DNA of 64,000 nucleotides, taken from contig NZ_CP042582.1 of assembly GCF_008728835.1 (NCBI RefSeq), forward strand, positions 496,001 to 560,000. Direction: 5' to 3'. A model generated the notes under the pieces. The model ran no database searches. It saw only the letters and a list, made by a program, of their open reading frames with translations, and was not told the DNA's origin. Source of the DNA: Hypericibacter adhaerens. Its GTDB lineage: Bacteria; Pseudomonadota; Alphaproteobacteria; Dongiales; Dongiaceae. Every line of letters begins with the position of its first letter. Position 1 is the stretch's first letter. Both the position numbers and the translations under genes were made by a program. Of this stretch, positions 1-64,000 are shown piece by piece.

Positions 1-230
1 TGCAGGGGCGACGTTCTGTACGCCACAACCTGTCTATCGAGCGCGGCTCCACCAAGTGTGGTGCTTGGGGCACTCCGGCGCCGGCACCATTCGAAAGCTT
101 TCTGGGAATTCCCTGGCGGCCGGTGCCGCCTTTGCAGGTCATTGAAATGACGAAAGCAATTGAGTTTCGTGACAAGGATGCGCTGGGCTATTCTCCCGCC
201 CGGCAAAGGTGAAAGCGGGTTTCCCTCCTG
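1..230. other. Region upstream of hpnD, no gene recognised
   Basis: No recognisable coding sequence. One plus-strand frame stays open from the window edge to a TGA near 210, but its translation does not resemble HpnC, the gene usually found before hpnD, so I do not call it. A small palindrome (GTCATT-GA-AATGAC) lies at 138-151 and GGGAATTCCC at 104-113. Either could be a regulatory site ahead of the hopanoid operon, but nothing here proves it. Confidence 0.4.
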
Positions 231-1097
231 ATGGCGGATCAGGCGACAGAGACATGGCGGACGGATGACGCCGACCGCGCCGAGATGGCGGAACGGGTCG
301 AGCGGTCCGGCACGTCCTTCTACTGGTCGATGCGGCTGCTGCCGCGCGCCAAGCGCGAGGCCATGTTCGCGATCTATGCCTTCTGCCGCGCGGTGGACGA
401 CATCGCCGACGAGCCGGCGCCGCTCGAGAGCAAGCAGGCGGGCCTCGCCGAATGGCGCGCCGAGATCGAGCGCCTCTATGCCGGCCGACCGACCCACGCG
501 GTGGCGCGCGCGCTGGTCGATCCGGTCCGTCGCTTCGCGCTCCGCCGCGAGGATTTCCTGGCCGTGATCGACGGCTGCGAGATGGACGCGCATGGGCCGG
601 TGGTGGCGCCCGACTGGTCCACCTTGCGGCTCTATTGCGCCCGGGTCGCCGGCGCCGTGGGCCATCTCTCGGTGCATGTGTTCGGGGCGCCCGACCGCCA
701 GGGCTACAAGCTGGCGGCGGCGCTGGGCGAGGCGGTGCAGCTCACCAACCTCTTGCGCGACGTGGCCGAGGATGCGCGCGATGGAAGGCTCTATCTGCCG
801 CGCGAGCTGCTGCAGCGCCATAGCGTGCCGCCGCTGCCGGCCTCGGCGCTGGCCCATCCGGCGCTGCCGCTGGTCTGTCTCGATGTGGCGAAGGTCGCGG
901 AGACCCGCTTCGCCGAGGCGGCCGAAGCCTTGCGCGTGCTGCCGCATCGCGCCATGACGCCCGCGCGTATCATCGAGGGCATCTATCATCGCCTGCTGGC
1001 CCGGCTCACGGCCGAGGGTTTCCGCCGTCTCGAGCCCAAGATGCGTCTCTCCAAGGGCGAGAAGCTGCGCATCGCGCTGGCGCGGCTGGTGTGGTGA
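231..1097 (+). CDS. hpnD: Presqualene diphosphate synthase HpnD
   Basis: Squalene/phytoene synthase family enzyme of 288 aa that condenses two farnesyl diphosphates into presqualene diphosphate, the first committed step towards squalene in the HpnCDE route. Both Asp-rich motifs are present: DDIAD at about residues 56-60 and NLLRDVAED at about 173-181, which bind the Mg-diphosphate groups. The ATG at 231 gives the usual family length; its ribosome site is weak, and an ATG at 285 is a less likely alternative. It overlaps hpnE by 7 bases, so the two are translationally coupled. hpnC is not visible in the window and may lie just upstream. Confidence 0.93.
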   Translation: MADQATETWRTDDADRAEMAERVERSGTSFYWSMRLLPRAKREAMFAIYAFCRAVDDIADEPAPLESKQAGLAEWRAEIERLYAGRPTHAVARALVDPVRRFALRREDFLAVIDGCEMDAHGPVVAPDWSTLRLYCARVAGAVGHLSVHVFGAPDRQGYKLAAALGEAVQLTNLLRDVAEDARDGRLYLPRELLQRHSVPPLPASALAHPALPLVCLDVAKVAETRFAEAAEALRVLPHRAMTPARIIEGIYHRLLARLTAEGFRRLEPKMRLSKGEKLRIALARLVW

Positions 1098-2491
1098 CAG
1101 ACGTGGCGTCCGAGCGCGGCACCGTTCATGTGGTGGGCGCGGGCCTGGCGGGCCTCAGCGCCGCGCTGCGGCTGGCCGAGGCGGGCGAGCGGGTCGTGCT
1201 GCACGAGGCCGCGAACCATGCCGGCGGGCGCTGCCGCTCCTACGAGGATCGCGAACTCGGGCGGCGCATCGACAACGGCAATCACCTGCTCTTCAGCGCC
1301 AACCGCGCGGCGCTCGATTTCCTGACCGCGATCGGCGCGCGCGACAGCCTGATCGAACAGGCGGAGCCGGTCTTTCCCTATCTCGATCTGGCGACCGGCG
1401 CGCGCTTCACGCTCAGGCCCAATGCGGGACGCATCCCCTGGTGGCTGTTCTCGACCCGCCGGCGCGTGCCGGGCAGCCGTCTCCGCGATTATGCCGTGCT
1501 CTGGCGCCTGATGCGGGCGACGCGCCGTGACACGGTGGCGGCGCTGGCGCCGGCCGACGGGCCGGTCTATCGCGCCCTGGTGGAGCCTTTGTCGGTGGCC
1601 GTGCTCAACACCGCGCCTGAGGAAGGCTCGGCCTGGCTCCTCGGCCGCATGCTGGGCCTGAGCTTCGCCAAGGGCGGCCAGGATTGCCGCGCGCTCATCG
1701 TGCGCGAAGGCCTGTCGGAAAGCTTCATCGAGCCGGCGCTGCGGCGCCTCGCGGCGCTGGGTGTCGAGACGCGCTTCGCAACCAGGCTGCGCAGCCTGAC
1801 CCTTGAAGGCACTCGCGTCGTAGCCTTGCAATTCAATGCCGCCACCGTCGCGCTGGGGCCGGCCGATCGCCTGGTGCTGGCGGTGCCGGCCCCGGTCGCG
1901 GCGTCGCTGCTGCCGGATCTGGCCGCGCCGACCGAGATGCGGGCGATCGTCAATGCCCATTACCGCTTGAAGCGGCCTTACCTGCCGGCCAACGGCGTTC
2001 CCTTCCTGGCCCTCCTGGGCGGCACCGCGCACTGGGTCTTCTTCCGGGGCGATGTGGCGAGCGTCACCGTCAGTGCCGCCGATGCGCTGGCCGACGAGCC
2101 GGCCGAGGCGCTGGCGCCGCGTCTCTGGGCCGATGTCGCGGCGGCGATGGGCGAGCCTAAGGCGCCCCTGCCGGCCTGGCGCATCGTCAAGGAGAAGCAG
2201 GCGACCTTCGCCCAGACGCCGGCCCAGATCGCACGGCGCCCCGCGGCGGCGGGGCGGCTTGACAATCTGTGGCTCGCGGGCGATTGGACCGACACCGGGC
2301 TGCCGGCCACGATCGAGGGCGCCATCCGCTCCGGCGTGACGGCGGCCGCTCTCGCCGCCGGCGCTGCCGCGGTGCCGGACCGCCGGGCGAAGACCGCGTC
2401 GGCGGCGTCGACGGGACCCCTCGCCAGCCTCATGACGCCGCCGCCAGTCGCCGAAATTTCGGCGCTCGGCGCCGTGCCCGCCGCGAACTGA
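1091..2491 (+). CDS. hpnE: Hydroxysqualene dehydroxylase HpnE
   Basis: FAD-dependent amine-oxidase/desaturase-type protein of 466 aa that reduces hydroxysqualene to squalene in the HpnCDE pathway. The N-terminal dinucleotide-binding loop is clear (VVGAGLAGLSAALRLAEAG, residues about 10-28), and the C-terminal FAD motif reads LAGDWTDTGLPATIEGA. It starts with GTG inside the end of hpnD. The last 40 residues are Ala/Pro-rich and look dispensable. It lies 7 bases ahead of the cyclase gene, so hpnD-hpnE-shc form one transcription unit. Confidence 0.92.
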   Translation: MVTDVASERGTVHVVGAGLAGLSAALRLAEAGERVVLHEAANHAGGRCRSYEDRELGRRIDNGNHLLFSANRAALDFLTAIGARDSLIEQAEPVFPYLDLATGARFTLRPNAGRIPWWLFSTRRRVPGSRLRDYAVLWRLMRATRRDTVAALAPADGPVYRALVEPLSVAVLNTAPEEGSAWLLGRMLGLSFAKGGQDCRALIVREGLSESFIEPALRRLAALGVETRFATRLRSLTLEGTRVVALQFNAATVALGPADRLVLAVPAPVAASLLPDLAAPTEMRAIVNAHYRLKRPYLPANGVPFLALLGGTAHWVFFRGDVASVTVSAADALADEPAEALAPRLWADVAAAMGEPKAPLPAWRIVKEKQATFAQTPAQIARRPAAAGRLDNLWLAGDWTDTGLPATIEGAIRSGVTAAALAAGAAAVPDRRAKTASAASTGPLASLMTPPPVAEISALGAVPAAN

Positions 2492-2498
2492 TCACGGG

Positions 2499-4508
2499 AT
2501 GGACGACAGAACGCCCCAATCCACCTTGCCGCCGCTGGGCACGTCGTCGGACGAAACGGGCCCGGCCTCGGCGCGCCTCGATCCCACGCTGCTGGGCCGC
2601 GTCGACGGCATCGTCGCCGCGCAGACCGCGGCGCTGTTCGGCCTGCAGCAGCGGGATGGCGAATGGTGCTTCGAGCTCGAGGCGGACGCCACGATCCCGG
2701 CCGAATACATCCTGCTCGAGCATTTCCTCGACGAGATCGACGAGCCTCTGGAGCAGGACTTGGCGCGCTATCTGCGGCGCATCCAGGGCAGCCATGGCGG
2801 CTGGCCGCTGTTCCACGAGGGCGACCTCAATATCAGCGCCTCGGTCAAGGCCTATTACGCGCTGAAGCTCGCGGGCGACGATATCGAGGCGCCGCATATG
2901 CGCCGTGCCCGCGAGGCGATCCTGGCCCGTGGCGGCGCCGCGCGCGCGAATGTCTTCACCCGCATGGCGCTCGCGCTTTTCGAGCAGGTGCCCTGGCGCG
3001 CGGTGCCGGTGATGCCGGTCGAGATCATGATCCTGCCGAAATGGTTCCCGTTCCATCTCGACAAGGTCGCCTACTGGTCGCGCACGGTGATCGCACCGCT
3101 CCTGGTGCTCATGGCCAAGCGCCCGCGCGCCCGCAATCCCAAGCGCGTCCATATCCGCGAGCTCTTCGTCACGCCGCCCGAGGCGGAGCGCCATTACCTG
3201 GTCAACCCGACCGGCAAATGGATCGGCGAGGCCTTCCTCTGGCTCGACCGCGTCCTGCGCCTGGTCGAGCCGCATTTCCCGGCTGCGATGCGAAAGCGCG
3301 CGATCCAGCGCGCGGTCGACTTCATCGTGCCGCGCCTCAATGGCGATGACGGGCTGGGCGCCATCTTTCCGGCCATGGCCAATGCGGTGATGGCGTTCGA
3401 CACGCTGGGCTACCCCAAGGACCATCCGCACCGCGCGATCGCCATGGCCTCGGTCCGCAAGCTCCTGGTGAAGAACGAGCGCGAGGGCTACTGCCAGCCC
3501 TGTCTGTCGCCGATCTGGGACACGGGGCTCGCCTGGCATGCGCTGATGGAAGCGGGCGCCGGCGGCACCGATCCCAAATTCGACAAGACCGTCGACTGGC
3601 TGCTCGAGCGCCAGATCCTCGATGTCCGCGGCGACTGGACCTCGCGCCGGCCCGATGTGCGGCCGGGCGGCTGGGCCTTCCAGTATCGCAACGCGCATTA
3701 TCCCGACGTCGACGACACGGCGGTCGTCGGCATGGCGCTGGCGCGCTCGGGGCGCGCCGCCACCGATCCCCGCATCCAGGCGGCGCTCGACCGCGCCACC
3801 GAGTGGCTGATCGGCATGCAGAGCAAGAACGGCGGCTGGGGCGCCTTCGATGCCGACAACACGCATTATTATCTGAACCATATCCCCTTCGCCGATCACG
3901 GGGCGCTGCTCGATCCGCCGACCGAGGACGTGACCGCGCGCGTGCTGAGCTACCTGGCGCAGATCGGCCATGGCCGCGACCATCCTGCCGTGGCGCGCGC
4001 CATCGACTATCTCAAGCGCGAGCAGCAGCCGGACGGTTCCTGGTTCGGACGTTGGGGCACCAACTACATCTACGGCACCTGGTCGGTGCTCTGCGCCCTC
4101 AATATCGTGGGCGAGGACATGCAGGCGCCCTATATCCGCCGCGCCGTCGCCTGGCTCAAGTCGCGCCAGCGCGAAGACGGCGGCTGGGGCGAGGACGGCG
4201 CCACCTACTGGCAGGAGCGCCGGGCGGAGGCGAAGGAATCGACGCCCTCCCAGACCGCCTGGGCGGCGCTGGCGCTGATGGCGACGGGCGATGTCGAGGA
4301 TCCCGCGGTGCGCCGCGGCGTCGATTACCTGCTCGCCGCACCGCGCGAAGGCGCGCGCTGGACCGAGCCCTGGTTCACGGCCGTGGGTTTTCCGCGCGTC
4401 TTCTATCTGCGCTATCACGGCTACGCGGCCTATTTCCCGCTCTGGGCGCTGGCCCGCTACGGCAATCTCCTGCGCGCCAATGAGCGGACTGTAAAGTGGG
4501 GGATGTAG
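2499..4508 (+). CDS. shc: Squalene-hopene cyclase
   Basis: Prokaryotic squalene-hopene cyclase (hpnF), 669 aa, a membrane-associated (monotopic) enzyme that cyclises squalene to hopene and hopanol. The catalytic acid motif DVDD lies at residues 403-406 (YPDVDDTAVV). Several QW repeats are visible in the C-terminal half, such as QSKNGGWGAF, QQPDGSWFGRWG and QREDGGWGED. Length is normal for the family. It is the third gene of the hopanoid operon. An IS481-family element lies 69 bases past its stop and separates it from hpnG, so read-through into hpnG is probably interrupted. Confidence 0.96.
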   Translation: MDDRTPQSTLPPLGTSSDETGPASARLDPTLLGRVDGIVAAQTAALFGLQQRDGEWCFELEADATIPAEYILLEHFLDEIDEPLEQDLARYLRRIQGSHGGWPLFHEGDLNISASVKAYYALKLAGDDIEAPHMRRAREAILARGGAARANVFTRMALALFEQVPWRAVPVMPVEIMILPKWFPFHLDKVAYWSRTVIAPLLVLMAKRPRARNPKRVHIRELFVTPPEAERHYLVNPTGKWIGEAFLWLDRVLRLVEPHFPAAMRKRAIQRAVDFIVPRLNGDDGLGAIFPAMANAVMAFDTLGYPKDHPHRAIAMASVRKLLVKNEREGYCQPCLSPIWDTGLAWHALMEAGAGGTDPKFDKTVDWLLERQILDVRGDWTSRRPDVRPGGWAFQYRNAHYPDVDDTAVVGMALARSGRAATDPRIQAALDRATEWLIGMQSKNGGWGAFDADNTHYYLNHIPFADHGALLDPPTEDVTARVLSYLAQIGHGRDHPAVARAIDYLKREQQPDGSWFGRWGTNYIYGTWSVLCALNIVGEDMQAPYIRRAVAWLKSRQREDGGWGEDGATYWQERRAEAKESTPSQTAWAALALMATGDVEDPAVRRGVDYLLAAPREGARWTEPWFTAVGFPRVFYLRYHGYAAYFPLWALARYGNLLRANERTVKWGM

Positions 4509-4662
4509 GAATCCGACCGACGTTTGGGTGAAAGAGAAAAGACACCTCTTGCCTCACTTTCTTCCCCTCCCCCCTTGTGTACAGACCGGGGACATCGAGG
4601 ACAGGTGTTCGGGGACATCGAGGACACCCTGATCCGACTGAGGTCGGAGAAGGGGAACCTGG

Positions 4663-5835
4663 ATGCCGTGGGGGTCTGCCTTGGATCGTCGAGTGGAATT
4701 TGTCCGTCTGGCGCAAGCGCCGGGGTGCAATTTCAGCGAGCTGTGCCGTCGCTTTGGCGTAAGCCGGTCGGACGGTTACAAGTGGCTGAGGCGCTTCGAG
4801 GCGGAGGGAGCGCCTGGGCTCCAGGAGCGTTCGCGCCGGCCGCGGTCGAGCCCTGGCCGGACGCCGGGCGAGCTGGAGGCCGAGGTGCTGGCGGTGCGCG
4901 CGGAGCACCCGGCGTGGGGTGGGCGGAAGATCCGCAAGGTGCTGCAGCGCGAGGGCCGGGACGCGCCGGCCGCCTCGACGGTGACGGCGATCTTGCGCCG
5001 GCACGGCAAGCTGGATGGGCCTGGCGCCGGCGAGGCCAGGGACTGGGTGCGCTTCGAGCACGAAGCGCCCAACGATCTCTGGCAGATGGACTTCAAGGGC
5101 CACTTCGCCTTGGGGACCGGTCGCTGCCACCCGCTCACCGTGCTGGACGACCACTCCCGCTATGCGCTGGCGATCGGCGCCTGCGGCGACGAACGAGAGA
5201 CGACCGTGCGCGAGCGTCTCACCGGGGTGTTCCGCCGCTACGGCCTGCCGCTGCGCCTGCTGGCCGACAACGGTGCACCCTGGGGCACAGCAGGCCCGGA
5301 GCGCCACACCCGGCTCACCGTCTGGCTCATGGATCTGGGCGTGGGCGTCTGCCATGGCCGGCCCTACCACCCTCAGACCCAGGGCAAGGACGAGCGCTTC
5401 CACCGCACGCTGAAGGCCGAACTGCTGGACAGATGGCCGCTCCAGGACCTGGCCGGCGCCCAGGCCGCCTTCGACCACTGGCGCGAGGTCTACAACGCCA
5501 AGCGTCCGCACGAGGCCCTCGGCCTGGAACCCCCGGCCTCGCGCTACCGGATGAGCCCCCGGCCCATGCCCGAGCGGATCGACCCGCCCGAATACGAGCC
5601 CCAGGCCCAGCTCCGCAAGGTGCACGACACCGGCTGGATCAGCTTCAAGGGCCGTCAGATCAACTGCTCGAAGGCCTTCGTCGGTCGGCGCCTGGCGTTG
5701 CGCGCCACTACCACCGACGGTGTCTTCGATCTCTGCTACCGAAGCCACGTGCTGTCGCAGGTCGACCTGCGACAGCACATCACTCATACTGTCCTCGATG
5801 TCCCCGAACGGGTGTCCTCGATGTCCCCGGTCTGA
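4663..5835 (+). CDS. IS481-family transposase, copy A
   Basis: DDE transposase of up to 390 aa. An N-terminal helix-turn-helix (CRRFGVSRSDGYKWLRRFEA, about residues 28-47) is followed by an rve/integrase core with D143 (WQMDFKGH), D202 (LADNGAP) and E244 (QGKDERFHRTL). The ATG at 4663 is the track-length start; a TTG at 4681, closer to the first conserved residues, is an alternative. The stop codon lies within the right terminal repeat. The coding end also contains a 30-bp perfect palindrome (5749-5778). The reading frame is intact, so the protein is probably functional. Confidence 0.93.
   Translation: MPWGSALDRRVEFVRLAQAPGCNFSELCRRFGVSRSDGYKWLRRFEAEGAPGLQERSRRPRSSPGRTPGELEAEVLAVRAEHPAWGGRKIRKVLQREGRDAPAASTVTAILRRHGKLDGPGAGEARDWVRFEHEAPNDLWQMDFKGHFALGTGRCHPLTVLDDHSRYALAIGACGDERETTVRERLTGVFRRYGLPLRLLADNGAPWGTAGPERHTRLTVWLMDLGVGVCHGRPYHPQTQGKDERFHRTLKAELLDRWPLQDLAGAQAAFDHWREVYNAKRPHEALGLEPPASRYRMSPRPMPERIDPPEYEPQAQLRKVHDTGWISFKGRQINCSKAFVGRRLALRATTTDGVFDLCYRSHVLSQVDLRQHITHTVLDVPERVSSMSPV
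5749..5778. repeat. Perfect 30-bp palindrome in transposase tail
   Basis: GTGCTGTCGCAGGTC followed by its exact reverse complement with no spacer. It lies about 60 bp inside the right end of the IS and is repeated in copy B at 59925-59954. It could form a cruciform or a strong RNA hairpin that limits read-through, or be a protein-binding site. Confidence 0.85.
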
Positions 5836-5980
5836 ACACCTTGAGGGGGAGGTTAGGGTGGGGGGTGATCGAAGAACGCGGTGTCGGAAGAGCTTTCCGC
5901 AGTGCGAACATGATCCGCATCGAGCCCGTGGCCACCCCCCACCCCAGCCTCCCCCTCAAGGGGGGAGGGGAAGAAAAGAA

Positions 5981-6727
5981 ATGGTGGAACCTCGACGCCC
6001 GGCCCTGAAGAGCACGGCCGCTCCTAGCGCCGCCATTCCCGCTCACCACCACCTCGGCTTCGTCGTCGGCTTCGCCGCCGAGGCGCGTCTGCTCCTGCGG
6101 CGCTTTCCGGCCGCCGCGGGTTCGGTCGAGATCGCGGGCGCCGATGCGGGGCGCGCGGAGAAAGCGGCCCAGGCCTTGATCGGGCGCGGCTGCGACGGGC
6201 TGGTCAGCCTGGGCTATTGCGGGGCGCTTCTGGCGCGGATGGCGCCCGGCACCATCCTTCTCGCCGAGAGCATCGTCATGCCCGACGGCAAGACCGCCGG
6301 CTGCGACGACGATCTGGTGGCGGCCCTGGCGGGCGCGCTGGCGGCGGCGAAGCTCTCCTATCACCTCTGCTCGATCGCCGGCAGCGACCAGGCCGTGGCG
6401 ACCGCCGCCGACAAGGCGCGGCTGGCCCTGGGCACCGAGGCGCATGCCGTCGACATGGAAAGCCACGGCGTCATGCGCGCCACGGCCGGAGCGGGCCGGC
6501 CGATGGCGGCGCTCAGGGTCGTGCTCGATCCGGCGGAGCGCGATCTGCCGCGGGCGGCCCTGGTGGCGCTGGGACCCGATGGCGGGCTTCGCCTGGGCGC
6601 GCTGATGGGGGCGCTGCTGCGCCGCCCCGGCGAGATTTTGGGATTGCTGGCGCTGGCGCGCGATGCGCGCCGCGCGCGGGCGAGCCTAGGCCGCGCTGCT
6701 GCGGCGCTCGCCCGGGGCCTTGGCTGA
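5981..6727 (+). CDS. hpnG: Hopanoid-associated phosphorylase HpnG
   Basis: Nucleoside-phosphorylase-like protein of 248 aa. HpnG removes adenine from adenosylhopane, made by HpnH, to give the ribosyl/phosphoribosyl hopane used for C35 hopanoids. Family signals are GYCGAL (residues about 71-76) and VDMESHG (about 157-163). I chose ATG 5981 because a purine-rich stretch (GGGGAAGAAAAGAA) sits directly before it. That stretch is the outer edge of repeat copy 1, so the repeat appears to supply the ribosome site. The open frame extends upstream into the IS, but that part is not part of the gene. Its 3' end overlaps hpnH tail-to-tail by 42 bp. Confidence 0.88.
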   Translation: MVEPRRPALKSTAAPSAAIPAHHHLGFVVGFAAEARLLLRRFPAAAGSVEIAGADAGRAEKAAQALIGRGCDGLVSLGYCGALLARMAPGTILLAESIVMPDGKTAGCDDDLVAALAGALAAAKLSYHLCSIAGSDQAVATAADKARLALGTEAHAVDMESHGVMRATAGAGRPMAALRVVLDPAERDLPRAALVALGPDGGLRLGALMGALLRRPGEILGLLALARDARRARASLGRAAAALARGLG

Positions 6728-7846
6728 GGTTTCCTTCTCGGCCTGGAACTTGTCCATGTTGTGCCTGAGCTGGCGCTCGAACACGAACTCGGCCGGCCGC
6801 GCCTTGTCGAGCTCGATCTCGGGCGCCATCGGACCGTCGGTCTTCGGCCCGCGGATCGCCGCCATCATCGCCTTCATGGGATGCGCCAGCGTGTCGTTGA
6901 CGGCCGTCGCCTCGTAACCGCAATGGACCATGCAGTCGGCGCACTTCTCGTAGTTGCCGGTGCCGTAGCGGTCCCAGTCCGTCTCCTCCATCAGCTCGCG
7001 GAAGGTCGCGACATGGCCTTCGCCCAGGAGGTAGCAGGGCTTCTGCCAGCCGAACACGTTGCGCGTCGGGTTGCCCCAGGGCGTGCAGTGATAGGTCTGG
7101 TTGCCGGCGAGGAAGTCGAGGAACAGCGCCGACTGGTTCAGGCGCCAGCCCTTGCCCTTGCCGCGGCGGAACACGTCGCGGAAGAGCTGCTTGGTCTGGC
7201 TGCGCTTGAGGAAATGCTGCTGGTCGGGCGCGCGCTCATAGGCATAGCCCGGCGAGATGGTCACGCCGCTGACGCCCATCTCCATCGCGGTGTCGAGGAA
7301 GTGGGCCACATGCTCGGGCGCCTCGCCGTCGAAGAGGGTGCAATTGACGTTGACGCGGAAGCCCTTGGCGCGCGCGGTCTTGATCGCCGCGACCGCCTTG
7401 TCATAGACGCCCTCCTGGCAGACCACCTTGTCGTGGCGCGCGCGGTCGCCGTCGAGATGGATCGAGAAGCAGAGATAGGGGCTGGGCGTGAACTGGTCGA
7501 TCTTCTTCTCGAGCAGCAGCGCGTTGGTGCAGAGATAGATGAAGCGCCGGCGCTTCACCAGCTCGGCCACGACCTTCGGCATCTCCTTGTGCAGCAGCGG
7601 CTCGCCGCCGGCGATCGAGACGATCGGCGCGCCGCATTCCTCGGCCGCACCCACGCATTCCTCGACCGACAGGCGCCGGTTCAGGATGTCGTCCGGATAG
7701 TCGATCTTGCCGCAGCCGGCGCAGGCGAGATTGCAGCGGAAGAGCGGCTCCAGCATCAGCACCAGCGGATAGCGCTTCTTGCCCTGGAAGCGCTGCTTCA
7801 TCAGGTAGGTACCGACATGGATCTTCTGGATCAACGGAACGGACAC
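6686..7846 (-). CDS. hpnH: Adenosylhopene synthase HpnH (radical SAM)
   Basis: Radical SAM enzyme of 386 aa that adds a 5'-deoxyadenosyl group to hopene (diploptene), giving adenosylhopane. The cluster motif CNLACAGC (C38, C42, C45) matches CxxxCxxC. The later region holds further cysteines (NYEKCADCMVHCGYEATA) of a C-terminal SPASM-like part. The start is GTG at 7846 with AGGAGAG just upstream. It is transcribed convergently to hpnG and overlaps its last 42 bases. The next gene upstream on the same strand is ispH, 61 bp away, so the two probably share a transcript. Confidence 0.94.
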   Translation of the reverse strand: MSVPLIQKIHVGTYLMKQRFQGKKRYPLVLMLEPLFRCNLACAGCGKIDYPDDILNRRLSVEECVGAAEECGAPIVSIAGGEPLLHKEMPKVVAELVKRRRFIYLCTNALLLEKKIDQFTPSPYLCFSIHLDGDRARHDKVVCQEGVYDKAVAAIKTARAKGFRVNVNCTLFDGEAPEHVAHFLDTAMEMGVSGVTISPGYAYERAPDQQHFLKRSQTKQLFRDVFRRGKGKGWRLNQSALFLDFLAGNQTYHCTPWGNPTRNVFGWQKPCYLLGEGHVATFRELMEETDWDRYGTGNYEKCADCMVHCGYEATAVNDTLAHPMKAMMAAIRGPKTDGPMAPEIELDKARPAEFVFERQLRHNMDKFQAEKETSAKAPGERRSSAA

Positions 7847-7907
7847 GCGGCTCTCCTGGTCGAGGGATGCGGCGACGATCTCTTGGGGCGGCTGGCGGGC
7901 GGAGGGG

Positions 7908-8933
7908 TCATTCGGCCGGGGTTGGGGCGCTGTTGCGCTCGCTTTCGCGGGGCTGCGGCCGGCCCATCCGCCCGTAGGGCGAACCGGCGACGTCCCACAG
8001 CATCTCGGGCAGCTTGAAGCGAACGTTCTCCTCGACGCCCTCGAGATTCTCGATCTCGACCGGCGTGATCTGGCCCAGGCGGTTGAGCACCTCCTGCACC
8101 AGCTCTTCCGGCGCCGAGGCGCCGGCGGTGACGCCGACGGCGTCCACGTTGGCGAACCAGGCCGGGTTGATGTCGTCGGCCGTGTCGATCAGGTAGCTGG
8201 CGATGCCCATTTCGGCCGCGATCTCGCGCAGCCGGTTGGAGTTCGAGCTGTTGGGCGAGCCCACCACCAGGATCACGCCCACATGCTGGGCCAGGAGATG
8301 CACCGCCTGCTGGCGGTTCTGCGTCGCGTAGCAGATGTCGCGCACGTCGGGGCCGGCGACCTGCGGAAAGCGCTGCTTCAGCTTGTCGATGATGACGCGG
8401 GTATCGTCGACCGACAGCGTCGTCTGGGTGATGTAGGAAACCTTGGCCGGGTCGCGCACCCGCAGCCGGTCGACATCGTCGACGGAGGAGACCAGATGCA
8501 CGCCGCCCGGGATGCGTCCGCGCGTGCCTTCGACCTCGGGATGGCCCTCATGGCCGATCAGGATCACGTCATAGCCCTGCTCGGCATAGCGCTGGCCTTC
8601 GCGATGCACCTTGGCGACCAGCGGGCAGGTGGCGTCGATCACCGGCAGATCGCGCAGGCCCGCATCGTCGGCGACCTTCTGCGCCACACCGTGGGCCGAG
8701 AACACCGTGATCGCGCCGTCGGGAATCTCGTCGAGCTCGTCGACGAAACGCGCGCCGATCGAGCGCAGCTTCTCCACGACCCGTTTGTTGTGGACGATCT
8801 CATGGCGCACATAGACGGGCGGCCCATATTTGCGGATCGCCAGCTCGACGATCTCCACGGCGCGCTCGACGCCGGCGCAAAAGCCGCGGGGCTGGGCCAG
8901 AATCACGCGCATCTTCGGATGGGCTCCACTCAC
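7908..8933 (-). CDS. ispH: 4-hydroxy-3-methylbut-2-enyl diphosphate reductase IspH
   Basis: Last enzyme of the MEP isoprenoid pathway, which makes IPP and DMAPP from HMBPP with a [4Fe-4S] cluster. The three cluster cysteines are C19 (QPRGFCAGV), C103 (DATCPLV) and C201 ([10 protein letters not shown]); the HEIVHN motif is at about 44-49. The annotated start is GTG 8933, but ATG 8912 (reading [11 protein letters not shown]) fits the usual IspH N-terminus equally well. It lies next to hpnH, as in many hopanoid producers, where it presumably secures isoprenoid supply. Confidence 0.96.
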
Positions 8934-9393
8934 TGGCGACTATCCTCGAGGATGAAGGCCCGCGGGTCCTCGCGAGCGGGGTTCCGTCATAGGTTAAGGC
9001 CAACCCCCTGGCTCAACTATTAAGCTTCTAGCCACCGCCCTTGCGGACGTCCATCCCCCTGTCCGCATTGGGACCATAGAAGCGCCGGCAAATCAACCCG
9101 TTGCATCGAGGGGAAATAGCCAAATCCCGGGAAATGCGGCATTTTTGCCCAGGGCTCAAGTCGGGTGGCAAGGTTGCGCAAAGCGGTGGGGCATGCCTAT
9201 ATGTCGCGCCGCCACCGTCGGACGCCTCCAAAAGAGGCACCCGAGGGGGCGGCATTTGTCTAACCGGCAGCAGGGGATGGCCGCTGGGGACTTTTTACCG
9301 ATCCGATCGGAACCAAGCCGTCCGGTGGCGCCGGCCCGACCCTGGGCCGATGGGGACGACCACGCGAGCGCACGACAGAGAGCCAAAGGAACC
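8934..9393. other. Divergent intergenic region between ispH and hpnM-like gene
   Basis: No gene found in these 460 bases. On the plus strand TTGCGC (9174-9179), 18 bases and TATATG (9198-9203) make a plausible sigma-70 promoter for the downstream gene, with a leader of about 180 nt. The leader contains GCCTCCAAAAGAGGC, which can form a short hairpin. No riboswitch was recognised. Confidence 0.35.
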
Positions 9394-10041
9394 ATGACAG
9401 CCCATCCCCGCCGTTTCCTTCCCGTTTTCAGCATCGGCCTCGCGCTGGCCATCGTCCTGGCGCTGGCAGGCCCGGCCCGGGCGGTTGCGACGCCCGCGGG
9501 CGACGTGATCGGGAAGCTGAACGGCGCCTTCCTGCAGGTCATGCAGAACGCCGCCACGCTGGGCTATGAGGGCCGCTACAAGCAGCTCGAGCCGGTCGTG
9601 GCCGATGCCTTCGATTTCACGCTGATGTCGCGGGTCGCCATGGGCGGCCAGTGGCAGAACCTGACCGACGCGCAGAAGCAGACGCTGGTCGACACCTTCC
9701 GGCGCTATTCGACCGCGACCTATGCCGCCCGCCTCGACGGCTTCAAGGATCAGCGCTTCGAAATCCTGGGCGAGGAGCAGAAGGCCCAGAACACGGTGCT
9801 GGTGAAGAATCAGATCGCCAGCGCCAGCGGCGATCCGATCCGCATCGACTATCTGCTGCGCCCCGACCAGGGCCAGCTCAAGATCATCGATGTCTATCTC
9901 AAGGGCTCGATCAGCCAGCTCTCGGTCTATCGCTCGGAGTTCATCGACGTGATGGGCTCGAGGGGCTTCGATGGCCTGATCCAGACGCTCGACCAGCGCA
10001 TCGCCGACATGTCGAAGGGCGAGGCCCCCGCGGCGCAGTAA
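9394..10041 (+). CDS. hpnM: HpnM/MlaC-like periplasmic lipid-binding protein
   Basis: Toluene-tolerance Ttg2D/MlaC-type protein of 215 aa. These proteins carry lipids through the periplasm, and HpnM members occur in hopanoid clusters, which fits the position here. ATG 9394 is preceded by AAAGGA and opens a clear signal peptide (hydrophobic residues 10-24, cleavage after ARA near 30). The family core includes FDFTLMSRVAMGGQW and YLLRPDQGQLKIIDVYLKG. A frame open further upstream lacks a signal peptide and is not used. Its stop codon abuts that of the opposing gene. Whether it moves hopanoids rather than phospholipids cannot be read from sequence. Confidence 0.8.
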   Translation: MTAHPRRFLPVFSIGLALAIVLALAGPARAVATPAGDVIGKLNGAFLQVMQNAATLGYEGRYKQLEPVVADAFDFTLMSRVAMGGQWQNLTDAQKQTLVDTFRRYSTATYAARLDGFKDQRFEILGEEQKAQNTVLVKNQIASASGDPIRIDYLLRPDQGQLKIIDVYLKGSISQLSVYRSEFIDVMGSRGFDGLIQTLDQRIADMSKGEAPAAQ

Positions 10042-11739
10042 TCAAAACCGCTGCGCCAGCACCGCGCCGTTCGTGGCGACCACGTCGCTCGCCGGCCAGA
10101 AGGCGGCCCAATTGTCGCCGGCCGCCCCCAGCATGAGCGGGCGCAGCGGCAGGCGCAGCACCCCGCCCTGGAAATAGGACAGCACCACGCCGTCGGGATT
10201 CTGCGCCGCCCAGCCGAGCGCCGCGCCGGCGCTGGCGAACACCGTGACCGGCTGGTCGAGCCGGCCGAGGAAATCGTACTCGCCGCGATAGCGCCCGAGC
10301 AGGGCCACGCCCCGTCCCGATTGTTGGAGCTCGTAGATCTGCTCGGCCAGCGGCGTGATGTCGAAGAAGGGCCGCAGGGACTGGGCGAACTCGATGTTGA
10401 AGCTCACCACCACGAGCGTGGGCAGGAGCGCGAGCTGCATCATGCGGGCCTGGAGTGCCCGCGGCGCTGCCTGGCCGACCAGATAGGCACCGCCCAGCAG
10501 CACGAGGCCTGAGATCAGGCCGGTGCCGCCGAGCCAGATCGGCAGGCCGGTCGGGCTCACGAACTGGCGCCAGACCGCGTCGAGATGGGCGACCGGCACG
10601 ATGTTGAGCAGGAAGAACAGAAGCCCCGCCAGCAGGATCGGGGCCGTCGGCAGGGCCGCGTGATAGTCCGTCGGCTTGTTGGCCTGCACCGTCAGCAGCC
10701 TTGCCGCCAGGAGCGCCAGGGGTGCCAGCGCCGGCACCAGCCCGTAGGAGGAGCGGCCCTCGGTCAGGAAGCTTGCGAGAAGGGCGGCCCCCACTGCGAC
10801 CAGGATCAGGCGCAGCCCGTCATCGATCGGCATCCGGGTCTGGTTGCGCATGGCGCGCCAGATCGGCTTCCACCAGGCCCAGGGATGCAGAAGGGCGGGC
10901 GCCAGCAGCAGCAGCCAGTAGAACGGGCGCTCGGGCGGGCGCAGCGGCGCGCCGGGATAGCGGGAGGGATCGGCGAGGAGGGCCGCCAGCGGGTCGGGAA
11001 GGCGCAGCAGCCAGGGAAGCTGCATGAGCGCCGCCAGCGCCAGCGCGCCGGCCACGCCAGCCAGCCAGGGCAGGGGGCGCGGGCGTTGCACGGGATCGAG
11101 CCAGGGCAGCACCAGGATCAGGGGCAGGATATAGAGCAGGCCGGCCCCGCCGCGGGCCAGGATCGCCAGGCCCAGGGCCGTGCCATAGACGGCCCAGCCG
11201 AACAGCGGCTGGCGGTGCAGCACCAGCCCGAGACCGGCGATGGCGCCCAAGAGGAAGGCCGCGAGGGCCAGGTCGGGCAAGGTGAGGGCGAGCGAGCCGG
11301 CAAAGCCGCCGAAGCCCACCAGAACGATGGGCGCCGTGGCGAGGGTCTGCGGCCGGCGCGGCCAGAGCAGGCGGGCGACCGGCCCCGCCGTGAGGATGGT
11401 GCCGAGCGCGAAGAGAGGCCCCACCAGCCGCGCCCAGAGCTCGCTGGTGCCGAACAGCCACCAGCCGGCCTGGATCAGCCAGGCCAGCAGCGGCGGGTGG
11501 CGCGCGAAAGCCTCGATCAGGTCGGCATTGTTCCCGGACCATTGCCACCAGGCCTGGGCCAGCACCAGGCTGTCGAGGCTCGCCAAGGGCGGCCGCGCCG
11601 CGAGCGTGCTCACCACCAGCACCAGCCAGATGGCGGTCGGACCGATCGCGGTCGGCAGGAACTTGATCGAGAGATGCAGCGGCCAGCGCCGAAGCGGCAG
11701 ATGCAGGCCCGACCGTTCCGAGGGCGGCTCGGTGGTCAT
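10042..11739 (-). CDS. GT-C (family 39-like) membrane glycosyltransferase
   Basis: Integral membrane protein of 565 aa with about eleven to thirteen hydrophobic segments. The N-terminal loop ends in ARHPPLLAWLIQ, like the H(K/P)PPL motif of ArnT/PMT-type transferases that move sugars from polyprenyl phosphates. The soluble C-terminal part (about 440-565) holds YELQQSGRGVALLGRYRGEYDFLGR, as seen in many family-39 proteins. Target and donor are unknown: lipid A, a hopanoid or a surface glycan are all possible. Its stop codon touches the stop of the hpnM-like gene, so the two converge with no spacer. Confidence 0.75.
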   Translation of the reverse strand: MTTEPPSERSGLHLPLRRWPLHLSIKFLPTAIGPTAIWLVLVVSTLAARPPLASLDSLVLAQAWWQWSGNNADLIEAFARHPPLLAWLIQAGWWLFGTSELWARLVGPLFALGTILTAGPVARLLWPRRPQTLATAPIVLVGFGGFAGSLALTLPDLALAAFLLGAIAGLGLVLHRQPLFGWAVYGTALGLAILARGGAGLLYILPLILVLPWLDPVQRPRPLPWLAGVAGALALAALMQLPWLLRLPDPLAALLADPSRYPGAPLRPPERPFYWLLLLAPALLHPWAWWKPIWRAMRNQTRMPIDDGLRLILVAVGAALLASFLTEGRSSYGLVPALAPLALLAARLLTVQANKPTDYHAALPTAPILLAGLLFFLLNIVPVAHLDAVWRQFVSPTGLPIWLGGTGLISGLVLLGGAYLVGQAAPRALQARMMQLALLPTLVVVSFNIEFAQSLRPFFDITPLAEQIYELQQSGRGVALLGRYRGEYDFLGRLDQPVTVFASAGAALGWAAQNPDGVVLSYFQGGVLRLPLRPLMLGAAGDNWAAFWPASDVVATNGAVLAQRF

Positions 11740-11752
11740 GGCGCGATCTCAT

Positions 11753-11884
11753 CCCCTCCCCCGCTTTCGGGGGAGGGCCAGGGAGGGGGCTGCTCGATGG
11801 ATGAAGCCGGAACGAAGCAGCTTTGCGCTGTTTCCTTTATCGCGTCTTCCCCCTCCCTCGCCCTCCCCCGTTCCGGGGGAGGGG
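11753..11884. repeat. BIME-like paired hairpin repeat, copy 2
   Basis: Left hairpin CCCCTCCCCCGCTTTCGGGG, then GGAGGGCCAGGGAGGGGGC; right hairpin starts CCCCCTCCCTCGCCCTCCCC and ends GTTCCGGGGGAGGGG. Fills most of the gap between the glycosyltransferase and the GST. Confidence 0.85.
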
Positions 11885-11968
11885 ATAAAAGGTCGATGCC
11901 AGTTGCCGCATGCGATTGTTCTGCCCTCACGGGAGAGGGACAACCGGGTGAAGCAGGGTGGACCTCCA

Positions 11969-12646
11969 TCACGCCTGCCGGAACACCGGGTAGGTGATCT
12001 CCCAGGGCTCCTGCCGGGCGGCCTCGGTCCATTCGCGCATCGCCGGCAGGCTGTTGACCGCCTCGATATAGGCCATGGACGCCGGGTCGAGGGTGGCGCC
12101 ATAGGTGACGAAGCGGGTCGTCACCGGCGCATACATCGCGTCGGCGATGGTGAAGCCGCCATAGAGGAAATCGCCCTTGCCGTTGGCGCCGGCCTTGCCG
12201 AAGCGCTCGCGCGCCTCGCGCCAGAGCGCCACGACCCGCTCGATGTCGGCGGCGCAGTGGGACTGGCGGTTGCGCTCCGGCCAGCGGCTCCGGATATCCA
12301 TCGGCATGTTGCGGCGCAATTCGGCGAAGCCGCCATGCATCTCCGTCGCGACGGCCCGCGCATGGGCGCGCACGACGGGATCTTCCGGCCAGAGCCGCGC
12401 CCGGGGCCCGATCTCCGCCGCATATTCGCAGATCGCCAGGGACTCCCAGATGCGGACCGCCCCATGCTCCAGGAACGGCACCTTGCCGGAACCGGAGAAG
12501 GCTTTGATTTTCGTTTGCGTATCGGGCAGGTCGAGCGGAATCAGCACCTCGCGGAAGCCCAGGCCCGCCTGCTTCATCGCCAGCCAGGGCCGCAGCGACC
12601 AGGAGGAGTAGTTCTTGTTGGCGATATAGAGCGTCATGTCGGTCAT
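11969..12646 (-). CDS. Glutathione S-transferase family protein
   Basis: Cytosolic GST of 225 aa. The N-terminal thioredoxin-like domain (about 4-80) starts TLYIANKNYSSWSLRPW, where S14 or S15 is the likely catalytic serine, and contains GKVPFLEHGAVRIWESLAI, the cis-Pro and Glu-Ser glutathione-binding motif. The all-helical C-terminal domain follows with the capping-box region FTIADAMYAPV. Such enzymes conjugate or reduce electrophiles with glutathione; the substrate is unknown. A second ATG three codons in (12637) would remove only MTD. This is one of three GSTs in the window, and the three are not close copies. Confidence 0.88.
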   Translation of the reverse strand: MTDMTLYIANKNYSSWSLRPWLAMKQAGLGFREVLIPLDLPDTQTKIKAFSGSGKVPFLEHGAVRIWESLAICEYAAEIGPRARLWPEDPVVRAHARAVATEMHGGFAELRRNMPMDIRSRWPERNRQSHCAADIERVVALWREARERFGKAGANGKGDFLYGGFTIADAMYAPVTTRFVTYGATLDPASMAYIEAVNSLPAMREWTEAARQEPWEITYPVFRQA

Positions 12647-12835
12647 GAGGGCGATCCCGAGGGTCCGGAAAAAGGGGCTCCAGTAAGCCCGAGGGTCCCC
12701 GGTGAGGCAAGGTGGGGGGCGAAGCGGGGCGGGGCCGGGGTTTCGGCGTCAGCCCCTCTTTTCAGCACGGGTCCGGCGGGCCATGCTGGCGACTCGCTTC
12801 CTGGGGCACCGATCGTCATTCCCTCCGAGGACATC

Positions 12836-14335
12836 ATGGCCGAGATTTCTGCGCTCACCGACCGCGCCGCGGGTAAGCCCGCGATCATTCATCCCGTGGC
12901 ACGGTCGCAATACCGCAACTGGCTCAAGGGCCAGAACGGGACCTTGCGCAAATGGATCGAGGCGACCGACTTCAAGGCCGAGCCGTCGCGCCATCTGCTG
13001 CTGCCGGCGCGCGACGGCGGCATCGGCTCGGTTCTCCTGATCCTCGATGACGGGCTCGATCTCTGGTCCTGGGGCGCCTTGCCGCTGAGCATTCCCGAGG
13101 GGCGCTATCGCATCGAGGCGCCGCTGACGCCGTTGCAGGCCAGCGCCGCCGCGCTCGCCTGGGCGCTCGGCGCCTATTCCTTCGATCGCTATCGCAAGCC
13201 CAAGCGCGAGCCGGCGAAGCTGGTCTGGCCGAAGAACGCGAACCGCGCCAAGGTCGAGAGCATGGCGGGCGCCATCTACTGGGTGCGCGACATGATCAAC
13301 ACGCCGGCCGACGATATGGGACCGGCGGAGCTCGCGGCCGAGGCGGAGAAACTGGCCAAGGCCCACGGCGCGAAGTTCAACGTGATCGTCGGCGATGCGC
13401 TGCTGAAGGCCGATTACCCGTCCGTGCATGCGGTCGGCCGCGCCTCCTCGCGGGCGCCGCGCCTGGTCGACATCAGATGGGGCGCGAAGGGCCCGAAGAT
13501 CGCGCTGGTGGGCAAGGGAGTCTGCTTCGATTCCGGCGGCCTCGATCTCAAGCCCGCCTCGGGCATGCTGCAGATGAAGAAGGATATGGGCGGCGCCGCC
13601 CATGTGCTGGGGCTGGCGCGCATGATCATGGAGACGGAGCTGCCGGTGCAGCTCCGGGTGCTGGTGCCGGCGGTCGAGAACGCGGTGTCGGGCAACGCCT
13701 TCCATCCGCTCGACATCCTCAAGACCCGGAAAGGCATCTCGGTCGAGGTCGGGAACACCGACGCCGAAGGCCGGCTCATCCTCTCCGACGCGCTGACCGA
13801 GGCCGACCGCGACGATCCGGCGCTGATCGTCGATTTCGCCACCCTCACCGGGGCGGCGCGCGTGGCGCTGGGGCCGGAGCTGCCGGCGCTCTTCTCCAAC
13901 CATGACGAGACCGCCGACGCGCTGCTCAAGCTCGCGGTCGAGAACCAGGAGCCCTTCTGGCGGCTGCCGCTGCATCGGCCCTATCGGCGCATGCTCGACA
14001 GCAAGATCGCCGACATCAACAATGTCGGCGATGGCGGCTTCGCCGGCGCCATCACCGCGGCGCTCTTCCTCGCCGAGTTCGTGCGGCCGACCACGCCCTG
14101 GGTCCATTTCGATATCATGGCGGCCAACAGCCGCAACCGCCCCGGCCGGCCCGAGGGCGCCGACGCGATGGGCCTGCGCGCCGTCTATGCGCATATCGCG
14201 CATCTGGCCGCGGGAAGCGGGAATGCCAAGGGCGAGGCCCCGGCCTCGGCCCTGACGAGTGCCGTGCCGACGCCGGCGCGCAAGCCCGCGGCCGCGAAGC
14301 GGCGGGCCCCGGCGCGCCGGCGAGCGCGGCGCTGA
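12836..14335 (+). CDS. pepA: Leucyl aminopeptidase (M17 family)
   Basis: M17 zinc/manganese aminopeptidase of 499 aa that removes N-terminal residues from peptides in the cytoplasm. The signature NTDAEGRL is present, as is the metal/catalytic segment GKGVCFDSGGLDLKP and the later MAANSRNRPGRPEGADAM segment. The start ATG 12836 has GAGGA nearby and begins MAEISALTDRA; the longer open frame upstream is non-coding. The C-terminal 40 residues are an Ala/Pro/Arg tail (KPAAAKRRAPARRRARR) not typical of the family and probably disordered. It may be co-transcribed with the MarR gene 28 bp downstream. Confidence 0.94.
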   Translation: MAEISALTDRAAGKPAIIHPVARSQYRNWLKGQNGTLRKWIEATDFKAEPSRHLLLPARDGGIGSVLLILDDGLDLWSWGALPLSIPEGRYRIEAPLTPLQASAAALAWALGAYSFDRYRKPKREPAKLVWPKNANRAKVESMAGAIYWVRDMINTPADDMGPAELAAEAEKLAKAHGAKFNVIVGDALLKADYPSVHAVGRASSRAPRLVDIRWGAKGPKIALVGKGVCFDSGGLDLKPASGMLQMKKDMGGAAHVLGLARMIMETELPVQLRVLVPAVENAVSGNAFHPLDILKTRKGISVEVGNTDAEGRLILSDALTEADRDDPALIVDFATLTGAARVALGPELPALFSNHDETADALLKLAVENQEPFWRLPLHRPYRRMLDSKIADINNVGDGGFAGAITAALFLAEFVRPTTPWVHFDIMAANSRNRPGRPEGADAMGLRAVYAHIAHLAAGSGNAKGEAPASALTSAVPTPARKPAAAKRRAPARRRARR

Positions 14336-14363
14336 CAGGCGGGAACAGGACGGGACGAGAGCG

Positions 14364-14744
14364 ATGGCGCTGGGGCGCAACGAGGCCCTGGCCTTGTGGC
14401 GTCGCCTGCTGCTGACGGGGATGGGCCCGCCGACGGGCGAGCTGACACAACGCCAGCTGGCATTGCTGGCGACGCTCTATATCGCGGAGGGACCGCACAC
14501 GGTGCGGGGACTGGCGGCGGGGCTCGGCATGTCGAAGCCCGCGGTCTGCCGCGCTCTCGACCGGCTCGAGCGGCTGGGCTTCGCGCGGCGCAAGGAGGAC
14601 GAGGCCGACCGGCGCAATGTGCTGGTGCAGCGCACGGTCAAGGGCGCCGTCTTCATGAGCGACCTGGGCGACGCGATCGAGCGCACGCTGGAGGAGCCGG
14701 AGGCGGGTGATGCTGTCGGAAAGACGGTCCCCGGGCGCGAGTAA
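14364..14744 (+). CDS. MarR-family transcriptional regulator
   Basis: Small regulator of 126 aa. The winged helix is clear: VRGLAAGLGMSKPAVCRAL as helix-turn-helix (about residues 47-65), then RLGFARRKEDEADRRNVLVQ as wing. It is shorter than typical MarR proteins (about 140-150 aa), mainly at the C-terminus, where GDAVGKTVPGRE looks like an eroded end. ATG 14364 follows GGGACGAGAG. Its targets are unknown; it follows pepA closely, so it may simply share that transcript. The 140 bases after it hold another open frame ending at 14866 (KPAKPARRRS) that may be gene debris. Confidence 0.82.
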   Translation: MALGRNEALALWRRLLLTGMGPPTGELTQRQLALLATLYIAEGPHTVRGLAAGLGMSKPAVCRALDRLERLGFARRKEDEADRRNVLVQRTVKGAVFMSDLGDAIERTLEEPEAGDAVGKTVPGRE

Positions 14745-14890
14745 GCTCGAATTTCGCGATCCGCACGGTGAAAACCGGCATGGCGCTGCGGCTGGGTCAT
14801 CTGGTACCGCCGCCAGCCGGGAAGGAAACGCGCAAGCCCGCGAAACCGGCGCGCCGTCGTTCGTGAAGATCGTGAGGGATCGATGTGGCG

Positions 14891-15574
14891 TCAGTTCGCC
14901 TGGTCCGCGCCGCACCAGGCAAGCTGCCGAAGCTGGTCGCGGATCTTGAGCTCTTCGGCCGTATAGGTGGCGAGTTCTTCCGGACTTTCGCCGTAGGGAT
15001 CGCCCCAGCCGTTGCAAGCCAGGTAGCAGATCGTGTCGAATTTCGTGCCGGTCCACCAGACCGCTTCTCGGCGGCTGCGAAGCATCGGATAACCGTCGGG
15101 ACCGGCATGCGAGTAGCAGAGATTGCCTGTGGGCTCTTCCAGGAAGAAGCCCGCGACGCCCTCCCATCCGCGCGGCCGCCGGCCAAGGATGGTGGCGTCG
15201 CAACCGGCTGAGCCGCAGGCTCCCGGCACGCCGATCCAAACCATCATCTCGTCGGCGCCCTTGCCATCGAGATCAAGACGGCCCCAGTAGATGTAATGTT
15301 GAAAAAGGAAGGCCAACGCTTCGTTGCGGTCGCGAGCATCGCCGCGCTTGATGATGTCGTCGAGCCGATCCAGGAAATCTTTCGATATCGCGGCCGCTCC
15401 CGACGAGTCGATGTCATCGGACCATAGGTCTCGCCGTGCAACGGGCCAGGCACCGTCCGGCGGCTCGCCGGGCTGAAGCGAAACGGGAACCTCCGATCCG
15501 ATCGGTGCGGCCTGAAGGGTCGAGGCTTCCAGCCCGACCGCCATCAATGCGGCAACGAGCAATGATCGGAACAT
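14891..15574 (-). CDS. Secreted Cys-containing protein, possible immunity partner
   Basis: Unknown protein of 227 aa. ATG 15574 gives a classical signal peptide (MFRSLLVAALMAVGLEAST, cleavage near QAA 23), so it should be periplasmic; the frame extends further upstream but without a better start. The mature part has a D-x-D-G segment (LDLDGKGADEMMVWIG) followed by CGSAGC and two later cysteines, features of small disulfide-bonded extracytoplasmic proteins. It lies 14 bp downstream of the lysozyme-like gene on the same strand, so the two form an operon. That arrangement (wall hydrolase, then periplasmic partner) resembles effector-immunity pairs, which is inference only. Base composition is somewhat lower in GC than its neighbours. 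Confidence 0.7.
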   Translation of the reverse strand: MFRSLLVAALMAVGLEASTLQAAPIGSEVPVSLQPGEPPDGAWPVARRDLWSDDIDSSGAAAISKDFLDRLDDIIKRGDARDRNEALAFLFQHYIYWGRLDLDGKGADEMMVWIGVPGACGSAGCDATILGRRPRGWEGVAGFFLEEPTGNLCYSHAGPDGYPMLRSRREAVWWTGTKFDTICYLACNGWGDPYGESPEELATYTAEELKIRDQLRQLAWCGADQAN

Positions 15575-15588
15575 TGTCGTCCGCGTCC

Positions 15589-16179
15589 TTAGTGGCCGTG
15601 CGGCCGCAGATAGGGAATATCGGCGAATTTGCGCAGCCGCGTCTCGATAGGCTTGAATTTGTCTGCCCAATCCGAGGGAAACTTGGTCTCGTCGCTGACC
15701 CATCCCTGCTCCGCCAGGAACTTGAGATATCTCTTGACCGCTGGCGCTCCTCCCCGATGCATGGCGGCGGCAAGGCCGTTCTCGGTGATCGTGAAGTCGC
15801 CTTTGATGCCTCGAACCACCTGCCCGATCGGCACGGCGAAGTCGTTGGCTCCGAGCAATCGTCGATTGTGCAGAAGAAACTCCTTCAGCGCGATTTCCTG
15901 CTTGAGCGGGCTGAACAGGAAATCGTTGTCGTTGGCGACGCCGGATTTCTCCGTCCAGTTGCCGTTATCGTCGCGCCATCCGATGTCTTGGAGTGCGATC
16001 GGCCTCAATTGATAGGCTCCGAGCGCGTCGCCATTGCGCGCGAGATAGCCGCCGCTGCCGCGGGACTCCTCGTTGCCGATCCTCTCCCGAAAAGCCGCCG
16101 TGATGGGCCACTGCAGGCGAAACCGCGGATCGGGCACGAGCGTGAGTTCGCCCGTCGCCGTGTCGATAGGGTCTGGCAT
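15589..16179 (-). CDS. Lysozyme-like (SLT-type fold) protein, possible effector
   Basis: Protein of 196 aa without a signal peptide. The segment RIGNEESRGSGGYLARNGD followed by ALGAYQLRPIALQDIGW resembles the catalytic Glu/ES-x-G and GAYQ region of lytic transglycosylase or phage lysozyme-like domains; E37 or E38 would be the catalytic acid. The rest (FLLHNRRLLG, AAAMHRGGAPAVKRYLKFL) is helical as expected. It has its own AT-rich promoter, AAGGGG five bases before ATG, and a secreted partner gene behind it. It could be an antibacterial effector exported by a specialised system, a phage remnant, or a housekeeping wall enzyme. A counted line (15901-15960) is 34/60 G+C, below the local norm. Confidence 0.65.
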   Translation of the reverse strand: MPDPIDTATGELTLVPDPRFRLQWPITAAFRERIGNEESRGSGGYLARNGDALGAYQLRPIALQDIGWRDDNGNWTEKSGVANDNDFLFSPLKQEIALKEFLLHNRRLLGANDFAVPIGQVVRGIKGDFTITENGLAAAMHRGGAPAVKRYLKFLAEQGWVSDETKFPSDWADKFKPIETRLRKFADIPYLRPHGH

Positions 16180-16210
16180 TTATGCCCCTTCAAGGATTGA
16201 GTTGCATAAA

Positions 16211-16239
16211 ATCCTATCAGAACACGCAAAGAATGTAAA
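16211..16239 (-). promoter_or_regulatory. Sigma-70-type promoter of the lysozyme-like operon
   Basis: On the minus strand TTTACA (16234-16239), a 17-base spacer and TAGGAT (16211-16216). The predicted start lies about 25 nt before ATG 16179. It is set in an AT-rich stretch unusual for this genome. Confidence 0.55.
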
Positions 16240-16317
16240 GAACAAAATAAGAACCCACAAGACAGCATAACTCGCACGTGGTTCCGGTGGCGCGCCCGGC
16301 TGCTTGCTTGCCGGTGG

Positions 16318-17256
16318 CTAGTAGCCCTTTTTCAGATCGACCGTGTTGGGGATGGGCCGGCCCGCCTTGTGGAGCTTGATGCCCTCGAGCACCACCGGGA
16401 TCGCGGTCTCGGGCTGGGTCAGGCTCGCCACGTGCGGCGTCACCGTGACCTGCGGATGGACCCAGAAGGGATGGTCCGCCGGCAGCGGCTCCTGGTGGAA
16501 GACGTCGAGCGTCGCATGGGCGATATGGCCGCTGTCGAGCGCCGCGATCAGGTCGGCATCGACCAGATGGCCGCCGCGCCCCGCATTGATGAGGCAGGCG
16601 CCTTTGGGGAGCTGCGCCAGGAGCTTCGCATCGAGGATGCCGCGCGTCTCGGGCGTCAGCGGCAGCAGGCAGACCAGGATCTCGGTGCGCGCGAGGAAGG
16701 CCTTCAGCCCCTCCTCGCCATGATAGCTCTTCACGCCCGGCAGCGATTTCGGCTGGCGGCTCCAGCCGGCCACGTCGAAATCGAGTGCCGACAGCTTGGC
16801 CGCCGCGTCGGCGCCCAGCACGCCCAGCCCCAGGATCCCGACCTTGCGGTCCTTGGCGAGCGGGAACAGCTTCTGGCGCCAGACGCGCTGTTTCTGTTGC
16901 TGGTCGAGCACATGCTGGCCGCGATGATGGCGCAGCGTGTGGAGCAGCACGTATTCCGTCATGCCGGCGGTGAGGCCCGGATCGACCAGCCGCACGATCG
17001 GAACGTGGAAGGGCAGGGTCTTGTCGGCCAGGAGCTTGTCGACGCCCGCCCCCAGATTGAAGATCACCTTGAGGTTGGGATAGCGCTGCATGTCGCCGGG
17101 CTTCGGCAGCCAGACCAGCGCATACTCGATATCCTCCACCCGCCCCACATCCGGCCAGAAGCGCAGATCGATCGCGGAATCCGCCGCCTTCAGCGGCAGG
17201 CGCCAGGCCTCGAACTCGCCGGCATCGTCGTTGGGGCTGTTGAAGAGAATGACCAT
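16318..17256 (-). CDS. ghrA: Glyoxylate/hydroxypyruvate reductase A-like dehydrogenase
   Basis: D-2-hydroxyacid dehydrogenase of 312 aa, closest in motif pattern to GhrA, which reduces glyoxylate and hydroxypyruvate with NADPH. The Rossmann loop is VGILGLGVLGADAAAKL (about 139-155), then catalytic Arg in INAGRGGHLVD, Glu in HQEPLPADHPFW and His in TPHVASLTQ. Length is normal. It stands alone between an AT-rich gap and a hairpin repeat, so probably has its own promoter. The exact substrate cannot be decided from sequence. Confidence 0.88.
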   Translation of the reverse strand: MVILFNSPNDDAGEFEAWRLPLKAADSAIDLRFWPDVGRVEDIEYALVWLPKPGDMQRYPNLKVIFNLGAGVDKLLADKTLPFHVPIVRLVDPGLTAGMTEYVLLHTLRHHRGQHVLDQQQKQRVWRQKLFPLAKDRKVGILGLGVLGADAAAKLSALDFDVAGWSRQPKSLPGVKSYHGEEGLKAFLARTEILVCLLPLTPETRGILDAKLLAQLPKGACLINAGRGGHLVDADLIAALDSGHIAHATLDVFHQEPLPADHPFWVHPQVTVTPHVASLTQPETAIPVVLEGIKLHKAGRPIPNTVDLKKGY

Positions 17257-17302
17257 GCGGGATCCTTGGTGATGGAGCTGAGGGGAGCGAGATGGGGCGA
17301 AG

Positions 17303-17416
17303 GCCGAGCAGCCCCCTCCCTATCCCTCCCCCTCGAGGGGGGAGGGGACAAGAGCGCGAAGCCGACGATAATCCCCTCCCCCATTTAGGGGGAGGGTCAG
17401 GGAGGGGGCAGACTCG
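17303..17416. repeat. BIME-like paired hairpin repeat, copy 3 (arms inside-out)
   Basis: Arms occur in the opposite order to the other copies: first GAGCAGCCCCCTCCCTATCC with hairpin CCCCCTCGAGGGGGG, then CCCCTCCCCCATTTAGGGGG followed by AGGGTCAGGGAGGGGGCAGA. It lies between ghrA and yejF. Confidence 0.8.
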
Positions 17417-17435
17417 ATCTCGGAAATTCGCACCC

Positions 17436-19090
<1,655 letters not shown>

Positions 19091-19094
<4 letters not shown>

Positions 19095-20206
19095 ACGAGG
19101 GTCTTGCGCGGATCGAAGGCATCGCGCACCGCCTCGCCGATGAAGACCAGCAGCGTCAGCACGAAGGCGATGATGAAGAAGCCGGTGAATCCCAGCCAGG
19201 GCGCCTGAAGATTGGCCTTGCCCTGGTTGAGGAGCTCGCCCAGGGAGGCGGAGCCCGCCGGCAGGCCGAACCCCAGGAAGTCCAGCGAAGTCAGCACCGT
19301 GACCGAGCCGCCGAGCGTGAAGGGCAGGAAGGTCAGCATCGCCACCATCGCGTTGGGCAAAAGATGGCGGAACATGATGGTCCGGTCGCGCACGCCGAGC
19401 GCATGGGCGGCGCGCACATATTCGAAGTTGCGCGCGCGCAGGAATTCCGCCCGCACCACGGCGACGGGCCAGGTCCAGCTGAAGAGCAGCAGCAGCCCCA
19501 GGAGCCACCAGAAGTTCGGCGTGATGACGCTGGCCAGGATGATCAGCATGTAGAGCGTCGGCAGGCCGCTCCAGATCTCGATCACGCGCTGGAAGGTGAT
19601 GTCGAGCAGGCCGCCGAAATAGCCCTGCACCGCGCCCGCGATCACGCCGATGATGGTGCTGAAGAAGGTCAGGATCAGGCCGAAGGCGACCGAGATGCGG
19701 AAACCGTAGATCACGCGGGCCACGACATCGCGGGCCTGGTCGTCGGTGCCGAGCCATTGCTGCAAGGAAGGCGGCGTCGGTGCGGGATCCGGCAGGTCGT
19801 AGATCACCGTGTCGTAGGAATAGGGAATGAGCGGCCAGACCGCCCAGCCCTTGTCCGAGAGCAGCTTCTTCACGAAGGGATCGGTATAGACCGTGTTGGT
19901 CTCGAACACGCCGCCATAGGCCGTCTCCGGATAGTTGGCGAAGACGGGGAAGAACAGGTGACCGTCGTGATAGACGACGATCGGCCGGTCGTTCGCGATC
20001 AGCTCGGCCCCCAGGCTGAGGCCGAAGAGAACCAGGAAGATCCAGAGCGACCAGAAGCCGCGCTTGTTGGCACGGAAGTTCCGCAGGCGCCGGCGCGTCA
20101 AAGGCGTGATGCGGAAGCCCAGGAACCGGTCGGCATAGCTGCGGGCCAGGGCCGAGCCGGGAGCAGCAGCCGGGGGCGGCGCGGTCGTTCCCTCGGCGGC
20201 GCTCAT
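19091..20206 (-). CDS. yejE: Peptide ABC transporter permease (YejE)
   Basis: Inner-membrane permease of 371 aa. An N-terminal segment ([20 protein letters not shown], about 52-71) is followed by a long periplasmic loop, then five further hydrophobic segments. The permease EAA loop is seen around [23 protein letters not shown] 20206 overlaps the stop of yejB by four bases, and its own stop overlaps yejF. It forms the pore together with YejB. Confidence 0.92.
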
Positions 20207-21291
20207 ACGCGGCGGCTCTCGAAATCGATGCGGGGATCGACCAGCGTGTAGGTGATGTCGCCCACGAGATTCATCACCAGCCCCAGCAGGGTGAAGAAGT
20301 AGGTGGTGGCGAACACGATCGGATAGTCGCGGTTGATGACGGCCTCGTAGCCGAGCTGCCCCAGACCGTCGAGCGAGAAGATGATCTCGATCAGGAGCGA
20401 GGAGGTGAATAGGATCCCGATGAAGGCGGAGGGGAAGCCCGCGATCACGATCAGCATCGCGTTGCGGAACACATGGCCATAGAGCACGCGCCGCTCGGTC
20501 AGGCCCTTGGCCCGCGCGGTGATCACATATTGCTGGTTGATCTGCTCGAGGAAGGAGTTCTTGGTCAGCATGGTCAGGCTGGCGAAGCTGCCGACCAGGA
20601 GCGCCGCCAGGGGTAGCGCCAGATGCCAGAAATAATCCAGGATCCGTTGCGGCCAGGCGAGGTCGGTCCAGTTGTCGGAGACCAGGCCCCGCAGGGGAAA
20701 CCATTGGACGAAGCTGCCGCCAGCGAAGAGCACGATCAGCAGCACCGCGAACAGGAAGGAGGGGATGGCATTGCCGGTGATGATGACGACGCTGGTCCAG
20801 ATGTCGAAACGCGATCCGTCCTTTACGGCCTTCTTGATGCCGAGCGGGATGGAGATGAGATACATGAGCAGCGTGGTCCAGAGACCGAGCGAGATCGAGA
20901 CGGGGAACTTCTCGATCACGAGATCGACCACGGGCCGGCCCTTGAAGAAGCTGTCGCCGAAATCGAACCGCACATAATGCTTCATCATGTCGATGAAGCG
21001 CTCGACGGGCGGCTTGTCGAAGCCGTAGAGCTTCTCGATCTCCTTCACGAACTCGGGATCGAGGCCGCGCGCACCGCGATAATGGCTGTTCTCGCTCCCG
21101 CCGCCGCCGACGGTCTCGCCGCCGCCGCTGCTGATGCGCGCGGTCGCGGAGATGCCCCGTCCCTCGAGCTCGGCGATGGTCTGCTCCACGGGCCCGCCCG
21201 GCGCCACCTGCACGATGGCGAAATTGATGACCATGATCCCGAACAGGGTCGGGATGATCAGCAGCAGGCGGCGGACGATATAGGCGAACAT
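20203..21291 (-). CDS. yejB: Peptide ABC transporter permease (YejB)
   Basis: DppB-type permease of 362 aa starting [20 protein letters not shown]. The long loop before the second membrane span holds a Gly/Ser-rich insert ([17 protein letters not shown], about 55-70), typical of YejB proteins. The EAA loop is [20 protein letters not shown]. It overlaps yejE by ATGA and follows yejA with 17 bases between. The long frame running further upstream is the shadow of yejA. Confidence 0.92.
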
Positions 21292-21308
21292 GATCGGTCC
21301 GGCTCCGC

Positions 21309-23198
21309 TCAGCTCGCCTGCTCGCCGGCAAGCGCCGCCGCCTTGGCGGGATCGATCCACCAGGTATCGAGGCCCAGATCGTATTTCGGCGCGATCGCCG
21401 GCCGCGAGAACTTGTTCCAGTAGGCGACGCGCCAGCTCCGCAGATGCCAGTTGGGGATCACGTAAAAGCCCCAGAGCAGCACGCGGTCGAGCGCGCGGGT
21501 GCGCTGGATCAGGCTTTCGCGGTCGGGGGACGCGATCAGCAGATCGACCAGCTCGTCGATCACCGGGTCCTTGATGCCGATGATGTTCTGGCCGCCCGGC
21601 TGGTCGGCCGAGGCCGAGCCCCAGTAGTCCGCCTGCTCGTTGCCCGGCGAGAGCGACTGGCCGAAGCCGCCGCTGATCATGTCGAAATCGAAATTGTCCG
21701 TCCGGTTCTGGTACTCGGCGACGCCGACCGTGCGCAGCGTCGTGACGATGCCGAGCCGCCGGAGATTGCGCAGGAAGGGCAGCACGATGCGCTCGAACAT
21801 CGGATCGAAGAGCAGGAACTCGAACTGGAACGGCTCGCCGGTCTCCTGCTTGACCAGCCGCTCGTTCCGGATCACCCAGCCCGAAGCCTGCAGCAGCGCG
21901 CGTGCCTTCAGGAGATTGTCGCGGATGTCGCCGTCGCCCTTGGTCTTGGGCGGCTCGTAGACCGAGGTGAAGACCTCGTCGGGGACCTTGCCGCGATATT
22001 TCTCGAGGATCGCCAGCTCCTCGCCCTGGGGCAGGCCGGAGGAGGCCAGCTCGGTGTTGGAGAAGTAGCTGGCGTTGCGCGTGTATTGCCCGAAGAAGAG
22101 CGCCTTGTTCGACCACTCGAAATCGAAGGCATAACCCAGCGCCTGGCGCACCCGGCGGTCCTGGAAGATGGGCCGGCGGATGTTGAAGGGGAAGCATTGC
22201 ATCCCGGTCGGAATCTCGTTCGGGATCTGCTCCCTGACGATCCGGCCGTCCCGGACGGGGCGTGCATCGTAACCGGTGGCCCAGATCTTCGCGGAGCGTT
22301 CCTGCCTGATGTCGAAATCGCCGGCCTTGAGGCCCTCGAGCGCCACGGTCTCGTCCTTGTAGTAGATGTAGCGGACCGAATCCCAGTTGCCGGTCCCGAC
22401 GTTCACGGGCAGGTCGCGGCCCCAGTAGTCTTGGACGCGCGTTGTCACCACGAAGCGGCCGGGCTCGAACGCGGTGATGCGATAGGCCCCGCTGCCCATC
22501 GGCAGGTCGAGCGAGGGCTTCTCGAAATCGCGCGTCTCCCAGTAGGCTTTGCAGAGCACCGACATCTGGCCGATGATCAGCGGCAGCTCGCGATTGTCGC
22601 CGGGCACGAAGGTGAAGCGGACGCCGAGATCGCCGGTCTGCTCGACCTTGGCCACGCTGCGATAATAGAAGCGATAGAAGGGCTTCCCCTTGGCCCTCAG
22701 CGTCTCGAGGGTGAAGATCACGTCGGCGGGCGTGATGGCGGTTCCGTCCCACCAGCGCGCGGCCGGGTTGAGCGTGAATTCCACCCAGGAGCGATCGTCC
22801 GGCGTCTCGATGTACTGGGCCAGGAGGCCGTATTGCGTGAAGGCCTCGTCGTTGCTGGCGACGGTGAGCGATTCGTAGATGCCGTCGCTGCCGGCGGCGG
22901 GCGCGCCTCGGACGATGAAGGGGTTGAAGCTTTCGAAGGTGGTGCTGTTGGGCACGCTCATGCGCAGCTGCCCGCCCTTGGGCGCGTCCGGGTTCACATA
23001 GTCGAAATGCTTGAAGTCGGGTCCGTATTTGGGCTCGCCATGCATGGCGAGGGCATGGGCCTTGCCGTTGGTCCCGCCGTCGGCACGCGCCTTGGGGCCG
23101 AATGTCGCCCAGGCGGCCATGGCGGCGGCGCCGGCCAGGAACCGGCGCCGGGTCGGTTGCAGGAAGGGCGGGTGGGGCAGGAAAAGGCGGTCGGACAC
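21309..23198 (-). CDS. yejA: Peptide ABC transporter substrate-binding protein (YejA)
   Basis: Family 5 extracellular solute-binding protein of 629 aa, the periplasmic receptor of the importer. The N-terminus has a twin-arginine-like signal ([17 protein letters not shown], residues about 15-31), which suggests Tat export of the folded protein. Family hallmarks are the [10 protein letters not shown] and [10 protein letters not shown] segments and [15 protein letters not shown]. Translation starts at GTG 23198. As first gene of yejABEF it probably carries the operon promoter in the 177 bases upstream, although no clear box was seen. Confidence 0.92.
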
Positions 23199-23375
23199 GC
23201 GAACTCCAGGCCGGCGGAAGGATGTGGATTTTAAGGGTTTTTTGCGCTGGCGCTACAGCGAAACAGGGGCACCGCCGCTGCCTGCCGAGTTGCGGCGATT
23301 CCCTCCAGCCGGTAAGGTCACGGCCCGCCGTTCCCGCCGCGCCATCCTTTCCCTCTTTCAGGAGATTGCCGCCCC

Positions 23376-24140
23376 ATGGGCCGCCCGCTTCGCGCCATCA
23401 CCTTCGATCTGTGGGACACCATCGTTCATGACGATTCGGACGAGCCCAAGCGCAAGGCCCAGGGTCTCAAGACCAAGAAGGAGGAGCGCCGCCACCTGCT
23501 GTGGGAGGCGCTGAACCGCCAGCAGCCGATCGAGCTCGACCGGGTCAAGCTCGCCTATGACGTGGCCGATGCCGCTTTCAACAAGGTCTGGCATGACCAG
23601 CATGTCACCTGGCCGATCGCCGAGCGGCTGAACGTCGCGCTCAAAGGGCTGGGGCGCACGCTGCCCGAGGCCGAGCTCGCCCGGATCGTGAAGGCGCACG
23701 AGGAGATGGAGATCACCATCCGCCCCGACCTGATCCCCGGCATCCGCGAGGCGCTCGAGGGGCTTCATGGACGCTACAAGACCTGCATCGTCTCCGATGC
23801 GATCGTCTCGCCGGGGCGCTGCCTGCGCCAACTCCTCGCGAGCTACGATCTCGCCCGCTTCTTCGACGGCTTCGCCTTCTCCGACGAGGTCGGCTATTCG
23901 AAGCCGCACCGCGCCATGTTCGAATCGGCCGCGCGCCAGATGGGTGTGGCGATCGAGGAGATCGTCCATATCGGCGATCGCGACCATAACGACGTGAAGG
24001 GCCCGCAGGCGCTCGGCATGAAGGCGATCCTCTTCACCGCCACGCGCGCGGCCGACAAGGACCGCACCACCGCCGACGCCATCTGCGAGCGCCACGCCGA
24101 CCTGGTCGCGACGGTGGACCGGTTGGCGAAGGGGGCATAG
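23376..24140 (+). CDS. HAD-family hydrolase
   Basis: Haloacid dehalogenase-like phosphatase of 254 aa. Motif I is [10 protein letters not shown] (D10 nucleophile), motif II VSDAI (S and D near 138-139), the lysine is in YSKPHRAMF and motif IV is [10 protein letters not shown]. In place of the common second Asp of DxD there is W-D (DLWDT), as in several HAD subfamilies. A helical cap sits between motifs I and II. AGGAG precedes ATG 23376. The substrate is unknown. Confidence 0.85.
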
Positions 24141-24235
24141 CAGCAGGAATTTTCCTCTTCCCTTCCTGAAGGCAGGACAATCGCATGGAATGCGCGGGAG
24201 TCTCTCCTTCTCTTATGAGCTCGACTCGTTCTGTT

Positions 24236-24333
24236 CCTTCCCCCGGAACGGGGGAAGGTTAGGAAGGGGGCTGCGCGGCATCGGATAGCGAGCAGCCCCC
24301 TCCCTGACCCTCCCCCGCGACGCGGGGGAGGGG
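24236..24333. repeat. BIME-like paired hairpin repeat, copy 4
   Basis: CCTTCCCCCGGAACGGGGGA, then AGGTTAGGAAGGGGGCTGCG; the right arm reads AGCAGCCCCCTCCCTGACCC and ends in CCCCCGCGACGCGGGGGAGG. A 98-bp unit between the HAD gene and the MFS gene. Confidence 0.85.
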
Positions 24334-24374
24334 ATAAGTGGTGCCGCTCCGTCCGATCCAGACCGCCAATCATC

Positions 24375-25661
24375 ATGACCCTCGCCCTTCCCGGCCTCGG
24401 CGCGTTCCGCCATCGCAACTTCGCGCTCTTCGGCGCCGCGAACTTCCTTGCCACCATCGCCATGCAGATGCAGGCGGTGGCGATCGGCTGGCAGGTCTAT
24501 GACCTGACGGCGAGTCCGTTCCGGCTCGGCATGATCGGGCTGGCCGAGTTCCTGCCCGCGATCGGGCTGGCGCTGGTGGTGGGGCCGGTGGCCGACCGGT
24601 TCGACCGGCGGCGCATCATGCTGCTGGCGCTGGGCGGCGAGGCGCTCTGCTCGGTGGGCCTGCTGTTCCTCGCCGTCAGCGGCCATGCCGCCTTCTGGCC
24701 GATCCTCGCCATCGCCTCCGCCTTCGGCACGGCGCGCGCCTTCGTGGCCCCGGCCTCGCGCGCCATGATGCCGAGCCTGGTGCCGCCGGAACTGCTCAAC
24801 AACGCGGTCGCCTGGTCCTCCGTCTCCTGGCAGGTCGCGACCATCGGCGGGCCCGCGCTGGGCGGCTTCATCTATCTCGCCGGTCCCGACGCGGTCTATG
24901 GCACGGCCGCGGTGGCGCTGGCGGCGGCGATCGGCATGATTTTCCTGGTCCGCTACCGCCGCCCGGCCGGCAGCGGCAAGAAGGAGGCGATCAAGCTCGG
25001 CGACGTGCTGGGCGGCTTGCGCCTCATCTTCAGCCACAAGGTGCTGCTCGGCGCCATCTCGCTCGATCTCTTCGCCGTCCTGTTCTCGAGCGCCATCCCG
25101 CTGCTGCCGGTCTTCGCCAAGGACGTGCTCCATACCGGCCCCGAAGGGTTGGGCCTGCTGCGCGCCGCGGCCGGCGTGGGCGCCGTCACCACCGCGCTCA
25201 TCCTGACGCAGCGCCCGATCCGCTCGCGCGCGGGGCGCAAGCTCTTCATCTGCGTCGGGCTCTTCGGCCTCTGCGTCATCACCTTCGGCCTTTCGGAAAG
25301 CTTCTGGCTGTCGCTGGGCGCGCTTTTCTGCGGCGGCGCCTGCGACATGGTCAGCGTCTATATCCGAGGGACGGTGGTGCCGCTGGCGACCCCCGATCAC
25401 CTGCGCGGCCGCGTCATGGCGGTCGAGGCCGTCTTCGTCGGCGCTTCCAACGAGCTGGGCGCCTTCTGGGCCGGCAGCATGGCGTCGCTGATCGGCGCGG
25501 TGCCGGCTGTCGTGCTGGGCGGCAGCGCCACCCTCCTCGTGGTGCTGAGCTTCAGCCGCCTGTTCCGCAAGCTCGCCACCGTCGACAAGCTCGATACCGA
25601 GACCCTGGGCTTTTCCGGCGCCGAGGCGAGGGATAAAGTGACGCCCGCCGGCGCGGCCTAA
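24375..25661 (+). CDS. MFS transporter (EntS-like, MFS_3 type)
   Basis: Twelve-segment major facilitator protein of 428 aa. The start FRHRNFALFGAANFLA and the loop GPVADRFDRRRIMLLAL (motif A, between segments 2 and 3) match the MFS_3 group, which includes enterobactin exporters. It is likely an inner-membrane efflux protein; the substrate is unknown. It is 29 bp upstream of the amidotransferase gene, so they may be co-transcribed. Confidence 0.85.
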   Translation: MTLALPGLGAFRHRNFALFGAANFLATIAMQMQAVAIGWQVYDLTASPFRLGMIGLAEFLPAIGLALVVGPVADRFDRRRIMLLALGGEALCSVGLLFLAVSGHAAFWPILAIASAFGTARAFVAPASRAMMPSLVPPELLNNAVAWSSVSWQVATIGGPALGGFIYLAGPDAVYGTAAVALAAAIGMIFLVRYRRPAGSGKKEAIKLGDVLGGLRLIFSHKVLLGAISLDLFAVLFSSAIPLLPVFAKDVLHTGPEGLGLLRAAAGVGAVTTALILTQRPIRSRAGRKLFICVGLFGLCVITFGLSESFWLSLGALFCGGACDMVSVYIRGTVVPLATPDHLRGRVMAVEAVFVGASNELGAFWAGSMASLIGAVPAVVLGGSATLLVVLSFSRLFRKLATVDKLDTETLGFSGAEARDKVTPAGAA

Positions 25662-25690
25662 GGCTCCGGCTTCGAAAGGGAGAGATCGGC

Positions 25691-26563
25691 ATGGCCCGGG
25701 CCAGCGTGAAGCCGGCGGCGAAGTTCCTGGTGATCGACGGCTACAACAAGGCCGCGCGCGACGAGCTGCAGGCGGGCGGCGCCTCGGCCGCGGGCGACCT
25801 CTATGTCGCGATGCTGAAGAAATGCCTGCCCGAGGCGCAATGCGACGTGGTGCATCCGGCCGATCCCGGCACGAGCCTGCCCAAGGGGGCGGCCCTCGAG
25901 CAGTATGACGGCATCGCCTGGACCGGCTGCAGCCTCACCATCTATGACGACGATCCGCGCGTGACGCCGCAGATCGAGCTTGCCCGGGAGGCCTTTGCCT
26001 CGCGCGTGCCGAGCTTCGGCTCCTGCTGGGCGGCGCAGATCGCGGTGACGGCGGCGGGCGGCATCGTGCGCGCCAACCCGCGCGGCCGCGAGATGGGGAT
26101 CGCGCGCAAGATCGCGCTGACGCCCGAGGGCCGCGGCCATCCGCTCTATTTCGGCAAGAGCAACGTGTTCGACGCCTTCATCAGCCATGTGGACGAGATC
26201 ACCCATCTCCCGCCCGGCGCCGTGCTGCTGGCCTCGAACGCCTTCACCCACATCCAGGCCGTCGCCGTCACGCACAAGGGCGGCACCTTCTGGGGCCTGC
26301 AGTATCATCCCGAATACGACCTGCACGAGCTGGCGCGGCTCACCTGGTGCCGGCTCGAGAAGCTGCAGAAGCTGGGCTTCTTCAAGGACCGCGAGGCCGG
26401 CGAGAAATATGTCAACCTGCTCGAAACCCTGCACCAGGACCCGTCGCGCAAGGACGTCGCCTGGCTGCTCGGCATCGACGAGGACGTGACGAACGAGGAC
26501 ATCCGCTTGGCCGAGGTCCGCAACTGGATCGAACGGCTGGTGCTGCCGACGATGCGGCAGTAG
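25691..26563 (+). CDS. Class I glutamine amidotransferase-like protein
   Basis: Protein of 290 aa with a class I glutaminase fold. The nucleophile is C112 (PSFGSCWAAQIAV), with H206 and E208 in QYHPEYD completing the triad. No synthetase domain is attached, so it either works with a separate partner or acts as a stand-alone GMP synthase-like amidotransferase. A GGGAG site precedes ATG 25691. The C-terminal 80 residues extend beyond the glutaminase core. The partner and product are unknown. Confidence 0.85.
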   Translation: MARASVKPAAKFLVIDGYNKAARDELQAGGASAAGDLYVAMLKKCLPEAQCDVVHPADPGTSLPKGAALEQYDGIAWTGCSLTIYDDDPRVTPQIELAREAFASRVPSFGSCWAAQIAVTAAGGIVRANPRGREMGIARKIALTPEGRGHPLYFGKSNVFDAFISHVDEITHLPPGAVLLASNAFTHIQAVAVTHKGGTFWGLQYHPEYDLHELARLTWCRLEKLQKLGFFKDREAGEKYVNLLETLHQDPSRKDVAWLLGIDEDVTNEDIRLAEVRNWIERLVLPTMRQ

Positions 26564-26596
26564 ATCCTTTTACCGTCACCACCAGCCCACCCCTTC

Positions 26597-26629
26597 TGTC
26601 ATCGCCGGGCTTGACCCGGCGATCCAGGG
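26597..26629 (+). repeat. 33-bp palindrome, left end of GIY-YIG cassette
   Basis: Starts TGTCATCGCCGGGCTTGACC and ends GGCGATCCAGGG. It forms a hairpin CGCCGGG-CTTGA-CCCGGCG. It is the inverse of the copy at 26948-26980. Confidence 0.85.
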
Positions 26630-26644
26630 CAGAGGGCGCCGCGG

Positions 26645-26932
26645 TCAGACGACCTCTTCGTAGAGATCCCGCCATTGCGGGTTCGCTTTCTCGATCAGAT
26701 CGAGCTTCCAGGCTCGTGGCCATTTCTTGAGCGTCTTTTCACGCTGGATAGCCAGGTAGACGTCCGCGAACTCTTCGAAATGCACGAGGTTCTTGACCCC
26801 GTAGCGTTTGGTGAAGCCCTCAAGCGCGCCTTCCCGATGTTCATAGACGCGTCGCACCAGATTGTTCGTGACGCCGATATAGAGCGTGCCGTTGGGCTGG
26901 CTGGCGAGGAGATAGACGTAGCAGGTCCTCAT
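26645..26932 (-). CDS. GIY-YIG nuclease superfamily protein (UPF0213 type)
   Basis: Small protein of 95 aa with the GIY-YIG core: YVYLLAS (the GIY strand reads YVY), LYIGVTNN (YIG), then R28 in NNLVRRVYEHR and the C-terminal REKTLKKWPRAWKLDLI typical of the short UPF0213 group. The motif residues are intact. The biological role of this group is largely unknown. The gene is boxed by two 33-bp palindromes in inverse orientation at 26597-26629 and 26948-26980, leaving only 15 bases on each side, so the whole looks like a 384-bp cassette. Confidence 0.88.
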   Translation of the reverse strand: MRTCYVYLLASQPNGTLYIGVTNNLVRRVYEHREGALEGFTKRYGVKNLVHFEEFADVYLAIQREKTLKKWPRAWKLDLIEKANPQWRDLYEEVV

Positions 26933-26947
26933 GACGTGTGTCGGCGG

Positions 26948-26980
26948 CCCTGGATTGCCGGGTCAAGCCCGGCAATGACA
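26948..26980 (-). repeat. 33-bp palindrome, right end of GIY-YIG cassette
   Basis: Read on the minus strand it starts TGTCATTGCCGGGCTTGACC and ends GGCAATCCAGGG. It differs from the left copy at two places, C to T and G to A, which are paired in the hairpin, so the stem is preserved. Confidence 0.85.
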
Positions 26981-27013
26981 AGAGAGGGGGCGTGTTGATC
27001 GCCACTCTCCACA

Positions 27014-27682
27014 TCACAGCGGCGGCGAGAGCTCGCGGTCGGCGGCGGCGATTTCGGCGGCGGCCTGGCCCGCGGAGGGGCGCGACTTCACGCGGCTGTA
27101 CCAGGCGGCGAGGTTGGGGTGCTTGTCGAGCTTCGGGCCCTTGAGGCGCTGGACCCAGAGGATCGTCATGAAGAGCGCGATGTCGGCGACCGTGAAGCGT
27201 TCCCCGCAGAAATGATCCTGGCTGCCGAGACGGCGTGACAGCGTCTCATAGTGATCGCGCAACTGGATCTCGCCGCGATCGGCCTCGGCCATGCGCTGGC
27301 GCTGGCGGTCCGGGTCGGGATCGGGCGGCGAGGTGCGGGTCATCAGGCTGCGCAGCGGCGGCAGCAGGATCTCGTCCGCCGTGAGCTCGAGGAGCCGGCA
27401 GCGCGCACGATCCCGGGGCGAGGCCGGATAGAGCGGGGCTTGCGGATAGGCTTCCTCGAGATATTCGAAGATCACGGTCGAATCGAAGATCGTGAGGTCG
27501 CCGTCGATCAGCACCGGCACCTGGCCCTTGGGATTGGCCGCAAGCACCGCCGGATGCTTGGGCGAGTAGCCCTTCGCCTGGGTGAAGGGCACCATCTCGC
27601 GGTCGAAGGGCAGGCCCTTCTCGCGCAGCGCGATCTCGACCTTCCGCGAGAACAGGCTCAAGGGGCCCGAATAGAGCTTCAT
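27014..27682 (-). CDS. Glutathione S-transferase family protein
   Basis: Cytosolic GST of 222 aa. The N-terminal domain MKLYSGPLSLFSRKVEIAL carries S10 or S12 as likely catalytic residue, and NPKGQVPVLIDGDLTIFDSTVIFEYLEE contains the cis-Pro and Asp-Ser glutathione site. The C-terminal helical domain has FTVADIALFMTILW. An insert rich in Asp/Arg (SPPDPDPDRQRQRMAEADRG) lies between helices. It is a different lineage from the GSTs at 11969 and 45379. The substrate is unknown. Confidence 0.88.
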   Translation of the reverse strand: MKLYSGPLSLFSRKVEIALREKGLPFDREMVPFTQAKGYSPKHPAVLAANPKGQVPVLIDGDLTIFDSTVIFEYLEEAYPQAPLYPASPRDRARCRLLELTADEILLPPLRSLMTRTSPPDPDPDRQRQRMAEADRGEIQLRDHYETLSRRLGSQDHFCGERFTVADIALFMTILWVQRLKGPKLDKHPNLAAWYSRVKSRPSAGQAAAEIAAADRELSPPL

Positions 27683-27791
27683 GGCTGGCCTCCCCGCGCA
27701 TGAAAACCGGGTGGAGTTCGCTCGCGAACAATACGTGAACGTCGGCGTTGCGGCAAGGCCGGCAAGAGAAGAGGTGCCACCGCCCGGCGGA

Positions 27792-28571
27792 TCAGGCGAT
27801 GAGCTTCAGCACTTGCGCATGCGCACGGGCGTCACCGCAGGCGAGGACCTTGTCGTCCGATTCGATGGTCAGCGGCCGGCCCTGCCAGTCCGACACGATG
27901 CCGCCCGCGCCTTCGACCACCGGCACGAGCGCCAGATAGTCGTAGATGCCCATATTGGCCTCGATCGCCACGTCGCCGAAGCCGCTGGCGATGATGCCGT
28001 AGTGATAGCAGTCGGAGCCGTAGACCGACATCTTGCAGGCGCGCCGCAGCTTGAGATAGCGCGGCTGGTCCTCCTCGTCGAACATCTCGGGCGAGGAGGC
28101 GAAGAGCGTCGCCTGGGCGAGATCGGGGCAGGGCCGCACCTTGACGGGCTTGCCCTGGAACAGGGTCGGATGACCCAGGGCGCCGATCCAGCGCTCATGG
28201 ATCGCCGGATGATCGATGACGCCCAGCACCGGACGGCCCTTCCGGCAGAGCGCGATCAGCGTGCCGAAGAGCGGCCGGCCCGAGATGAAGGATTTGGTGC
28301 CGTCGATCGGGTCGAGCACCCAGACATACTCGGCGTCGGCCTTCTCCGCGCCATGCTCCTCGCCGATGATGCCGTGCTGGGGGAAGCGCTTGTTGATGAG
28401 CGAGCGCATCGCCTCCTCGGTGTTGCGGTCGGCGATCGTCACCGGGCTCAGATCCGCCTTGGTGATGATGTCGATCGGCTGGCGGAAATAGCGCTGGATC
28501 ACCTGGCCGCTGGCATCGGCCAGCGCCTGGGCGAAGCTCAGGAACTCGGACGGCACCGTGTCGGACGTCAT
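27792..28571 (-). CDS. hisN: Histidinol-phosphatase, inositol monophosphatase family
   Basis: Inositol-monophosphatase-fold enzyme of 259 aa that is probably the histidinol-phosphate phosphatase of alphaproteobacteria, although other sugar phosphates are possible. Metal ligands are in GIIGEEHG (E71-E72 region), WVLDPIDGTKSF (D, D) and the C-terminal NMGIYDYLALVPVVEGAGG. I chose ATG 28571, since the frame upstream runs across the cytochrome gene's terminator. It is not inside a his operon here. Confidence 0.85.
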   Translation of the reverse strand: MTSDTVPSEFLSFAQALADASGQVIQRYFRQPIDIITKADLSPVTIADRNTEEAMRSLINKRFPQHGIIGEEHGAEKADAEYVWVLDPIDGTKSFISGRPLFGTLIALCRKGRPVLGVIDHPAIHERWIGALGHPTLFQGKPVKVRPCPDLAQATLFASSPEMFDEEDQPRYLKLRRACKMSVYGSDCYHYGIIASGFGDVAIEANMGIYDYLALVPVVEGAGGIVSDWQGRPLTIESDDKVLACGDARAHAQVLKLIA

Positions 28572-28604
28572 GAGGGTCTCCGGGGCGGGAACGGTTCGCT
28601 CGTG

Positions 28605-28637
28605 AAAACGGCCGCCCCGGATCGTCCGGGGCGGCCG
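28605..28637 (-). terminator. Rho-independent terminator of the cytochrome c gene
   Basis: Perfect 13-bp stem CGGCCGCCCCGGA with a 3-nt loop (28609-28637). On the minus strand it is followed by TTTT (28605-28608). It lies 35 bp past the cytochrome stop and before hisN. Confidence 0.8.
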
Positions 28638-28672
28638 CTGAATTCGAAGCTTCTCGGGCTCCGTGCCGTGAC

Positions 28673-29689
28673 TTACGGCAGCGGCACCGGATTGTCCGAG
28701 AGCGTGCGCAGATAGGCGATCACCGCGGCGCGATCCTCCGGCTTCTTGATGCCGGCGAAGGTCATCTTGGTACCGGGCGCATAGTCCTTCGGGCTGCGCA
28801 GGAACTGCGCCAGCGCCTTGTAGTCCCACGGGCCGGTCTTGCTCTTCATCGCATTGGAATAGGCGAAGCCTTCCATATGCGCATGCACGTTGCCGACGAT
28901 GCCGTAGAGATTGGGGCCGACCCGCGCCGGCGCGCCTTTGTCGAAAGTATGGCAGGTGGTGCAGATCTTCGCGGCGGCCTGGCCCTTGGCCGGATCGGCG
29001 CTGGCGATCATGCCGACCACCTGGTCGCTGTCGTCGGCCGGTGCTGCCGCCTGCTGCGTCTCGGCGGCGGGTGCGGCCGAGCTGCTCGAGGGCGCCGGCG
29101 CCTCGGCCGCGGCCTTCGCGTCCTCATAGGCCTTGTTCGCCGCGTCGATCTCTTCCTGGGTCGGCAGCGGCAGGGGCGTGTCGGCCAGGGTGCGCAGATA
29201 GGCGATCACGTTGGCGCGGTCCTGGACCTTGGGCAGGCCGGCGAAGCCCATCTTCGTGCCCGGCGCATAGCTGCGCGGATTCGTCAGGAAGTGATTGAGC
29301 TCCTCGTAGCCCCAGGGCTTGTCGATCGAGCTGATCGCGGTCGAATAGGCGAAGCCCTCCATATGGGCGTGCTTGTTGCCGACGATGCCGAAGAGATTGG
29401 GACCGACCTTGGCCGGTTCGCCTTTGCCGAAGGTATGGCAGGTGGTGCAGATCTTCGCCGTGGTCTCGCCCTTGGCCGGATCGGCGCTGGCGAGGAGCGC
29501 GCTGACGGGCTCGATCGGCGCGGGGCCCGAGGGCTTCGCCGCACCGCCGCCGCCTTCGACGGCCGCGGCCTCATGCTCGGCATGGTGCGGCTTCACCAGC
29601 ATGCCGGCCAGCGTGCCGGACAGATGGGCGACCAGGCCTGCGACCAGAACCGCGCCAATGATCTTGTTGAGCTCGAGCGACGACGCCAT
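28673..29689 (-). CDS. Membrane-anchored tandem di-haem cytochrome c
   Basis: Protein of 338 aa made of two near-identical CycM-like cytochrome c modules. An N-terminal hydrophobic segment (IIGAVLVAGLVAHLSGTLAG, about 10-29) acts as signal anchor. Haem sites are CTTCH at 81-85 and CTTCH at 243-247, with axial Met in GTKMGFAG (M147) and GTKMTFAG (about 309). A Pro/Ala/Glu linker (about 176-225) joins the modules. It presumably carries electrons in the periplasm, such as between the bc1 complex and an oxidase. The usual protein has one module, so this is an internal duplication. It is followed by a strong terminator. Confidence 0.9.
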   Translation of the reverse strand: MASSLELNKIIGAVLVAGLVAHLSGTLAGMLVKPHHAEHEAAAVEGGGGAAKPSGPAPIEPVSALLASADPAKGETTAKICTTCHTFGKGEPAKVGPNLFGIVGNKHAHMEGFAYSTAISSIDKPWGYEELNHFLTNPRSYAPGTKMGFAGLPKVQDRANVIAYLRTLADTPLPLPTQEEIDAANKAYEDAKAAAEAPAPSSSSAAPAAETQQAAAPADDSDQVVGMIASADPAKGQAAAKICTTCHTFDKGAPARVGPNLYGIVGNVHAHMEGFAYSNAMKSKTGPWDYKALAQFLRSPKDYAPGTKMTFAGIKKPEDRAAVIAYLRTLSDNPVPLP

Positions 29690-30036
29690 CGGCAATGACC
29701 CTATGAACTTGTCTTTTGGCCCCAGATTCCCGGCCTCGGTCGGGCCCGATACCCGGCGTCCGAGGCGGTGCCGACGCGGCCTCTTCCCACCGGCGGCGGC
29801 GCACTCTACCCCTGTCCGCCGCCGCAGCGCAATTGCGGGTTCCCCCGCGCCAAAAGCCGCAAGACACTGCGCTTTCCGGCCGTTATGGTGCGCCCGGCAA
29901 GAGCCGCCGAACGGTTGGCGGCCGGGCCTGCCGCGGCGGCGAATCGTTCGCGTCATTATGCCGCAGCGGCGGAGGCGGCCGGTGCCGCCCGATCGCTTCG
30001 AACCGCCGATGTTCACGAGCCGACAACCGACCGCGC
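29690..30036. other. Divergent control region between cytochrome c and kdsB
   Basis: No gene seen in 347 bases; the long open frames here have no family signal. On the plus strand AAGACA (29861-29866), 17 bases and TATGGT (29884-29889) are a possible kdsB promoter. Confidence 0.3.
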
Positions 30037-30828
30037 ATGACCCGTTCCAATCCCATCATCATGATCCCGGCCCGCATGGCCTCCACCCGCCTGCCGGGCA
30101 AGCCGCTGGCCGACATCCACGGGCAGCCCATGATCGTCCATGTCTGGCGCCGCGCGCGCGAAGCCGATCTGGGGCCGGTGGTGGTGGCTGCGGCCGAGCG
30201 CGAGATCGTCGCCGCGGTCGAGGCCGCCGGCGGCCGCGCGGTCCTGACCCGGCCCGACCATCCCTCGGGCTCCGACCGCATCCATGAGGCGCTGGGCCTG
30301 GCCGATCCCGACCGGCGCCATGACGTGGTGGTCAACATGCAGGGCGACCTGCCGACCTTCGATCCGGCGCTGCTGGCGGCGGTGCTGGCGCCGCTCGTCG
30401 AGCCGGCGGTCGATCTCACCAGCCTTGCCACCGAGATCACCGAGCCCTCGGAGCGCACCAACCCGAATGTGGTGAAGGCGGTCGCCGCCTTTCCGCCGAA
30501 GGGCCGGGACGGCAAGCCGCCGATCGCGCGGGCGCTCTATTTCAGCCGTGCCACGGTGCCGAGCGGCGAGGGGCCGCTCTATCACCATATCGGCCTCTAT
30601 GCCTATCGCCGCGCGGCGCTCGAGCGTTTCGTGGCGCTGCCGCCGGGCCGCCTCGAGCAGCGCGAGAAGCTCGAGCAGCTCCGGGCGCTCGAGGCCGGCA
30701 TGCGCATCGACCTGGCGCTCGTTGATACCCTTCCGCTCGGTGTCGATACTCCGGCCGACCTCGAACGGGCCCGTGCGCTGCTGGCACCCGACGCCGCCAG
30801 GCCCCGGCCTTCAGGAATCCGCTCATGA
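30037..30828 (+). CDS. kdsB: 3-deoxy-manno-octulosonate cytidylyltransferase
   Basis: KdsB of 263 aa activates Kdo with CTP to CMP-Kdo for lipopolysaccharide core synthesis. The nucleotide-binding start [20 protein letters not shown] (about 7-26) is diagnostic, followed by [26 protein letters not shown] and [19 protein letters not shown] 30037 starts directly at the conserved region; the upstream open frame is spurious. Its TGA overlaps the ATG of pheA (ATGA), so the two are translationally coupled, as is common in alphaproteobacteria. Confidence 0.95.
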
Positions 30829-31706
30829 GCAAGACCACCAAGCGGGGCGTCACCGCGCCCGAGGACCTGATCGCTTTCCAGGGCCTGCCCGGCGCCTATT
30901 CCGATCTTTCCTGCCGCGCCGCCTATCCCAAGATGCGCACGTTGCCTTGCGCCTCTTTCGAGGACGTGTTCGCCGCGGTGCGCGAGGGCAAGGCGCATCT
31001 CGCCATGATCCCGATCGAGAACTCGGTCGCGGGCCGTGTCGCCGACATCCATCACCTGCTGCCGGATTCGGGCCTCCATATCGTCGCCGAGCATTTCCAG
31101 CGCGTGAACCATCACCTGCTGGCGCCCAAGGGCGCGACGCTGGAGACGATCAAGACCGTGCACAGCCATGTGCAGGCGCTCTCGCAATGCCGCAAGCTGA
31201 TCCGCGAGCTGGGCCTGAAGGCGGCCGTCCATGCCGACACGGCAGGGGCCGCGGCCGACATCGCGAAGAAGGGCGACATCACCGAAGCCGCGATCGCATC
31301 CTCGCTGGCGGGCGAGATCTACGGCCTCGTCAGCCTCAAGGAAGGCATCGAGGATGCCGAGCACAACACCACGCGATTCGTCATCATGGGGCGCGAGCCG
31401 GTCGATCCCGATCCCAAGGCGGGGCCCGTCGTCACCAGCTTCGTGTTCCGTGTGCGCAGCGTGCCGGCCGCGCTCTATAAGGCGCTCGGCGGCTTCGCCA
31501 CCAACGGCGTCAACATCACCAAGCTCGAAAGCTACATGATCGACGGCCATTTCACCGTCGCGCAGTTCTACGCCGACATCGACGGCCACCCGGATTCGCG
31601 CATGGTGCGCCTCGCGCTCGAGGAGCTCAGCTTCTTCTCGCGCGAGGTGAAGATCCTCGGCGTCTACGCGGCCTCGCCCTTCCGGCTGCAGCAGAACGGC
31701 GGGTAG
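30825..31706 (+). CDS. pheA: Prephenate dehydratase
   Basis: Monofunctional prephenate dehydratase of 293 aa, converting prephenate to phenylpyruvate in phenylalanine synthesis. The catalytic domain spans about 17-195, with [22 protein letters not shown] and the threonine motif in [11 protein letters not shown]-terminal ACT domain follows ([13 protein letters not shown], then [11 protein letters not shown]), the phenylalanine-sensing site for feedback inhibition. No chorismate mutase domain is fused. It overlaps kdsB by four bases. Confidence 0.95.
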
Positions 31707-31728
31707 AGGAAGCGGTCCACCCCATTGT

Positions 31729-31827
31729 CCCCTCCCCCATCTTTTGGGGGAGGGCTAGGGAGGGGGATGACGCGATGTCGATACCGAGCAGCCCCCTCCC
31801 TAACCCTCCCCCTCGAGGGGGGAGGGG
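31729..31827. repeat. BIME-like paired hairpin repeat, copy 5
   Basis: CCCCTCCCCCATCTTTTGGG with GGAGGGCTAGGGAGGGGGAT, then GAGCAGCCCCCTCCCTAACC and a CCCCCTCGAGGGGGG hairpin. It lies between the convergent pheA and nudC genes. Confidence 0.85.
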
Positions 31828-31845
31828 ATAGAAATTCGCGTAGCG

Positions 31846-32790
31846 TCAATTCTTCTCAGCGATCCAATCCTCCACCAGCCTTCGCGCGATCGAATCGCGC
31901 CTCGGCAGGCGGAAGGTCTCGTTCTCCGGGCTCGCGCGGAGCTGGTCGCGGGTGTACCAGGCGGCCTCGGCGATCTCGTCGGGGGAGAGGCGGATCTCGG
32001 TCGAGAGCGCCCGCGCGTTGAAGCCCAGCATGATCGAGGCGGGGAAGGGCCAGGGCTGCGAGGAGTGGTAGCGCACATCCTCGACCTCGATGCCGACCTC
32101 CTCCTTCACCTCGCGGGCCACCGCCTCCTCGAGGCTCTCGCCCGGCTCGACGAAGCCCGCCAGCACCGAGCGCATGCCGGGCGGCCAGTTCGCCTGGCGG
32201 CCGAGCAGGATGCGCTCGCCATCGGTGACGGCCATGATCACGGCCGGGTCGGTGCGCGGGAAGTGCACGGTGTTGCACGCGCTGTTGGTGCAGCGGCGCT
32301 GATGACCGGCATCCTCGCTGCGGGTGGGCGAGCCGCAGACGCCGCAGAAGCGGTGGCGGTTGTGCCAATGCATGAGGCCGCGCGCATAGGCGAGGAGCTG
32401 GCCCTCCTCCTGGCCCAGCAGCGGGCCCACGCTGCGGATATCGGCGAAATGGCCCGCTTCCTTGAGCAGCGGATGGGTCTCGGGCGTCTCGAGGCTCGAG
32501 ATCTCCAGCGCGAAATAGGCGGTGCCCGAGTCCGGGTCGCCCTCGAGTCCCAGGAGCGCCACCTCCTGCGCGCCCCGGATCAGGTCGCTCGCCGCCTCGC
32601 GCAGCAGGGTCGCGACATGCGGCATGTCCGTCTGCAGCACGAAGCTCTGCTGGCGCCAGACCGGCACGAGGCGCGTCTGCGGGTTGGCCAGCAGCCGCTC
32701 GATCCAGTCATGGTCCCGTCGCCGGAGGCCCGCCCGGTCGAGCCGGCCCCCGGCATAGAAGTTCAGCCGCGATCGATCCCAACTGTTCAT
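31846..32790 (-). CDS. nudC: NAD+ diphosphatase NudC
   Basis: Nudix hydrolase of 314 aa that cleaves NAD(H) and can remove NAD caps from RNA. It has a four-cysteine zinc ribbon (FCGVCGS ... RRCTNSAC, about 148-170), then the Nudix box GFVEPGESLEEAVAREVKEE (about 216-235). The SQPWPFPASIMLGF segment is the NudC-specific signature. The N-terminal domain is of normal size. It is convergent with pheA and followed upstream by terC on the same strand. Confidence 0.94.
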   Translation of the reverse strand: MNSWDRSRLNFYAGGRLDRAGLRRRDHDWIERLLANPQTRLVPVWRQQSFVLQTDMPHVATLLREAASDLIRGAQEVALLGLEGDPDSGTAYFALEISSLETPETHPLLKEAGHFADIRSVGPLLGQEEGQLLAYARGLMHWHNRHRFCGVCGSPTRSEDAGHQRRCTNSACNTVHFPRTDPAVIMAVTDGERILLGRQANWPPGMRSVLAGFVEPGESLEEAVAREVKEEVGIEVEDVRYHSSQPWPFPASIMLGFNARALSTEIRLSPDEIAEAAWYTRDQLRASPENETFRLPRRDSIARRLVEDWIAEKN

Positions 32791-32812
32791 GTCATGCGTT
32801 TCTCGCCAGCGG

Positions 32813-33574
32813 TCAGGCGCCGGCAGGCGGTTCGTTGCTGTAGGGCTGGCGCAGCTCGATCGGCTTCACCCGCCTGCGCCTTGCCAGCAGGTTGAGCGCC
32901 TCGACCATCACCGAGAAGCCCATCGCCGCATAGATATAGCCCTTCGGGATGTGAAAGCCGAATCCGTCGGCGACCAGCGCCGTGCCGATCAGGAGCAGGA
33001 AGCTCAGCGCCAGCATCTTCACCGTCGGATGCCGGTCGACGAAGCCCGAGACCGGTCCGGCCGCCGCCAGCATCACGATCATGGCGAGCACCACCGCCGC
33101 GATCATGATCGAGAGATGATCGGACATGCCGACCGCGGTGATCACCGAATCGAGCGAGAACACGATGTCGAGAATGCCGATCTGGATCACGACCGCGGTG
33201 AAGGCGGCGGAGACCTTCGCCGAATGCTCGCCCTCCTCGCCCTCGAGGCTGCCATGGATCTCGTGGGTCGCCTTGTAGATCAGGAACAGCCCGCCCAGGA
33301 TCAGCACCAGGTCGCGCCAGGAGACCGGATGGTCGAAGAGCACGAAGGCCGGATGGGTCAGGCCGGCGATCCAGGCGATCGAGGCCAGCAGCAGGAGCCG
33401 CGTGCCGAGCGCCACGCCGATGCCGAGGCGCCGGGCCAGCGGCTGCTGATGGGGCGGCAGCTTGCCGACCAGCACGGCGATGAAGACCAGATTGTCGATG
33501 CCGAGGACGATCTCGAGCACGGTCAGGGTGACCAGGCTCAACCAGGCCTGCGGATCGGCAAGGAGTTCCAACAT
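32813..33574 (-). CDS. TerC-family integral membrane protein
   Basis: Membrane protein of 253 aa with about seven segments and the TerC acidic motifs LEIVLGIDNLVFIAVL (near 20-35) and IGILDIVFSLDSVITAVG (about 131-148). The family is linked to metal ion export, such as manganese, and tellurite resistance. A hydrophilic Glu/His loop (HEIHGSLEGEEGEHSAK) lies between segments 3 and 4. ATG 33574 begins in the membrane region as usual. Ion specificity is unknown. Confidence 0.9.
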   Translation of the reverse strand: MLELLADPQAWLSLVTLTVLEIVLGIDNLVFIAVLVGKLPPHQQPLARRLGIGVALGTRLLLLASIAWIAGLTHPAFVLFDHPVSWRDLVLILGGLFLIYKATHEIHGSLEGEEGEHSAKVSAAFTAVVIQIGILDIVFSLDSVITAVGMSDHLSIMIAAVVLAMIVMLAAAGPVSGFVDRHPTVKMLALSFLLLIGTALVADGFGFHIPKGYIYAAMGFSVMVEALNLLARRRRVKPIELRQPYSNEPPAGA

Positions 33575-33666
33575 GAAACCGGGCTCCGGGGTTCGAAGGG
33601 AAGGAAACGGGGCGGGGGCTCGTGTAGGGCGGAAGGTAGGCGGAAAAAGCGGTTCAGATCGACGAA

Positions 33667-33694
33667 ACGCCCGGAAAATGCTTCTTCCGGGCGT
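33667..33694. repeat. Perfect 10-bp hairpin in divergent region
   Basis: ACGCCCGGAA, an 8-nt loop and TTCCGGGCGT. It lies between the divergent terC and DUF6134-type genes, so it is in position to be an operator or leader structure rather than a terminator. A TTGACA at 33729-33734 just downstream may be part of the plus-strand promoter. Confidence 0.6.
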
Positions 33695-33787
33695 CACGGA
33701 GGTAGAGAAATTGGCAGCCGCTCCCCATTTGACAAGGCGGGAAAGGCTGCGGGAATCGTGGAAATTGACTGGTTTTGGAGACGGTTA

Positions 33788-34525
33788 ATGCGTTTTCTGC
33801 CGTCCTGGGCGCCGCTTCTGGGCTTGGCTCTCGGATTGTTCCTGCTGCCGGCGACCGCCGGCGCCGCGGTGCAGGTGCCGGACGGATTCCCGCCGGCCGG
33901 GACCATCACCTATGACGTCTGGCGCCAGGGCTCCCAGATCGGGACCCACAGCGTCGAGTTCACGCGGGACGGCGACAAGCTCACGGTCCGCACCAGGATC
34001 CGGATCGAGGTGAAGCTCCTTTTCGTCACGGTCTATCGCTTCGAGCATGACGCCGAAGAAGATTGGATCGACGGCAAGCTGATGCGCTTCGCCGCCCAGA
34101 CGGACGATAACGGGACCGACCGCGACGTGCTGCTGGAGCGCGACGGCGACAAGCTCAAGGGCCGCTACAAAGCGCCGGACCATACCGAACAGGCGCTGCT
34201 GCCGGGCGACCTCATTGTCTGCAGCTTGTGGAATCCGGCGACGCCCGACCAGACCACGATGATCGAGCCGACCAAGGGCCGCCCCAAGGCGGTCACGGTC
34301 GTGGATCGTGGCCTCGAGAAGATCCAGGTCGGCACCCGGACCGTCGAGGCCCGCCACTATTCCATCACCGGCGATCTGCGCCGCGAGGTCTGGTACGGAC
34401 CCGATGGCGAGGTGGCGCAGGTGCAGTATCCGAACAAGGACGGCACCGTGCTGATCTTCAAGCTCCGCGATGGCCCCGCGGCGGCCCCAGACGCCGCGCC
34501 GGGCTCGACGGCGGCGAAGCCGTAG
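33788..34525 (+). CDS. Secreted DUF6134-type protein
   Basis: Protein of 245 aa with a signal peptide (hydrophobic 8-25, cleavage after AGA 27), probably periplasmic. The mature region is beta-rich with ITYDVWRQGSQIGTHSVEF and a closing GDLRREVWYGPDGEVAQVQY, the pattern of DUF6134 proteins, which have no known function. ATG 33788 directly precedes the signal; the long upstream frame is not coding. It ends with an Ala/Pro tail. It is followed by a BIME-like repeat and then ffs. Confidence 0.75.
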   Translation: MRFLPSWAPLLGLALGLFLLPATAGAAVQVPDGFPPAGTITYDVWRQGSQIGTHSVEFTRDGDKLTVRTRIRIEVKLLFVTVYRFEHDAEEDWIDGKLMRFAAQTDDNGTDRDVLLERDGDKLKGRYKAPDHTEQALLPGDLIVCSLWNPATPDQTTMIEPTKGRPKAVTVVDRGLEKIQVGTRTVEARHYSITGDLRREVWYGPDGEVAQVQYPNKDGTVLIFKLRDGPAAAPDAAPGSTAAKP

Positions 34526-34570
34526 GCTCTTTTTCCCCCTCCTCGCTTGTGCAGGGCAATCGCAGTGAAT

Positions 34571-34687
34571 CCCCTCCCCCAACTTTTGGGGAGGGGCTGC
34601 TCGGTAGTATCGGCTCCTTCGCACCCCGACGAGATCGCAGACCGAGTCATCCCCCTCCCTGCCCTCCCCCAAAAGTTGGGGGAGGGG
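34571..34687. repeat. BIME-like paired hairpin repeat, copy 6
   Basis: CCCCTCCCCCAACTTTTGGG with GAGGGGCTGCTCGG on the left, and CCCCCTCCCTGCCCTCCCCC followed by AAAAGTTGGGGGAGGGG on the right. Confidence 0.85.
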
Positions 34688-34767
34688 ATAAGAAGCAATG
34701 AGTCGACGTGAGAAAAGAGCCTTTGCCATCAGCCTCTTCCCCTGGGGATAAATCGCGTCATTCGGTC

Positions 34768-34798
34768 TTGTTTCCAGGGTCGCGCTGCCTGATATAGT
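34768..34798 (+). promoter_or_regulatory. Promoter of ffs
   Basis: -10 box TATAGT at 34793-34798, six bases before the predicted first nucleotide of the SRP RNA. TTGTTT at 34768-34773 is the likely -35, with a rather long 19-base spacer. Confidence 0.6.
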
Positions 34799-34804
34799 GC
34801 CCCC

Positions 34805-34901
34805 GGGAGATCGGCGGCGGACGTGCGCCTCGCCAACCCGGTCAGGTCCGGAAGGAAGCAGCCGTAACGAGTTTCCGCACGGGTCGCCCTGCCGGTCTCC
34901 C
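34805..34901 (+). ncRNA. ffs: Signal recognition particle RNA, small bacterial type
   Basis: 4.5S-type SRP RNA of about 97 nt that binds Ffh for co-translational targeting of membrane proteins. The conserved apical domain reads GTCAGGTCCGGAAGGAAGCA, with the GGAA tetraloop and the asymmetric AGCA/CAGG loops. The ends pair: GGGAGATCGGC at the 5' side with GCCGGTCTCCC at the 3' side. The -10 box lies at the right distance. It sits directly before dnaX, the common order in proteobacteria. Confidence 0.95.
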
Positions 34902-34952
34902 ACCTCACCTCAAGGTTGGATTCCGCCAGGAAGGGACGCGTTCCTCGACCGC

Positions 34953-36806
34953 ATGACCGAAGAGCGCGACAGCCCCTCGACCGATCCCGGCCCCTATCGG
35001 GTCCTCGCCCGCAAATACCGCCCGCGCAACTTCGCCGAGATGATCGGCCAGGACGCGATGGTGCGCACGCTCTCCAACGCGATCGCGCAGGGGCGGCTCG
35101 CCCACGCCTTCATCCTCACCGGCGTGCGGGGCGTGGGCAAGACCACGACCGCCCGCATCCTGGCGCGGGTCTTCAACTGCATCGGCCCCGACGGCAAGGG
35201 CGGCCCCACGGTCGAGCCCTGCGGGGTTTGCGAGCCCTGCCGCGCCATCGCCGAGGACCGTTTCGTCGACGTGATGGAGATGGATGCCGCGAGCCGCACC
35301 GGCGTCGGCGACATCCGCGAGCTGATCGACGGCGTGCGCTACGCGCCGGTCCAGGCCCGCTACAAGGTCTATATCATCGACGAGGTGCATATGCTCTCGA
35401 CGGCGGCCTTCAACGCGCTGTTGAAGACGCTGGAGGAGCCGCCGCCGCACGTGAAGTTCATCTTCGCCACCACCGAGATCCGCAAGGTGCCGGTGACGGT
35501 GCTCTCTCGCTGCCAGCGCTTCGACCTGCGGCGCGTCGAGGCCGAGACGCTGGCCGCCCATTTCGGGCGCATCGCCGAGGCCGAGGGGGCGAAGCTCTCC
35601 GCGGCGGCGCTGGCGCTGATCGCGCGCGCGGCCGACGGCTCGGTGCGCGATGGGCTTTCGCTGCTCGACCAGGCGATCGCGCGCGGCGAGGACAAGACCG
35701 AGATCGGCGAGGCCACGGTGCGCGAGATGCTGGGGCTCGCCGACCGCAGCCAGCTCTTCGATCTCTTCGAGCGCGCGATGAAGGGCGACGCGTCCGGCAC
35801 GCTTTCGCTGCTGGCCGAGCTCTACAAGGCCGGCGCCGATCCGGTCGTGGTGCTGCAGGACCTGCTGGGGCTGACCCACTGGCTCACGCGCGTGAAGCTG
35901 GTGCCGGAGACGATCAACGATCCGGCCCTGCCCGAGACCGAGCGGACGCGCGGCAAGTCGCTGGCGGACGCGCTCGCGATCCCGGTGCTGGCGCGCGCAT
36001 GGCAGATGCTGCTCAAGGGGCTGGGCGAGACCCAGGCCGCGCCCTCGCCGCTGCAGGCGGCCGAGATGGCGCTGATCCGCCTGATCCATGCCTCCTCGCT
36101 GCCGACGCCGGGCGATCTGGTGAAGCGCATCGAGGAGCAGGGCGGTACGGCTGCGATCGCGCCGTCGCCGCGCGCGGCCGGCACCAACGGCGGCGGCACT
36201 GGCGCGCGCGGCCTCGCGACCTCGGCCGTCGCGGCGGGAGCGCCGATCGGATCGCCGGGCGCAGCACCCGCCGGCGCCGTGACGAACGCGCTCGCGACGG
36301 CCCCGCTTCAGGCTCCGGCGCAGGCATCGCCGGGGGCGGCGCTCATTCCGGATCCGCAAAGCTTCGAGGGGCTGGTCGCGGCGGTCGCGAAGATGCGCGA
36401 AGGCATGCTGCACGGTCATCTTCTGAACGACGTGCATCTGGTCCATTTCGAGCCGGGCCGCCTCGAGCTGCGGCTGGGACCGGGCGCGCCCTCCAATCTC
36501 GCCAACCGGCTGGGCCAGCTCATGACCGAGCGCACCGGGCGGCGCTGGGTGGTCGCGATCTCGGGCGAGGCGGGGATGCCCACCTTGCGCGAGCAGGCCC
36601 AGGCCGAGGATCGGCGCCAGCGCCAGGAGGCGTCGGCCCATCCGCTGGTGCAGGCGGTGATGAAGAGCTTCCCCGGCGCCGCGATCGAGGCGATCCGGCA
36701 GCTCAAGCCCGAGCCGGCCGCGGCGGCGACACCGGCGCCCGACGACATGGCCGACGATATCGGCGAGGACGCGGTGCTGGCGCCCGAAGAGCCGGGCCTG
36801 GACTGA
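34953..36806 (+). CDS. dnaX: DNA polymerase III subunit gamma/tau
   Basis: Clamp-loader ATPase of 617 aa. The AAA+ domain has Walker A GVRGVGKT (57-64), a zinc module with C76, C90, C93 and C96, Walker B DEVH (143-146) and the SRC motif (185-187). The middle (about 400-470) is an Ala/Gly/Pro linker, followed by the C-terminal domain that in tau contacts the polymerase. No A-rich slippery site for making a short gamma form was noticed. ATG 34953 lies 51 bases past ffs; the frame open further upstream covers ffs and is not coding. First gene of dnaX-ybaB-recR. Confidence 0.95.
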   Translation: MTEERDSPSTDPGPYRVLARKYRPRNFAEMIGQDAMVRTLSNAIAQGRLAHAFILTGVRGVGKTTTARILARVFNCIGPDGKGGPTVEPCGVCEPCRAIAEDRFVDVMEMDAASRTGVGDIRELIDGVRYAPVQARYKVYIIDEVHMLSTAAFNALLKTLEEPPPHVKFIFATTEIRKVPVTVLSRCQRFDLRRVEAETLAAHFGRIAEAEGAKLSAAALALIARAADGSVRDGLSLLDQAIARGEDKTEIGEATVREMLGLADRSQLFDLFERAMKGDASGTLSLLAELYKAGADPVVVLQDLLGLTHWLTRVKLVPETINDPALPETERTRGKSLADALAIPVLARAWQMLLKGLGETQAAPSPLQAAEMALIRLIHASSLPTPGDLVKRIEEQGGTAAIAPSPRAAGTNGGGTGARGLATSAVAAGAPIGSPGAAPAGAVTNALATAPLQAPAQASPGAALIPDPQSFEGLVAAVAKMREGMLHGHLLNDVHLVHFEPGRLELRLGPGAPSNLANRLGQLMTERTGRRWVVAISGEAGMPTLREQAQAEDRRQRQEASAHPLVQAVMKSFPGAAIEAIRQLKPEPAAAATPAPDDMADDIGEDAVLAPEEPGLD

Positions 36807-36848
36807 TCGCAGCCACATCCCAGAGAACGAGACAGCGAGAGAGACGGC

Positions 36849-37172
36849 ATGAAGAACCTCACCCAGATGATGAAGCAGGCGCAGCAGATGCAGGCCAAGA
36901 TGGCCGAGATGCAGGCCGCGCTCGACAATCACGAGGTCTCCGGCCAGTCCGGCGGCGGCATGGTGCAGGTGACCTTGAACGGCAAGGGCGCGATGCGCCG
37001 CCTCAAGATCGACCCCAAGCTGGTCGATCCCGCCGATGTCGGCATGCTCGAGGATCTCGTCACCGCCGCCTTCAACGATGCGAAGGGGAAGCTCGAGACC
37101 TATCTCCAGGAGGAGATGGCGAAGGTCACGGGCGGCCTGCAGCTCCCGCCGGGGATGAAGCTGCCGTTTTGA
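36849..37172 (+). CDS. ybaB: YbaB/EbfC nucleoid-associated protein
   Basis: Small DNA-binding protein of 107 aa with the family start [20 protein letters not shown], a long N-terminal helix, and core [20 protein letters not shown]. It binds DNA as a dimer and is usually encoded between dnaX and recR, as here. The ribosome site GAGAGAGACGGC lies just before ATG 36849. Confidence 0.95.
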
Positions 37173-37186
37173 GGTTGCTGCTTAAT

Positions 37187-37283
37187 CCCCTCCCCCGGAA
37201 CGGGGGAGGGCCAGGGAGGGGGCCGCTCGGTTTCGACATCGTGTCGTCCCCCTTCCTAACCTTCCCCCGCAAGGGGGGAAGGG
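37187..37283. repeat. BIME-like paired hairpin repeat, copy 7
   Basis: CCCCTCCCCCGGAACGGGGG with AGGGCCAGGGAGGGGGCCGC, then CCCCCTTCCTAACCTTCCCC and CGCAAGGGGGGAAGGG. It splits ybaB from recR. Confidence 0.85.
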
Positions 37284-37355
37284 ACAATATCTCGCCCATT
37301 GCCCCGCTCGGAATCACCGTAAACTGCCCGCTCCAACCCCGGTGACCGATCCTTC

Positions 37356-37949
37356 ATGACGCCCACCACCCTCGACCAACTGATCCAGCTGCTCGCGCGC
37401 CTGCCGGGGCTCGGGCCCCGCTCGGCGCGCCGGGCGGCGCTGCATCTCCTGAAGAAGCGCGAGGCGCTGATGCTGCCGTTGGCGCAGGCGATCGAGGCGG
37501 CGGCGCACGAGGTCAAGGCCTGCTCGGAATGCGGCAATCTCGACAGCCTCGATCCCTGCTCGATCTGCCGCGATCCGCGGCGCGACCCGTCGCAGCTCTG
37601 CGTGGTGGAGGAGGTGGGCGATCTCTGGGCGCTCGAGCGCGCCGCCGCCTTCAAGGGCCGCTACCATGTGCTGGGCGGCAAGCTCTCGGCCCTCGACGGC
37701 GTGGGACCGGAGCAGCTCAACATCGCGGGCCTGCTGCGCCGCGCGGCTGATCAATCAATCAAGGAAGTGATCCTGGCCCTGGGCGCCACCGTCGAAGGGC
37801 AAACCACGGCACATTACTTGACTGATCGCCTAGCCAATCTTCCCATCACCGTGACGCGCCTCGCCCATGGCGTGCCGGTCGGCGGCGAGCTCGACTATCT
37901 CGACGACGGCACCCTGACCGCGGCGCTCAAGGCGCGCCGCCCGCTCTGA
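37356..37949 (+). CDS. recR: Recombination mediator RecR
   Basis: RecFOR-pathway protein of 197 aa that helps load RecA at gaps. It has the N-terminal helix-hairpin-helix ([20 protein letters not shown], about 11-30), a C4 zinc finger ([18 protein letters not shown], about 56-73) and a Toprim domain beginning [14 protein letters not shown]. Length and order are standard. A hairpin repeat lies between it and ybaB. Confidence 0.95.
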
Positions 37950-38329
37950 CGCCCGGCCGCGCTCGACGTCGCCCGCGATTCCCCGGTTATGCAGCCTTGC
38001 AATTGAGACGAATTCGTCTCGACCGCAAGGTTCCCCGTCTTGCTCGCAATTGTAATGCCGATCGTGACTCAAACTGCCGCGCCGACGCTGCTATAGTCGC
38101 GGTCGGGGTCGTCGCGGGCCGGCTTTGTCCCGCGACGGACGAGAGACAGAGACGGGCCCAGGAAAGCGAGATCAGAGGAAGCTTCCTTCCTGCCTTGCGG
38201 GCAATGTCCCGCGAAGAGCGCGAGCGAGAAAGTTTCCGCGAAGTTCCGCGGAAGCGGTTCGAGACAAGAACGCGGGGGAGCGCGTCGTCTTCGGACGCTC
38301 GGCATCGCTCTTGAGTGATCGGAGCGCGG
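37950..38329. other. Intergenic region after recR
   Basis: No gene recognised in 380 bases. A TATAGT box at 38092-38097 could be a -10 for the next gene, without a convincing -35. Short inverted motifs around TTCCGCG near 38237-38252 are noted only as such. Confidence 0.3.
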
Positions 38330-38983
38330 ATGGTCGAGATCGTCTACTATGTCGCCACCAGCCTGGATGGCTTCATCGCCACCCTCGATGGAGGAATCGA
38401 CTGGCTGCCGCGGCTCGATCCCGAGCTCGAGGATTTCGGCTATCGCGCCTTTTACGATTCCGTCGACGGGCTGATCATGGGGCGGCTCACCTTCGACAAG
38501 ATCCGCCGTCACGCCGCCTGGCCCTATCCCAAGAAACCCTGCTGGGTCTTCACCCATCGCCCGATCGAGAGCGAGCCTTCCGAGGTGATCCCGACGGCGC
38601 AGCCCTTGACCCAGGTCATCGCCGAGATGGAGAGCTACAAGCTGCGCCGCATCTTCCTCGTGGGCGGCGGCAGGCTCGCCTCGCAGTTCCAGCGCCAGGG
38701 GCTGATCGCGGAATACAATATCGGCCTGGTGCCGGTGCTGCTGGGCACGGGCATGCCGCTCTTCGCCGGTCCCGGCGAGTTCGAAAGGCTGAAGCTGATC
38801 GACACCCGCAGCTTCGCCACCGGCGAGGTGCTGATGCGCTATCGCCGCAGCGCGCTCAACCCGCCGCGGCCGAAGGCGATCCCGCCGGCGATCACGCGCC
38901 ATCTGCGCCATCAAGCGGAAGAGGCGGCCCCGGCACGCGAGCCGGAGCCCGTCGAGATCGGCACGCGCGGGACGGAGTCCTGA
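38330..38983 (+). CDS. Dihydrofolate reductase-like (RibD_C) protein
   Basis: RibD C-terminal/DHFR-fold protein of 217 aa. The start VEIVYYVATSLDGFIATLDG, then GLIMGRLTFDKI and IFLVGGGRLASQFQRQGLIAE, are the family landmarks (VGGG is the NADPH loop). These stand-alone reductases are not the essential FolA, and their substrates are mostly unknown. ATG 38330 was chosen over GTG 38315, as it begins at the first beta strand. The C-terminal 35 residues are a charged tail. Confidence 0.85.
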   Translation: MVEIVYYVATSLDGFIATLDGGIDWLPRLDPELEDFGYRAFYDSVDGLIMGRLTFDKIRRHAAWPYPKKPCWVFTHRPIESEPSEVIPTAQPLTQVIAEMESYKLRRIFLVGGGRLASQFQRQGLIAEYNIGLVPVLLGTGMPLFAGPGEFERLKLIDTRSFATGEVLMRYRRSALNPPRPKAIPPAITRHLRHQAEEAAPAREPEPVEIGTRGTES

Positions 38984-39014
38984 AGGATCGGCAGCGCTGC
39001 GGAAGTCGCGAAGT

Positions 39015-39377
39015 CTAACGCAGCGCGGACGACGGGCCGGCGGTCGGCGCGATCGAGTCCGGCCAGGGCATCAGGGCCACCGCCGTCCTGGCCGGTGTAT
39101 CGATGCCGACGGCAGCGGCCGCCTGCGCCGGACAATCCATCCGGTTGTCGCCGAGGAAGGCGAACCCCGTCCCGGTGCCCGGCGCGGCCTGGTCCACCTG
39201 GCCGAAGGCCGGCTCGCCCAGCGACGGCGTCGTGGCGCCCACGCTGGAGATCAGCTCCGGCAAGAGGTAGCCGATCGCCAGCCCCATCAGGATGACGATC
39301 GCGAAATTGGCCTTCATCGACCAGGAACTGCGCCGGCGGAAGATCCGCCGTCTCTCGAATGTGTAGCTCACGCTCAT
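39015..39377 (-). CDS. Hypothetical single-span membrane protein
   Basis: Unrecognised protein of 120 aa. An Arg-rich cytoplasmic start (FERRRIFRRRSSWSMKANFA) is followed by one membrane segment (IVILMGLAIGYLLPELISSV, about 27-46) and a small Pro/Ala-rich periplasmic part with one cysteine. ATG 39377 has AGGAGG eight bases before it, a very good ribosome site, so it is probably expressed. No function can be assigned. Confidence 0.6.
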   Translation of the reverse strand: MSVSYTFERRRIFRRRSSWSMKANFAIVILMGLAIGYLLPELISSVGATTPSLGEPAFGQVDQAAPGTGTGFAFLGDNRMDCPAQAAAAVGIDTPARTAVALMPWPDSIAPTAGPSSALR

Positions 39378-39508
39378 CTTCTTCCTCCTACGCTGGAGGT
39401 GCCCAGGGTCCATTTTGCCCGCCCCGGGTTAGCAAAAAGGTAACGCGCGCTTTTGATTTTTCGACCCTGTAATATCAACAGGTTAGCGGAGCGGCCGGCG
39501 CTTCTTTT

Positions 39509-39603
39509 CCCTCTCCCCTCGCGGGGGAGGGCAGGGAGGGGGCTGCGCGCTATCGACATCGCGTCGTCCCCCTTCCTAACCTTCCCCCGCAAGGGGGGAA
39601 GGG
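39509..39603. repeat. BIME-like paired hairpin repeat, copy 8
   Basis: CCCTCTCCCCTCGCGGGGGA with GGGCAGGGAGGGGGCTGCGC, then CCCCCTTCCTAACCTTCCCC and CGCAAGGGGGGAAGGG. The right half is identical in type to copies 7 and 12. Confidence 0.85.
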
Positions 39604-39641
39604 ACCAGGTGTAAGCATCGCCCTCCCACGGGAAACCATCC

Positions 39642-40331
39642 ATGCCGCTTCACATCGGAATCGTCGCCTGCTCAGCCGAGGGCGCGGCGCTCTGCTACCG
39701 GACGATCTGCACCGAGGGTGCGGCGCTCATGGGCGCGCACGCGCATCCCGAGATCTCGATGCACACGCCGTCACTGGCCGATTATGTCGCCTGCCTCGAT
39801 CGCGGCGATCTCGCGGGCGTGGGCGCGCTGATGCTGGGATCGGCCGAGAAGCTGGCGACGATCGGGGCCGATTTCCTGATCTGCCCCGACAACACCATCC
39901 ACCAGGCGCTGCCGCTGATCGAGGCGCGCTCGCCCCGGCCCTGGCTCCACATCGCCGAGACCGTCGCCGAGGAGGCCGAGGCGCGCGGCTATCGGCGGCT
40001 CGCGATCCTGGGCACGCGCTGGCTGGTCGAGAGCGAGGTCTATCCCGCGAAGCTCGCGGCGCGCGGGCTGGACTATCTGCGCCCGAACGCGGCCGAGCGG
40101 CAGGAGACCAACCGCATCATCATGGAGGAACTGGTCTATGGCGTTTTCAAGCCCGCTTCCATCGCGACCTATCAGCGCGTCATCCGGCGCATGAAGGACG
40201 AAGGCTGCGACGCCGCCATTCTCGGCTGCACCGAGATCCCGCTCATCATCAACGACATCAGCTCGCCGCTGCCGGTGCTGGATTCGACGCGGCTTCTGGC
40301 ACGCGCCGCGCTCCGGCGTGCGGTCGGGTGA
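39642..40331 (+). CDS. Aspartate/glutamate racemase family protein
   Basis: Two-cysteine racemase-fold protein of 229 aa. The catalytic cysteines are C81 (LICPDNTIHQAL) and C196 (ILGCTEIPLI), both in their conserved contexts. The N-terminus (IGIVACSAEGAALCY) fits the amino acid racemase family. It may interconvert L- and D-Asp or Glu, or belong to related hydantoin or arylmalonate enzymes. Genes for D-amino acid metabolism are not adjacent, so the substrate is open. Confidence 0.85.
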   Translation: MPLHIGIVACSAEGAALCYRTICTEGAALMGAHAHPEISMHTPSLADYVACLDRGDLAGVGALMLGSAEKLATIGADFLICPDNTIHQALPLIEARSPRPWLHIAETVAEEAEARGYRRLAILGTRWLVESEVYPAKLAARGLDYLRPNAAERQETNRIIMEELVYGVFKPASIATYQRVIRRMKDEGCDAAILGCTEIPLIINDISSPLPVLDSTRLLARAALRRAVG

Positions 40332-40372
40332 GGCCGGAGCGGATTTGAATCCGAAGCAAGGGGAGAGGTCTC

Positions 40373-41083
40373 TTGAACATCATTCATCCGGTGCGCGCCG
40401 GCCGCCTGGCGCCGGTGCAGGTCGCCTGCATCGACAAGACGACGGTCGATCTCGGCGTGCCGTTCCCGAAGCTCATCGCCACGCTGCAGAAGGCCTATGA
40501 CCGGCATTTCCTCCCCGCCTGGGGCTATCCGGTGAAGCTCTACCGGCCCCGCCGGCCCAAGCGCACCGACTGGCAGATGCTCTTCATCGACGACACGGCC
40601 CAGGCGGTCGCCGAGGGCGATCACGACCTGGCCAAGCATGGCGTGCCCTATTCGAAGATCTTCGTGAAGGCGACGCTGGCGGACGGCGAACTGGTCAGCG
40701 TCGTCGCCTCGCACGAGCTGTTCGAGATGATGATCGATCCCATCGCCAATCTCTGGGCGCAGGCGAAGAACGGCGACGAATATGCCTATGAGATGTGCGA
40801 TCCGGTCGAGGAGGACACCTTCCTCGTGGACGGCATCCAGATCTCGAACTTCCTCTATCCGACCTGGTTCGAGCCCTTCGCGCATCCGAAGGGGACGAAG
40901 TTCGATCACCTCGGCCTGCTGACGCGGCCCTTCTCGATGCGCAAGACCGGCTATGTGACGAAGAAGGCGAAGGGAAAGGTCAAGGACGTCTTCGGCTCGC
41001 TCGCCAAGCGCCGCCGCTTCCAGAACGAAGACCGCCGCGGCCATCGCAGCGAGTATCGCAAGCCGGACGGGAAGAGGATTTAG
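40373..41083 (+). CDS. Unknown protein with HELFEMMIDP motif
   Basis: Protein of 236 aa with no signal peptide. The central segment VVASHELFEMMIDP (about 104-117) and the later YEMCDPVEEDTF (about 138-149) look like a metal site of zincin type, with H-E-x-x-E and acidic residues in place of a third His. This is inference; activity is unproven. The start appears to be TTG 40373, behind a strong AAGGGGAG site; no ATG lies nearby in frame. The C-terminal 45 residues are very basic (KKAKGKVKD, KRRRF, RRGHRSEYRK), suggesting contact with nucleic acid or membrane. Confidence 0.7.
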   Translation: MNIIHPVRAGRLAPVQVACIDKTTVDLGVPFPKLIATLQKAYDRHFLPAWGYPVKLYRPRRPKRTDWQMLFIDDTAQAVAEGDHDLAKHGVPYSKIFVKATLADGELVSVVASHELFEMMIDPIANLWAQAKNGDEYAYEMCDPVEEDTFLVDGIQISNFLYPTWFEPFAHPKGTKFDHLGLLTRPFSMRKTGYVTKKAKGKVKDVFGSLAKRRRFQNEDRRGHRSEYRKPDGKRI

Positions 41084-41118
41084 GGCATCGGTGGCATCTT
41101 CGCTCCCGCCATTACTAT

Positions 41119-41255
41119 CCCCTCCCCCCTTGCGGGGGAGGTTAGGGTGGGGGGTGATCGAAGCACGCGCTGCTTCAAGAAATTTGCATGGCCTAACCTT
41201 GCCGACATCGAGTTTGTAGCCACCCCCCACCCCAGCCTCCCCCGCAAGGGGGAGG
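41119..41255. repeat. BIME-like paired hairpin repeat, copy 9
   Basis: CCCCTCCCCCCTTGCGGGGG with AGGTTAGGGTGGGGGGTGAT, then CCACCCCCCACCCCAGCCTC and CCCCGCAAGGGGGAGG. It is the uninterrupted counterpart of the IS-split copy 1. Confidence 0.85.
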
Positions 41256-41281
41256 TGAAGAAGGTAAGGGACGTGCTTGGA

Positions 41282-41833
41282 TCACGGCTCTGCCCCTCGC
41301 CGGAAGATGATCGTCTCGCCGCCCTTGTAGGTCGTGCGCGCGTGCTCGCGGAAGCCGCATTTGGTCGCGACCTTGATCGAGTTCCTGTGCTCGGGCGAGA
41401 TGATGCAGCAGAGCGGCGTCGTGCCGAACTTGTCAGCGCCCCAGGTGACGGCGGCCTTGACGGCCTCGGTCGCATAGCCCTTGCCGTGGGCCCAGGAGGC
41501 CAGCACCCAGCCCACCTCGGGCGTGCCGTCGAGCGAGGGCGTGAGCCCGCGCCGGAAATCGGCGAGGCCGGTCTCGCCGACATAGCGGCCGGTCGCCTTC
41601 TCCTCGATCGCCCAGAAGCCGTAGCCCAGGAGCGCCCAATGGCCGACATAGCGCAGCAGCCGCGACCAGCATTCCTCGGGCGAGAAGGGCTTGCCGCTGA
41701 TGAAGCGCACCACGCCCGGATCGCTCCAGAGGGCGGCGAGCGCGTCGAAATCCTCCAGGCGGTTGCCGCGCAGGATCAGGCGCTCGGTCTCGAGGACGGG
41801 AATGGTGGTGTGGGGCAGGGCGATGGAGGTCAC
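41282..41833 (-). CDS. GNAT family N-acetyltransferase (RimJ/RimL type)
   Basis: Acetyltransferase of 183 aa. It begins LETERLILRGNRLEDFDAL, typical of RimJ/RimL-type enzymes, and has the acetyl-CoA loop in VLASWAHGKGYATEAVKAA (motif A) and the C-terminal SIKVATKCGFREHA. The acceptor could be a protein N-terminus, an antibiotic or a small molecule. It sits between two hairpin repeats. Confidence 0.85.
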   Translation of the reverse strand: MTSIALPHTTIPVLETERLILRGNRLEDFDALAALWSDPGVVRFISGKPFSPEECWSRLLRYVGHWALLGYGFWAIEEKATGRYVGETGLADFRRGLTPSLDGTPEVGWVLASWAHGKGYATEAVKAAVTWGADKFGTTPLCCIISPEHRNSIKVATKCGFREHARTTYKGGETIIFRRGAEP

Positions 41834-41906
41834 AGGGGGAGGAACTCACGGCCGTTGATGAGGCCGTGGAGTGTAGCGCAAACGCATTGCCATGCTTCCC
41901 CTTCTT

Positions 41907-42091
41907 CCCCTCCCCCGGCGGGCTTCGCCCGCAACTCCAACAAGCTTGCCGGCGAAGCCGGCGGGCGGGGGAGGTTAGGGTGGGGGGTGATCGTAGAACG
42001 CGATTGAAGACGGAATTCTCATCGCAGCAAGGCGGGCTTGCAACGAGTCTGCGGCCACCCCCCACCCCAGCCTCCCCCTCAAGGGGGGAGG
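41907..42091. repeat. BIME-like paired hairpin repeat, copy 10 (expanded)
   Basis: Like copy 9, but the left hairpin loop has been enlarged by a nested palindrome: GGCGGGCTTCGCCCGC, a short spacer, then GCCGGCGAAGCCGGCGGG. The core GGTTAGGGTGGGGGG and the right arm CCACCCCAGCCTCCCCCTCA are kept. It is the longest copy in the window. Confidence 0.8.
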
Positions 42092-42127
42092 TGAGGAGCG
42101 AGTGGCCGGAGAGGAAGGATCAACAGC

Positions 42128-44965
42128 TCACCGCGTCACATGCAGGATGTTCGACGCGGCGTCGGCGAGCTCGTCGGCATGGAAGATGAAGGCCTGGCAC
42201 TGGTAGCTGCCCGGCTGCAGCTTGTCGTTGTCGTCCAGCAGGCTGACGCGGGCCGTGAAACTGCCGCCGGCCTTGGTCATCGTCTCGGCCGTGCGGTGGG
42301 TCTTGCCGTCGGGCAGCAGCACGTCGGCGAGGATGCGCTGGTCGGGGCGGGCGGGGCCGACCGCGCCGCGGAAGATGACCGAATCCCCTTTCTCCGACTT
42401 CTGCTCGACCTCGAAGCGGATCGTCGCCTTCTTCACGGCATGGACGCGATAGAAGGTGCCGCCGATCGGATAGAAGCGCGAGCCCGGCACGGTGTGGCTG
42501 ATATGCATCTCCTCGCTATAGCTGCGCGGGATGAAGCCGGCGACCCGCACCGGCGCCGTGCCCGGATAGCGGCCTTCCTTCGACTTGCCCTTCTTGTAGA
42601 GATCGACATCGGCGATCGGCCAGATCATGACGTCGATCTCCGTCTCGGCCTTGCCCTCCAGCCAGACCCATGCGTTGGGGATCTGTGCCGCCCAGCCGAG
42701 CGGCAGCCCGCGGACCGAGAGCTGGACTGCGCGCCGCTCGTCGAGCGGGTTGCGCACCGCGGTCTTGATGAAGACCGGGTCGGCCGGGCTCGAGCCCGCC
42801 GCCTGGAAGTCGAACACGTTCTCCTGCGCGCCGTTATTGCCGCCCGAGATCTCGCCCAGCTGCTGCGAGGCATAGACCTTGAGGCAGGTATGCTTGCCCA
42901 CGACCGGAACCCAGTTGCAGAAGGTGTCGACGAAGCCGTTCTGCGGGATGGAGGCGATGGTCTGGACCGCGATCGGCGCCCAGTTGCCATTGTCGCCGAC
43001 GCCGGGCGGGGTGACCGCGTAGAAGGTGAGCTTGACATTGCTCGCCCCCATGGCGCCCGAGACATGCACCCGCGCGGTGAAGTGGTTGAGATGCGACACC
43101 CAGGGCTTGTCGCCATTGCCGGTCGGCCGGCCCTCGCTGTCCAGCGGATTGTCGAAGCTGCCGAACGGGTCGCGGTCGACCCAGATGTCGGGCGACTGCC
43201 AGCTCGAATCCCAGGGCGTGACCTTGAGGTCGAAGGACCCGTTCGGATCGTCGGCGATGGTCTGCGCCCAGGCGACCCGCACCCGGCAGACGAGCGGGCG
43301 TGCCTGCACCGCGTCGTCGAGCACGGTGATGACCAGGGCGCGGGCGGGGTCCTCGACGGTCTCGCCCGCGACCAGCACGCGGTCGTCATGCATCAGCGTG
43401 ATGAAGCGGGTCTGCTGGTTGTTGTTCATCTCGTCGGCGATCACCCGCGTGACGATGATGCCGCCCTGGTTCGAGGCGGCGCCCAGGGGAATGCTGTCGT
43501 CGAAGATCTGGGTGGTGGTGCCGGGCCGCTGGCGCACCTCGACGAAATAGCTCAGCGCGTCGGAGACCACGATCTTCAGGATATGGACGCGGTTGGGGTC
43601 GCTGTCCTCGGCGAGGCCGTGGGCGATCAGGTCGACATCCTCCGAGTGCGGGTTGCGGTCCCACTGCACGGTCTTGATGTTGGCCGCCTGGTAGTAGCCG
43701 AGCTTCTCGAGATGGAAGCCGGTGAAGATCGGATGAGAATCGTGGTTGCCCATCATCTCGAAATCCTGGGCGGAGGCGGCGCTGGGATCGACGAGGTCCG
43801 AGCCGTAGACATCCTCGCCCAGCGTCGCCGTGCCGTCGCCGGTCTCGGTGGGGGCGGAGACGATGTTGTGGCCGAATTCGTGGGCGAAGCGGCCCCAGTT
43901 GGCGTTCTCCTGGATCCAGAGCAGGTTGATCTTGTCGGAGAGGCTGATGTCGATATGGATATGGCTGGGATCGCTGGTCGGCTTGCCGTCGTCATAGGAG
44001 AAGGTCGAGGTGTCGGAGCCGCCCCAGGCGCGGATGAAGGCGCCGTTGGTGAACATCACCGAGCAGAGCATCTGGTAGTTGTCGAGGGTGAAGCCCTCGT
44101 CCTGCGCATGCTGCGCGGCGATCGCGGCCATGCGGTTGAGCTGGCCGGGGATGATGTTGGCGATGCCGGCGAGATCGACGAAATCGGCGAAGCTGCCGTC
44201 GAGCTGGGCCGGCGTGCTGACGATGTCGAACTGGACGTTGGTGCGGCCGTAGCTCGCCTGGGTGTAGAAGGTCTGGACGTTGGTCCAGCGCGTGTTCAGG
44301 CCCGTGCGCACCGTGGAGAAATTCGCCGGCGCCAGGTCGTTGGCCTGGCAGATCACGATCAGCACGCGGATGGTGCCGATGGGATTGACGTCGCCGGCCG
44401 AGCCGGCGCCGGCTCCCATCGCGAAGACGGGCGGGCCGTCGTCGCTGTCGCCGGGATAGCCGGCGATGCCGAAATCGAGTGCACTCGTCGCGGTGTGCGT
44501 CCCGACCTTGATCTTGATCGGTCCCTCGTCGACCTCCTTGGTGACGAGGGCCTTGAGCTCGGTGGCGCTCGCCGCCAGCACCGGCACGGCCGTGCCGCCG
44601 ATCGTGACCTCGTTGTCGGCGCGGGCCGCGGCGAAATGGCTGCCCTTGATCGTCAGGATGGTGCCGCGCTGGCCCTTCGGCGGCTCGAAGCCCGTGATGC
44701 GCGGGCCGATCAGCCAGGGCAGCCGCTCGGTCAGCCAGTCGCGCAGCTTCAGCGGCGATTTAGCGATCGCGGGGCTGATCTTGTCGAGATCGAACCGGGC
44801 CTCGGCCCGCGTCGCCCTCGCGGCGGGCTTCGGCTTCGCGACCCGCTTCGGCGCCGGTGATGCCTTCAGGCCCGTCGTCGCCTTGCCGGTCTTCCGCTTC
44901 GCCGCGCCGCGGCCTGTCCTCAGCGCCTGCGCCTTGCGCGGAGTCCTCGAGATACGCTTCGCCAT
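42128..44965 (-). CDS. Large zinc metallopeptidase (M6-like) with IPT/TIG domain
   Basis: Protein of 945 aa. Residues 1-55 are a Lys/Arg/Ala-rich basic region with no signal peptide. An IPT/TIG beta domain follows (RITGFEPPKGQRGTILTIKG, about 89-167), then a peptidase domain with HEFGH at 362-366 (RFAHEFGHNIVSAPTE), a zinc-binding HExxH motif in a context resembling immune inhibitor A (M6) peptidases. The remaining 550 residues look like beta-sandwich repeats. ATG 44965 has AGGAGAGG upstream. M6 enzymes are normally secreted, so lack of a signal is odd: export by a type I or other system, or a misjudged start, are possible. Confidence 0.75.
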   Translation of the reverse strand: MAKRISRTPRKAQALRTGRGAAKRKTGKATTGLKASPAPKRVAKPKPAARATRAEARFDLDKISPAIAKSPLKLRDWLTERLPWLIGPRITGFEPPKGQRGTILTIKGSHFAAARADNEVTIGGTAVPVLAASATELKALVTKEVDEGPIKIKVGTHTATSALDFGIAGYPGDSDDGPPVFAMGAGAGSAGDVNPIGTIRVLIVICQANDLAPANFSTVRTGLNTRWTNVQTFYTQASYGRTNVQFDIVSTPAQLDGSFADFVDLAGIANIIPGQLNRMAAIAAQHAQDEGFTLDNYQMLCSVMFTNGAFIRAWGGSDTSTFSYDDGKPTSDPSHIHIDISLSDKINLLWIQENANWGRFAHEFGHNIVSAPTETGDGTATLGEDVYGSDLVDPSAASAQDFEMMGNHDSHPIFTGFHLEKLGYYQAANIKTVQWDRNPHSEDVDLIAHGLAEDSDPNRVHILKIVVSDALSYFVEVRQRPGTTTQIFDDSIPLGAASNQGGIIVTRVIADEMNNNQQTRFITLMHDDRVLVAGETVEDPARALVITVLDDAVQARPLVCRVRVAWAQTIADDPNGSFDLKVTPWDSSWQSPDIWVDRDPFGSFDNPLDSEGRPTGNGDKPWVSHLNHFTARVHVSGAMGASNVKLTFYAVTPPGVGDNGNWAPIAVQTIASIPQNGFVDTFCNWVPVVGKHTCLKVYASQQLGEISGGNNGAQENVFDFQAAGSSPADPVFIKTAVRNPLDERRAVQLSVRGLPLGWAAQIPNAWVWLEGKAETEIDVMIWPIADVDLYKKGKSKEGRYPGTAPVRVAGFIPRSYSEEMHISHTVPGSRFYPIGGTFYRVHAVKKATIRFEVEQKSEKGDSVIFRGAVGPARPDQRILADVLLPDGKTHRTAETMTKAGGSFTARVSLLDDNDKLQPGSYQCQAFIFHADELADAASNILHVTR

Positions 44966-45378
44966 CGTCCTCTCCTGTGAAAAGGTTTGAATCATCCCGG
45001 CAGGTCCCGACGGGCCGGCGCAGAAGCGCGCACGAAGCCATCGCGGCCTGTGGGCCTCGGTTACGGATCGGTGTCAGTCGGATGGATGAGTCACGGATCG
45101 GCCCCCCAGGCACGAACCTCGCGCGCGAGCGGCGCGTTCGGATCGTCGTCAGTTCGCTGGCGTCCTGGGCCTTGCGGTGCGTCGGGGTTGCGCGGTTACG
45201 CGTCTTTCCCCGGGTCGTCGTCTCGGCACCGCCTGGGACGTGGATCAGACTCTATTCCTGTCGCCCCTGGATGGCAACCGCTAAATACTTGTTTCTATTA
45301 AGAAATACTTGAAATGCTTGAAACAGTTTTAAGACGTTCGTGCGGGGTGGGGACAGGACAAGAGTCCCTGCGACCTCT
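44966..45378. other. Intergenic region with AT-rich direct repeats
   Basis: No gene found. At 45283-45320 lie AAATACTTG (45283), AAATACTTG (45303) and AAATGCTTG (45312), around TTTCTATTAAGAAA, in an AT-rich patch that stands out from its surroundings. This could be a promoter/operator for the metallopeptidase gene. Confidence 0.4.
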
Positions 45379-46002
45379 TCAGTTTCCCGCGGGATAGGCG
45401 ATGTCCGGCGGATAGGTCGCCTGGAATTCGGGACGCGCTTCCAAGCGTGCCGAGAGCGCATCGAGCGCGGGATAGCGGCCTCGCGCGCGCAGCTCGCTGT
45501 CGGTCATCTCCAGATAGCGCAGCATGCAGGCGGTGGTGATCTGTGCCTGGTCGAGCGGCGCGCCTTCCGGCCAGTCGAGCGCCGCCAGCGCCGCGACGGC
45601 ACCCTGGGCCTGCGTGCGGCAGCGCTGGATCCAGTCGGGCCAGCGATAGGCGGCGGGGCGGATGATGCGCTCGTAGGCCGAGGCGCCCGCCTTGTCGACG
45701 GCGCCGATCGCGAGCGCCACGCGTTGCAGCGCCTGGCGGCGCGCGAGACCCGACCGCGGCAGCAGCGCGCGGGTCGCGCCCACGGTCTCGTCGAGCCAGT
45801 CGAGGATGGCGACGGAATCGATCAGCACCTCGCCGTCGTCGAGCACCAGCGAGGGAATGCGCGCGAGCGGGTTGGTCTTGCGCATCGAATCGAAATCGCC
45901 GAACACCGAGCGCGTGTCATGCTCGTAGGCGAAGCCCAGCACCCCGAGCGAGATGCCGACGCGGCGGACGAAGGGGGAATCGTACTGGCCGACGAGGATC
46001 AT
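45379..46002 (-). CDS. Glutathione S-transferase family protein
   Basis: GST of 207 aa. The thioredoxin-like domain begins MILVGQYDSPFVRRVGISL with S9 as likely active residue, then NPLARIPSLVLDDGEVLIDS as the cis-Pro and Asp-Ser glutathione site. The C-terminal helical domain is normal in size. It is the third, divergent GST in the window. The substrate is unknown. It lies between an AT-rich gap and a hairpin repeat, so is probably transcribed alone. Confidence 0.88.
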   Translation of the reverse strand: MILVGQYDSPFVRRVGISLGVLGFAYEHDTRSVFGDFDSMRKTNPLARIPSLVLDDGEVLIDSVAILDWLDETVGATRALLPRSGLARRQALQRVALAIGAVDKAGASAYERIIRPAAYRWPDWIQRCRTQAQGAVAALAALDWPEGAPLDQAQITTACMLRYLEMTDSELRARGRYPALDALSARLEARPEFQATYPPDIAYPAGN

Positions 46003-46053
46003 GGGGGCTCCGGTGTCGCGAGAGCGGTCGGGCTGACGCCCGAAGACGTTGTA

Positions 46054-46143
46054 CCCCTCCCCCTATCCCCTCCCGCAAGGGGAGGGGGCGAGATGTTTAT
46101 TGTTCCAGCCCCCTCCCCTTGCGGGAGGGGGTAGGGGGAGGGG
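46054..46143. repeat. BIME-like paired hairpin repeat, copy 11
   Basis: CCCCTCCCCCTATCCCCTCC, CGCAAGGGGAGGGGGCGAGA, then CAGCCCCCTCCCCTTGCGGG and AGGGGGTAGGGGGAGGGG. This is the same subtype as the IS-split copy 15. Confidence 0.85.
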
Positions 46144-46173
46144 AAGCAAGCGCTATGCGAAAGCGCTCCGCTT

Positions 46174-47403
46174 CTACCCCTTCGCCACGCCCCAGATCTC
46201 GACCAGCATGTCCTTCGTGTGCATATGCGGCTGCGGCACGAGGGTCAGCGGCGGGAGCGGGCCCGGGATGCAGGCGCGCAGCGTGTCGAGGAAGGCATGC
46301 GTCTCGGCCTCGCTGCCGCCCGAGGTGAAATAGGCGATGACGAGCTTGAGGTCGGAGGTCTGGCGGTCGAAGGCGCGCAGCAGGTCGTCGATCAGGCTCA
46401 TGGTGAACTGCGTCTGAGGCAGGAGCTGGCCGGGCAGCACGGTCACGCCCTTGTTGGAATCGGGCGCCGAGGGGACCTGCCCGCCGAGCCAGATCATGTC
46501 GCGCAGCCGGATCGCCTGGCGGTAGGGCAAAGGGATCTGCCAATCCCAGACGCGGCGCGGCCAGCGGTCCTCGCGCGGGATATATTTGTCGAAGCCGTTC
46601 CAGCTTTCGCGCATGCCCATGACCTCGATCTTGGTGAGCGCGCCCTGGGGCCAGAGCCCGTGGCAGGGCACGACCGTGGCGACCGGGCCGGGCTCGCGGA
46701 AGAAGGAGCCGCGCGTGCGCGCCATGTCGGCCCAGGCCTCCATGGTGATGCCGAAATAATAGCCCTCCATCTTGATCGCATCCTGGAAGGAGGCGCCGAG
46801 CGCCTTCAGCGTCTCCTCGTGGCGCGACATGATGATCCGGGAATGGGCGACGCCGTCGCCCGGCAGCGGGCTGCCTTCCTCGTCGACCGCGGTGCGCGCC
46901 GGCACGGCGATGAACTCGTTGGCGCGCAGGCCCAGCGTGATCTTGCGGTTGTTGAAGCGGGCGCGATGGCGCGAGGGGACCTCGCCGGTGACGGTGCGCA
47001 GGTCCGGCGCATGGTCGCGCCAGCCGCGCCGGGCGATGGCCTGCGCCTGCAACGCCTGCCCTTTGAAAGGCTGCAGCGGCACCGGATGGAGCGTGATGGC
47101 GGGCAGGGGGTCGCGCTCGAAATGGCGCGCGAGGGCGGCGAAGACCTCCCATTCGTCGCGGCTGCCGTCGCCCTTGTAGAAGACCTTGAGCCGCAGGATG
47201 TCGCCGAGCCCGCAGCCCTCGATCGCGAGCGCCGCCGCGAGGTTCGCCATCGTGCCCGGGATCTGCGCGTCGAGATCGTCCGGATGGCGGATCGCGCCCT
47301 TGGCGTCGAAATCCCCGGCGCCGCCGACGAAGCTCAAAGAGCCCGCCGTGCCGGCCAATTGTTGCGGGCCGGAAATCGGCCAGCGCCAGATCGCGTTGTC
47401 CAT
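46174..47403 (-). CDS. Triple Rid/YjgF-domain protein
   Basis: Protein of 409 aa apparently made of three Rid (YjgF/YER057c) domains: about 1-130 (LSFVGGAGDF ... FERDPLPAITLHPV), about 150-265 (FIAVPARTAV ... PVATVVPCHGL) and about 280-409 (MIWLGGQVPSA ... LTLVPQPHMHT). Single Rid proteins deaminate reactive enamines and form trimers; a triple fusion could mimic the trimer. Key Arg residues were not confirmed in each domain. ATG 47403 is preceded by GAGGAAAC. It is divergent from the Rieske oxygenase gene, suggesting a shared catabolic function. Confidence 0.75.
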   Translation of the reverse strand: MDNAIWRWPISGPQQLAGTAGSLSFVGGAGDFDAKGAIRHPDDLDAQIPGTMANLAAALAIEGCGLGDILRLKVFYKGDGSRDEWEVFAALARHFERDPLPAITLHPVPLQPFKGQALQAQAIARRGWRDHAPDLRTVTGEVPSRHRARFNNRKITLGLRANEFIAVPARTAVDEEGSPLPGDGVAHSRIIMSRHEETLKALGASFQDAIKMEGYYFGITMEAWADMARTRGSFFREPGPVATVVPCHGLWPQGALTKIEVMGMRESWNGFDKYIPREDRWPRRVWDWQIPLPYRQAIRLRDMIWLGGQVPSAPDSNKGVTVLPGQLLPQTQFTMSLIDDLLRAFDRQTSDLKLVIAYFTSGGSEAETHAFLDTLRACIPGPLPPLTLVPQPHMHTKDMLVEIWGVAKG

Positions 47404-47486
47404 GATCGTTTCCTCTTTCGCGCGTTCGTGCAGGCGAAAGCCTATAGGGAAGAGGCGAGAATGGAAAAGCGCAGGAAGGTTTCGTC

Positions 47487-47582
47487 TCCTCCCCCCTTGA
47501 GGGGGAGGATTAAAGAGGGGGCGGCTCGGTGTCCGATATCGCGCAGCCCCCTTCCTAACCTTCCCCCGCAAGGGGGGAAGGG
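47487..47582. repeat. BIME-like paired hairpin repeat, copy 12
   Basis: CTCCTCCCCCCTTGAGGGGG with AGGATTAAAGAGGGGGCGGC, then AGCCCCCTTCCTAACCTTCC and CCCGCAAGGGGGGAAGGG. Confidence 0.82.
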
Positions 47583-47697
47583 ACAGGAAGAGACCTTGTC
47601 CTACGACAATTCTGCCCCTGCTTTTTCCGCCCGGCGATTCCCGATAAAATCCCTCCCGCCAAGAGGATCCAGAGCAACCGGAGAGGAGAGATCCGCA

Positions 47698-48912
47698 ATG
47701 CTCGACGGTCTGACCAACGCGCCCGCGTCCGATCTGCGGATCGAGCCCGAGAACGTCCTCGATCCGCGCCATTTCGCGGCTGTCCGCGCGCAGGGGCCCC
47801 GGCTCCACGCGCTGCCCCTCTGGTGCTACAGCTCGCCCAAATTCTTCCAGGCGGAGATGGAACGGTTGTTCTATCCCGGCTGGAACATGATGGAGCGCGT
47901 CGAGCGCGTGCCCAACAAGGGCGATTTCCACACCCTCACCTTCATGAACATCCCGCTCATCATGGTGCGCGGGAGCGACGACAAGGTGCGGGTCTTCGCC
48001 AACACCTGCCGCCACCGCGGCGCCGTGATCGCCGAGGGCTCGGGCAACTGCAAGAATTTCCGCTGCCCCTATCACGCCTGGGTCTATTCGCTCGAGGGCG
48101 ACCTCCTGGGCGCGCAGCAATACGATGACGGCGAGGACAAGCCGATCGTCACCGACGCGAACAAGCGCGAGTACGGCCTGATCGAGATCCCGAGCGAGAG
48201 CTGGGGCGGCTTCCTCTTCGTGAAGTTCCGCAAAGGCGGCGAGAGCCTGCAGGACTTCCTGGGCGAGGTGCCGGCGAGGCTCGCCTCGCACCGGCTCGAG
48301 GACATGGTCTGCACCAAGCAGCTCGTGTTCGACATGGAGGCGAACTGGAAATGCTTCGTCGAGAATTACAGCGACGGCTATCACATCCCGACGGTGCACA
48401 AGGATTCGCTGGCGCGCTGGAAGGCGAAATACACGCGGCAAGCCCCGCCGCCCAGCGGCAACTACACGATCGCCTTCGCCGAGCATGACGGCAGCCAGCT
48501 CCTGCTGCCGTTCCCGGATTATGTCGGCTTCCCGCCCATGCCGCAGATCGACAAGGAATGGGCCCGCGGCACCTTCTTCACCACGATCCGGCCCGGCATG
48601 ATGATGACGATGGGCAATGACGGCGCGCTCGCCTTCCGCTGCGAGCCGATCGGCCCCACCAAGTCGCGCCTGACGGTGAGCTCGCTCTTCCCGAAATCGA
48701 CCGTGGCCCGCAACGATTTCGAGGAGATCGCGAAGAACTACTACCGGCGCAACGACATGGTGGTGCGCGAGGATGTCGATATCTCGCTGAAGCAGGCGGC
48801 CGGCATCGCCTCGCCCTTCGCCCGCATGGTGACGCTGCAGAAGCTGGAGAAGCCGCTCAACCAGATCGCCAACTGGGTGCTCGACCGGGTGATCGGGAAG
48901 GACGCGGCCTAG
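47698..48912 (+). CDS. Rieske non-haem iron oxygenase, alpha subunit
   Basis: Aromatic-ring-hydroxylating oxygenase large-subunit type, 404 aa. The Rieske [2Fe-2S] site is C104/H106 (TCRHRGAV) and C123/H126 (RCPYHAW). The mononuclear iron site is N223-x2-D226-x2-H229-x4-H234 (VENYSDGYHIPTVH). ATG 47698 has GGAGAGGAGAG upstream. No reductase, ferredoxin or beta subunit gene is adjacent, so it needs redox partners from elsewhere. Substrates of such orphan enzymes range from aromatics to choline-like or sterol-like compounds; nothing here decides. Confidence 0.9.
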   Translation: MLDGLTNAPASDLRIEPENVLDPRHFAAVRAQGPRLHALPLWCYSSPKFFQAEMERLFYPGWNMMERVERVPNKGDFHTLTFMNIPLIMVRGSDDKVRVFANTCRHRGAVIAEGSGNCKNFRCPYHAWVYSLEGDLLGAQQYDDGEDKPIVTDANKREYGLIEIPSESWGGFLFVKFRKGGESLQDFLGEVPARLASHRLEDMVCTKQLVFDMEANWKCFVENYSDGYHIPTVHKDSLARWKAKYTRQAPPPSGNYTIAFAEHDGSQLLLPFPDYVGFPPMPQIDKEWARGTFFTTIRPGMMMTMGNDGALAFRCEPIGPTKSRLTVSSLFPKSTVARNDFEEIAKNYYRRNDMVVREDVDISLKQAAGIASPFARMVTLQKLEKPLNQIANWVLDRVIGKDAA

Positions 48913-48916
48913 CCGG

Positions 48917-48943
48917 CTTGCCGGCGGAGCGGCCGCCGGCAAG
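48917..48943. terminator. Hairpin between convergent genes
   Basis: CTTGCCGGCGG, a 5-nt loop and CCGCCGGCAAG, a perfect 11-bp stem between the stops of the Rieske oxygenase (48912) and the entericidin gene (48948). No T-run follows on either strand, so a bidirectional terminator is likely but not certain. Confidence 0.5.
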
Positions 48944-48947
48944 GGTC

Positions 48948-49136
48948 TCAGTTCAGGGCCTGGTCGGCCTTCTTCTCGATGAAGTTGCCGGTGTTGCGGA
49001 TATCGCGTCCGAAGCCCGCGGCCGTGTTGCAGCCGGCCAGCGCCAGCAGCGCCGCCATCAGCAATGCCCCTGCCGGCAGCAGGGCGTTTCCCGCCGGCCG
49101 GAGCGGGTTGCGGGTCGGGGTCGTCGTCGGCGTCAT
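48948..49136 (-). CDS. Entericidin A/B-family lipoprotein
   Basis: Very small lipoprotein of 62 aa. A hydrophobic signal ends in the lipobox LAGC (about C36), followed by NTAAGFGRDIRNTGNFIEKK, the conserved entericidin sequence. In enterobacteria EcnA/EcnB form an antidote/toxin lipoprotein pair under stationary-phase control. Alphaproteobacteria often carry single copies of unknown role. The N-terminal extension MTPTTTPTRNPLRP is long; an inner start is possible but no better ATG is present. Confidence 0.85.
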   Translation of the reverse strand: MTPTTTPTRNPLRPAGNALLPAGALLMAALLALAGCNTAAGFGRDIRNTGNFIEKKADQALN

Positions 49137-49256
49137 GGGCGAAGCCTCTCCTCACGGTCACGTCGGCCGCTCTATAGAGCGCCGGTCGCGGCCGGGCCAG
49201 TGACCAGCGCGGGGCGAAGCAAGCGGCAATTCGATCGACGATACCGGGGTGCCAAT

Positions 49257-49389
49257 CCCCTCCCCCCTTGAGGGGGAGGGTCAGGGAGGGGGAAGTCTCG
49301 GTAGGAGACAGCGCGCAGGATCGATACGGCGCCGGCTTTATCGACCGAGCAGCCCCCTCCCTTGCCCTCCCCCGAAGACAGGGGAGGGG
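49257..49389. repeat. BIME-like paired hairpin repeat, copy 13
   Basis: CCCCTCCCCCCTTGAGGGGG with AGGGTCAGGGAGGGGGAAGT, then GAGCAGCCCCCTCCCTTGCC and CTCCCCCGAAGACAGGGGAG. Confidence 0.85.
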
Positions 49390-49503
49390 ATCAGAACGAG
49401 CTGAACCGCCGAGACTCCCGGACCGTCTTCCCATAAGATCGCGGGCCAGGATCGCGAGGGGGCCCGGGCCGCCCGTCCGGGTCGCGAAGCCGTTGCTGGC
49501 CGC

Positions 49504-50325
49504 ATGACGCCGACGCTTCTCAGCCGCCGGAACTACCTGCATCACGGCGATTTCCTGGACCGCAGCCGGGCCCTGCTCGGCTCGCTGCCGGCGGGGCCGG
49601 CCTTCACCAAGCTCGAGGCCTGCCGCGCCAACCGCGAAGGGCCCTTCGCCGACGAGGTGCTCCGGGCCTACGGGCCGCTGCGCTCGCGCCGGATTCTCCG
49701 CGCCGATCTCGCGGCGGATATCGAGGCGAGCTTCGCCGCGCGCGACTGGTTCCGCGGGCTGGGCACGCGCGGCTTCTCCTATCGCCTGATCTCGGATTTC
49801 GAGTTCGCTCGCGAGCTCAGGCCCGAGATCGACCTGCGCGTCGGCCTCTTCTTCGGCGACGACCTGTTCTATCCGCCGCGGCTGCGCCGCTTCCTGCAGC
49901 GGCACGCCGATCCGCATATGGAGGACGGCACGCTGAAATGCCTGGGCTTCGCGCTGGGCCAGCGGACGCGCTCGGCCTGGATCGTCTCGGTGCTGCAGTC
50001 GGACCTGACCTTCAACCGCCCGAGCTATGTGCGCGACCATATCCGGGGCTGGCAGCGCGTGCTGATGGCCGAGCTCCTGGCCCAGGCGAAGGCGGCGGGC
50101 GTCGCGAAGCTGCTGCTCGCCGCCGCGTCCGACCAGATCCGCTGCAGCGATCCCGCCTTCAAGATCGTCACGGCGGTTCCGGAAAGCTGGCGCCTCATCT
50201 ACGATCAGACCGCGGACTTCTTCGGCATGACCCCGCTCACGGGCGGCGACCGGTTCGACATCCAGGTGCTCGACCGGATGGGTCCGGTCGTCACCGACAA
50301 GTTCTACGAAAAGGCGATCGCATGA
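49504..50325 (+). CDS. Hypothetical protein, first gene of an unknown pair
   Basis: Unrecognised cytoplasmic protein of 273 aa with no signal peptide or membrane segment. It begins LLSRRNYLHHGDFLDRSRALL. The middle (GTLKCLGFALGQRTRSAWIV, then SYVRDHIRGWQRVLMAELLAQAKAAG, about 140-200) alternates strand and helix, somewhat like acyltransferase folds, but no catalytic motif is certain. Its stop overlaps the start of the next gene by ATGA, so the two products are probably needed together. Confidence 0.6.
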   Translation: MTPTLLSRRNYLHHGDFLDRSRALLGSLPAGPAFTKLEACRANREGPFADEVLRAYGPLRSRRILRADLAADIEASFAARDWFRGLGTRGFSYRLISDFEFARELRPEIDLRVGLFFGDDLFYPPRLRRFLQRHADPHMEDGTLKCLGFALGQRTRSAWIVSVLQSDLTFNRPSYVRDHIRGWQRVLMAELLAQAKAAGVAKLLLAAASDQIRCSDPAFKIVTAVPESWRLIYDQTADFFGMTPLTGGDRFDIQVLDRMGPVVTDKFYEKAIA

Positions 50326-50849
50326 AGGATGTGTCCATCATCGACGTGTTCTGCGAGATCCTGGGCGGGCTGCTCGTGATCCTGTTCGTCCTGCCCTGGC
50401 TCGCGGCCGATCCCTCGACCTCCTTTGTCGGCTTCTACCGCTCCCTCTATGTCGGGCTCGACGCCAACGCGCTGGCGGCGGGATTGGTGGCCTCCTACCT
50501 GGTCGGCCTCCTGATGGATGCCCTGGGTCTCATCGCGGACGAGGTCATCACGCCCAGGCTCGGCGTCGCCGAGGCCACGGCGGCCGAGCGCAAGACCTTC
50601 CACAAGACCGCGCTGGAACCGCTCCTGAAATATCGCGATACCCAGTGGTCCTATTACAGCCTCTACCGCAACTGCTTCATCGTCGTGGCGCTCGGCACGG
50701 TGTCGACCTTGATCTTCTGGTGGCATTCCTGGGCCACCTGGAAGATCGTCGTCTTCCTCGCGATCGCCGTCGTCGCCGAGCTGATCTTCTGGCACGCCAT
50801 GAAGACCCTTTACGGGCTCTATAACGACATCACCAGGTCGACGAGTTGA
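50322..50849 (+). CDS. Hypothetical membrane protein, second gene of unknown pair
   Basis: Membrane protein of 175 aa with about four hydrophobic segments: ILGGLLVILFVLPWLA (about 13-28), ALAAGLVASYLVGLLMDALG (about 50-69), NCFIVVALGTVSTLIFWW (about 117-134) and IVVFLAIAVVAELIFWH. A charged loop (AAERKTFHKTALEPLLKYRD) lies between spans 2 and 3. It overlaps the preceding gene by four bases. No family was recognised. The pair could be a membrane anchor with its cytoplasmic partner, which is inference. Confidence 0.65.
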   Translation: MKDVSIIDVFCEILGGLLVILFVLPWLAADPSTSFVGFYRSLYVGLDANALAAGLVASYLVGLLMDALGLIADEVITPRLGVAEATAAERKTFHKTALEPLLKYRDTQWSYYSLYRNCFIVVALGTVSTLIFWWHSWATWKIVVFLAIAVVAELIFWHAMKTLYGLYNDITRSTS

Positions 50850-50893
50850 GGGGCGCGCCTTGTTCGCCTTCATCCCCTTCCCCCGCACCCTAT

Positions 50894-50926
50894 TGTCATG
50901 CCCGGACTTGATCCGGGCATCCAGGG
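50894..50926 (+). repeat. 33-bp palindrome (family of the GIY-YIG cassette ends)
   Basis: TGTCATGCCCGGACTTGATC then CGGGCATCCAGGG. Hairpin GCCCGGA-CTTGA-TCCGGGC, same layout as 26597-26629 with compensated stem changes. Confidence 0.8.
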
Positions 50927-50951
50927 CCGCAAGAGGAGAACACGACCATCG

Positions 50952-50984
50952 CCCTGGATCGCCGGATCAAGTCCGGCGATGACA
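50952..50984 (-). repeat. 33-bp palindrome, inverse copy
   Basis: Plus strand CCCTGGATCGCCGGATCAAG then TCCGGCGATGACA. With the copy at 50894 it forms an outward-facing pair only 25 bp apart. Confidence 0.8.
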
Positions 50985-51001
50985 GGAAAGAGGGATCGCC
51001 C

Positions 51002-51745
51002 TCAGACGAAAGGCGCCGTCGGCTGATGCTGGGCCGTCGCGATGGCGTTGGCCTCGCGGAACGTGAAGGTGCCGCCGAAGAGCGCGCGGCTCGTGAGAAT
51101 GCCCGCGATGTTCGGCAGGTAGGACAGGGTCGAGATGTCGTCGAGCGACTTGACCACGCCGCTGGCGATGACCGGCGTGCGGAGCTTGGCCGCGAGGTTC
51201 GTGGTCTGCGCCATGCTGCCTTCGGGGCGGTTCTCGTCGCGGTCGATGTCGGTATGGATGATGGCCGCGAGCCCGGCCTCGTCGAACGGCTGGGCGAACT
51301 CGATCGGCGTGAAGATCGTGGTCTCGGTGAAGCCTTCCACCACGACATGGCCGCGCCGCGCATCGATGCTGACGACGACGGCGCCGGGATAGGCCGTGGC
51401 CGCCGCCTTGACGAGATGCGGATATTTCACGGCGGCCGTGGCGATGACGACGCGCTCGGCGCCGGCCTCCATCCAGCCATGCACCTTCTCCATCGAGCGG
51501 ATGCCGCCGCCCACCTGCACCTTGCAGCCGGAGGTCCGGATGATTTGCTTGATGACGGACGTGTTGTCGCCCCGGTTGAACACGGCGTCGAGATCGACGA
51601 CATGGAGCCACTCGGCGCCCTCGGCCGCGAGGTCCCGCGCGGTCCGCACGGGATCGAGCTCGTAGACGAGGGGGCTGTCCATGCTGTTGCGCGTCAGGTT
51701 GACGAGGCGGCCCTGGCGCAGCTCGAGATCCGGATAGACGATCAT
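51002..51745 (-). CDS. HisA-like phosphoribosyl isomerase family protein
   Basis: TIM-barrel protein of 247 aa of the HisA/HisF family. The first-strand Asp is in IVYPDLELRQGRLVNL, the phosphate loop in VQVGGGIRSM, the second catalytic Asp in IIHTDIDRDENRPEG, and the last phosphate loop in VIASGVVKSLDDI. It could be the true HisA, but the start (YPDLEL rather than AIDL) and the absence of hisH, hisF or hisE neighbours suggest a paralogue. ATG 51745 has GGAGGGACC upstream. It is flanked by palindromes at 50952 and 51841, facing inward. Confidence 0.78.
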   Translation of the reverse strand: MIVYPDLELRQGRLVNLTRNSMDSPLVYELDPVRTARDLAAEGAEWLHVVDLDAVFNRGDNTSVIKQIIRTSGCKVQVGGGIRSMEKVHGWMEAGAERVVIATAAVKYPHLVKAAATAYPGAVVVSIDARRGHVVVEGFTETTIFTPIEFAQPFDEAGLAAIIHTDIDRDENRPEGSMAQTTNLAAKLRTPVIASGVVKSLDDISTLSYLPNIAGILTSRALFGGTFTFREANAIATAQHQPTAPFV

Positions 51746-51840
51746 GATCGGTCCCTCCCAAATCCCATCGGGTCCGGCGACTCTGCGCCTGGCGGCCGCG
51801 CGCCGCAAGCGGGCTCGGGGGCGTCACGCACCCCTCATTC

Positions 51841-51873
51841 TGTCATCGCCGGGCTTGACCCGGCGATCCAGGG
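51841..51873 (+). repeat. 33-bp palindrome, copy next to HisA-like gene
   Basis: TGTCATCGCCGGGCTTGACC then CGGCGATCCAGGG, identical to the left end of the GIY-YIG cassette. Confidence 0.85.
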
Positions 51874-51899
51874 CTGCCGATACGGTGGACGAACCTCTG

Positions 51900-52127
51900 G
51901 CACACCGCCAGCTATTACAACGGAGACAGCGCGCGACCCGGCCTTCCTCGAGATGCGCCGGAAGAGCATCGTCGGCTCGCTCAAGGCTGGCACCGAGGGC
52001 GCGCAATCTGCGAAGCCGTTCAGCGCGCGCGGTACTCACCCGCCCATCAGGCGCATTTCCATTCGCCGTTCTGGGACGGATGTACTACCACTTCAACCAG
52101 ATGGTGCTGGAGGATTTGGAGAGGTAG
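51900..52127 (+). pseudogene. Possible gene remnant with frameshifts
   Basis: Three frames read in turn give protein-like text: DPAFLEMRRKSIVGSLKAG, then YSPAHQAHFHSPFWD, then MYYHFNQMVLEDLER and a stop. Each change of frame would need a single indel. The source gene is not recognised. It lies directly before the low-GC island, so it may mark the insertion site. Confidence 0.3.
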
Positions 52128-52188
52128 GGATTTGAAGTAGGAATCTCGTGGCTCAGAAATGAACGCCCATTTCGTCTGGAAGCAGCTG

Positions 52189-52908
52189 CTAACGGGAAAT
52201 ATCTCCACTAGCAATTCCATAAACAACAGCATCTAATAGTTGTGCAGTTGATCTTCCACTAACTTCGAAGCAAAACTCGTCGGCCGACATCTGAAAACTC
52301 ACCCCCACGCGCGGGTTAATCAATCCGACAAACCGAATGGCGGTGCCGTTGCCGGCGTGATTCAGAGCCAAATAGACCAATAGCTGACGCAAATCAATCG
52401 ACCGAAAAGATCTGTCCCCTGCCTTTATCTCGAACAAAATACCATCAACAAGCACGTCCCCTTCGCATGCGTCAATGATCCCACAGCCGGGAAATCGTGG
52501 CCTGCAAGTGATTGCTCTGCTAGGCCCGATCGGGCCGAGACGCCTACCCAACCTTCTAACTTGCTCACCAGCATCATTTACCTCATCTGAGGATAATTCT
52601 TGTTCATAGTCCCCGTCTCGCTCTCCCTGTGAAGCTAAGAGGCGCACAAGCGGTTCATTCTCTGCAATGGCGTCTTCTACCGAAACCGCTTTCAGGCCCT
52701 GTAAGTAAGAGCTTGTGATGGCGCAGAATGCAGAGAATGCCACCTCATTTACAAATGCTCGGCGGTTCGGCGCTGTTTCCACCTTCATAGGCGCAAAGTC
52801 GCGATCATAGCTACCGCGGTTGAGTTGCCGAATGAAGCCATCCATCATCGGGCAGGCGAGCCGCCAGAATGAAGAGAAGTCTCGGGAGAATGTGATTTCC
52901 GAGATCAC
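52189..52908 (-). CDS. PD-(D/E)XK nuclease-like protein coupled to RT
   Basis: Protein of 239 aa, not a recognised named family. The C-terminal half shows the PD-(D/E)XK core: D151 in EGDVLVDG, E160 and K162 in ILFEIKAG, and Q175-x3-Y179 in RQLLVYLAL, the QxxxY motif of RecB/Cas4-like nucleases. The N-terminal 130 residues are helical and unassigned. I chose GTG 52908 because it overlaps the RT stop as GTGA, which implies translational coupling; a TTG at 52953 is the longer alternative. Composition is low-GC like the RT and unlike both flanks. A DNA- or RNA-cutting effector working with the RT is inferred, not shown. Confidence 0.72.
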   Translation of the reverse strand: MISEITFSRDFSSFWRLACPMMDGFIRQLNRGSYDRDFAPMKVETAPNRRAFVNEVAFSAFCAITSSYLQGLKAVSVEDAIAENEPLVRLLASQGERDGDYEQELSSDEVNDAGEQVRRLGRRLGPIGPSRAITCRPRFPGCGIIDACEGDVLVDGILFEIKAGDRSFRSIDLRQLLVYLALNHAGNGTAIRFVGLINPRVGVSFQMSADEFCFEVSGRSTAQLLDAVVYGIASGDISR

Positions 52909-54527
52909 AGCGGTACAGTCCAGTCCGGCTGCTTCGCCTTCGCCGCAATCCAATCTGCAACTAGCTGCTCAAACGGATGAAATTCGCTCGATAGGTGTCG
53001 CCGCCAATGGCCTCCCTCGTCCTTGAGAGTGTGGGACGCAATAATGAATGCGCGCCTCTCCGCGGGACTCATCGATCGAAAGGACAATCGACGCTCCGAC
53101 AGCCAGTGCCACCCGCCGAGGCGCGTCATCGCCAGGATTATGTCTCGCCGGACCAAGGGAGTGTAAACAGGGTTATTATAAAGCTTTACAAGCGCCGCCT
53201 GCACGCCGGAAGACGGGTGCAAAGCAAGCACACGGACCGCGTAAGCAAGAACAAGCTCAACTCGTAGAACATGGGAGCCCATGTGAAGAAGCTTAAGTAA
53301 GCGCTCAATTACCGCCAACTGAGTTGACTCCGAAAGATCGGAGTACACCTGCCTGATAACGGTAAGCGTAGCGGGGAAAATCGGATAGAGGAGGTCGGCG
53401 TTATCAAGCAGAGAAAGAACCGCTTGGTCTCTTTGCTTTGGAGCCAAGAATTGAATTGCAGAGACAATCTTTTTAGCCAATGCAATATGGATACGGCTCT
53501 TAGACAGCTCGGCTTGGAGCAAGCCGATGATGTCAAACTTGCTGATCTCGCTCTTTAATTCTTCGTAGTCTTTGTCTGCAGTTGGGGAATACGGATCAAA
53601 ACGAATGGAAAATCGCAGAAGGCTTCGTGCTTGATCTCCAATGCTTGACCCGGTGCCGCTTAATGCGGGGGCATCGTGATCATCCAATCTGACGGGGCTT
53701 GTGGAAATGAATTCCGCAGACGACATGATCCTTGTCTTCGCCTTTTGAATCTGCAGTCCCTGTGTGCGTTGCAACTTCTCAGTCAGTTGCAGCAATTTGG
53801 CAAACCCGTCTTCCATGCTTTCGGCAAACAAATGGTAGTCATCGGAGAATCTGCAGAAGGGGACCCCTTCTAACTTCAGGAGCTGATCGACTTGATTCAA
53901 AACGAGCTCAGAGAGGATGCGCGCTGCTGGTCCACCAATCGGAATGCCGAATGAGTTGGTGTTGGAGAAATTCCCAAGGAACTTCATCAATCTGGTGGGC
54001 GTGTCGGAAGAGAGATTCAGATGAAGCAGGGCGTTATCTAATCGATGATGGCCAATTCTTGAATAAAATTCTGAGATATCGCAAATAACAACAAAGGGGT
54101 GCTTTTTCGCTTTCTCTAAGGAGCGCTCCATAAATGCGCGCCAGTTATAATTGGCATCAAAAATCGTTGCCGCCTTGTCATTCCAAAAATACCGATACGA
54201 GAACACGCACTGTTCTGTTGCCGGTATGCGTTGCGATTCGATTGCGTCTGCGATCGACAGGACCAACGCCAGAAAATAAAGATTCCATATTGGGTCAAGT
54301 TGTGTGGCCCAGCGAAAGCCAGTGTAGCTAACCGGGACAAGAGCGCCTTCGTGTGCAGGCGGATGGCTAGCCAGCCATTGTGGGAAATCGGAGTGCAAGT
54401 TTTTCAGAAGTTTCTCTGTCTCATTCGGAAGGTCGAAGAAGACGTGATTCTCGACGGGAAACGGGAAAATGTCTGTATCCCCGTGCCGCGTAACATTGGC
54501 AATCGCGCGCTTGAAAAACTTCTCCAT
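52905..54527 (-). CDS. Reverse transcriptase with helical C-terminus (UG/Abi/DRT-like)
   Basis: RNA-directed DNA polymerase of 540 aa. Visible motifs: VVICDISEFYSRI with catalytic D150; SFGIPIGGPAARILSELVL (192-210); FCRFSDDYHLF with D229-D230, where the usual Y-x-D-D reads F-S-D-D; and GLQIQKAKTRI (257-267). Residues about 320-530 are helix after helix without catalytic motifs, like the HEAT-type extensions of Abi and other phage-defence RTs. No maturase, HNH or integrase domain is present. ATG 54527 has GGAG five bases ahead; a TTG 16 codons earlier is less likely. A counted line (53461-53520) is 28/60 G+C, against 48/60 at 55501-55560, indicating horizontal transfer. Confidence 0.88.
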   Translation of the reverse strand: MEKFFKRAIANVTRHGDTDIFPFPVENHVFFDLPNETEKLLKNLHSDFPQWLASHPPAHEGALVPVSYTGFRWATQLDPIWNLYFLALVLSIADAIESQRIPATEQCVFSYRYFWNDKAATIFDANYNWRAFMERSLEKAKKHPFVVICDISEFYSRIGHHRLDNALLHLNLSSDTPTRLMKFLGNFSNTNSFGIPIGGPAARILSELVLNQVDQLLKLEGVPFCRFSDDYHLFAESMEDGFAKLLQLTEKLQRTQGLQIQKAKTRIMSSAEFISTSPVRLDDHDAPALSGTGSSIGDQARSLLRFSIRFDPYSPTADKDYEELKSEISKFDIIGLLQAELSKSRIHIALAKKIVSAIQFLAPKQRDQAVLSLLDNADLLYPIFPATLTVIRQVYSDLSESTQLAVIERLLKLLHMGSHVLRVELVLAYAVRVLALHPSSGVQAALVKLYNNPVYTPLVRRDIILAMTRLGGWHWLSERRLSFRSMSPAERRAFIIASHTLKDEGGHWRRHLSSEFHPFEQLVADWIAAKAKQPDWTVPL

Positions 54528-54792
54528 CACTACTCCGGTTGCTTGCCCCCTACCGACTTGCAGCCAAATATACAACCATCGCTAGTGCGGCGCTTTAAAA
54601 AGCGCGAATATCCGACACACCTCTTCCGACATCGGTAACCGCGCCTCAACTGGCTCCTTAGTTATTGGTTTTGGACGTTGCCGATGGGTGCGGCGGGCAG
54701 TGCATGAAAGAAAATACCCCGCCAGGGTAACCCCTTAACCCACCATCTCCCCCTCTGGCCTCGCGCGCTCCGCTTCTCTAGATTACCTGGCC
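54528..54792. other. Leader of the RT operon and divergent gap to hyuA
   Basis: A 265-base region with no ORF. On the RT strand TATATT (about 54565-54570) is a possible -10. GCGCTTTAAAAAGCGC at 54591-54606 is a perfect inverted repeat, and CCGATGTCGG lies further upstream. A short structured RNA could be encoded here, but no retron msr/msd layout is evident. Confidence 0.35.
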
Positions 54793-56883
54793 ATGCGCTA
54801 TCTCGCGGCCGATGTCGGCGGAACATTCACTGATCTGGTGCTGGTGGACGGCTCGTCCGCCGGCGCGCGGGTCTTCATCGATAAGGTGCCGAGCCAGGCG
54901 ACGGGCTCGGCCTTGGGCGTGCGCGAGGGCATCCAGCGGCTCTCCGCGACCGCGGGCCTCTCGCCCGGCGAGATCGACCTCTTCGTCCATGGCTTCACGG
55001 TCGGCACCAACGCCTTCCTGACGCGCTCGGGCGCCAAGGCGGCGCTCGTGGTGACCCGGGGCTTCCGCGACCTGCTCCTCATCGGCGACCAGCTCCGCCC
55101 CGAGCTCTATTCGCTGACCGCGAAGAAGCCGGCACCGGTGGTGCCGCGTTCGCTGACCGTCGAGGCGGCCGAGCGCATCGACGCCTTCGGCCAGGTGGTG
55201 ACGGCGCTCTCGCCGGCCGAGACGGGCCGCGTCGCCGCGGCGGTGGCGGCGCTCCAGCCCGAGGCGGTCGCGATCTGCCTCGCCTTCGCCCATCTGAACC
55301 CTGCGCACGAGACGGCGCTGGCCGAGGCGATTCAGGCCAAGCTGCCGGGCGTCCCGGTCTATCTCTCCTCCAAGGTCAATCCGCAGATCGAGGAATATCC
55401 GCGCGCCAACACCACGGCGGTCGCGGCCTATGCCGGCCCGGTGATCGACCGCTATATCCAGCGGCTCGAGGCGAACCTCAAGGAGGTCGGGCTCGGCGGC
55501 CCCTTGCGGCTCATGCGCTCGGACGGCGGCGTCGCCACGCCGCGCGCGGCGCGCGACAACCCGGCCCATATGCTGCTCTCGGGCCCCGCGGGCGGCGTCA
55601 TCGCCGGCGCCGATCTGGCCAAGGCGCTCGGCGTCTCGGGCATGGTCACCTTCGACATGGGCGGCACCTCCGCCGACTTCTCGGTCATCGTCGAGGGCGC
55701 CCCCACCATGGTGCGCGAGCGCGAGATCGACGGGCAGCCCCTGCGCCTGCCCACCATCGACATCGAGACCATCTCGGCCGGCGGCGGCTCGATCGCGCGG
55801 GTCGATATCGGCGGCGCCTTGCGCGTCGGCCCGAAATCGGCAGGCGCGGTGCCGGGCCCCGCCTGCTACGGCCAGGGCGGCACCGAGGCCACTGTCACCG
55901 ATGCGGCCCTGGTGATGGGGCTGCTCGACCCGAAGGAATATCTGGGCGGCGACATGACGCTCGATCCCGACCTCGCGGCGAAGGCCGTGGAGCGCTCGGT
56001 CGCGACGCCGCTCGGCCTCGGCCTCGAGGAAGCGGCCTACGGCATCATCTCGGTCGCCAACGCCAACATGATCCAGGCGATCCGCGCGCTCGTGGTCGAG
56101 CGCGGCCATGACGTGCGCGGCTTCGCGCTCCTGGCCTTCGGCGGCGCCGGCCCGCTCTATGCGCCCTATATGGCGCGCGAGCTCGGCATGGCCGAGGTGA
56201 TCGCGCCGCGCAATCCGGGCGTGTTCGCGGCGCAGGGGCTGCTCCTGACCGACATCCGCCACGCGGCCCAGGCGCCTTTCCAGCGCAACATCGCCAGGCT
56301 GAAGGCGGAGGAGATCGGCCCGCTGCTGAACCATCTCAAGGCCGAGCTCGTCCGCGAGCTCGAGGCCGACGGGGTGGAGGAGGCCGAGCGCTATTTCCGC
56401 TTCGCGGCCGACATGCGCTGCGTCGGGCAGTTCCATCTCCTCACCATTCCTTTGGCTCAGCCGAATGGCCCCGCGCGCGCAGGCGCGCAAAACGGACAAA
56501 CCAGCTGGTGGGATGCCGCCAGGCTCGCGGCCGATTTCCACGCGGCGCATGAGCGCGCCTACGGCCATGCCGACGCCTCGGTGCCGGTCGAGATCGTCAA
56601 TCTGCGCGTCGACGGCTTCGGCAAGATCCAGCGCCCGCCGCAGCCGGCCGAGCCGGCCCCGGTCGCGGGACTGGCGGAGCCGGTGGGCAAGCGGCGCGTC
56701 TATTTCGACCGGCAGGGCTGGAGCGAGGCCAAGATCTTCCGCCGCGACCTGCTCAAGCCCGGCCAGGAGATCCAGGGCCCGGCGATCGTGATGCAGCGCG
56801 ATTCGACCATCGTGGTGCTGCCCGGCCAGCGCGGCCGGGTGGACAAGCGGGGGACGATAAGGATCGCGATAAAATCGGAATGA
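54793..56883 (+). CDS. hyuA: Hydantoinase/oxoprolinase subunit A
   Basis: HyuA-type subunit of 696 aa of the ATP-dependent N-methylhydantoinase/5-oxoprolinase family, which opens cyclic amide rings such as hydantoins or 5-oxoproline. The actin-like ATPase start YLAADVGGTFTDLVLVDGSS (about 3-22) is clear, with VHGFTVGTNAFLTRSGAKAA and VTFDMGGTSADFSVI as phosphate loops. The substrate is undetermined. A 149-bp gap with a hairpin repeat separates it from hyuB. It is divergent from the low-GC RT island. Confidence 0.92.
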   Translation: MRYLAADVGGTFTDLVLVDGSSAGARVFIDKVPSQATGSALGVREGIQRLSATAGLSPGEIDLFVHGFTVGTNAFLTRSGAKAALVVTRGFRDLLLIGDQLRPELYSLTAKKPAPVVPRSLTVEAAERIDAFGQVVTALSPAETGRVAAAVAALQPEAVAICLAFAHLNPAHETALAEAIQAKLPGVPVYLSSKVNPQIEEYPRANTTAVAAYAGPVIDRYIQRLEANLKEVGLGGPLRLMRSDGGVATPRAARDNPAHMLLSGPAGGVIAGADLAKALGVSGMVTFDMGGTSADFSVIVEGAPTMVREREIDGQPLRLPTIDIETISAGGGSIARVDIGGALRVGPKSAGAVPGPACYGQGGTEATVTDAALVMGLLDPKEYLGGDMTLDPDLAAKAVERSVATPLGLGLEEAAYGIISVANANMIQAIRALVVERGHDVRGFALLAFGGAGPLYAPYMARELGMAEVIAPRNPGVFAAQGLLLTDIRHAAQAPFQRNIARLKAEEIGPLLNHLKAELVRELEADGVEEAERYFRFAADMRCVGQFHLLTIPLAQPNGPARAGAQNGQTSWWDAARLAADFHAAHERAYGHADASVPVEIVNLRVDGFGKIQRPPQPAEPAPVAGLAEPVGKRRVYFDRQGWSEAKIFRRDLLKPGQEIQGPAIVMQRDSTIVVLPGQRGRVDKRGTIRIAIKSE

Positions 56884-56909
56884 ACCGCAAGCGGTTCATG
56901 ACTCTTTAT

Positions 56910-57000
56910 CCCCTCCCCCCTTGCGGGGGAGGGTGAGGGAGGGGGACGGCGAGATCGAGCAGCCCCCTCCCTGGCCCTCCCCCGCGAGGCGGGGGAGAGG
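56910..57000. repeat. BIME-like paired hairpin repeat, copy 14
   Basis: CCCCTCCCCCCTTGCGGGGG with AGGGTGAGGGAGGGGGACGG, then GAGCAGCCCCCTCCCTGGCC and CCCCCGCGAGGCGGGGGAGA. It lies between hyuA and hyuB and could dampen or stabilise the hyuA-hyuB message. Confidence 0.85.
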
Positions 57001-57032
57001 ATACCGTACCTAGATCGAGTCGAGGAACCGCC

Positions 57033-58709
57033 ATGAACTTCCGTCCGCACGGCAATATCGACCCCATCAGCCGCGACGTGTTCCAGCAGCAGCTGGTCGG
57101 CATCGCCGAGGAGATGTCGATGGCGCTCAGGCGCGCGGCCTTCTCCTCGATCATCTGGGACATGTACGACTATGCCTGCGGGCTCTTCACGCCCGAGGGC
57201 GAGATGATGGCGCAGGCCGAGACCATCCCGGCCCAGCTCGGCATCATGTCGACGGCGCTGAGCCACATGAAGCAGGCCTTCCCGCTCGACCAGTGGAAGC
57301 CGGGCGACGTGCTGGTCTGCAACGATCCCTACAAGGGCTGCACCCACACGATGGACATCGTGCTGTTCAGCCCGGTCTTCCTCGAGGGCGAGCTGATCGG
57401 CATCACCTCGACCATCGCGCATCATGTCGATATCGGCGGCAAGATCCCGGGCACCGAGGCCGCGGACAATGCCGAGATCTTCGCCGAGGGCATCATCCTG
57501 CCGCCCCTGAAGCTGGTCGACGGCGGCAAGCCCAACCCGGCCATCTTCGACATCATCGCCGCCAATGTGCGCGACCCCGCCTCCTGCCAGGGCGACTTGC
57601 GCGCGCAGATCGCGGGCTGCCGCATGGGCGAGCGGCGCCTGGCCGAGCTCTTCAAGCGCCAGGGCGTTTCCCACGCGAAGGCCCTGACCGGTGCCTGCCT
57701 CGATTACGCCGAGACCTATATGCGCCGCGTGATCGCGGCCATGCCGGACGGGCGCTATCACGCGAGCGTGCTGACCGAGGACGACACCACCAGCGACGAG
57801 CCGCTCAAGATCGCGGTCACGGTCGAGGTCAAGGGCGACAAGCTCAAGGTGGATTTCACCGGCACGGTGGCGCAGCGCGACAACGCACTCAACTGCCCGA
57901 TCGCGTCCACCCTCTCCATGACCAACTACGCGGTCAAATGCATCGTGGCGCCGGAGATCGCGCAGAACGAGGGCTGCAACCGCGCGGTCGAGATGGTGGC
58001 GCCCGAGGGCAGCCTGCTCAACCCGCGCCGGCCCGCGGCGGTCTCGGTGCGGCACCTGACGCAGCAGGCGGTGGCGGACGCGGTCCTGAAGGCGATGGCG
58101 CCGCTCGCCCCCAACCATGCCGCGGCCGGCTGCCAGATCAGCTTCCCGACCTTCTGCGCCGGCGGCTTCGACGAGCGGCCCGAGAAGCGCGGCGAGGACG
58201 GGATGGCGCCCTATTACGTCATCTCCGACATCATCGGCGGCGGCATGGGCGGCTCGGCCCAGGGCGACGGGCTCGACGCGATCGACACCCACGGCGGCAA
58301 TTGCGCCGTCCTCTCGGCCGAGGTGATCGAGACGCTCAGCCCCTTGCGCGTGCTCGAGACCTCGCTGGTGGCGGGCTCGGGCGGCGAGGGGAAGCATCGC
58401 GGCGGGCTCGGGATCCGGCGCGACTACCAGTTCCTCTCCGAGCGCACCATCATGGGCGCCTATGTGCAGCAGACCCGCGACGAGACGCGGCCCTGGGGTC
58501 TCGAGGGCGGCAAGCCCGGCCAGCCGGGCTTCATCTCGCTCAACCCCGGCAAGCCCGGCCAGCGCCCGCTCAAGAGCAAGATCTACGGCCTCAAGCTCGA
58601 GAAGGGCGACGTGATGCGCTTCCAGGGTGCCGGCGGCGGCGGCTGGGGCGATCCCAAGACGCGCGACGCGGCCGCGAAGGCGCGCGACCAGGCGGAAGGG
58701 TTCGTGTAG
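57033..58709 (+). CDS. hyuB: Hydantoinase/oxoprolinase subunit B
   Basis: HyuB-type subunit of 558 aa that partners HyuA. It begins IDPISRDVFQQQLVGIAEEM. Conserved segments include FSSIIWDMYDYACGLF, GDVLVCNDPYKGCTHTMDIV, and the glycine-rich FQGAGGGGWGDPKTRD near the C-terminus. Length is normal. Together with HyuA it forms a heteromeric cytoplasmic enzyme. An IS481 element is inserted 44 bp past its stop. Confidence 0.92.
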   Translation: MNFRPHGNIDPISRDVFQQQLVGIAEEMSMALRRAAFSSIIWDMYDYACGLFTPEGEMMAQAETIPAQLGIMSTALSHMKQAFPLDQWKPGDVLVCNDPYKGCTHTMDIVLFSPVFLEGELIGITSTIAHHVDIGGKIPGTEAADNAEIFAEGIILPPLKLVDGGKPNPAIFDIIAANVRDPASCQGDLRAQIAGCRMGERRLAELFKRQGVSHAKALTGACLDYAETYMRRVIAAMPDGRYHASVLTEDDTTSDEPLKIAVTVEVKGDKLKVDFTGTVAQRDNALNCPIASTLSMTNYAVKCIVAPEIAQNEGCNRAVEMVAPEGSLLNPRRPAAVSVRHLTQQAVADAVLKAMAPLAPNHAAAGCQISFPTFCAGGFDERPEKRGEDGMAPYYVISDIIGGGMGGSAQGDGLDAIDTHGGNCAVLSAEVIETLSPLRVLETSLVAGSGGEGKHRGGLGIRRDYQFLSERTIMGAYVQQTRDETRPWGLEGGKPGQPGFISLNPGKPGQRPLKSKIYGLKLEKGDVMRFQGAGGGGWGDPKTRDAAAKARDQAEGFV

Positions 58710-58838
58710 GCGGACGGCTTCGCCGACTCTTTGGTTCCCCTCCCCCTACCCCTTGTACAGACCGGGGACATCGAGGACAGGTGTTCGGGGACATCGAGGA
58801 CACCCTGATCCGACTGAGGTCGGAGAAGGGGAACCTGG

Positions 58839-60011
58839 ATGCCGTGGGGGTCTGCCTTGGATCGTCGAGTGGAATTTGTCCGTCTGGCGCAAGCGCCGGG
58901 GTGCAATTTCAGCGAGCTGTGCCGTCGCTTTGGCGTAAGCCGGTCGGACGGTTACAAGTGGCTGAGGCGCTTCGAGGCGGAGGGAGCGCCTGGGCTCCAG
59001 GAGCGTTCGCGCCGGCCGCGGTCGAGCCCTGGCCGGACGCCGGGCGAGCTGGAGGCCGAGGTGCTGGCGGTGCGCGCGGAGCACCCGGCGTGGGGTGGGC
59101 GGAAGATCCGCAAGGTGCTGCAGCGCGAGGGCCGGGACGCGCCGGCCGCCTCGACGGTGACGGCGATCTTGCGCCGGCACGGCAAGCTGGATGGGCCTGG
59201 CGCCGGCGAGGCCAGGGACTGGGTGCGCTTCGAGCACGAAGCGCCCAACGATCTCTGGCAGATGGACTTCAAGGGCCACTTCGCCTTGGGGACCGGTCGC
59301 TGCCACCCGCTCACCGTGCTGGACGACCACTCCCGCTATGCGCTGGCGATCGGCGCCTGCGACGACGAACGAGAGACGACCGTGCGCGAGCGTCTCACCG
59401 GGGTGTTCCGCCGCTACGGCCTGCCGCTGCGCCTGCTGGCCGACAACGGTGCACCCTGGGGCACAGCAGGCCCGGAGCGCCACACCCGGCTCACCGTCTG
59501 GCTCATGGATCTGGGCGTGGGCGTCTGCCATGGCCGGCCCTACCACCCTCAGACCCAGGGCAAGGACGAGCGCTTCCACCGCACGCTGAAGGCCGAACTG
59601 CTGGACAGATGGCCGCTCCAGGACCTGGCCGGCGCCCAGGCCGCCTTCGACCACTGGCGCGAGGTCTACAACGCCAAGCGTCCGCACGAGGCCCTCGGCC
59701 TGGAACCCCCGGCCTCCCGCTACCGGATGAGCCCCCGGCCCATGCCCGAGCGGATCGACCCGCCCCAATACGAGCCCCAGGCCCAGGTCCGCAAGGTGCA
59801 CGACACCGGCTGGATCAGCTTCAAGGGCCGTCAGATCAACTGCTCGAAGGCCTTCGTCGGCCGGCGCCTGGCGTTGCGCGCCACTACCACCGACGGTGTC
59901 TTCGATCTCTGCTACCGAAGCCACGTGCTGTCGCAGGTCGACCTGCGACAGCACATCACTCATACTGTCCTCGATGTCCCCGAACGGGTGTCCTCGATGT
60001 CCCCGGTCTGA
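58839..60011 (+). CDS. IS481-family transposase, copy B
   Basis: Intact 390-aa DDE transposase with the same helix-turn-helix and D143, D202, E244 catalytic set as copy A. Three residue changes from copy A were seen: CDDERET for CGDERET, PPQYEP for PPEYEP, and AQVRKV for AQLRKV, none at catalytic positions. The 30-bp palindrome near its end is at 59925-59954. Both copies being intact suggests that the element is active in this strain. Confidence 0.93.
   Translation: MPWGSALDRRVEFVRLAQAPGCNFSELCRRFGVSRSDGYKWLRRFEAEGAPGLQERSRRPRSSPGRTPGELEAEVLAVRAEHPAWGGRKIRKVLQREGRDAPAASTVTAILRRHGKLDGPGAGEARDWVRFEHEAPNDLWQMDFKGHFALGTGRCHPLTVLDDHSRYALAIGACDDERETTVRERLTGVFRRYGLPLRLLADNGAPWGTAGPERHTRLTVWLMDLGVGVCHGRPYHPQTQGKDERFHRTLKAELLDRWPLQDLAGAQAAFDHWREVYNAKRPHEALGLEPPASRYRMSPRPMPERIDPPQYEPQAQVRKVHDTGWISFKGRQINCSKAFVGRRLALRATTTDGVFDLCYRSHVLSQVDLRQHITHTVLDVPERVSSMSPV
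59925..59954. repeat. Perfect 30-bp palindrome in transposase tail, copy B
   Basis: Same sequence as 5749-5778. Confidence 0.85.
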
Positions 60012-60162
60012 ACAACCCCTCCCGCTAGGGGAGGGGGCGCGATGAATAAAGAACCAGCTCCTTCCGCAAAGGGGAGGCGAGATGAATGAAGAACCAGCCC
60101 CCTCCCCTTGTGGGAGGGGGTAGGGGGAGGGGTCCGCGCCGCTGCGTGTCAGCGCTCCGTTC

Positions 60163-60270
60163 TCAGCGCGGCAGCGGGCCGGCGGGCGTCTCGGCCGCGC
60201 CGATGACGATCTCTTCCTTGTTGCGCGGGGCGCTCGCGACCATCGCGTCGGGCCGTATTCCCATTGACAT
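60163..60270 (-). pseudogene. Small ORF derived from the aguB 3' end
   Basis: A 35-codon ORF beginning MSMGIRPDAMVASAPRNKEE and ending ETPAGPLPR. It matches two separate parts of AguB: GAMIASASRTQEEIVIG and the C-terminal VETPAGPPPR, with the 30 residues in between deleted. It therefore looks like a decayed partial duplicate of aguB. Yet it retains AAAAGGAG four bases before ATG, a better ribosome site than most genes here, so a short peptide may be made. Confidence 0.6.
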
Positions 60271-60488
60271 TGTTCTCCTTTTGTTCTAATCATAACGATT
60301 TCGCCGGGCCCGCCGCTGCCATCTTCAAACGCCTGATAGCGGCCTGAGAGGCCCCTGTTCCGAGCCTGTTATTCGAGCACCCCCTAAGCTGATGGCAGCC
60401 GGAAACAGGGCTTGTTTCCAACGGCTTGAGAAATCCCAGGGCCGGCAGATCCTTGCAAAGGCCCTGTTCTCAGGCGAATCCGTGAAGA
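60271..60488. other. Intergenic region between aguB remnant and aguB
   Basis: No gene. Inverted GCTGCCATC (near 60315) and GATGGCAGC (near 60392), and CCCTGTT/AACAGGG pairs, suggest a folded transcript or rearrangement scars from the aguB duplication. Confidence 0.35.
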
Positions 60489-60503
60489 CCCCACGTCGTG
60501 GGG
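60489..60503 (-). terminator. Hairpin after aguB
   Basis: CCCCACG, one base, CGTGGGG; on the minus strand TCTT follows. It lies 10 bp past the aguB stop and probably ends the lysR-aguB transcript. Confidence 0.5.
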
Positions 60504-60513
60504 GCGAGGAAAA

Positions 60514-61395
60514 TCAGCGCGGCGGCGGGCCGGCCGGCGTCTCCACCATGCGGCCGTACATCTCCGGCCGCCGGGTGTGATAGACGCCCCAATAGTCGCG
60601 CGCCGTATAGGCCTGCTCGAGGTCGATCCTGCCGATGACGATCTCCTCCTGGGTGCGCGAGGCGCTCGCGATCATCGCGCCGGTCTGGTCGGTGAGGAAG
60701 GAGCTGCCATAGAAATCGATGGTGATGCCGTCGTCGGTTTCCTTGCCCGTCCGGTTCGCGGCCAGCACCGGCACGAGGTTGGCGGCGGCATGGCCGCGCA
60801 TCACGGTCTGCCACTGGTCGCGGCTGTCCCAGAGGCTGTTGTTGGGCTCGCTGCCGATCGCGGTCGGGTAGCAGAGCAGCTCGGCGCCCATGAGCGCCAT
60901 CATGCGCGCCTGCTCGGGGAACCACTGGTCCCAGCAGATGCCGACCCCGAGCTTGAGATGGCGCGTGGCCCAGACCTTGGGCCCCTGTTGGCTGGGCGCG
61001 AAGAAAGCGTTCTCGCGATAGCCGGGGAATTGCGGGATATGCGACTTGCGATAGGTGCCGAGCAGCTCGCCGCCGGCATCGACGATGGCGGCGGTGTTGA
61101 AGAGCCCGTCCTCGGCGCGCTCATAGATCGAGACCGGCACCACCACGCCCCGCTCGCGCGCGAACTTCTGGAAAAGCGCGATGGTGGGATGACCCGCCAC
61201 CGGCCGCGCCAGCTCGCGATAGCGCGGATTGTCGGTCTTGCAGAAATAGGGCGCCTCGAACAGCTCCGAGGGCAGCACGAGCTGGGCGCCCTGGTCGGCG
61301 GCGCGATGGGCCAGCGCCAGCACGCGCCCCACGGTCGCGTCGTGATTCCAGTCGTGATGGGTCTGCAGGGCGGCGACGGTCAGAAGGCGAGGCAT
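60514..61395 (-). CDS. aguB: N-carbamoylputrescine amidase
   Basis: Nitrilase-superfamily enzyme of 293 aa that hydrolyses N-carbamoylputrescine to putrescine, CO2 and ammonia, the second step from agmatine. The catalytic triad is E44 (LPSELFEAPYF), K117 (TYRKSHIPQF) and C154 (GVGICWDQWFPE). It lies three bases after the lysR stop on the same strand and opposite aguA, so the pathway is complete here. A truncated copy of its 3' end lies downstream at 60163-60270. Confidence 0.93.
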   Translation of the reverse strand: MPRLLTVAALQTHHDWNHDATVGRVLALAHRAADQGAQLVLPSELFEAPYFCKTDNPRYRELARPVAGHPTIALFQKFARERGVVVPVSIYERAEDGLFNTAAIVDAGGELLGTYRKSHIPQFPGYRENAFFAPSQQGPKVWATRHLKLGVGICWDQWFPEQARMMALMGAELLCYPTAIGSEPNNSLWDSRDQWQTVMRGHAAANLVPVLAANRTGKETDDGITIDFYGSSFLTDQTGAMIASASRTQEEIVIGRIDLEQAYTARDYWGVYHTRRPEMYGRMVETPAGPPPR

Positions 61396-61398
61396 GGG

Positions 61399-62400
61399 TC
61401 ATTTCCTCTTTCGGGCCGCCGGAGCGGCGGTGGGCGCGGGGTGGACGGCGGTCCAGTCGGCAAGCCAGGCCCGGGTGAGGGCGGCTTCGCCGTCGAGCCA
61501 TTGCAGGAAGCGCTGGATCATGGGCCTGTCGGCCGCATTCTCGTTGAGCGTCACCGACCAGTCCTGGTCGGCCGGGATCGTGCCGGGCAAAGGCGCCACC
61601 AGCCGGCCGGCCTCGAGATCGGCGGCGGCGAGTGCCAGCGAGCCCAGCGCGACACCCAGCCCTTCCGCCGCCGCCTGCAGCAGCGCGCCGGAATCGCCGA
61701 AATTATAGCCCTGGGTCGGCAGGCTGGCGCGCGTGTCCTGCGCGGCGAACCAGCGGACCCAGTCCTCGCGCCGCTCGTCATGGAGGAGCGGGCGCGACAG
61801 GAGATCGGCCGGCTGGCGCAAAGGTTTCGGGCGCCGGGCCAGGGCGGGCGTGCAGAGCGGCGTCAGAAGATCGCCGAACAGGCTGCGCGTCGCCATGCCC
61901 TGCCTGTCGCGCCCGTCCGCGGGCGACAGCGGCAGGATCGCCAGGTGGATCTCGCCGCGCGCGAGATCGATCGGCTGGTCGGTCGAGAACAGCCAGAGAT
62001 CGATCTCGGGATGCCGGGCCTTGAGCCCGGCCAGGCGCGGCAGCAGCCAGCGCTGGGCGAAAGCGGGGCGCGCATGAAGGATGAGCTGGTTGGGCTTGCG
62101 ATACTGCTCGAGCCGCTTCAATCCCAGCTCGAGCCGCTCGAAACAATCGCGCAGCGTGATCTCGAGATCGCGGCCGGCATCGGTCAGCACCGCGTTGCGG
62201 TGGAGCCTGTTGAAGAGCGGCTGGCCCAGCTGTTCCTCGAGCATGCGGATCTGGTGGCTCACGGCCGACTGCGTCATGCCCAGCTCGGCGCCCGCCTTCG
62301 AGAAGCTGCCGAGCTTCGCCGTGGTGGCGAAGGCACCGAGCGCCCGCATCGAGGGCAGGGCGCGCAGCGAGGCCGGGCGATCGGGAGCAGGCTTACGCAT
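61399..62400 (-). CDS. LysR-family regulator (GcvA-like)
   Basis: Transcription factor of 333 aa with the N-terminal helix-turn-helix (FATTAKLGSFSKAGAELGMT, then QSAVSHQIRMLEEQLGQPLF) and a LysR effector-binding domain resembling GcvA types. It lies between aguB and the divergent aguA, so it is the probable regulator of agmatine use, with agmatine or carbamoylputrescine as likely inducer (inference). The C-terminal tail (APTAAPAARKRK) is extra. It is co-transcribed with aguB. Confidence 0.9.
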   Translation of the reverse strand: MRKPAPDRPASLRALPSMRALGAFATTAKLGSFSKAGAELGMTQSAVSHQIRMLEEQLGQPLFNRLHRNAVLTDAGRDLEITLRDCFERLELGLKRLEQYRKPNQLILHARPAFAQRWLLPRLAGLKARHPEIDLWLFSTDQPIDLARGEIHLAILPLSPADGRDRQGMATRSLFGDLLTPLCTPALARRPKPLRQPADLLSRPLLHDERREDWVRWFAAQDTRASLPTQGYNFGDSGALLQAAAEGLGVALGSLALAAADLEAGRLVAPLPGTIPADQDWSVTLNENAADRPMIQRFLQWLDGEAALTRAWLADWTAVHPAPTAAPAARKRK

Positions 62401-62405
62401 GAGGA

Positions 62406-62465
62406 ATTTCGATCAGAATGAGAAGAAATCCGCGGCTGCCGGAAACGCAAGGAGCCCCATATAAT
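62406..62465 (+). promoter_or_regulatory. lysR-aguA divergent control region
   Basis: TATAAT at 62460-62465 is a perfect -10 for aguA, with a poor -35, as expected of an activated promoter. An inverted ATTTC (62406-62410) and GAAAT (62425-62429) flank 14 bases and could be the LysR binding site. Confidence 0.5.
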
Positions 62466-62510
62466 CAGCAACGGGGCAGGACGGCAAGAAAACCTGGAGG
62501 GGCTCGTCGC

Positions 62511-63524
62511 ATGAGCGAATTGAATGATGTGCGGATGCCGGCGGAATGGGAGCCGCATCGCGGCTGCTTCATGGCCTGGCCGCGCAGCGGCGAGGCCTGG
62601 GACCGGCCGGTGGCCGAGATCCGCCGCGACTATGCCGCGGTGGCCCGGGCGATCCGCCGCTTCGAGCCCGTCTTCATGGCGGTCGATCCGGGGCAGGTTC
62701 CGGAGGCGCAGAGCGAGCTCGGGCAGGAGATCGAGATCCTGGCGCTGCCCTTCGACGAGCCCTGGATGCGCGACATGGGACCGAGCTTCGTCAAGCGCGG
62801 CGACGGCGCCGTCTGTGCCGTTTCCTGGCGCTTCAACGGCTGGGGCGGCTATGCGCCGGCCTTCTCGCAGGATGCGCATCTGGGCCGCAAGCTCGCCCGC
62901 AAGATCGAAGCGCCCCTCATCAGCTCGGCGCTCGCGATGGAAGGCGGCGCGCTCCATGTCGACGGCGCGGGCACGCTGCTCACGACCGAGACGGTGGTGC
63001 TCAACAAGAACCGCAATCCCGGCATCACCAAGGAGGCGGCCGAGGCGGAGTTCGCCCGCGCGCTCGGGATCGCCAAGACGATCTGGCTACCGGGCAACCC
63101 CTACGAGAAAGGCACGGACGGCCATATCGACGGCATCGCCTGCTTCGTGCGGCCGGGCGTCCTGCTGTTCGAGGCCAGCGCCTCCAGCCGCGCCGAGATG
63201 CGCGAGACCACGGAGCGCAACCGCCGCGCGCTCGACGGCCAGAGCGACGCCCAGGGAAGGCCGCTCGAGATCCTCACCCTCCGCGAAGCGCCGGACGTCC
63301 GTCCCGGCGCCCATGGCTGGGGCTACTCGACCTCTTACGTGAATTTCTACATCGCCAATGGCGGCGTGGTGATGCCGAGCTTCGGACTGCCGAAGGAGGA
63401 CGCGATCGCCCGCGAGACCGTCGCCGCCGCCTTCCCCGACCGCGAGGTGGTTCAGGTCGACATCTCGACGCTGGCCGCCGGCGGCGGCGGGATCCATTGC
63501 ATCACGCAGCAATGGCCGATGTGA
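62511..63524 (+). CDS. aguA: Agmatine deiminase
   Basis: Guanidino-modifying enzyme of 337 aa that converts agmatine to N-carbamoylputrescine and ammonia. The start MPAEWEPHRGCFMAWP is typical. The active site includes D in EPWMRDMGP, H in DGHIDGIACF and the nucleophile C330 in GGGGIHCITQQ. ATG 62511 follows GGAGGGG. It is divergent from lysR-aguB; with AguB it supplies putrescine from arginine via agmatine. Confidence 0.94.
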   Translation: MSELNDVRMPAEWEPHRGCFMAWPRSGEAWDRPVAEIRRDYAAVARAIRRFEPVFMAVDPGQVPEAQSELGQEIEILALPFDEPWMRDMGPSFVKRGDGAVCAVSWRFNGWGGYAPAFSQDAHLGRKLARKIEAPLISSALAMEGGALHVDGAGTLLTTETVVLNKNRNPGITKEAAEAEFARALGIAKTIWLPGNPYEKGTDGHIDGIACFVRPGVLLFEASASSRAEMRETTERNRRALDGQSDAQGRPLEILTLREAPDVRPGAHGWGYSTSYVNFYIANGGVVMPSFGLPKEDAIARETVAAAFPDREVVQVDISTLAAGGGGIHCITQQWPM

Positions 63525-63859
63525 GGGGGCCTTCAATTCCGGCCGGTTCGAGCCGTTGCCTTTGTCGTCATCCCCGCGAAAGCGGGGATCCAACGTCAAG
63601 CTTGCCGTGCTGGATCAGGATGGATCCCCGCTTTCGCGGGGAAGACAAAAGAGCATGCGGGCCCGCCCCTTCTGTAGGGGGTGATTTCGATAACGGGCCA
63701 TCCCGCGCCCTTAAAATCCCTTGCCCGCGCCCTTAATTGGCCTTAATGGCGCGTCATCTAGGCGCCCGTGGGACATATCCGCCGCTCCTGTTGCAGGCCC
63801 GTGACGATGGTGGTCGTCCGGCCGCAACCCTCGAGGACCGGCCTTTGGGGAGTTCATCG
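63525..63859. other. Intergenic region with hairpin pair and CCTTAA repeats
   Basis: No gene in 335 bases. It contains a palindrome pair (63567-63646) and three CCTTAA motifs at 63709, 63731 and 63741; two are inside the 13-bp direct repeat CCCGCGCCCTTAA (63702 and 63724), 22 bp apart, about two helical turns. This is probably the control region of the following secreted-protein gene. Confidence 0.45.
63567..63646. repeat. Inverted pair of GC palindromes
   Basis: GTCATCCCCGCGAAAGCGGG then GATCCA, and the inverse TGGATCCCCGCTTTCGCGGG then GAAGAC. A different palindrome family from those at 26597 and 50894, but with the same GTCAT...ATCCA frame. Confidence 0.75.
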
Positions 63860-64000
63860 ATGAGCCTTCGTTCGAGCTTGCTGCGCGCCTCGGCCTTGAA
63901 GCCGGTGGCGGCTTTGTCGCTGGCCGCGATCCTGTTGCTGGGCCCGGCGGCGATTTCCTCCGCGGCCTGGGCCGAGACCGCGCCCGCCGAGACGCAGGTC
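63860..64000 (+). CDS. Secreted protein, 5' part only
   Basis: The first 47 codons are inside the window. MSLRSSLLRASALKPVAALS is followed by a hydrophobic core (LAAILLLGPAAISS) and a cleavage site after AWA (about 38), then ETAPAETQV. It is a Sec signal peptide, so the product is periplasmic, outer-membrane or secreted. Family unknown because the gene runs off the window. Confidence 0.65.
   Translation, partial: MSLRSSLLRASALKPVAALSLAAILLLGPAAISSAAWAETAPAETQV

Follow-up and report, generated by a model that had tools for sequence, protein, structure and literature searches.

The described repeats closest to those reported here are the CGTC REPs, which carry a C/TGTC tag, an 8-9 bp stem opening with A-T pairs, a 4-5 nt loop and mostly a CCA tail, and which are usually found as dimers in a single orientation (Di Nocera, De Gregorio and Rocco 2013, PMC3733652). 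Their counterparts are described as dRS3 of Neisseria and RPE-6 and RPE-4 of Rickettsia (PMC3733652). As far as the main text of that paper goes, the CGTC REPs are apparently without a dedicated transposase, the tyrosine transposase genes of CGTC-bearing species lack CGTC REP flanks, the few cases of other transposase genes near CGTC REPs are regarded as fortuitous, and the word 'GIY' has 0 occurrences (PMC3733652). The closest described partnership of repeat and enzyme is the REPIN-RAYT system, whose RAYT genes are described, in passages of PMC8049555, as single-copy and vertically inherited.

We have analysed a window of 64,000 nucleotides (positions 496001-560000 of the 5.87-Mb single-contig genome of Hypericibacter adhaerens) that contains a small GIY-YIG nuclease gene between two hairpins. 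On the one hand, the window hairpins are like the CGTC REPs of PMC3733652 in tag, stem, loop, tail and dimers. On the other hand, no dedicated transposase is described there, whereas here the hairpins enclose a nuclease gene. The locus shares with REPIN-RAYT the short palindromes in inverted pairs, the many copies and the gene bounded by the same palindromes, and its inheritance in Bradyrhizobium resembles the vertical inheritance of RAYTs. It differs in enzyme (HUH tyrosine transposase of the IS200/IS605 type there, GIY-YIG here), in tag (GTAG there, TGTC/CGTC here) and in copy number, since RAYTs are single-copy and the GIY-YIG gene is present in more than one copy in several genomes, up to 10. 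GIY-YIG enzymes are not known to have the HUH tyrosine strand-transfer chemistry of RAYTs. Because the cassette fails the defining HUH enzyme and GTAG tag, we did not file it as REPIN-RAYT; by analogy, it may work in the manner of REPIN-RAYT, but with a nuclease unrelated to RAYT. REP-targeting insertion sequences are alike in having a gene flanked by REP sequence. They insert into one REP, whereas the GIY-YIG cassette has its own complete, mirror-imaged hairpin at each end.

Table 1. The cassette, further hairpins and the second gene copy. Coordinates are window positions, except for the second gene copy, which is given by contig.
Feature	Position	Strand	Remarks
Left CGTC-type hairpin TGTCATCGCCGGGCTTGACCCGGCGATCCA	26597-26626	+	30 nt; TGTC tag outward, CCA tail gene-facing; GGG next, up to 26629
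GIY-YIG nuclease gene	26645-26932	-	95-aa ORF; active-site positions kept
Right CGTC-type hairpin TGTCATTGCCGGGCTTGACCCGGCAATCCA	26951-26980	-	30 nt; tag outward; one compensated base pair versus left end
Dimer half 1, 30-nt class	50894-50923	+	tag outward
Dimer half 2, 30-nt class	50955-50984	-	31-bp spacer; entire dimer folds into one long hairpin
Solo hairpin	51841-51870	+	30-nt sequence equal to left cassette end
Dimer half 1, 27-nt class (CGTCATCCCCGCGAAAGCGGGGATCCA)	63566-63592	+	same core upstream of this genome's second GIY-YIG copy
Dimer half 2, 27-nt class	63621-63647	-	one stem base changed (one mismatch)
Second GIY-YIG copy (copy B, L260), own genome	C1:4961358-4961618		broken, one in-frame stop; 27-nt-core hairpin upstream

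The features are listed in Table 1. The original prediction, a 95-codon GIY-YIG gene boxed by inverse palindromes, was borne out, as the ORF, the PF01541 match and the hairpin pair are all present. Its palindromes of 33 bp at 15-bp gaps hold if the adjoining GGG is counted in; otherwise each hairpin has 30 nt and lies 18 bp from the gene, with tags outward and CCA tails inward on both sides. An inverted-repeat search aligned arms at 26580-26630 and 26947-26997 with 82% complementarity. Each cassette hairpin, folded as single-stranded DNA, forms a 9-bp stem and a 5-nt loop, with fold z-scores of -4.68 and -4.57 and equally good shuffles in 0/200 and 1/200 cases. The two paired changes that had been noted between the ends do keep the hairpin pairing but amount to one base pair, C-G versus T-A. 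Selection on structure, which had been read from these changes, rests on that one base pair within the window; across the family the pairing is kept as well, though this was counted on 35 hairpins for which pairing had been a selection criterion. The cassette has as neighbours a 290-aa ORF at 25691-26563 (+), glutamine amidotransferase-like by eye only, and on the other side a 222-aa ORF at 27014-27682 (-), glutathione S-transferase-like by eye only.

Further palindrome copies, predicted near 50894, 50952 and 51841, are present as one dimer and one solo hairpin, and a dimer of the 27-nt class, absent from the earlier list, lies near the end of the window. When the 15-nt core was searched with up to 3 mismatches, the window gave 17 matches, 3 of them exact, against 7.0 expected, and 0/100 shuffles reached 17. 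All seven window copies have a TGTC or CGTC tag and a CCA tail, and the 27-nt class, as read from the sequence, has an 8-bp stem and a 4-nt loop. With tag, stem, loop, tail and dimer habit all fitting, the window hairpins are CGTC-tagged REPs. A covariance model built from 35 CGTC hairpins found at least 148 matches in the whole genome (150 scored among 7,372 first-look candidates), both cassette ends included, and these fall into the 30-nt class of the cassette ends and the 27-nt class. Dimers in the scanned own-genome sequence were oriented outward in 13 cases, inward in 1 and directly in 0, and we took the outward dimers to be the HH type of PMC3733652.

Several observations concern the wider range of such repeats. 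Outside the tags of the 71 outward dimers in all sequence examined, the DNA is pyrimidine-rich and G-poor, the first base being C in 0.50, T in 0.30, A in 0.11 and G in 0.09. At four loci (L059, L073, L196 and L249) the hairpins are long or compound and have similar GTC...C ends, which suggests that the superfamily is wider than the strict hairpin pattern. A GIY-YIG relative of 59% identity lies within an array of dRS3-like CGTC hairpins in Neisseria gonorrhoeae (L263, a chromosome filed as plasmid), and the PLSDB table has no feature at this position. Another lies in Sinorhizobium meliloti (L267) amid repeats with CCTC-tagged hairpins, which in our view resemble RIME1. A third, on a Planktothrix agardhii plasmid (L268), lies amid GTCATTCTGA-type repeats between an MmeI-like restriction gene and the DISARM gene drmA.

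The 95-aa protein matched only GIY-YIG (PF01541) in the Pfam scan, with 56.5 bits (E 3.4e-15; cut-off 22.6), and no NCBIfam model above its cut-off. In an alignment of 196 proteins (206 minus 10 that were short or broken), Y7, Y18, G20, R28, H32, E65, K69 and N84 were conserved in 97-100%, with values of 0.97 for Y7, 0.99 for Y18, 1.00 for R28, 0.99 for E65 and 0.99 for N84. Both tyrosines, the arginine, the glutamate and the asparagine are presumably the catalytic positions. Among 15 Bradyrhizobium genes the median dN/dS was 0.046 and the maximum 0.13 (98 of 105 pairs, with 7 saturated pairs left out and a stop in gene L024 skipped), and the window's gene (copy A) gave dN 0.081 and dS 0.63 against the sister genome. 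To judge from these rates, the protein is under purifying selection. Relatives were absent from 50,697 phage records.

The AlphaFold model of the protein has a mean pLDDT of 94.4. Its best match among solved folds was the UPF0213 protein 1zg2, the sole match below 0.001 (E 2.6e-4), and the UPF0213 protein 1ywl was fifth. By sequence, these same two UPF0213 members were the nearest solved structures, although weakly so (1ywl E 0.013, 1zg2 E 0.022). They are alike in being single domains of about 95 aa but differ in sequence, at 26-29% identity. Slx1 structures made up 8 of the 10 best fold matches, with E 0.0085-0.041 and TM-scores of 0.47-0.58 by query length. Slx1 is thus alike in fold but differs in that each chain of the solved entries, which hold Slx1 or a complex of Slx1 with Slx4, has 250-300 residues, and its E-values are weaker than 0.001. 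Since Slx1 cuts branched DNA, we infer that a preference for hairpins or cruciforms is plausible for the 95-aa protein.

The second gene copy of this genome has in the sister genome a counterpart without the stop, accompanied by similar 27-nt-type hairpins with some mismatches. Copies A and B each lie next to their own hairpin type, so that two gene copies stand beside two hairpin classes.

We searched one genome per species across 84,980 species and used the best 80 of at least 548 relatives. Among the 79 with enough flank, the inverted repeat across the gene outscored every one of 50 shuffles in 69, and strict CGTC hairpins with tails inward were found upstream in 60, downstream in 62 and on both sides in 51. 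The opposite hairpin orientation was found upstream in 17/79 and downstream in 16/79, and flanking control DNA of these loci contained 27 hairpins in 311,285 bp. The best 80 carry record titles, which can be wrong for bins, of Alpha-, Beta-, Gamma- and Deltaproteobacteria as well as of Planctomycetota, Chloroflexi, Ignavibacteria, Cloacimonadota, Omnitrophota and several Patescibacteria.

Because these 80 are the most similar relatives, 17 of them with Bradyrhizobium titles, an unbiased sample of the window's class, Alphaproteobacteria, was made (192 genomes from 168 genera). At E 1e-12 it gave 105 GIY-YIG matches in 57 genomes from 44 families, and 103 of the 105 loci had the at least 100 bp on both sides that made them usable. 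Strict hairpins were present on both sides at 25/103 loci, on one side at 26 and on neither at 52. The strict finder is blind to CCTC-tagged, bulged or compound hairpins (L059, L073, L249, L251, L267), so its counts are low, and a looser inverted-repeat test was added. By this test, 64/103 loci exceeded the 99th percentile of the scores of 251 control windows of gene size from the same loci; the same control windows contained 0 hairpin pairs and 15 cases of at least one hairpin. A hairpin pair or a strong inverted repeat was present at 68 loci and neither at 35. Against a between-locus control only 42/103 loci passed, because different cassettes share sequence. That GIY-YIG genes might usually lack such flanks had been named as the observation that would speak against the prediction; instead, some flank sign was present at 81/103 loci, although 22/103 had nothing by any test. 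Hairpin flanks of GIY-YIG genes are thus usual but not universal.

The ends of one cassette match each other and follow the protein. Both hairpins were present at 90 of 206 distinct loci, which gave 72 distinct pairs. The stem-loop cores were identical at both ends in 22/72 cassettes, against 20/5112 cross pairs, and mean end identity was 0.85 within cassettes versus 0.59 between them, a value as high being reached in 0/10000 permutations. On a tree of 69 proteins (55 rows scored), loop class changed 8 times, against a mean of 18.7 and a minimum of 12 in 200 shuffles; when shuffling was kept within alphas and within others, the mean was 17.6 and the minimum 13. Protein and hairpin distances were correlated with r 0.32 (maximum of 2000 permutations 0.14). 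Vertical descent in the hosts contributes to both the loop-class and the distance signals.

Gene and hairpins also co-occur among genomes. With at least 5 hairpins as threshold, the 192 genomes comprised 40 with both, 17 with the gene only, 9 with hairpins only and 126 with neither (odds ratio 33, p=3e-19, kinship uncorrected), and with at least 1 hairpin the counts were 45, 12, 20 and 115, respectively (p=2e-17, kinship uncorrected). These p-values are optimistic because the genomes are related, and the hairpin counts are floors because 38 candidates were scored per genome. Among the 12 gene-only genomes without any model match, the four whose own gene was inspected for flanks (G046, G070, G106 and G154, with loci L177, L254, L214 and L217) do have hairpins or strong repeats there, so the covariance model misses some. 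Hairpin-rich genomes (at least 5) that lack the gene at E 1e-12 number 9 of 49. When these nine were searched to E 0.01, four gave matches that were weak or broken (one at E 5e-11 that has two stops, the others at E 7e-8, 5e-7 and 0.006) and five gave none. Genomes with many palindromes and no GIY-YIG gene had been expected to count against the prediction, and these nine do weaken the link but do not overturn it. The nine hairpin-only genomes are the strongest fact against a strict dependence of the hairpins on the gene.

Co-occurrence would also be expected if the protein were a host repair nuclease that resolves REP hairpins or cruciforms, the repeats spreading by other means and the gene being kept because it limits damage. 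The nearest folds of known activity, those of the branched-DNA nuclease Slx1, and the purifying selection (median dN/dS 0.046) are in line with such a role. However, it leaves unexplained why hairpins surround the gene, why the two ends match and why hairpins travel with the gene, and the nine hairpin-rich genomes do without it. We regard this explanation as unlikely, but as a live rival.

In different genera, the same cassette unit occupies different insertion sites. In a genome of the window's family (G015), a homologous cassette extends from hairpin to hairpin, and the BLAST match overruns the two outer ends by 7 and 9 bp. This cassette lies on another contig than the copy of the neighbour gene, and its protein match covers residues 38-94 only. 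The cassette match in another genome (G016), also on a different contig, falls 2 bp short of one outer end and extends 1 bp beyond the other; this copy has two stops, and its hairpins are too degenerate for the strict finder. In Azospirillum lipoferum the gene lies between sufB and sufC with a complete dimer on each side, and the cassette is absent there in 11 of the 12 Azospirillum records that cover the region, five of the 11 having been read. The junction at this site is not definable because the intergenic DNA is too divergent. In Shinella the gene is part of an insert of about 680 bp that is absent from two relatives. Thus, of the proposed comparison with empty sites in relatives, the absence at matching sites was found in Azospirillum and Shinella, but a base-exact junction was not: none of the relatives compared gave a base-exact empty site, as divergence blurs the junctions.

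Some candidate empty sites were rejected. In Shinella H4-D48 and S. sumterensis the insert is missing, but about 115 bp are left where it would be, Sinorhizobium M103 carries an orthologue, and in WSC3-e versus HZN7 the segment is replaced instead. Six plasmid blocks of 50 kb each, from Rhizobium leguminosarum and R. ruizarguesonis, contained no hairpin of at least 8 pairs. No target-site duplication was detected at the tags of 71 dimers (z -0.8 to 1.2 for 2-9 bases) or at 13 dimers of the own genome (z -1.7 to 1.4).

When 17 elements were compared between the own and the sister genome, at least five dimers (559566, 567988, 4964702, 4967699 and 5010029), as judged by eye, had no counterpart in the aligned gap; others had one, and for five the matching position was not found. 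Movement of the gene itself seems to be rare. Copy A occupies the same position in the sister genome, where the site is about 1.9 kb longer, and in Bradyrhizobium the cassette is at one site in all 15 loci compared (of 17), one of which lacks the right flank.

GIY-YIG is a classic homing-nuclease fold, and the cassette could accordingly be a free-standing homing gene for which existing REP dimers serve as landing sites; it would cut the dimers and be copied into them through recombination, without spreading them. This explanation, too, predicts co-occurrence and homology bounded by hairpins. It would agree with the A. lipoferum gene between two complete dimers and with a weak match of the protein to the NCBIfam group I intron endonuclease model (20.1 bits versus a cut-off of 56). 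However, the gene is mostly close to its hairpins, with median gaps of 30 and 26 bp as measured from the protein match, and the hairpins of the two ends agree with one another and with the protein tree. In addition, single-site inheritance under purifying selection, as at the 15 Bradyrhizobium loci, is untypical of homing genes. We consider a homing passenger unlikely but likewise a live rival, and we give it more credit than the repair role considered above.

A second nuclease family offers a parallel. DUF559 (PF04480), a weak relative of a restriction-enzyme family that was taken as a control for specificity, is present in 49/192 genomes of the class sample. Of the best 30 DUF559 loci, 28 had full flanks, and CGTC hairpins were present at these on both sides in 0, on one side in 2 and on none in 26. 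Palindromes of the type CCCTCTCCC...GGGAGAGGG...GTGAGGG, in contrast, were present on both sides in 12, on one side in 11 and on none in 5; the finder was written after the flanks had been seen and is thus fitted to them. In the opposite orientation it detected one side at 13/28 loci and both at 0/28, and its background was 2 matches in 147.6 kb. At the 103 GIY-YIG loci, this palindrome was found on both sides in 0, on one side in 3 and on none in 100. The GIY-YIG and DUF559 nuclease families thus each have their own palindrome. The genome of the window has DUF559 genes at C1:1415047, 803128, 3460468, 4931440 and 1511012, with flanks examined at the first (L332) only. We also considered DUF559 as the missing CGTC partner in the nine gene-less genomes and rejected it, since matches occur in six of the nine (one weak) yet the palindrome is of the other type. 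On a Sphingomonas plasmid (L331), a DUF559 gene lies between sufB and sufC, the same gap as that of the A. lipoferum GIY-YIG gene, and no strict CGTC hairpin was found at this locus.

The different palindrome of the DUF559 genes also bears on another explanation, in which the hairpins are terminators or mRNA stabilisers at a small gene and are unrelated to the nuclease activity. REPs are mostly intergenic and may act as RNA elements, as described in Di Nocera 2013 (PMC3733652). In two genomes, copy B (L260, L151) has an AT-rich, promoter-like stretch outside the upstream hairpin, as judged by eye, so that the hairpin would fall in the mRNA leader. However, the two terminator-like sites in 26500-27100 are neither of them at a hairpin, hairpins occur at both ends with tags outward and in 148 model matches genome-wide, four weak GIY-YIG-like matches in the same genome (L019-L022) are without hairpins, and DUF559 genes carry another palindrome type. 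We consider it very improbable that transcription alone accounts for the hairpins.

We favour the reading, at a probability of roughly 60%, that the cassette belongs, as the member carrying the gene, to a repeat-nuclease system; the hairpins would be cut by the nuclease, and the DNA bounded by them would be spread by host repair. The small Slx1-like GIY-YIG nuclease would recognise the CGTC-tagged hairpins on either side of its own gene, cutting or nicking them once they are extruded or single-stranded, for example on the lagging-strand template. To our knowledge, GIY-YIG enzymes hydrolyse DNA and have no strand-joining step, which leaves the transposition cycle incomplete. Host repair would then copy the hairpin-bounded DNA to new sites, giving short dimers and, rarely, the gene cassette. 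Cutting and spreading would together be the role that RAYT is thought to play for REPINs, with different chemistry. Hairpin recognition, cleavage and the copying or mobilisation driven by it are what we infer; what we observed are the layout and its recurrence, the matched ends, the co-occurrence, the differing sites among genera, the conserved active site and the purifying selection. The parallel with REP elements and RAYTs, which the original prediction had drawn for a GIY-YIG nuclease, is well supported by recurrence in many phyla, co-occurrence, matched ends and differing sites.

The repeats and the fold were already known, and the partnership of GIY-YIG with CGTC REPs was, provisionally, not found in print. 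Our literature search gave no report linking GIY-YIG or DUF559 to such palindromes, a provisional result since preprints and most subscription papers lay outside it. With its arrangement recurring in many kinds of bacteria, the GIY-YIG nuclease is a strong candidate for the missing partner of the CGTC REPs. More broadly, bacteria may hold several independent repeat-nuclease partnerships with unrelated enzymes and their own palindromes: the known HUH RAYT with GTAG REPs, GIY-YIG with CGTC REPs, and DUF559 with CCCTC-GTGAGGG. In that case no transposase would be needed for short palindromes to spread, a plain hydrolytic nuclease together with host repair being sufficient, and repeats such as dRS3 would be products of GIY-YIG systems. 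This broader picture is tentative, and we hold it with a little less than even confidence.

What moves the CGTC REPs is left open in the text of PMC3733652, and GIY-YIG provides a specific, widespread and testable candidate. If it is the right one, a dedicated nuclease exists for repeats in many phyla, perhaps including dRS3, RPE-4 and RPE-6, and an enzyme can spread short repeats through bacteria even though it lacks strand-joining chemistry. The parallel with DUF559 suggests that this may be a general rule.
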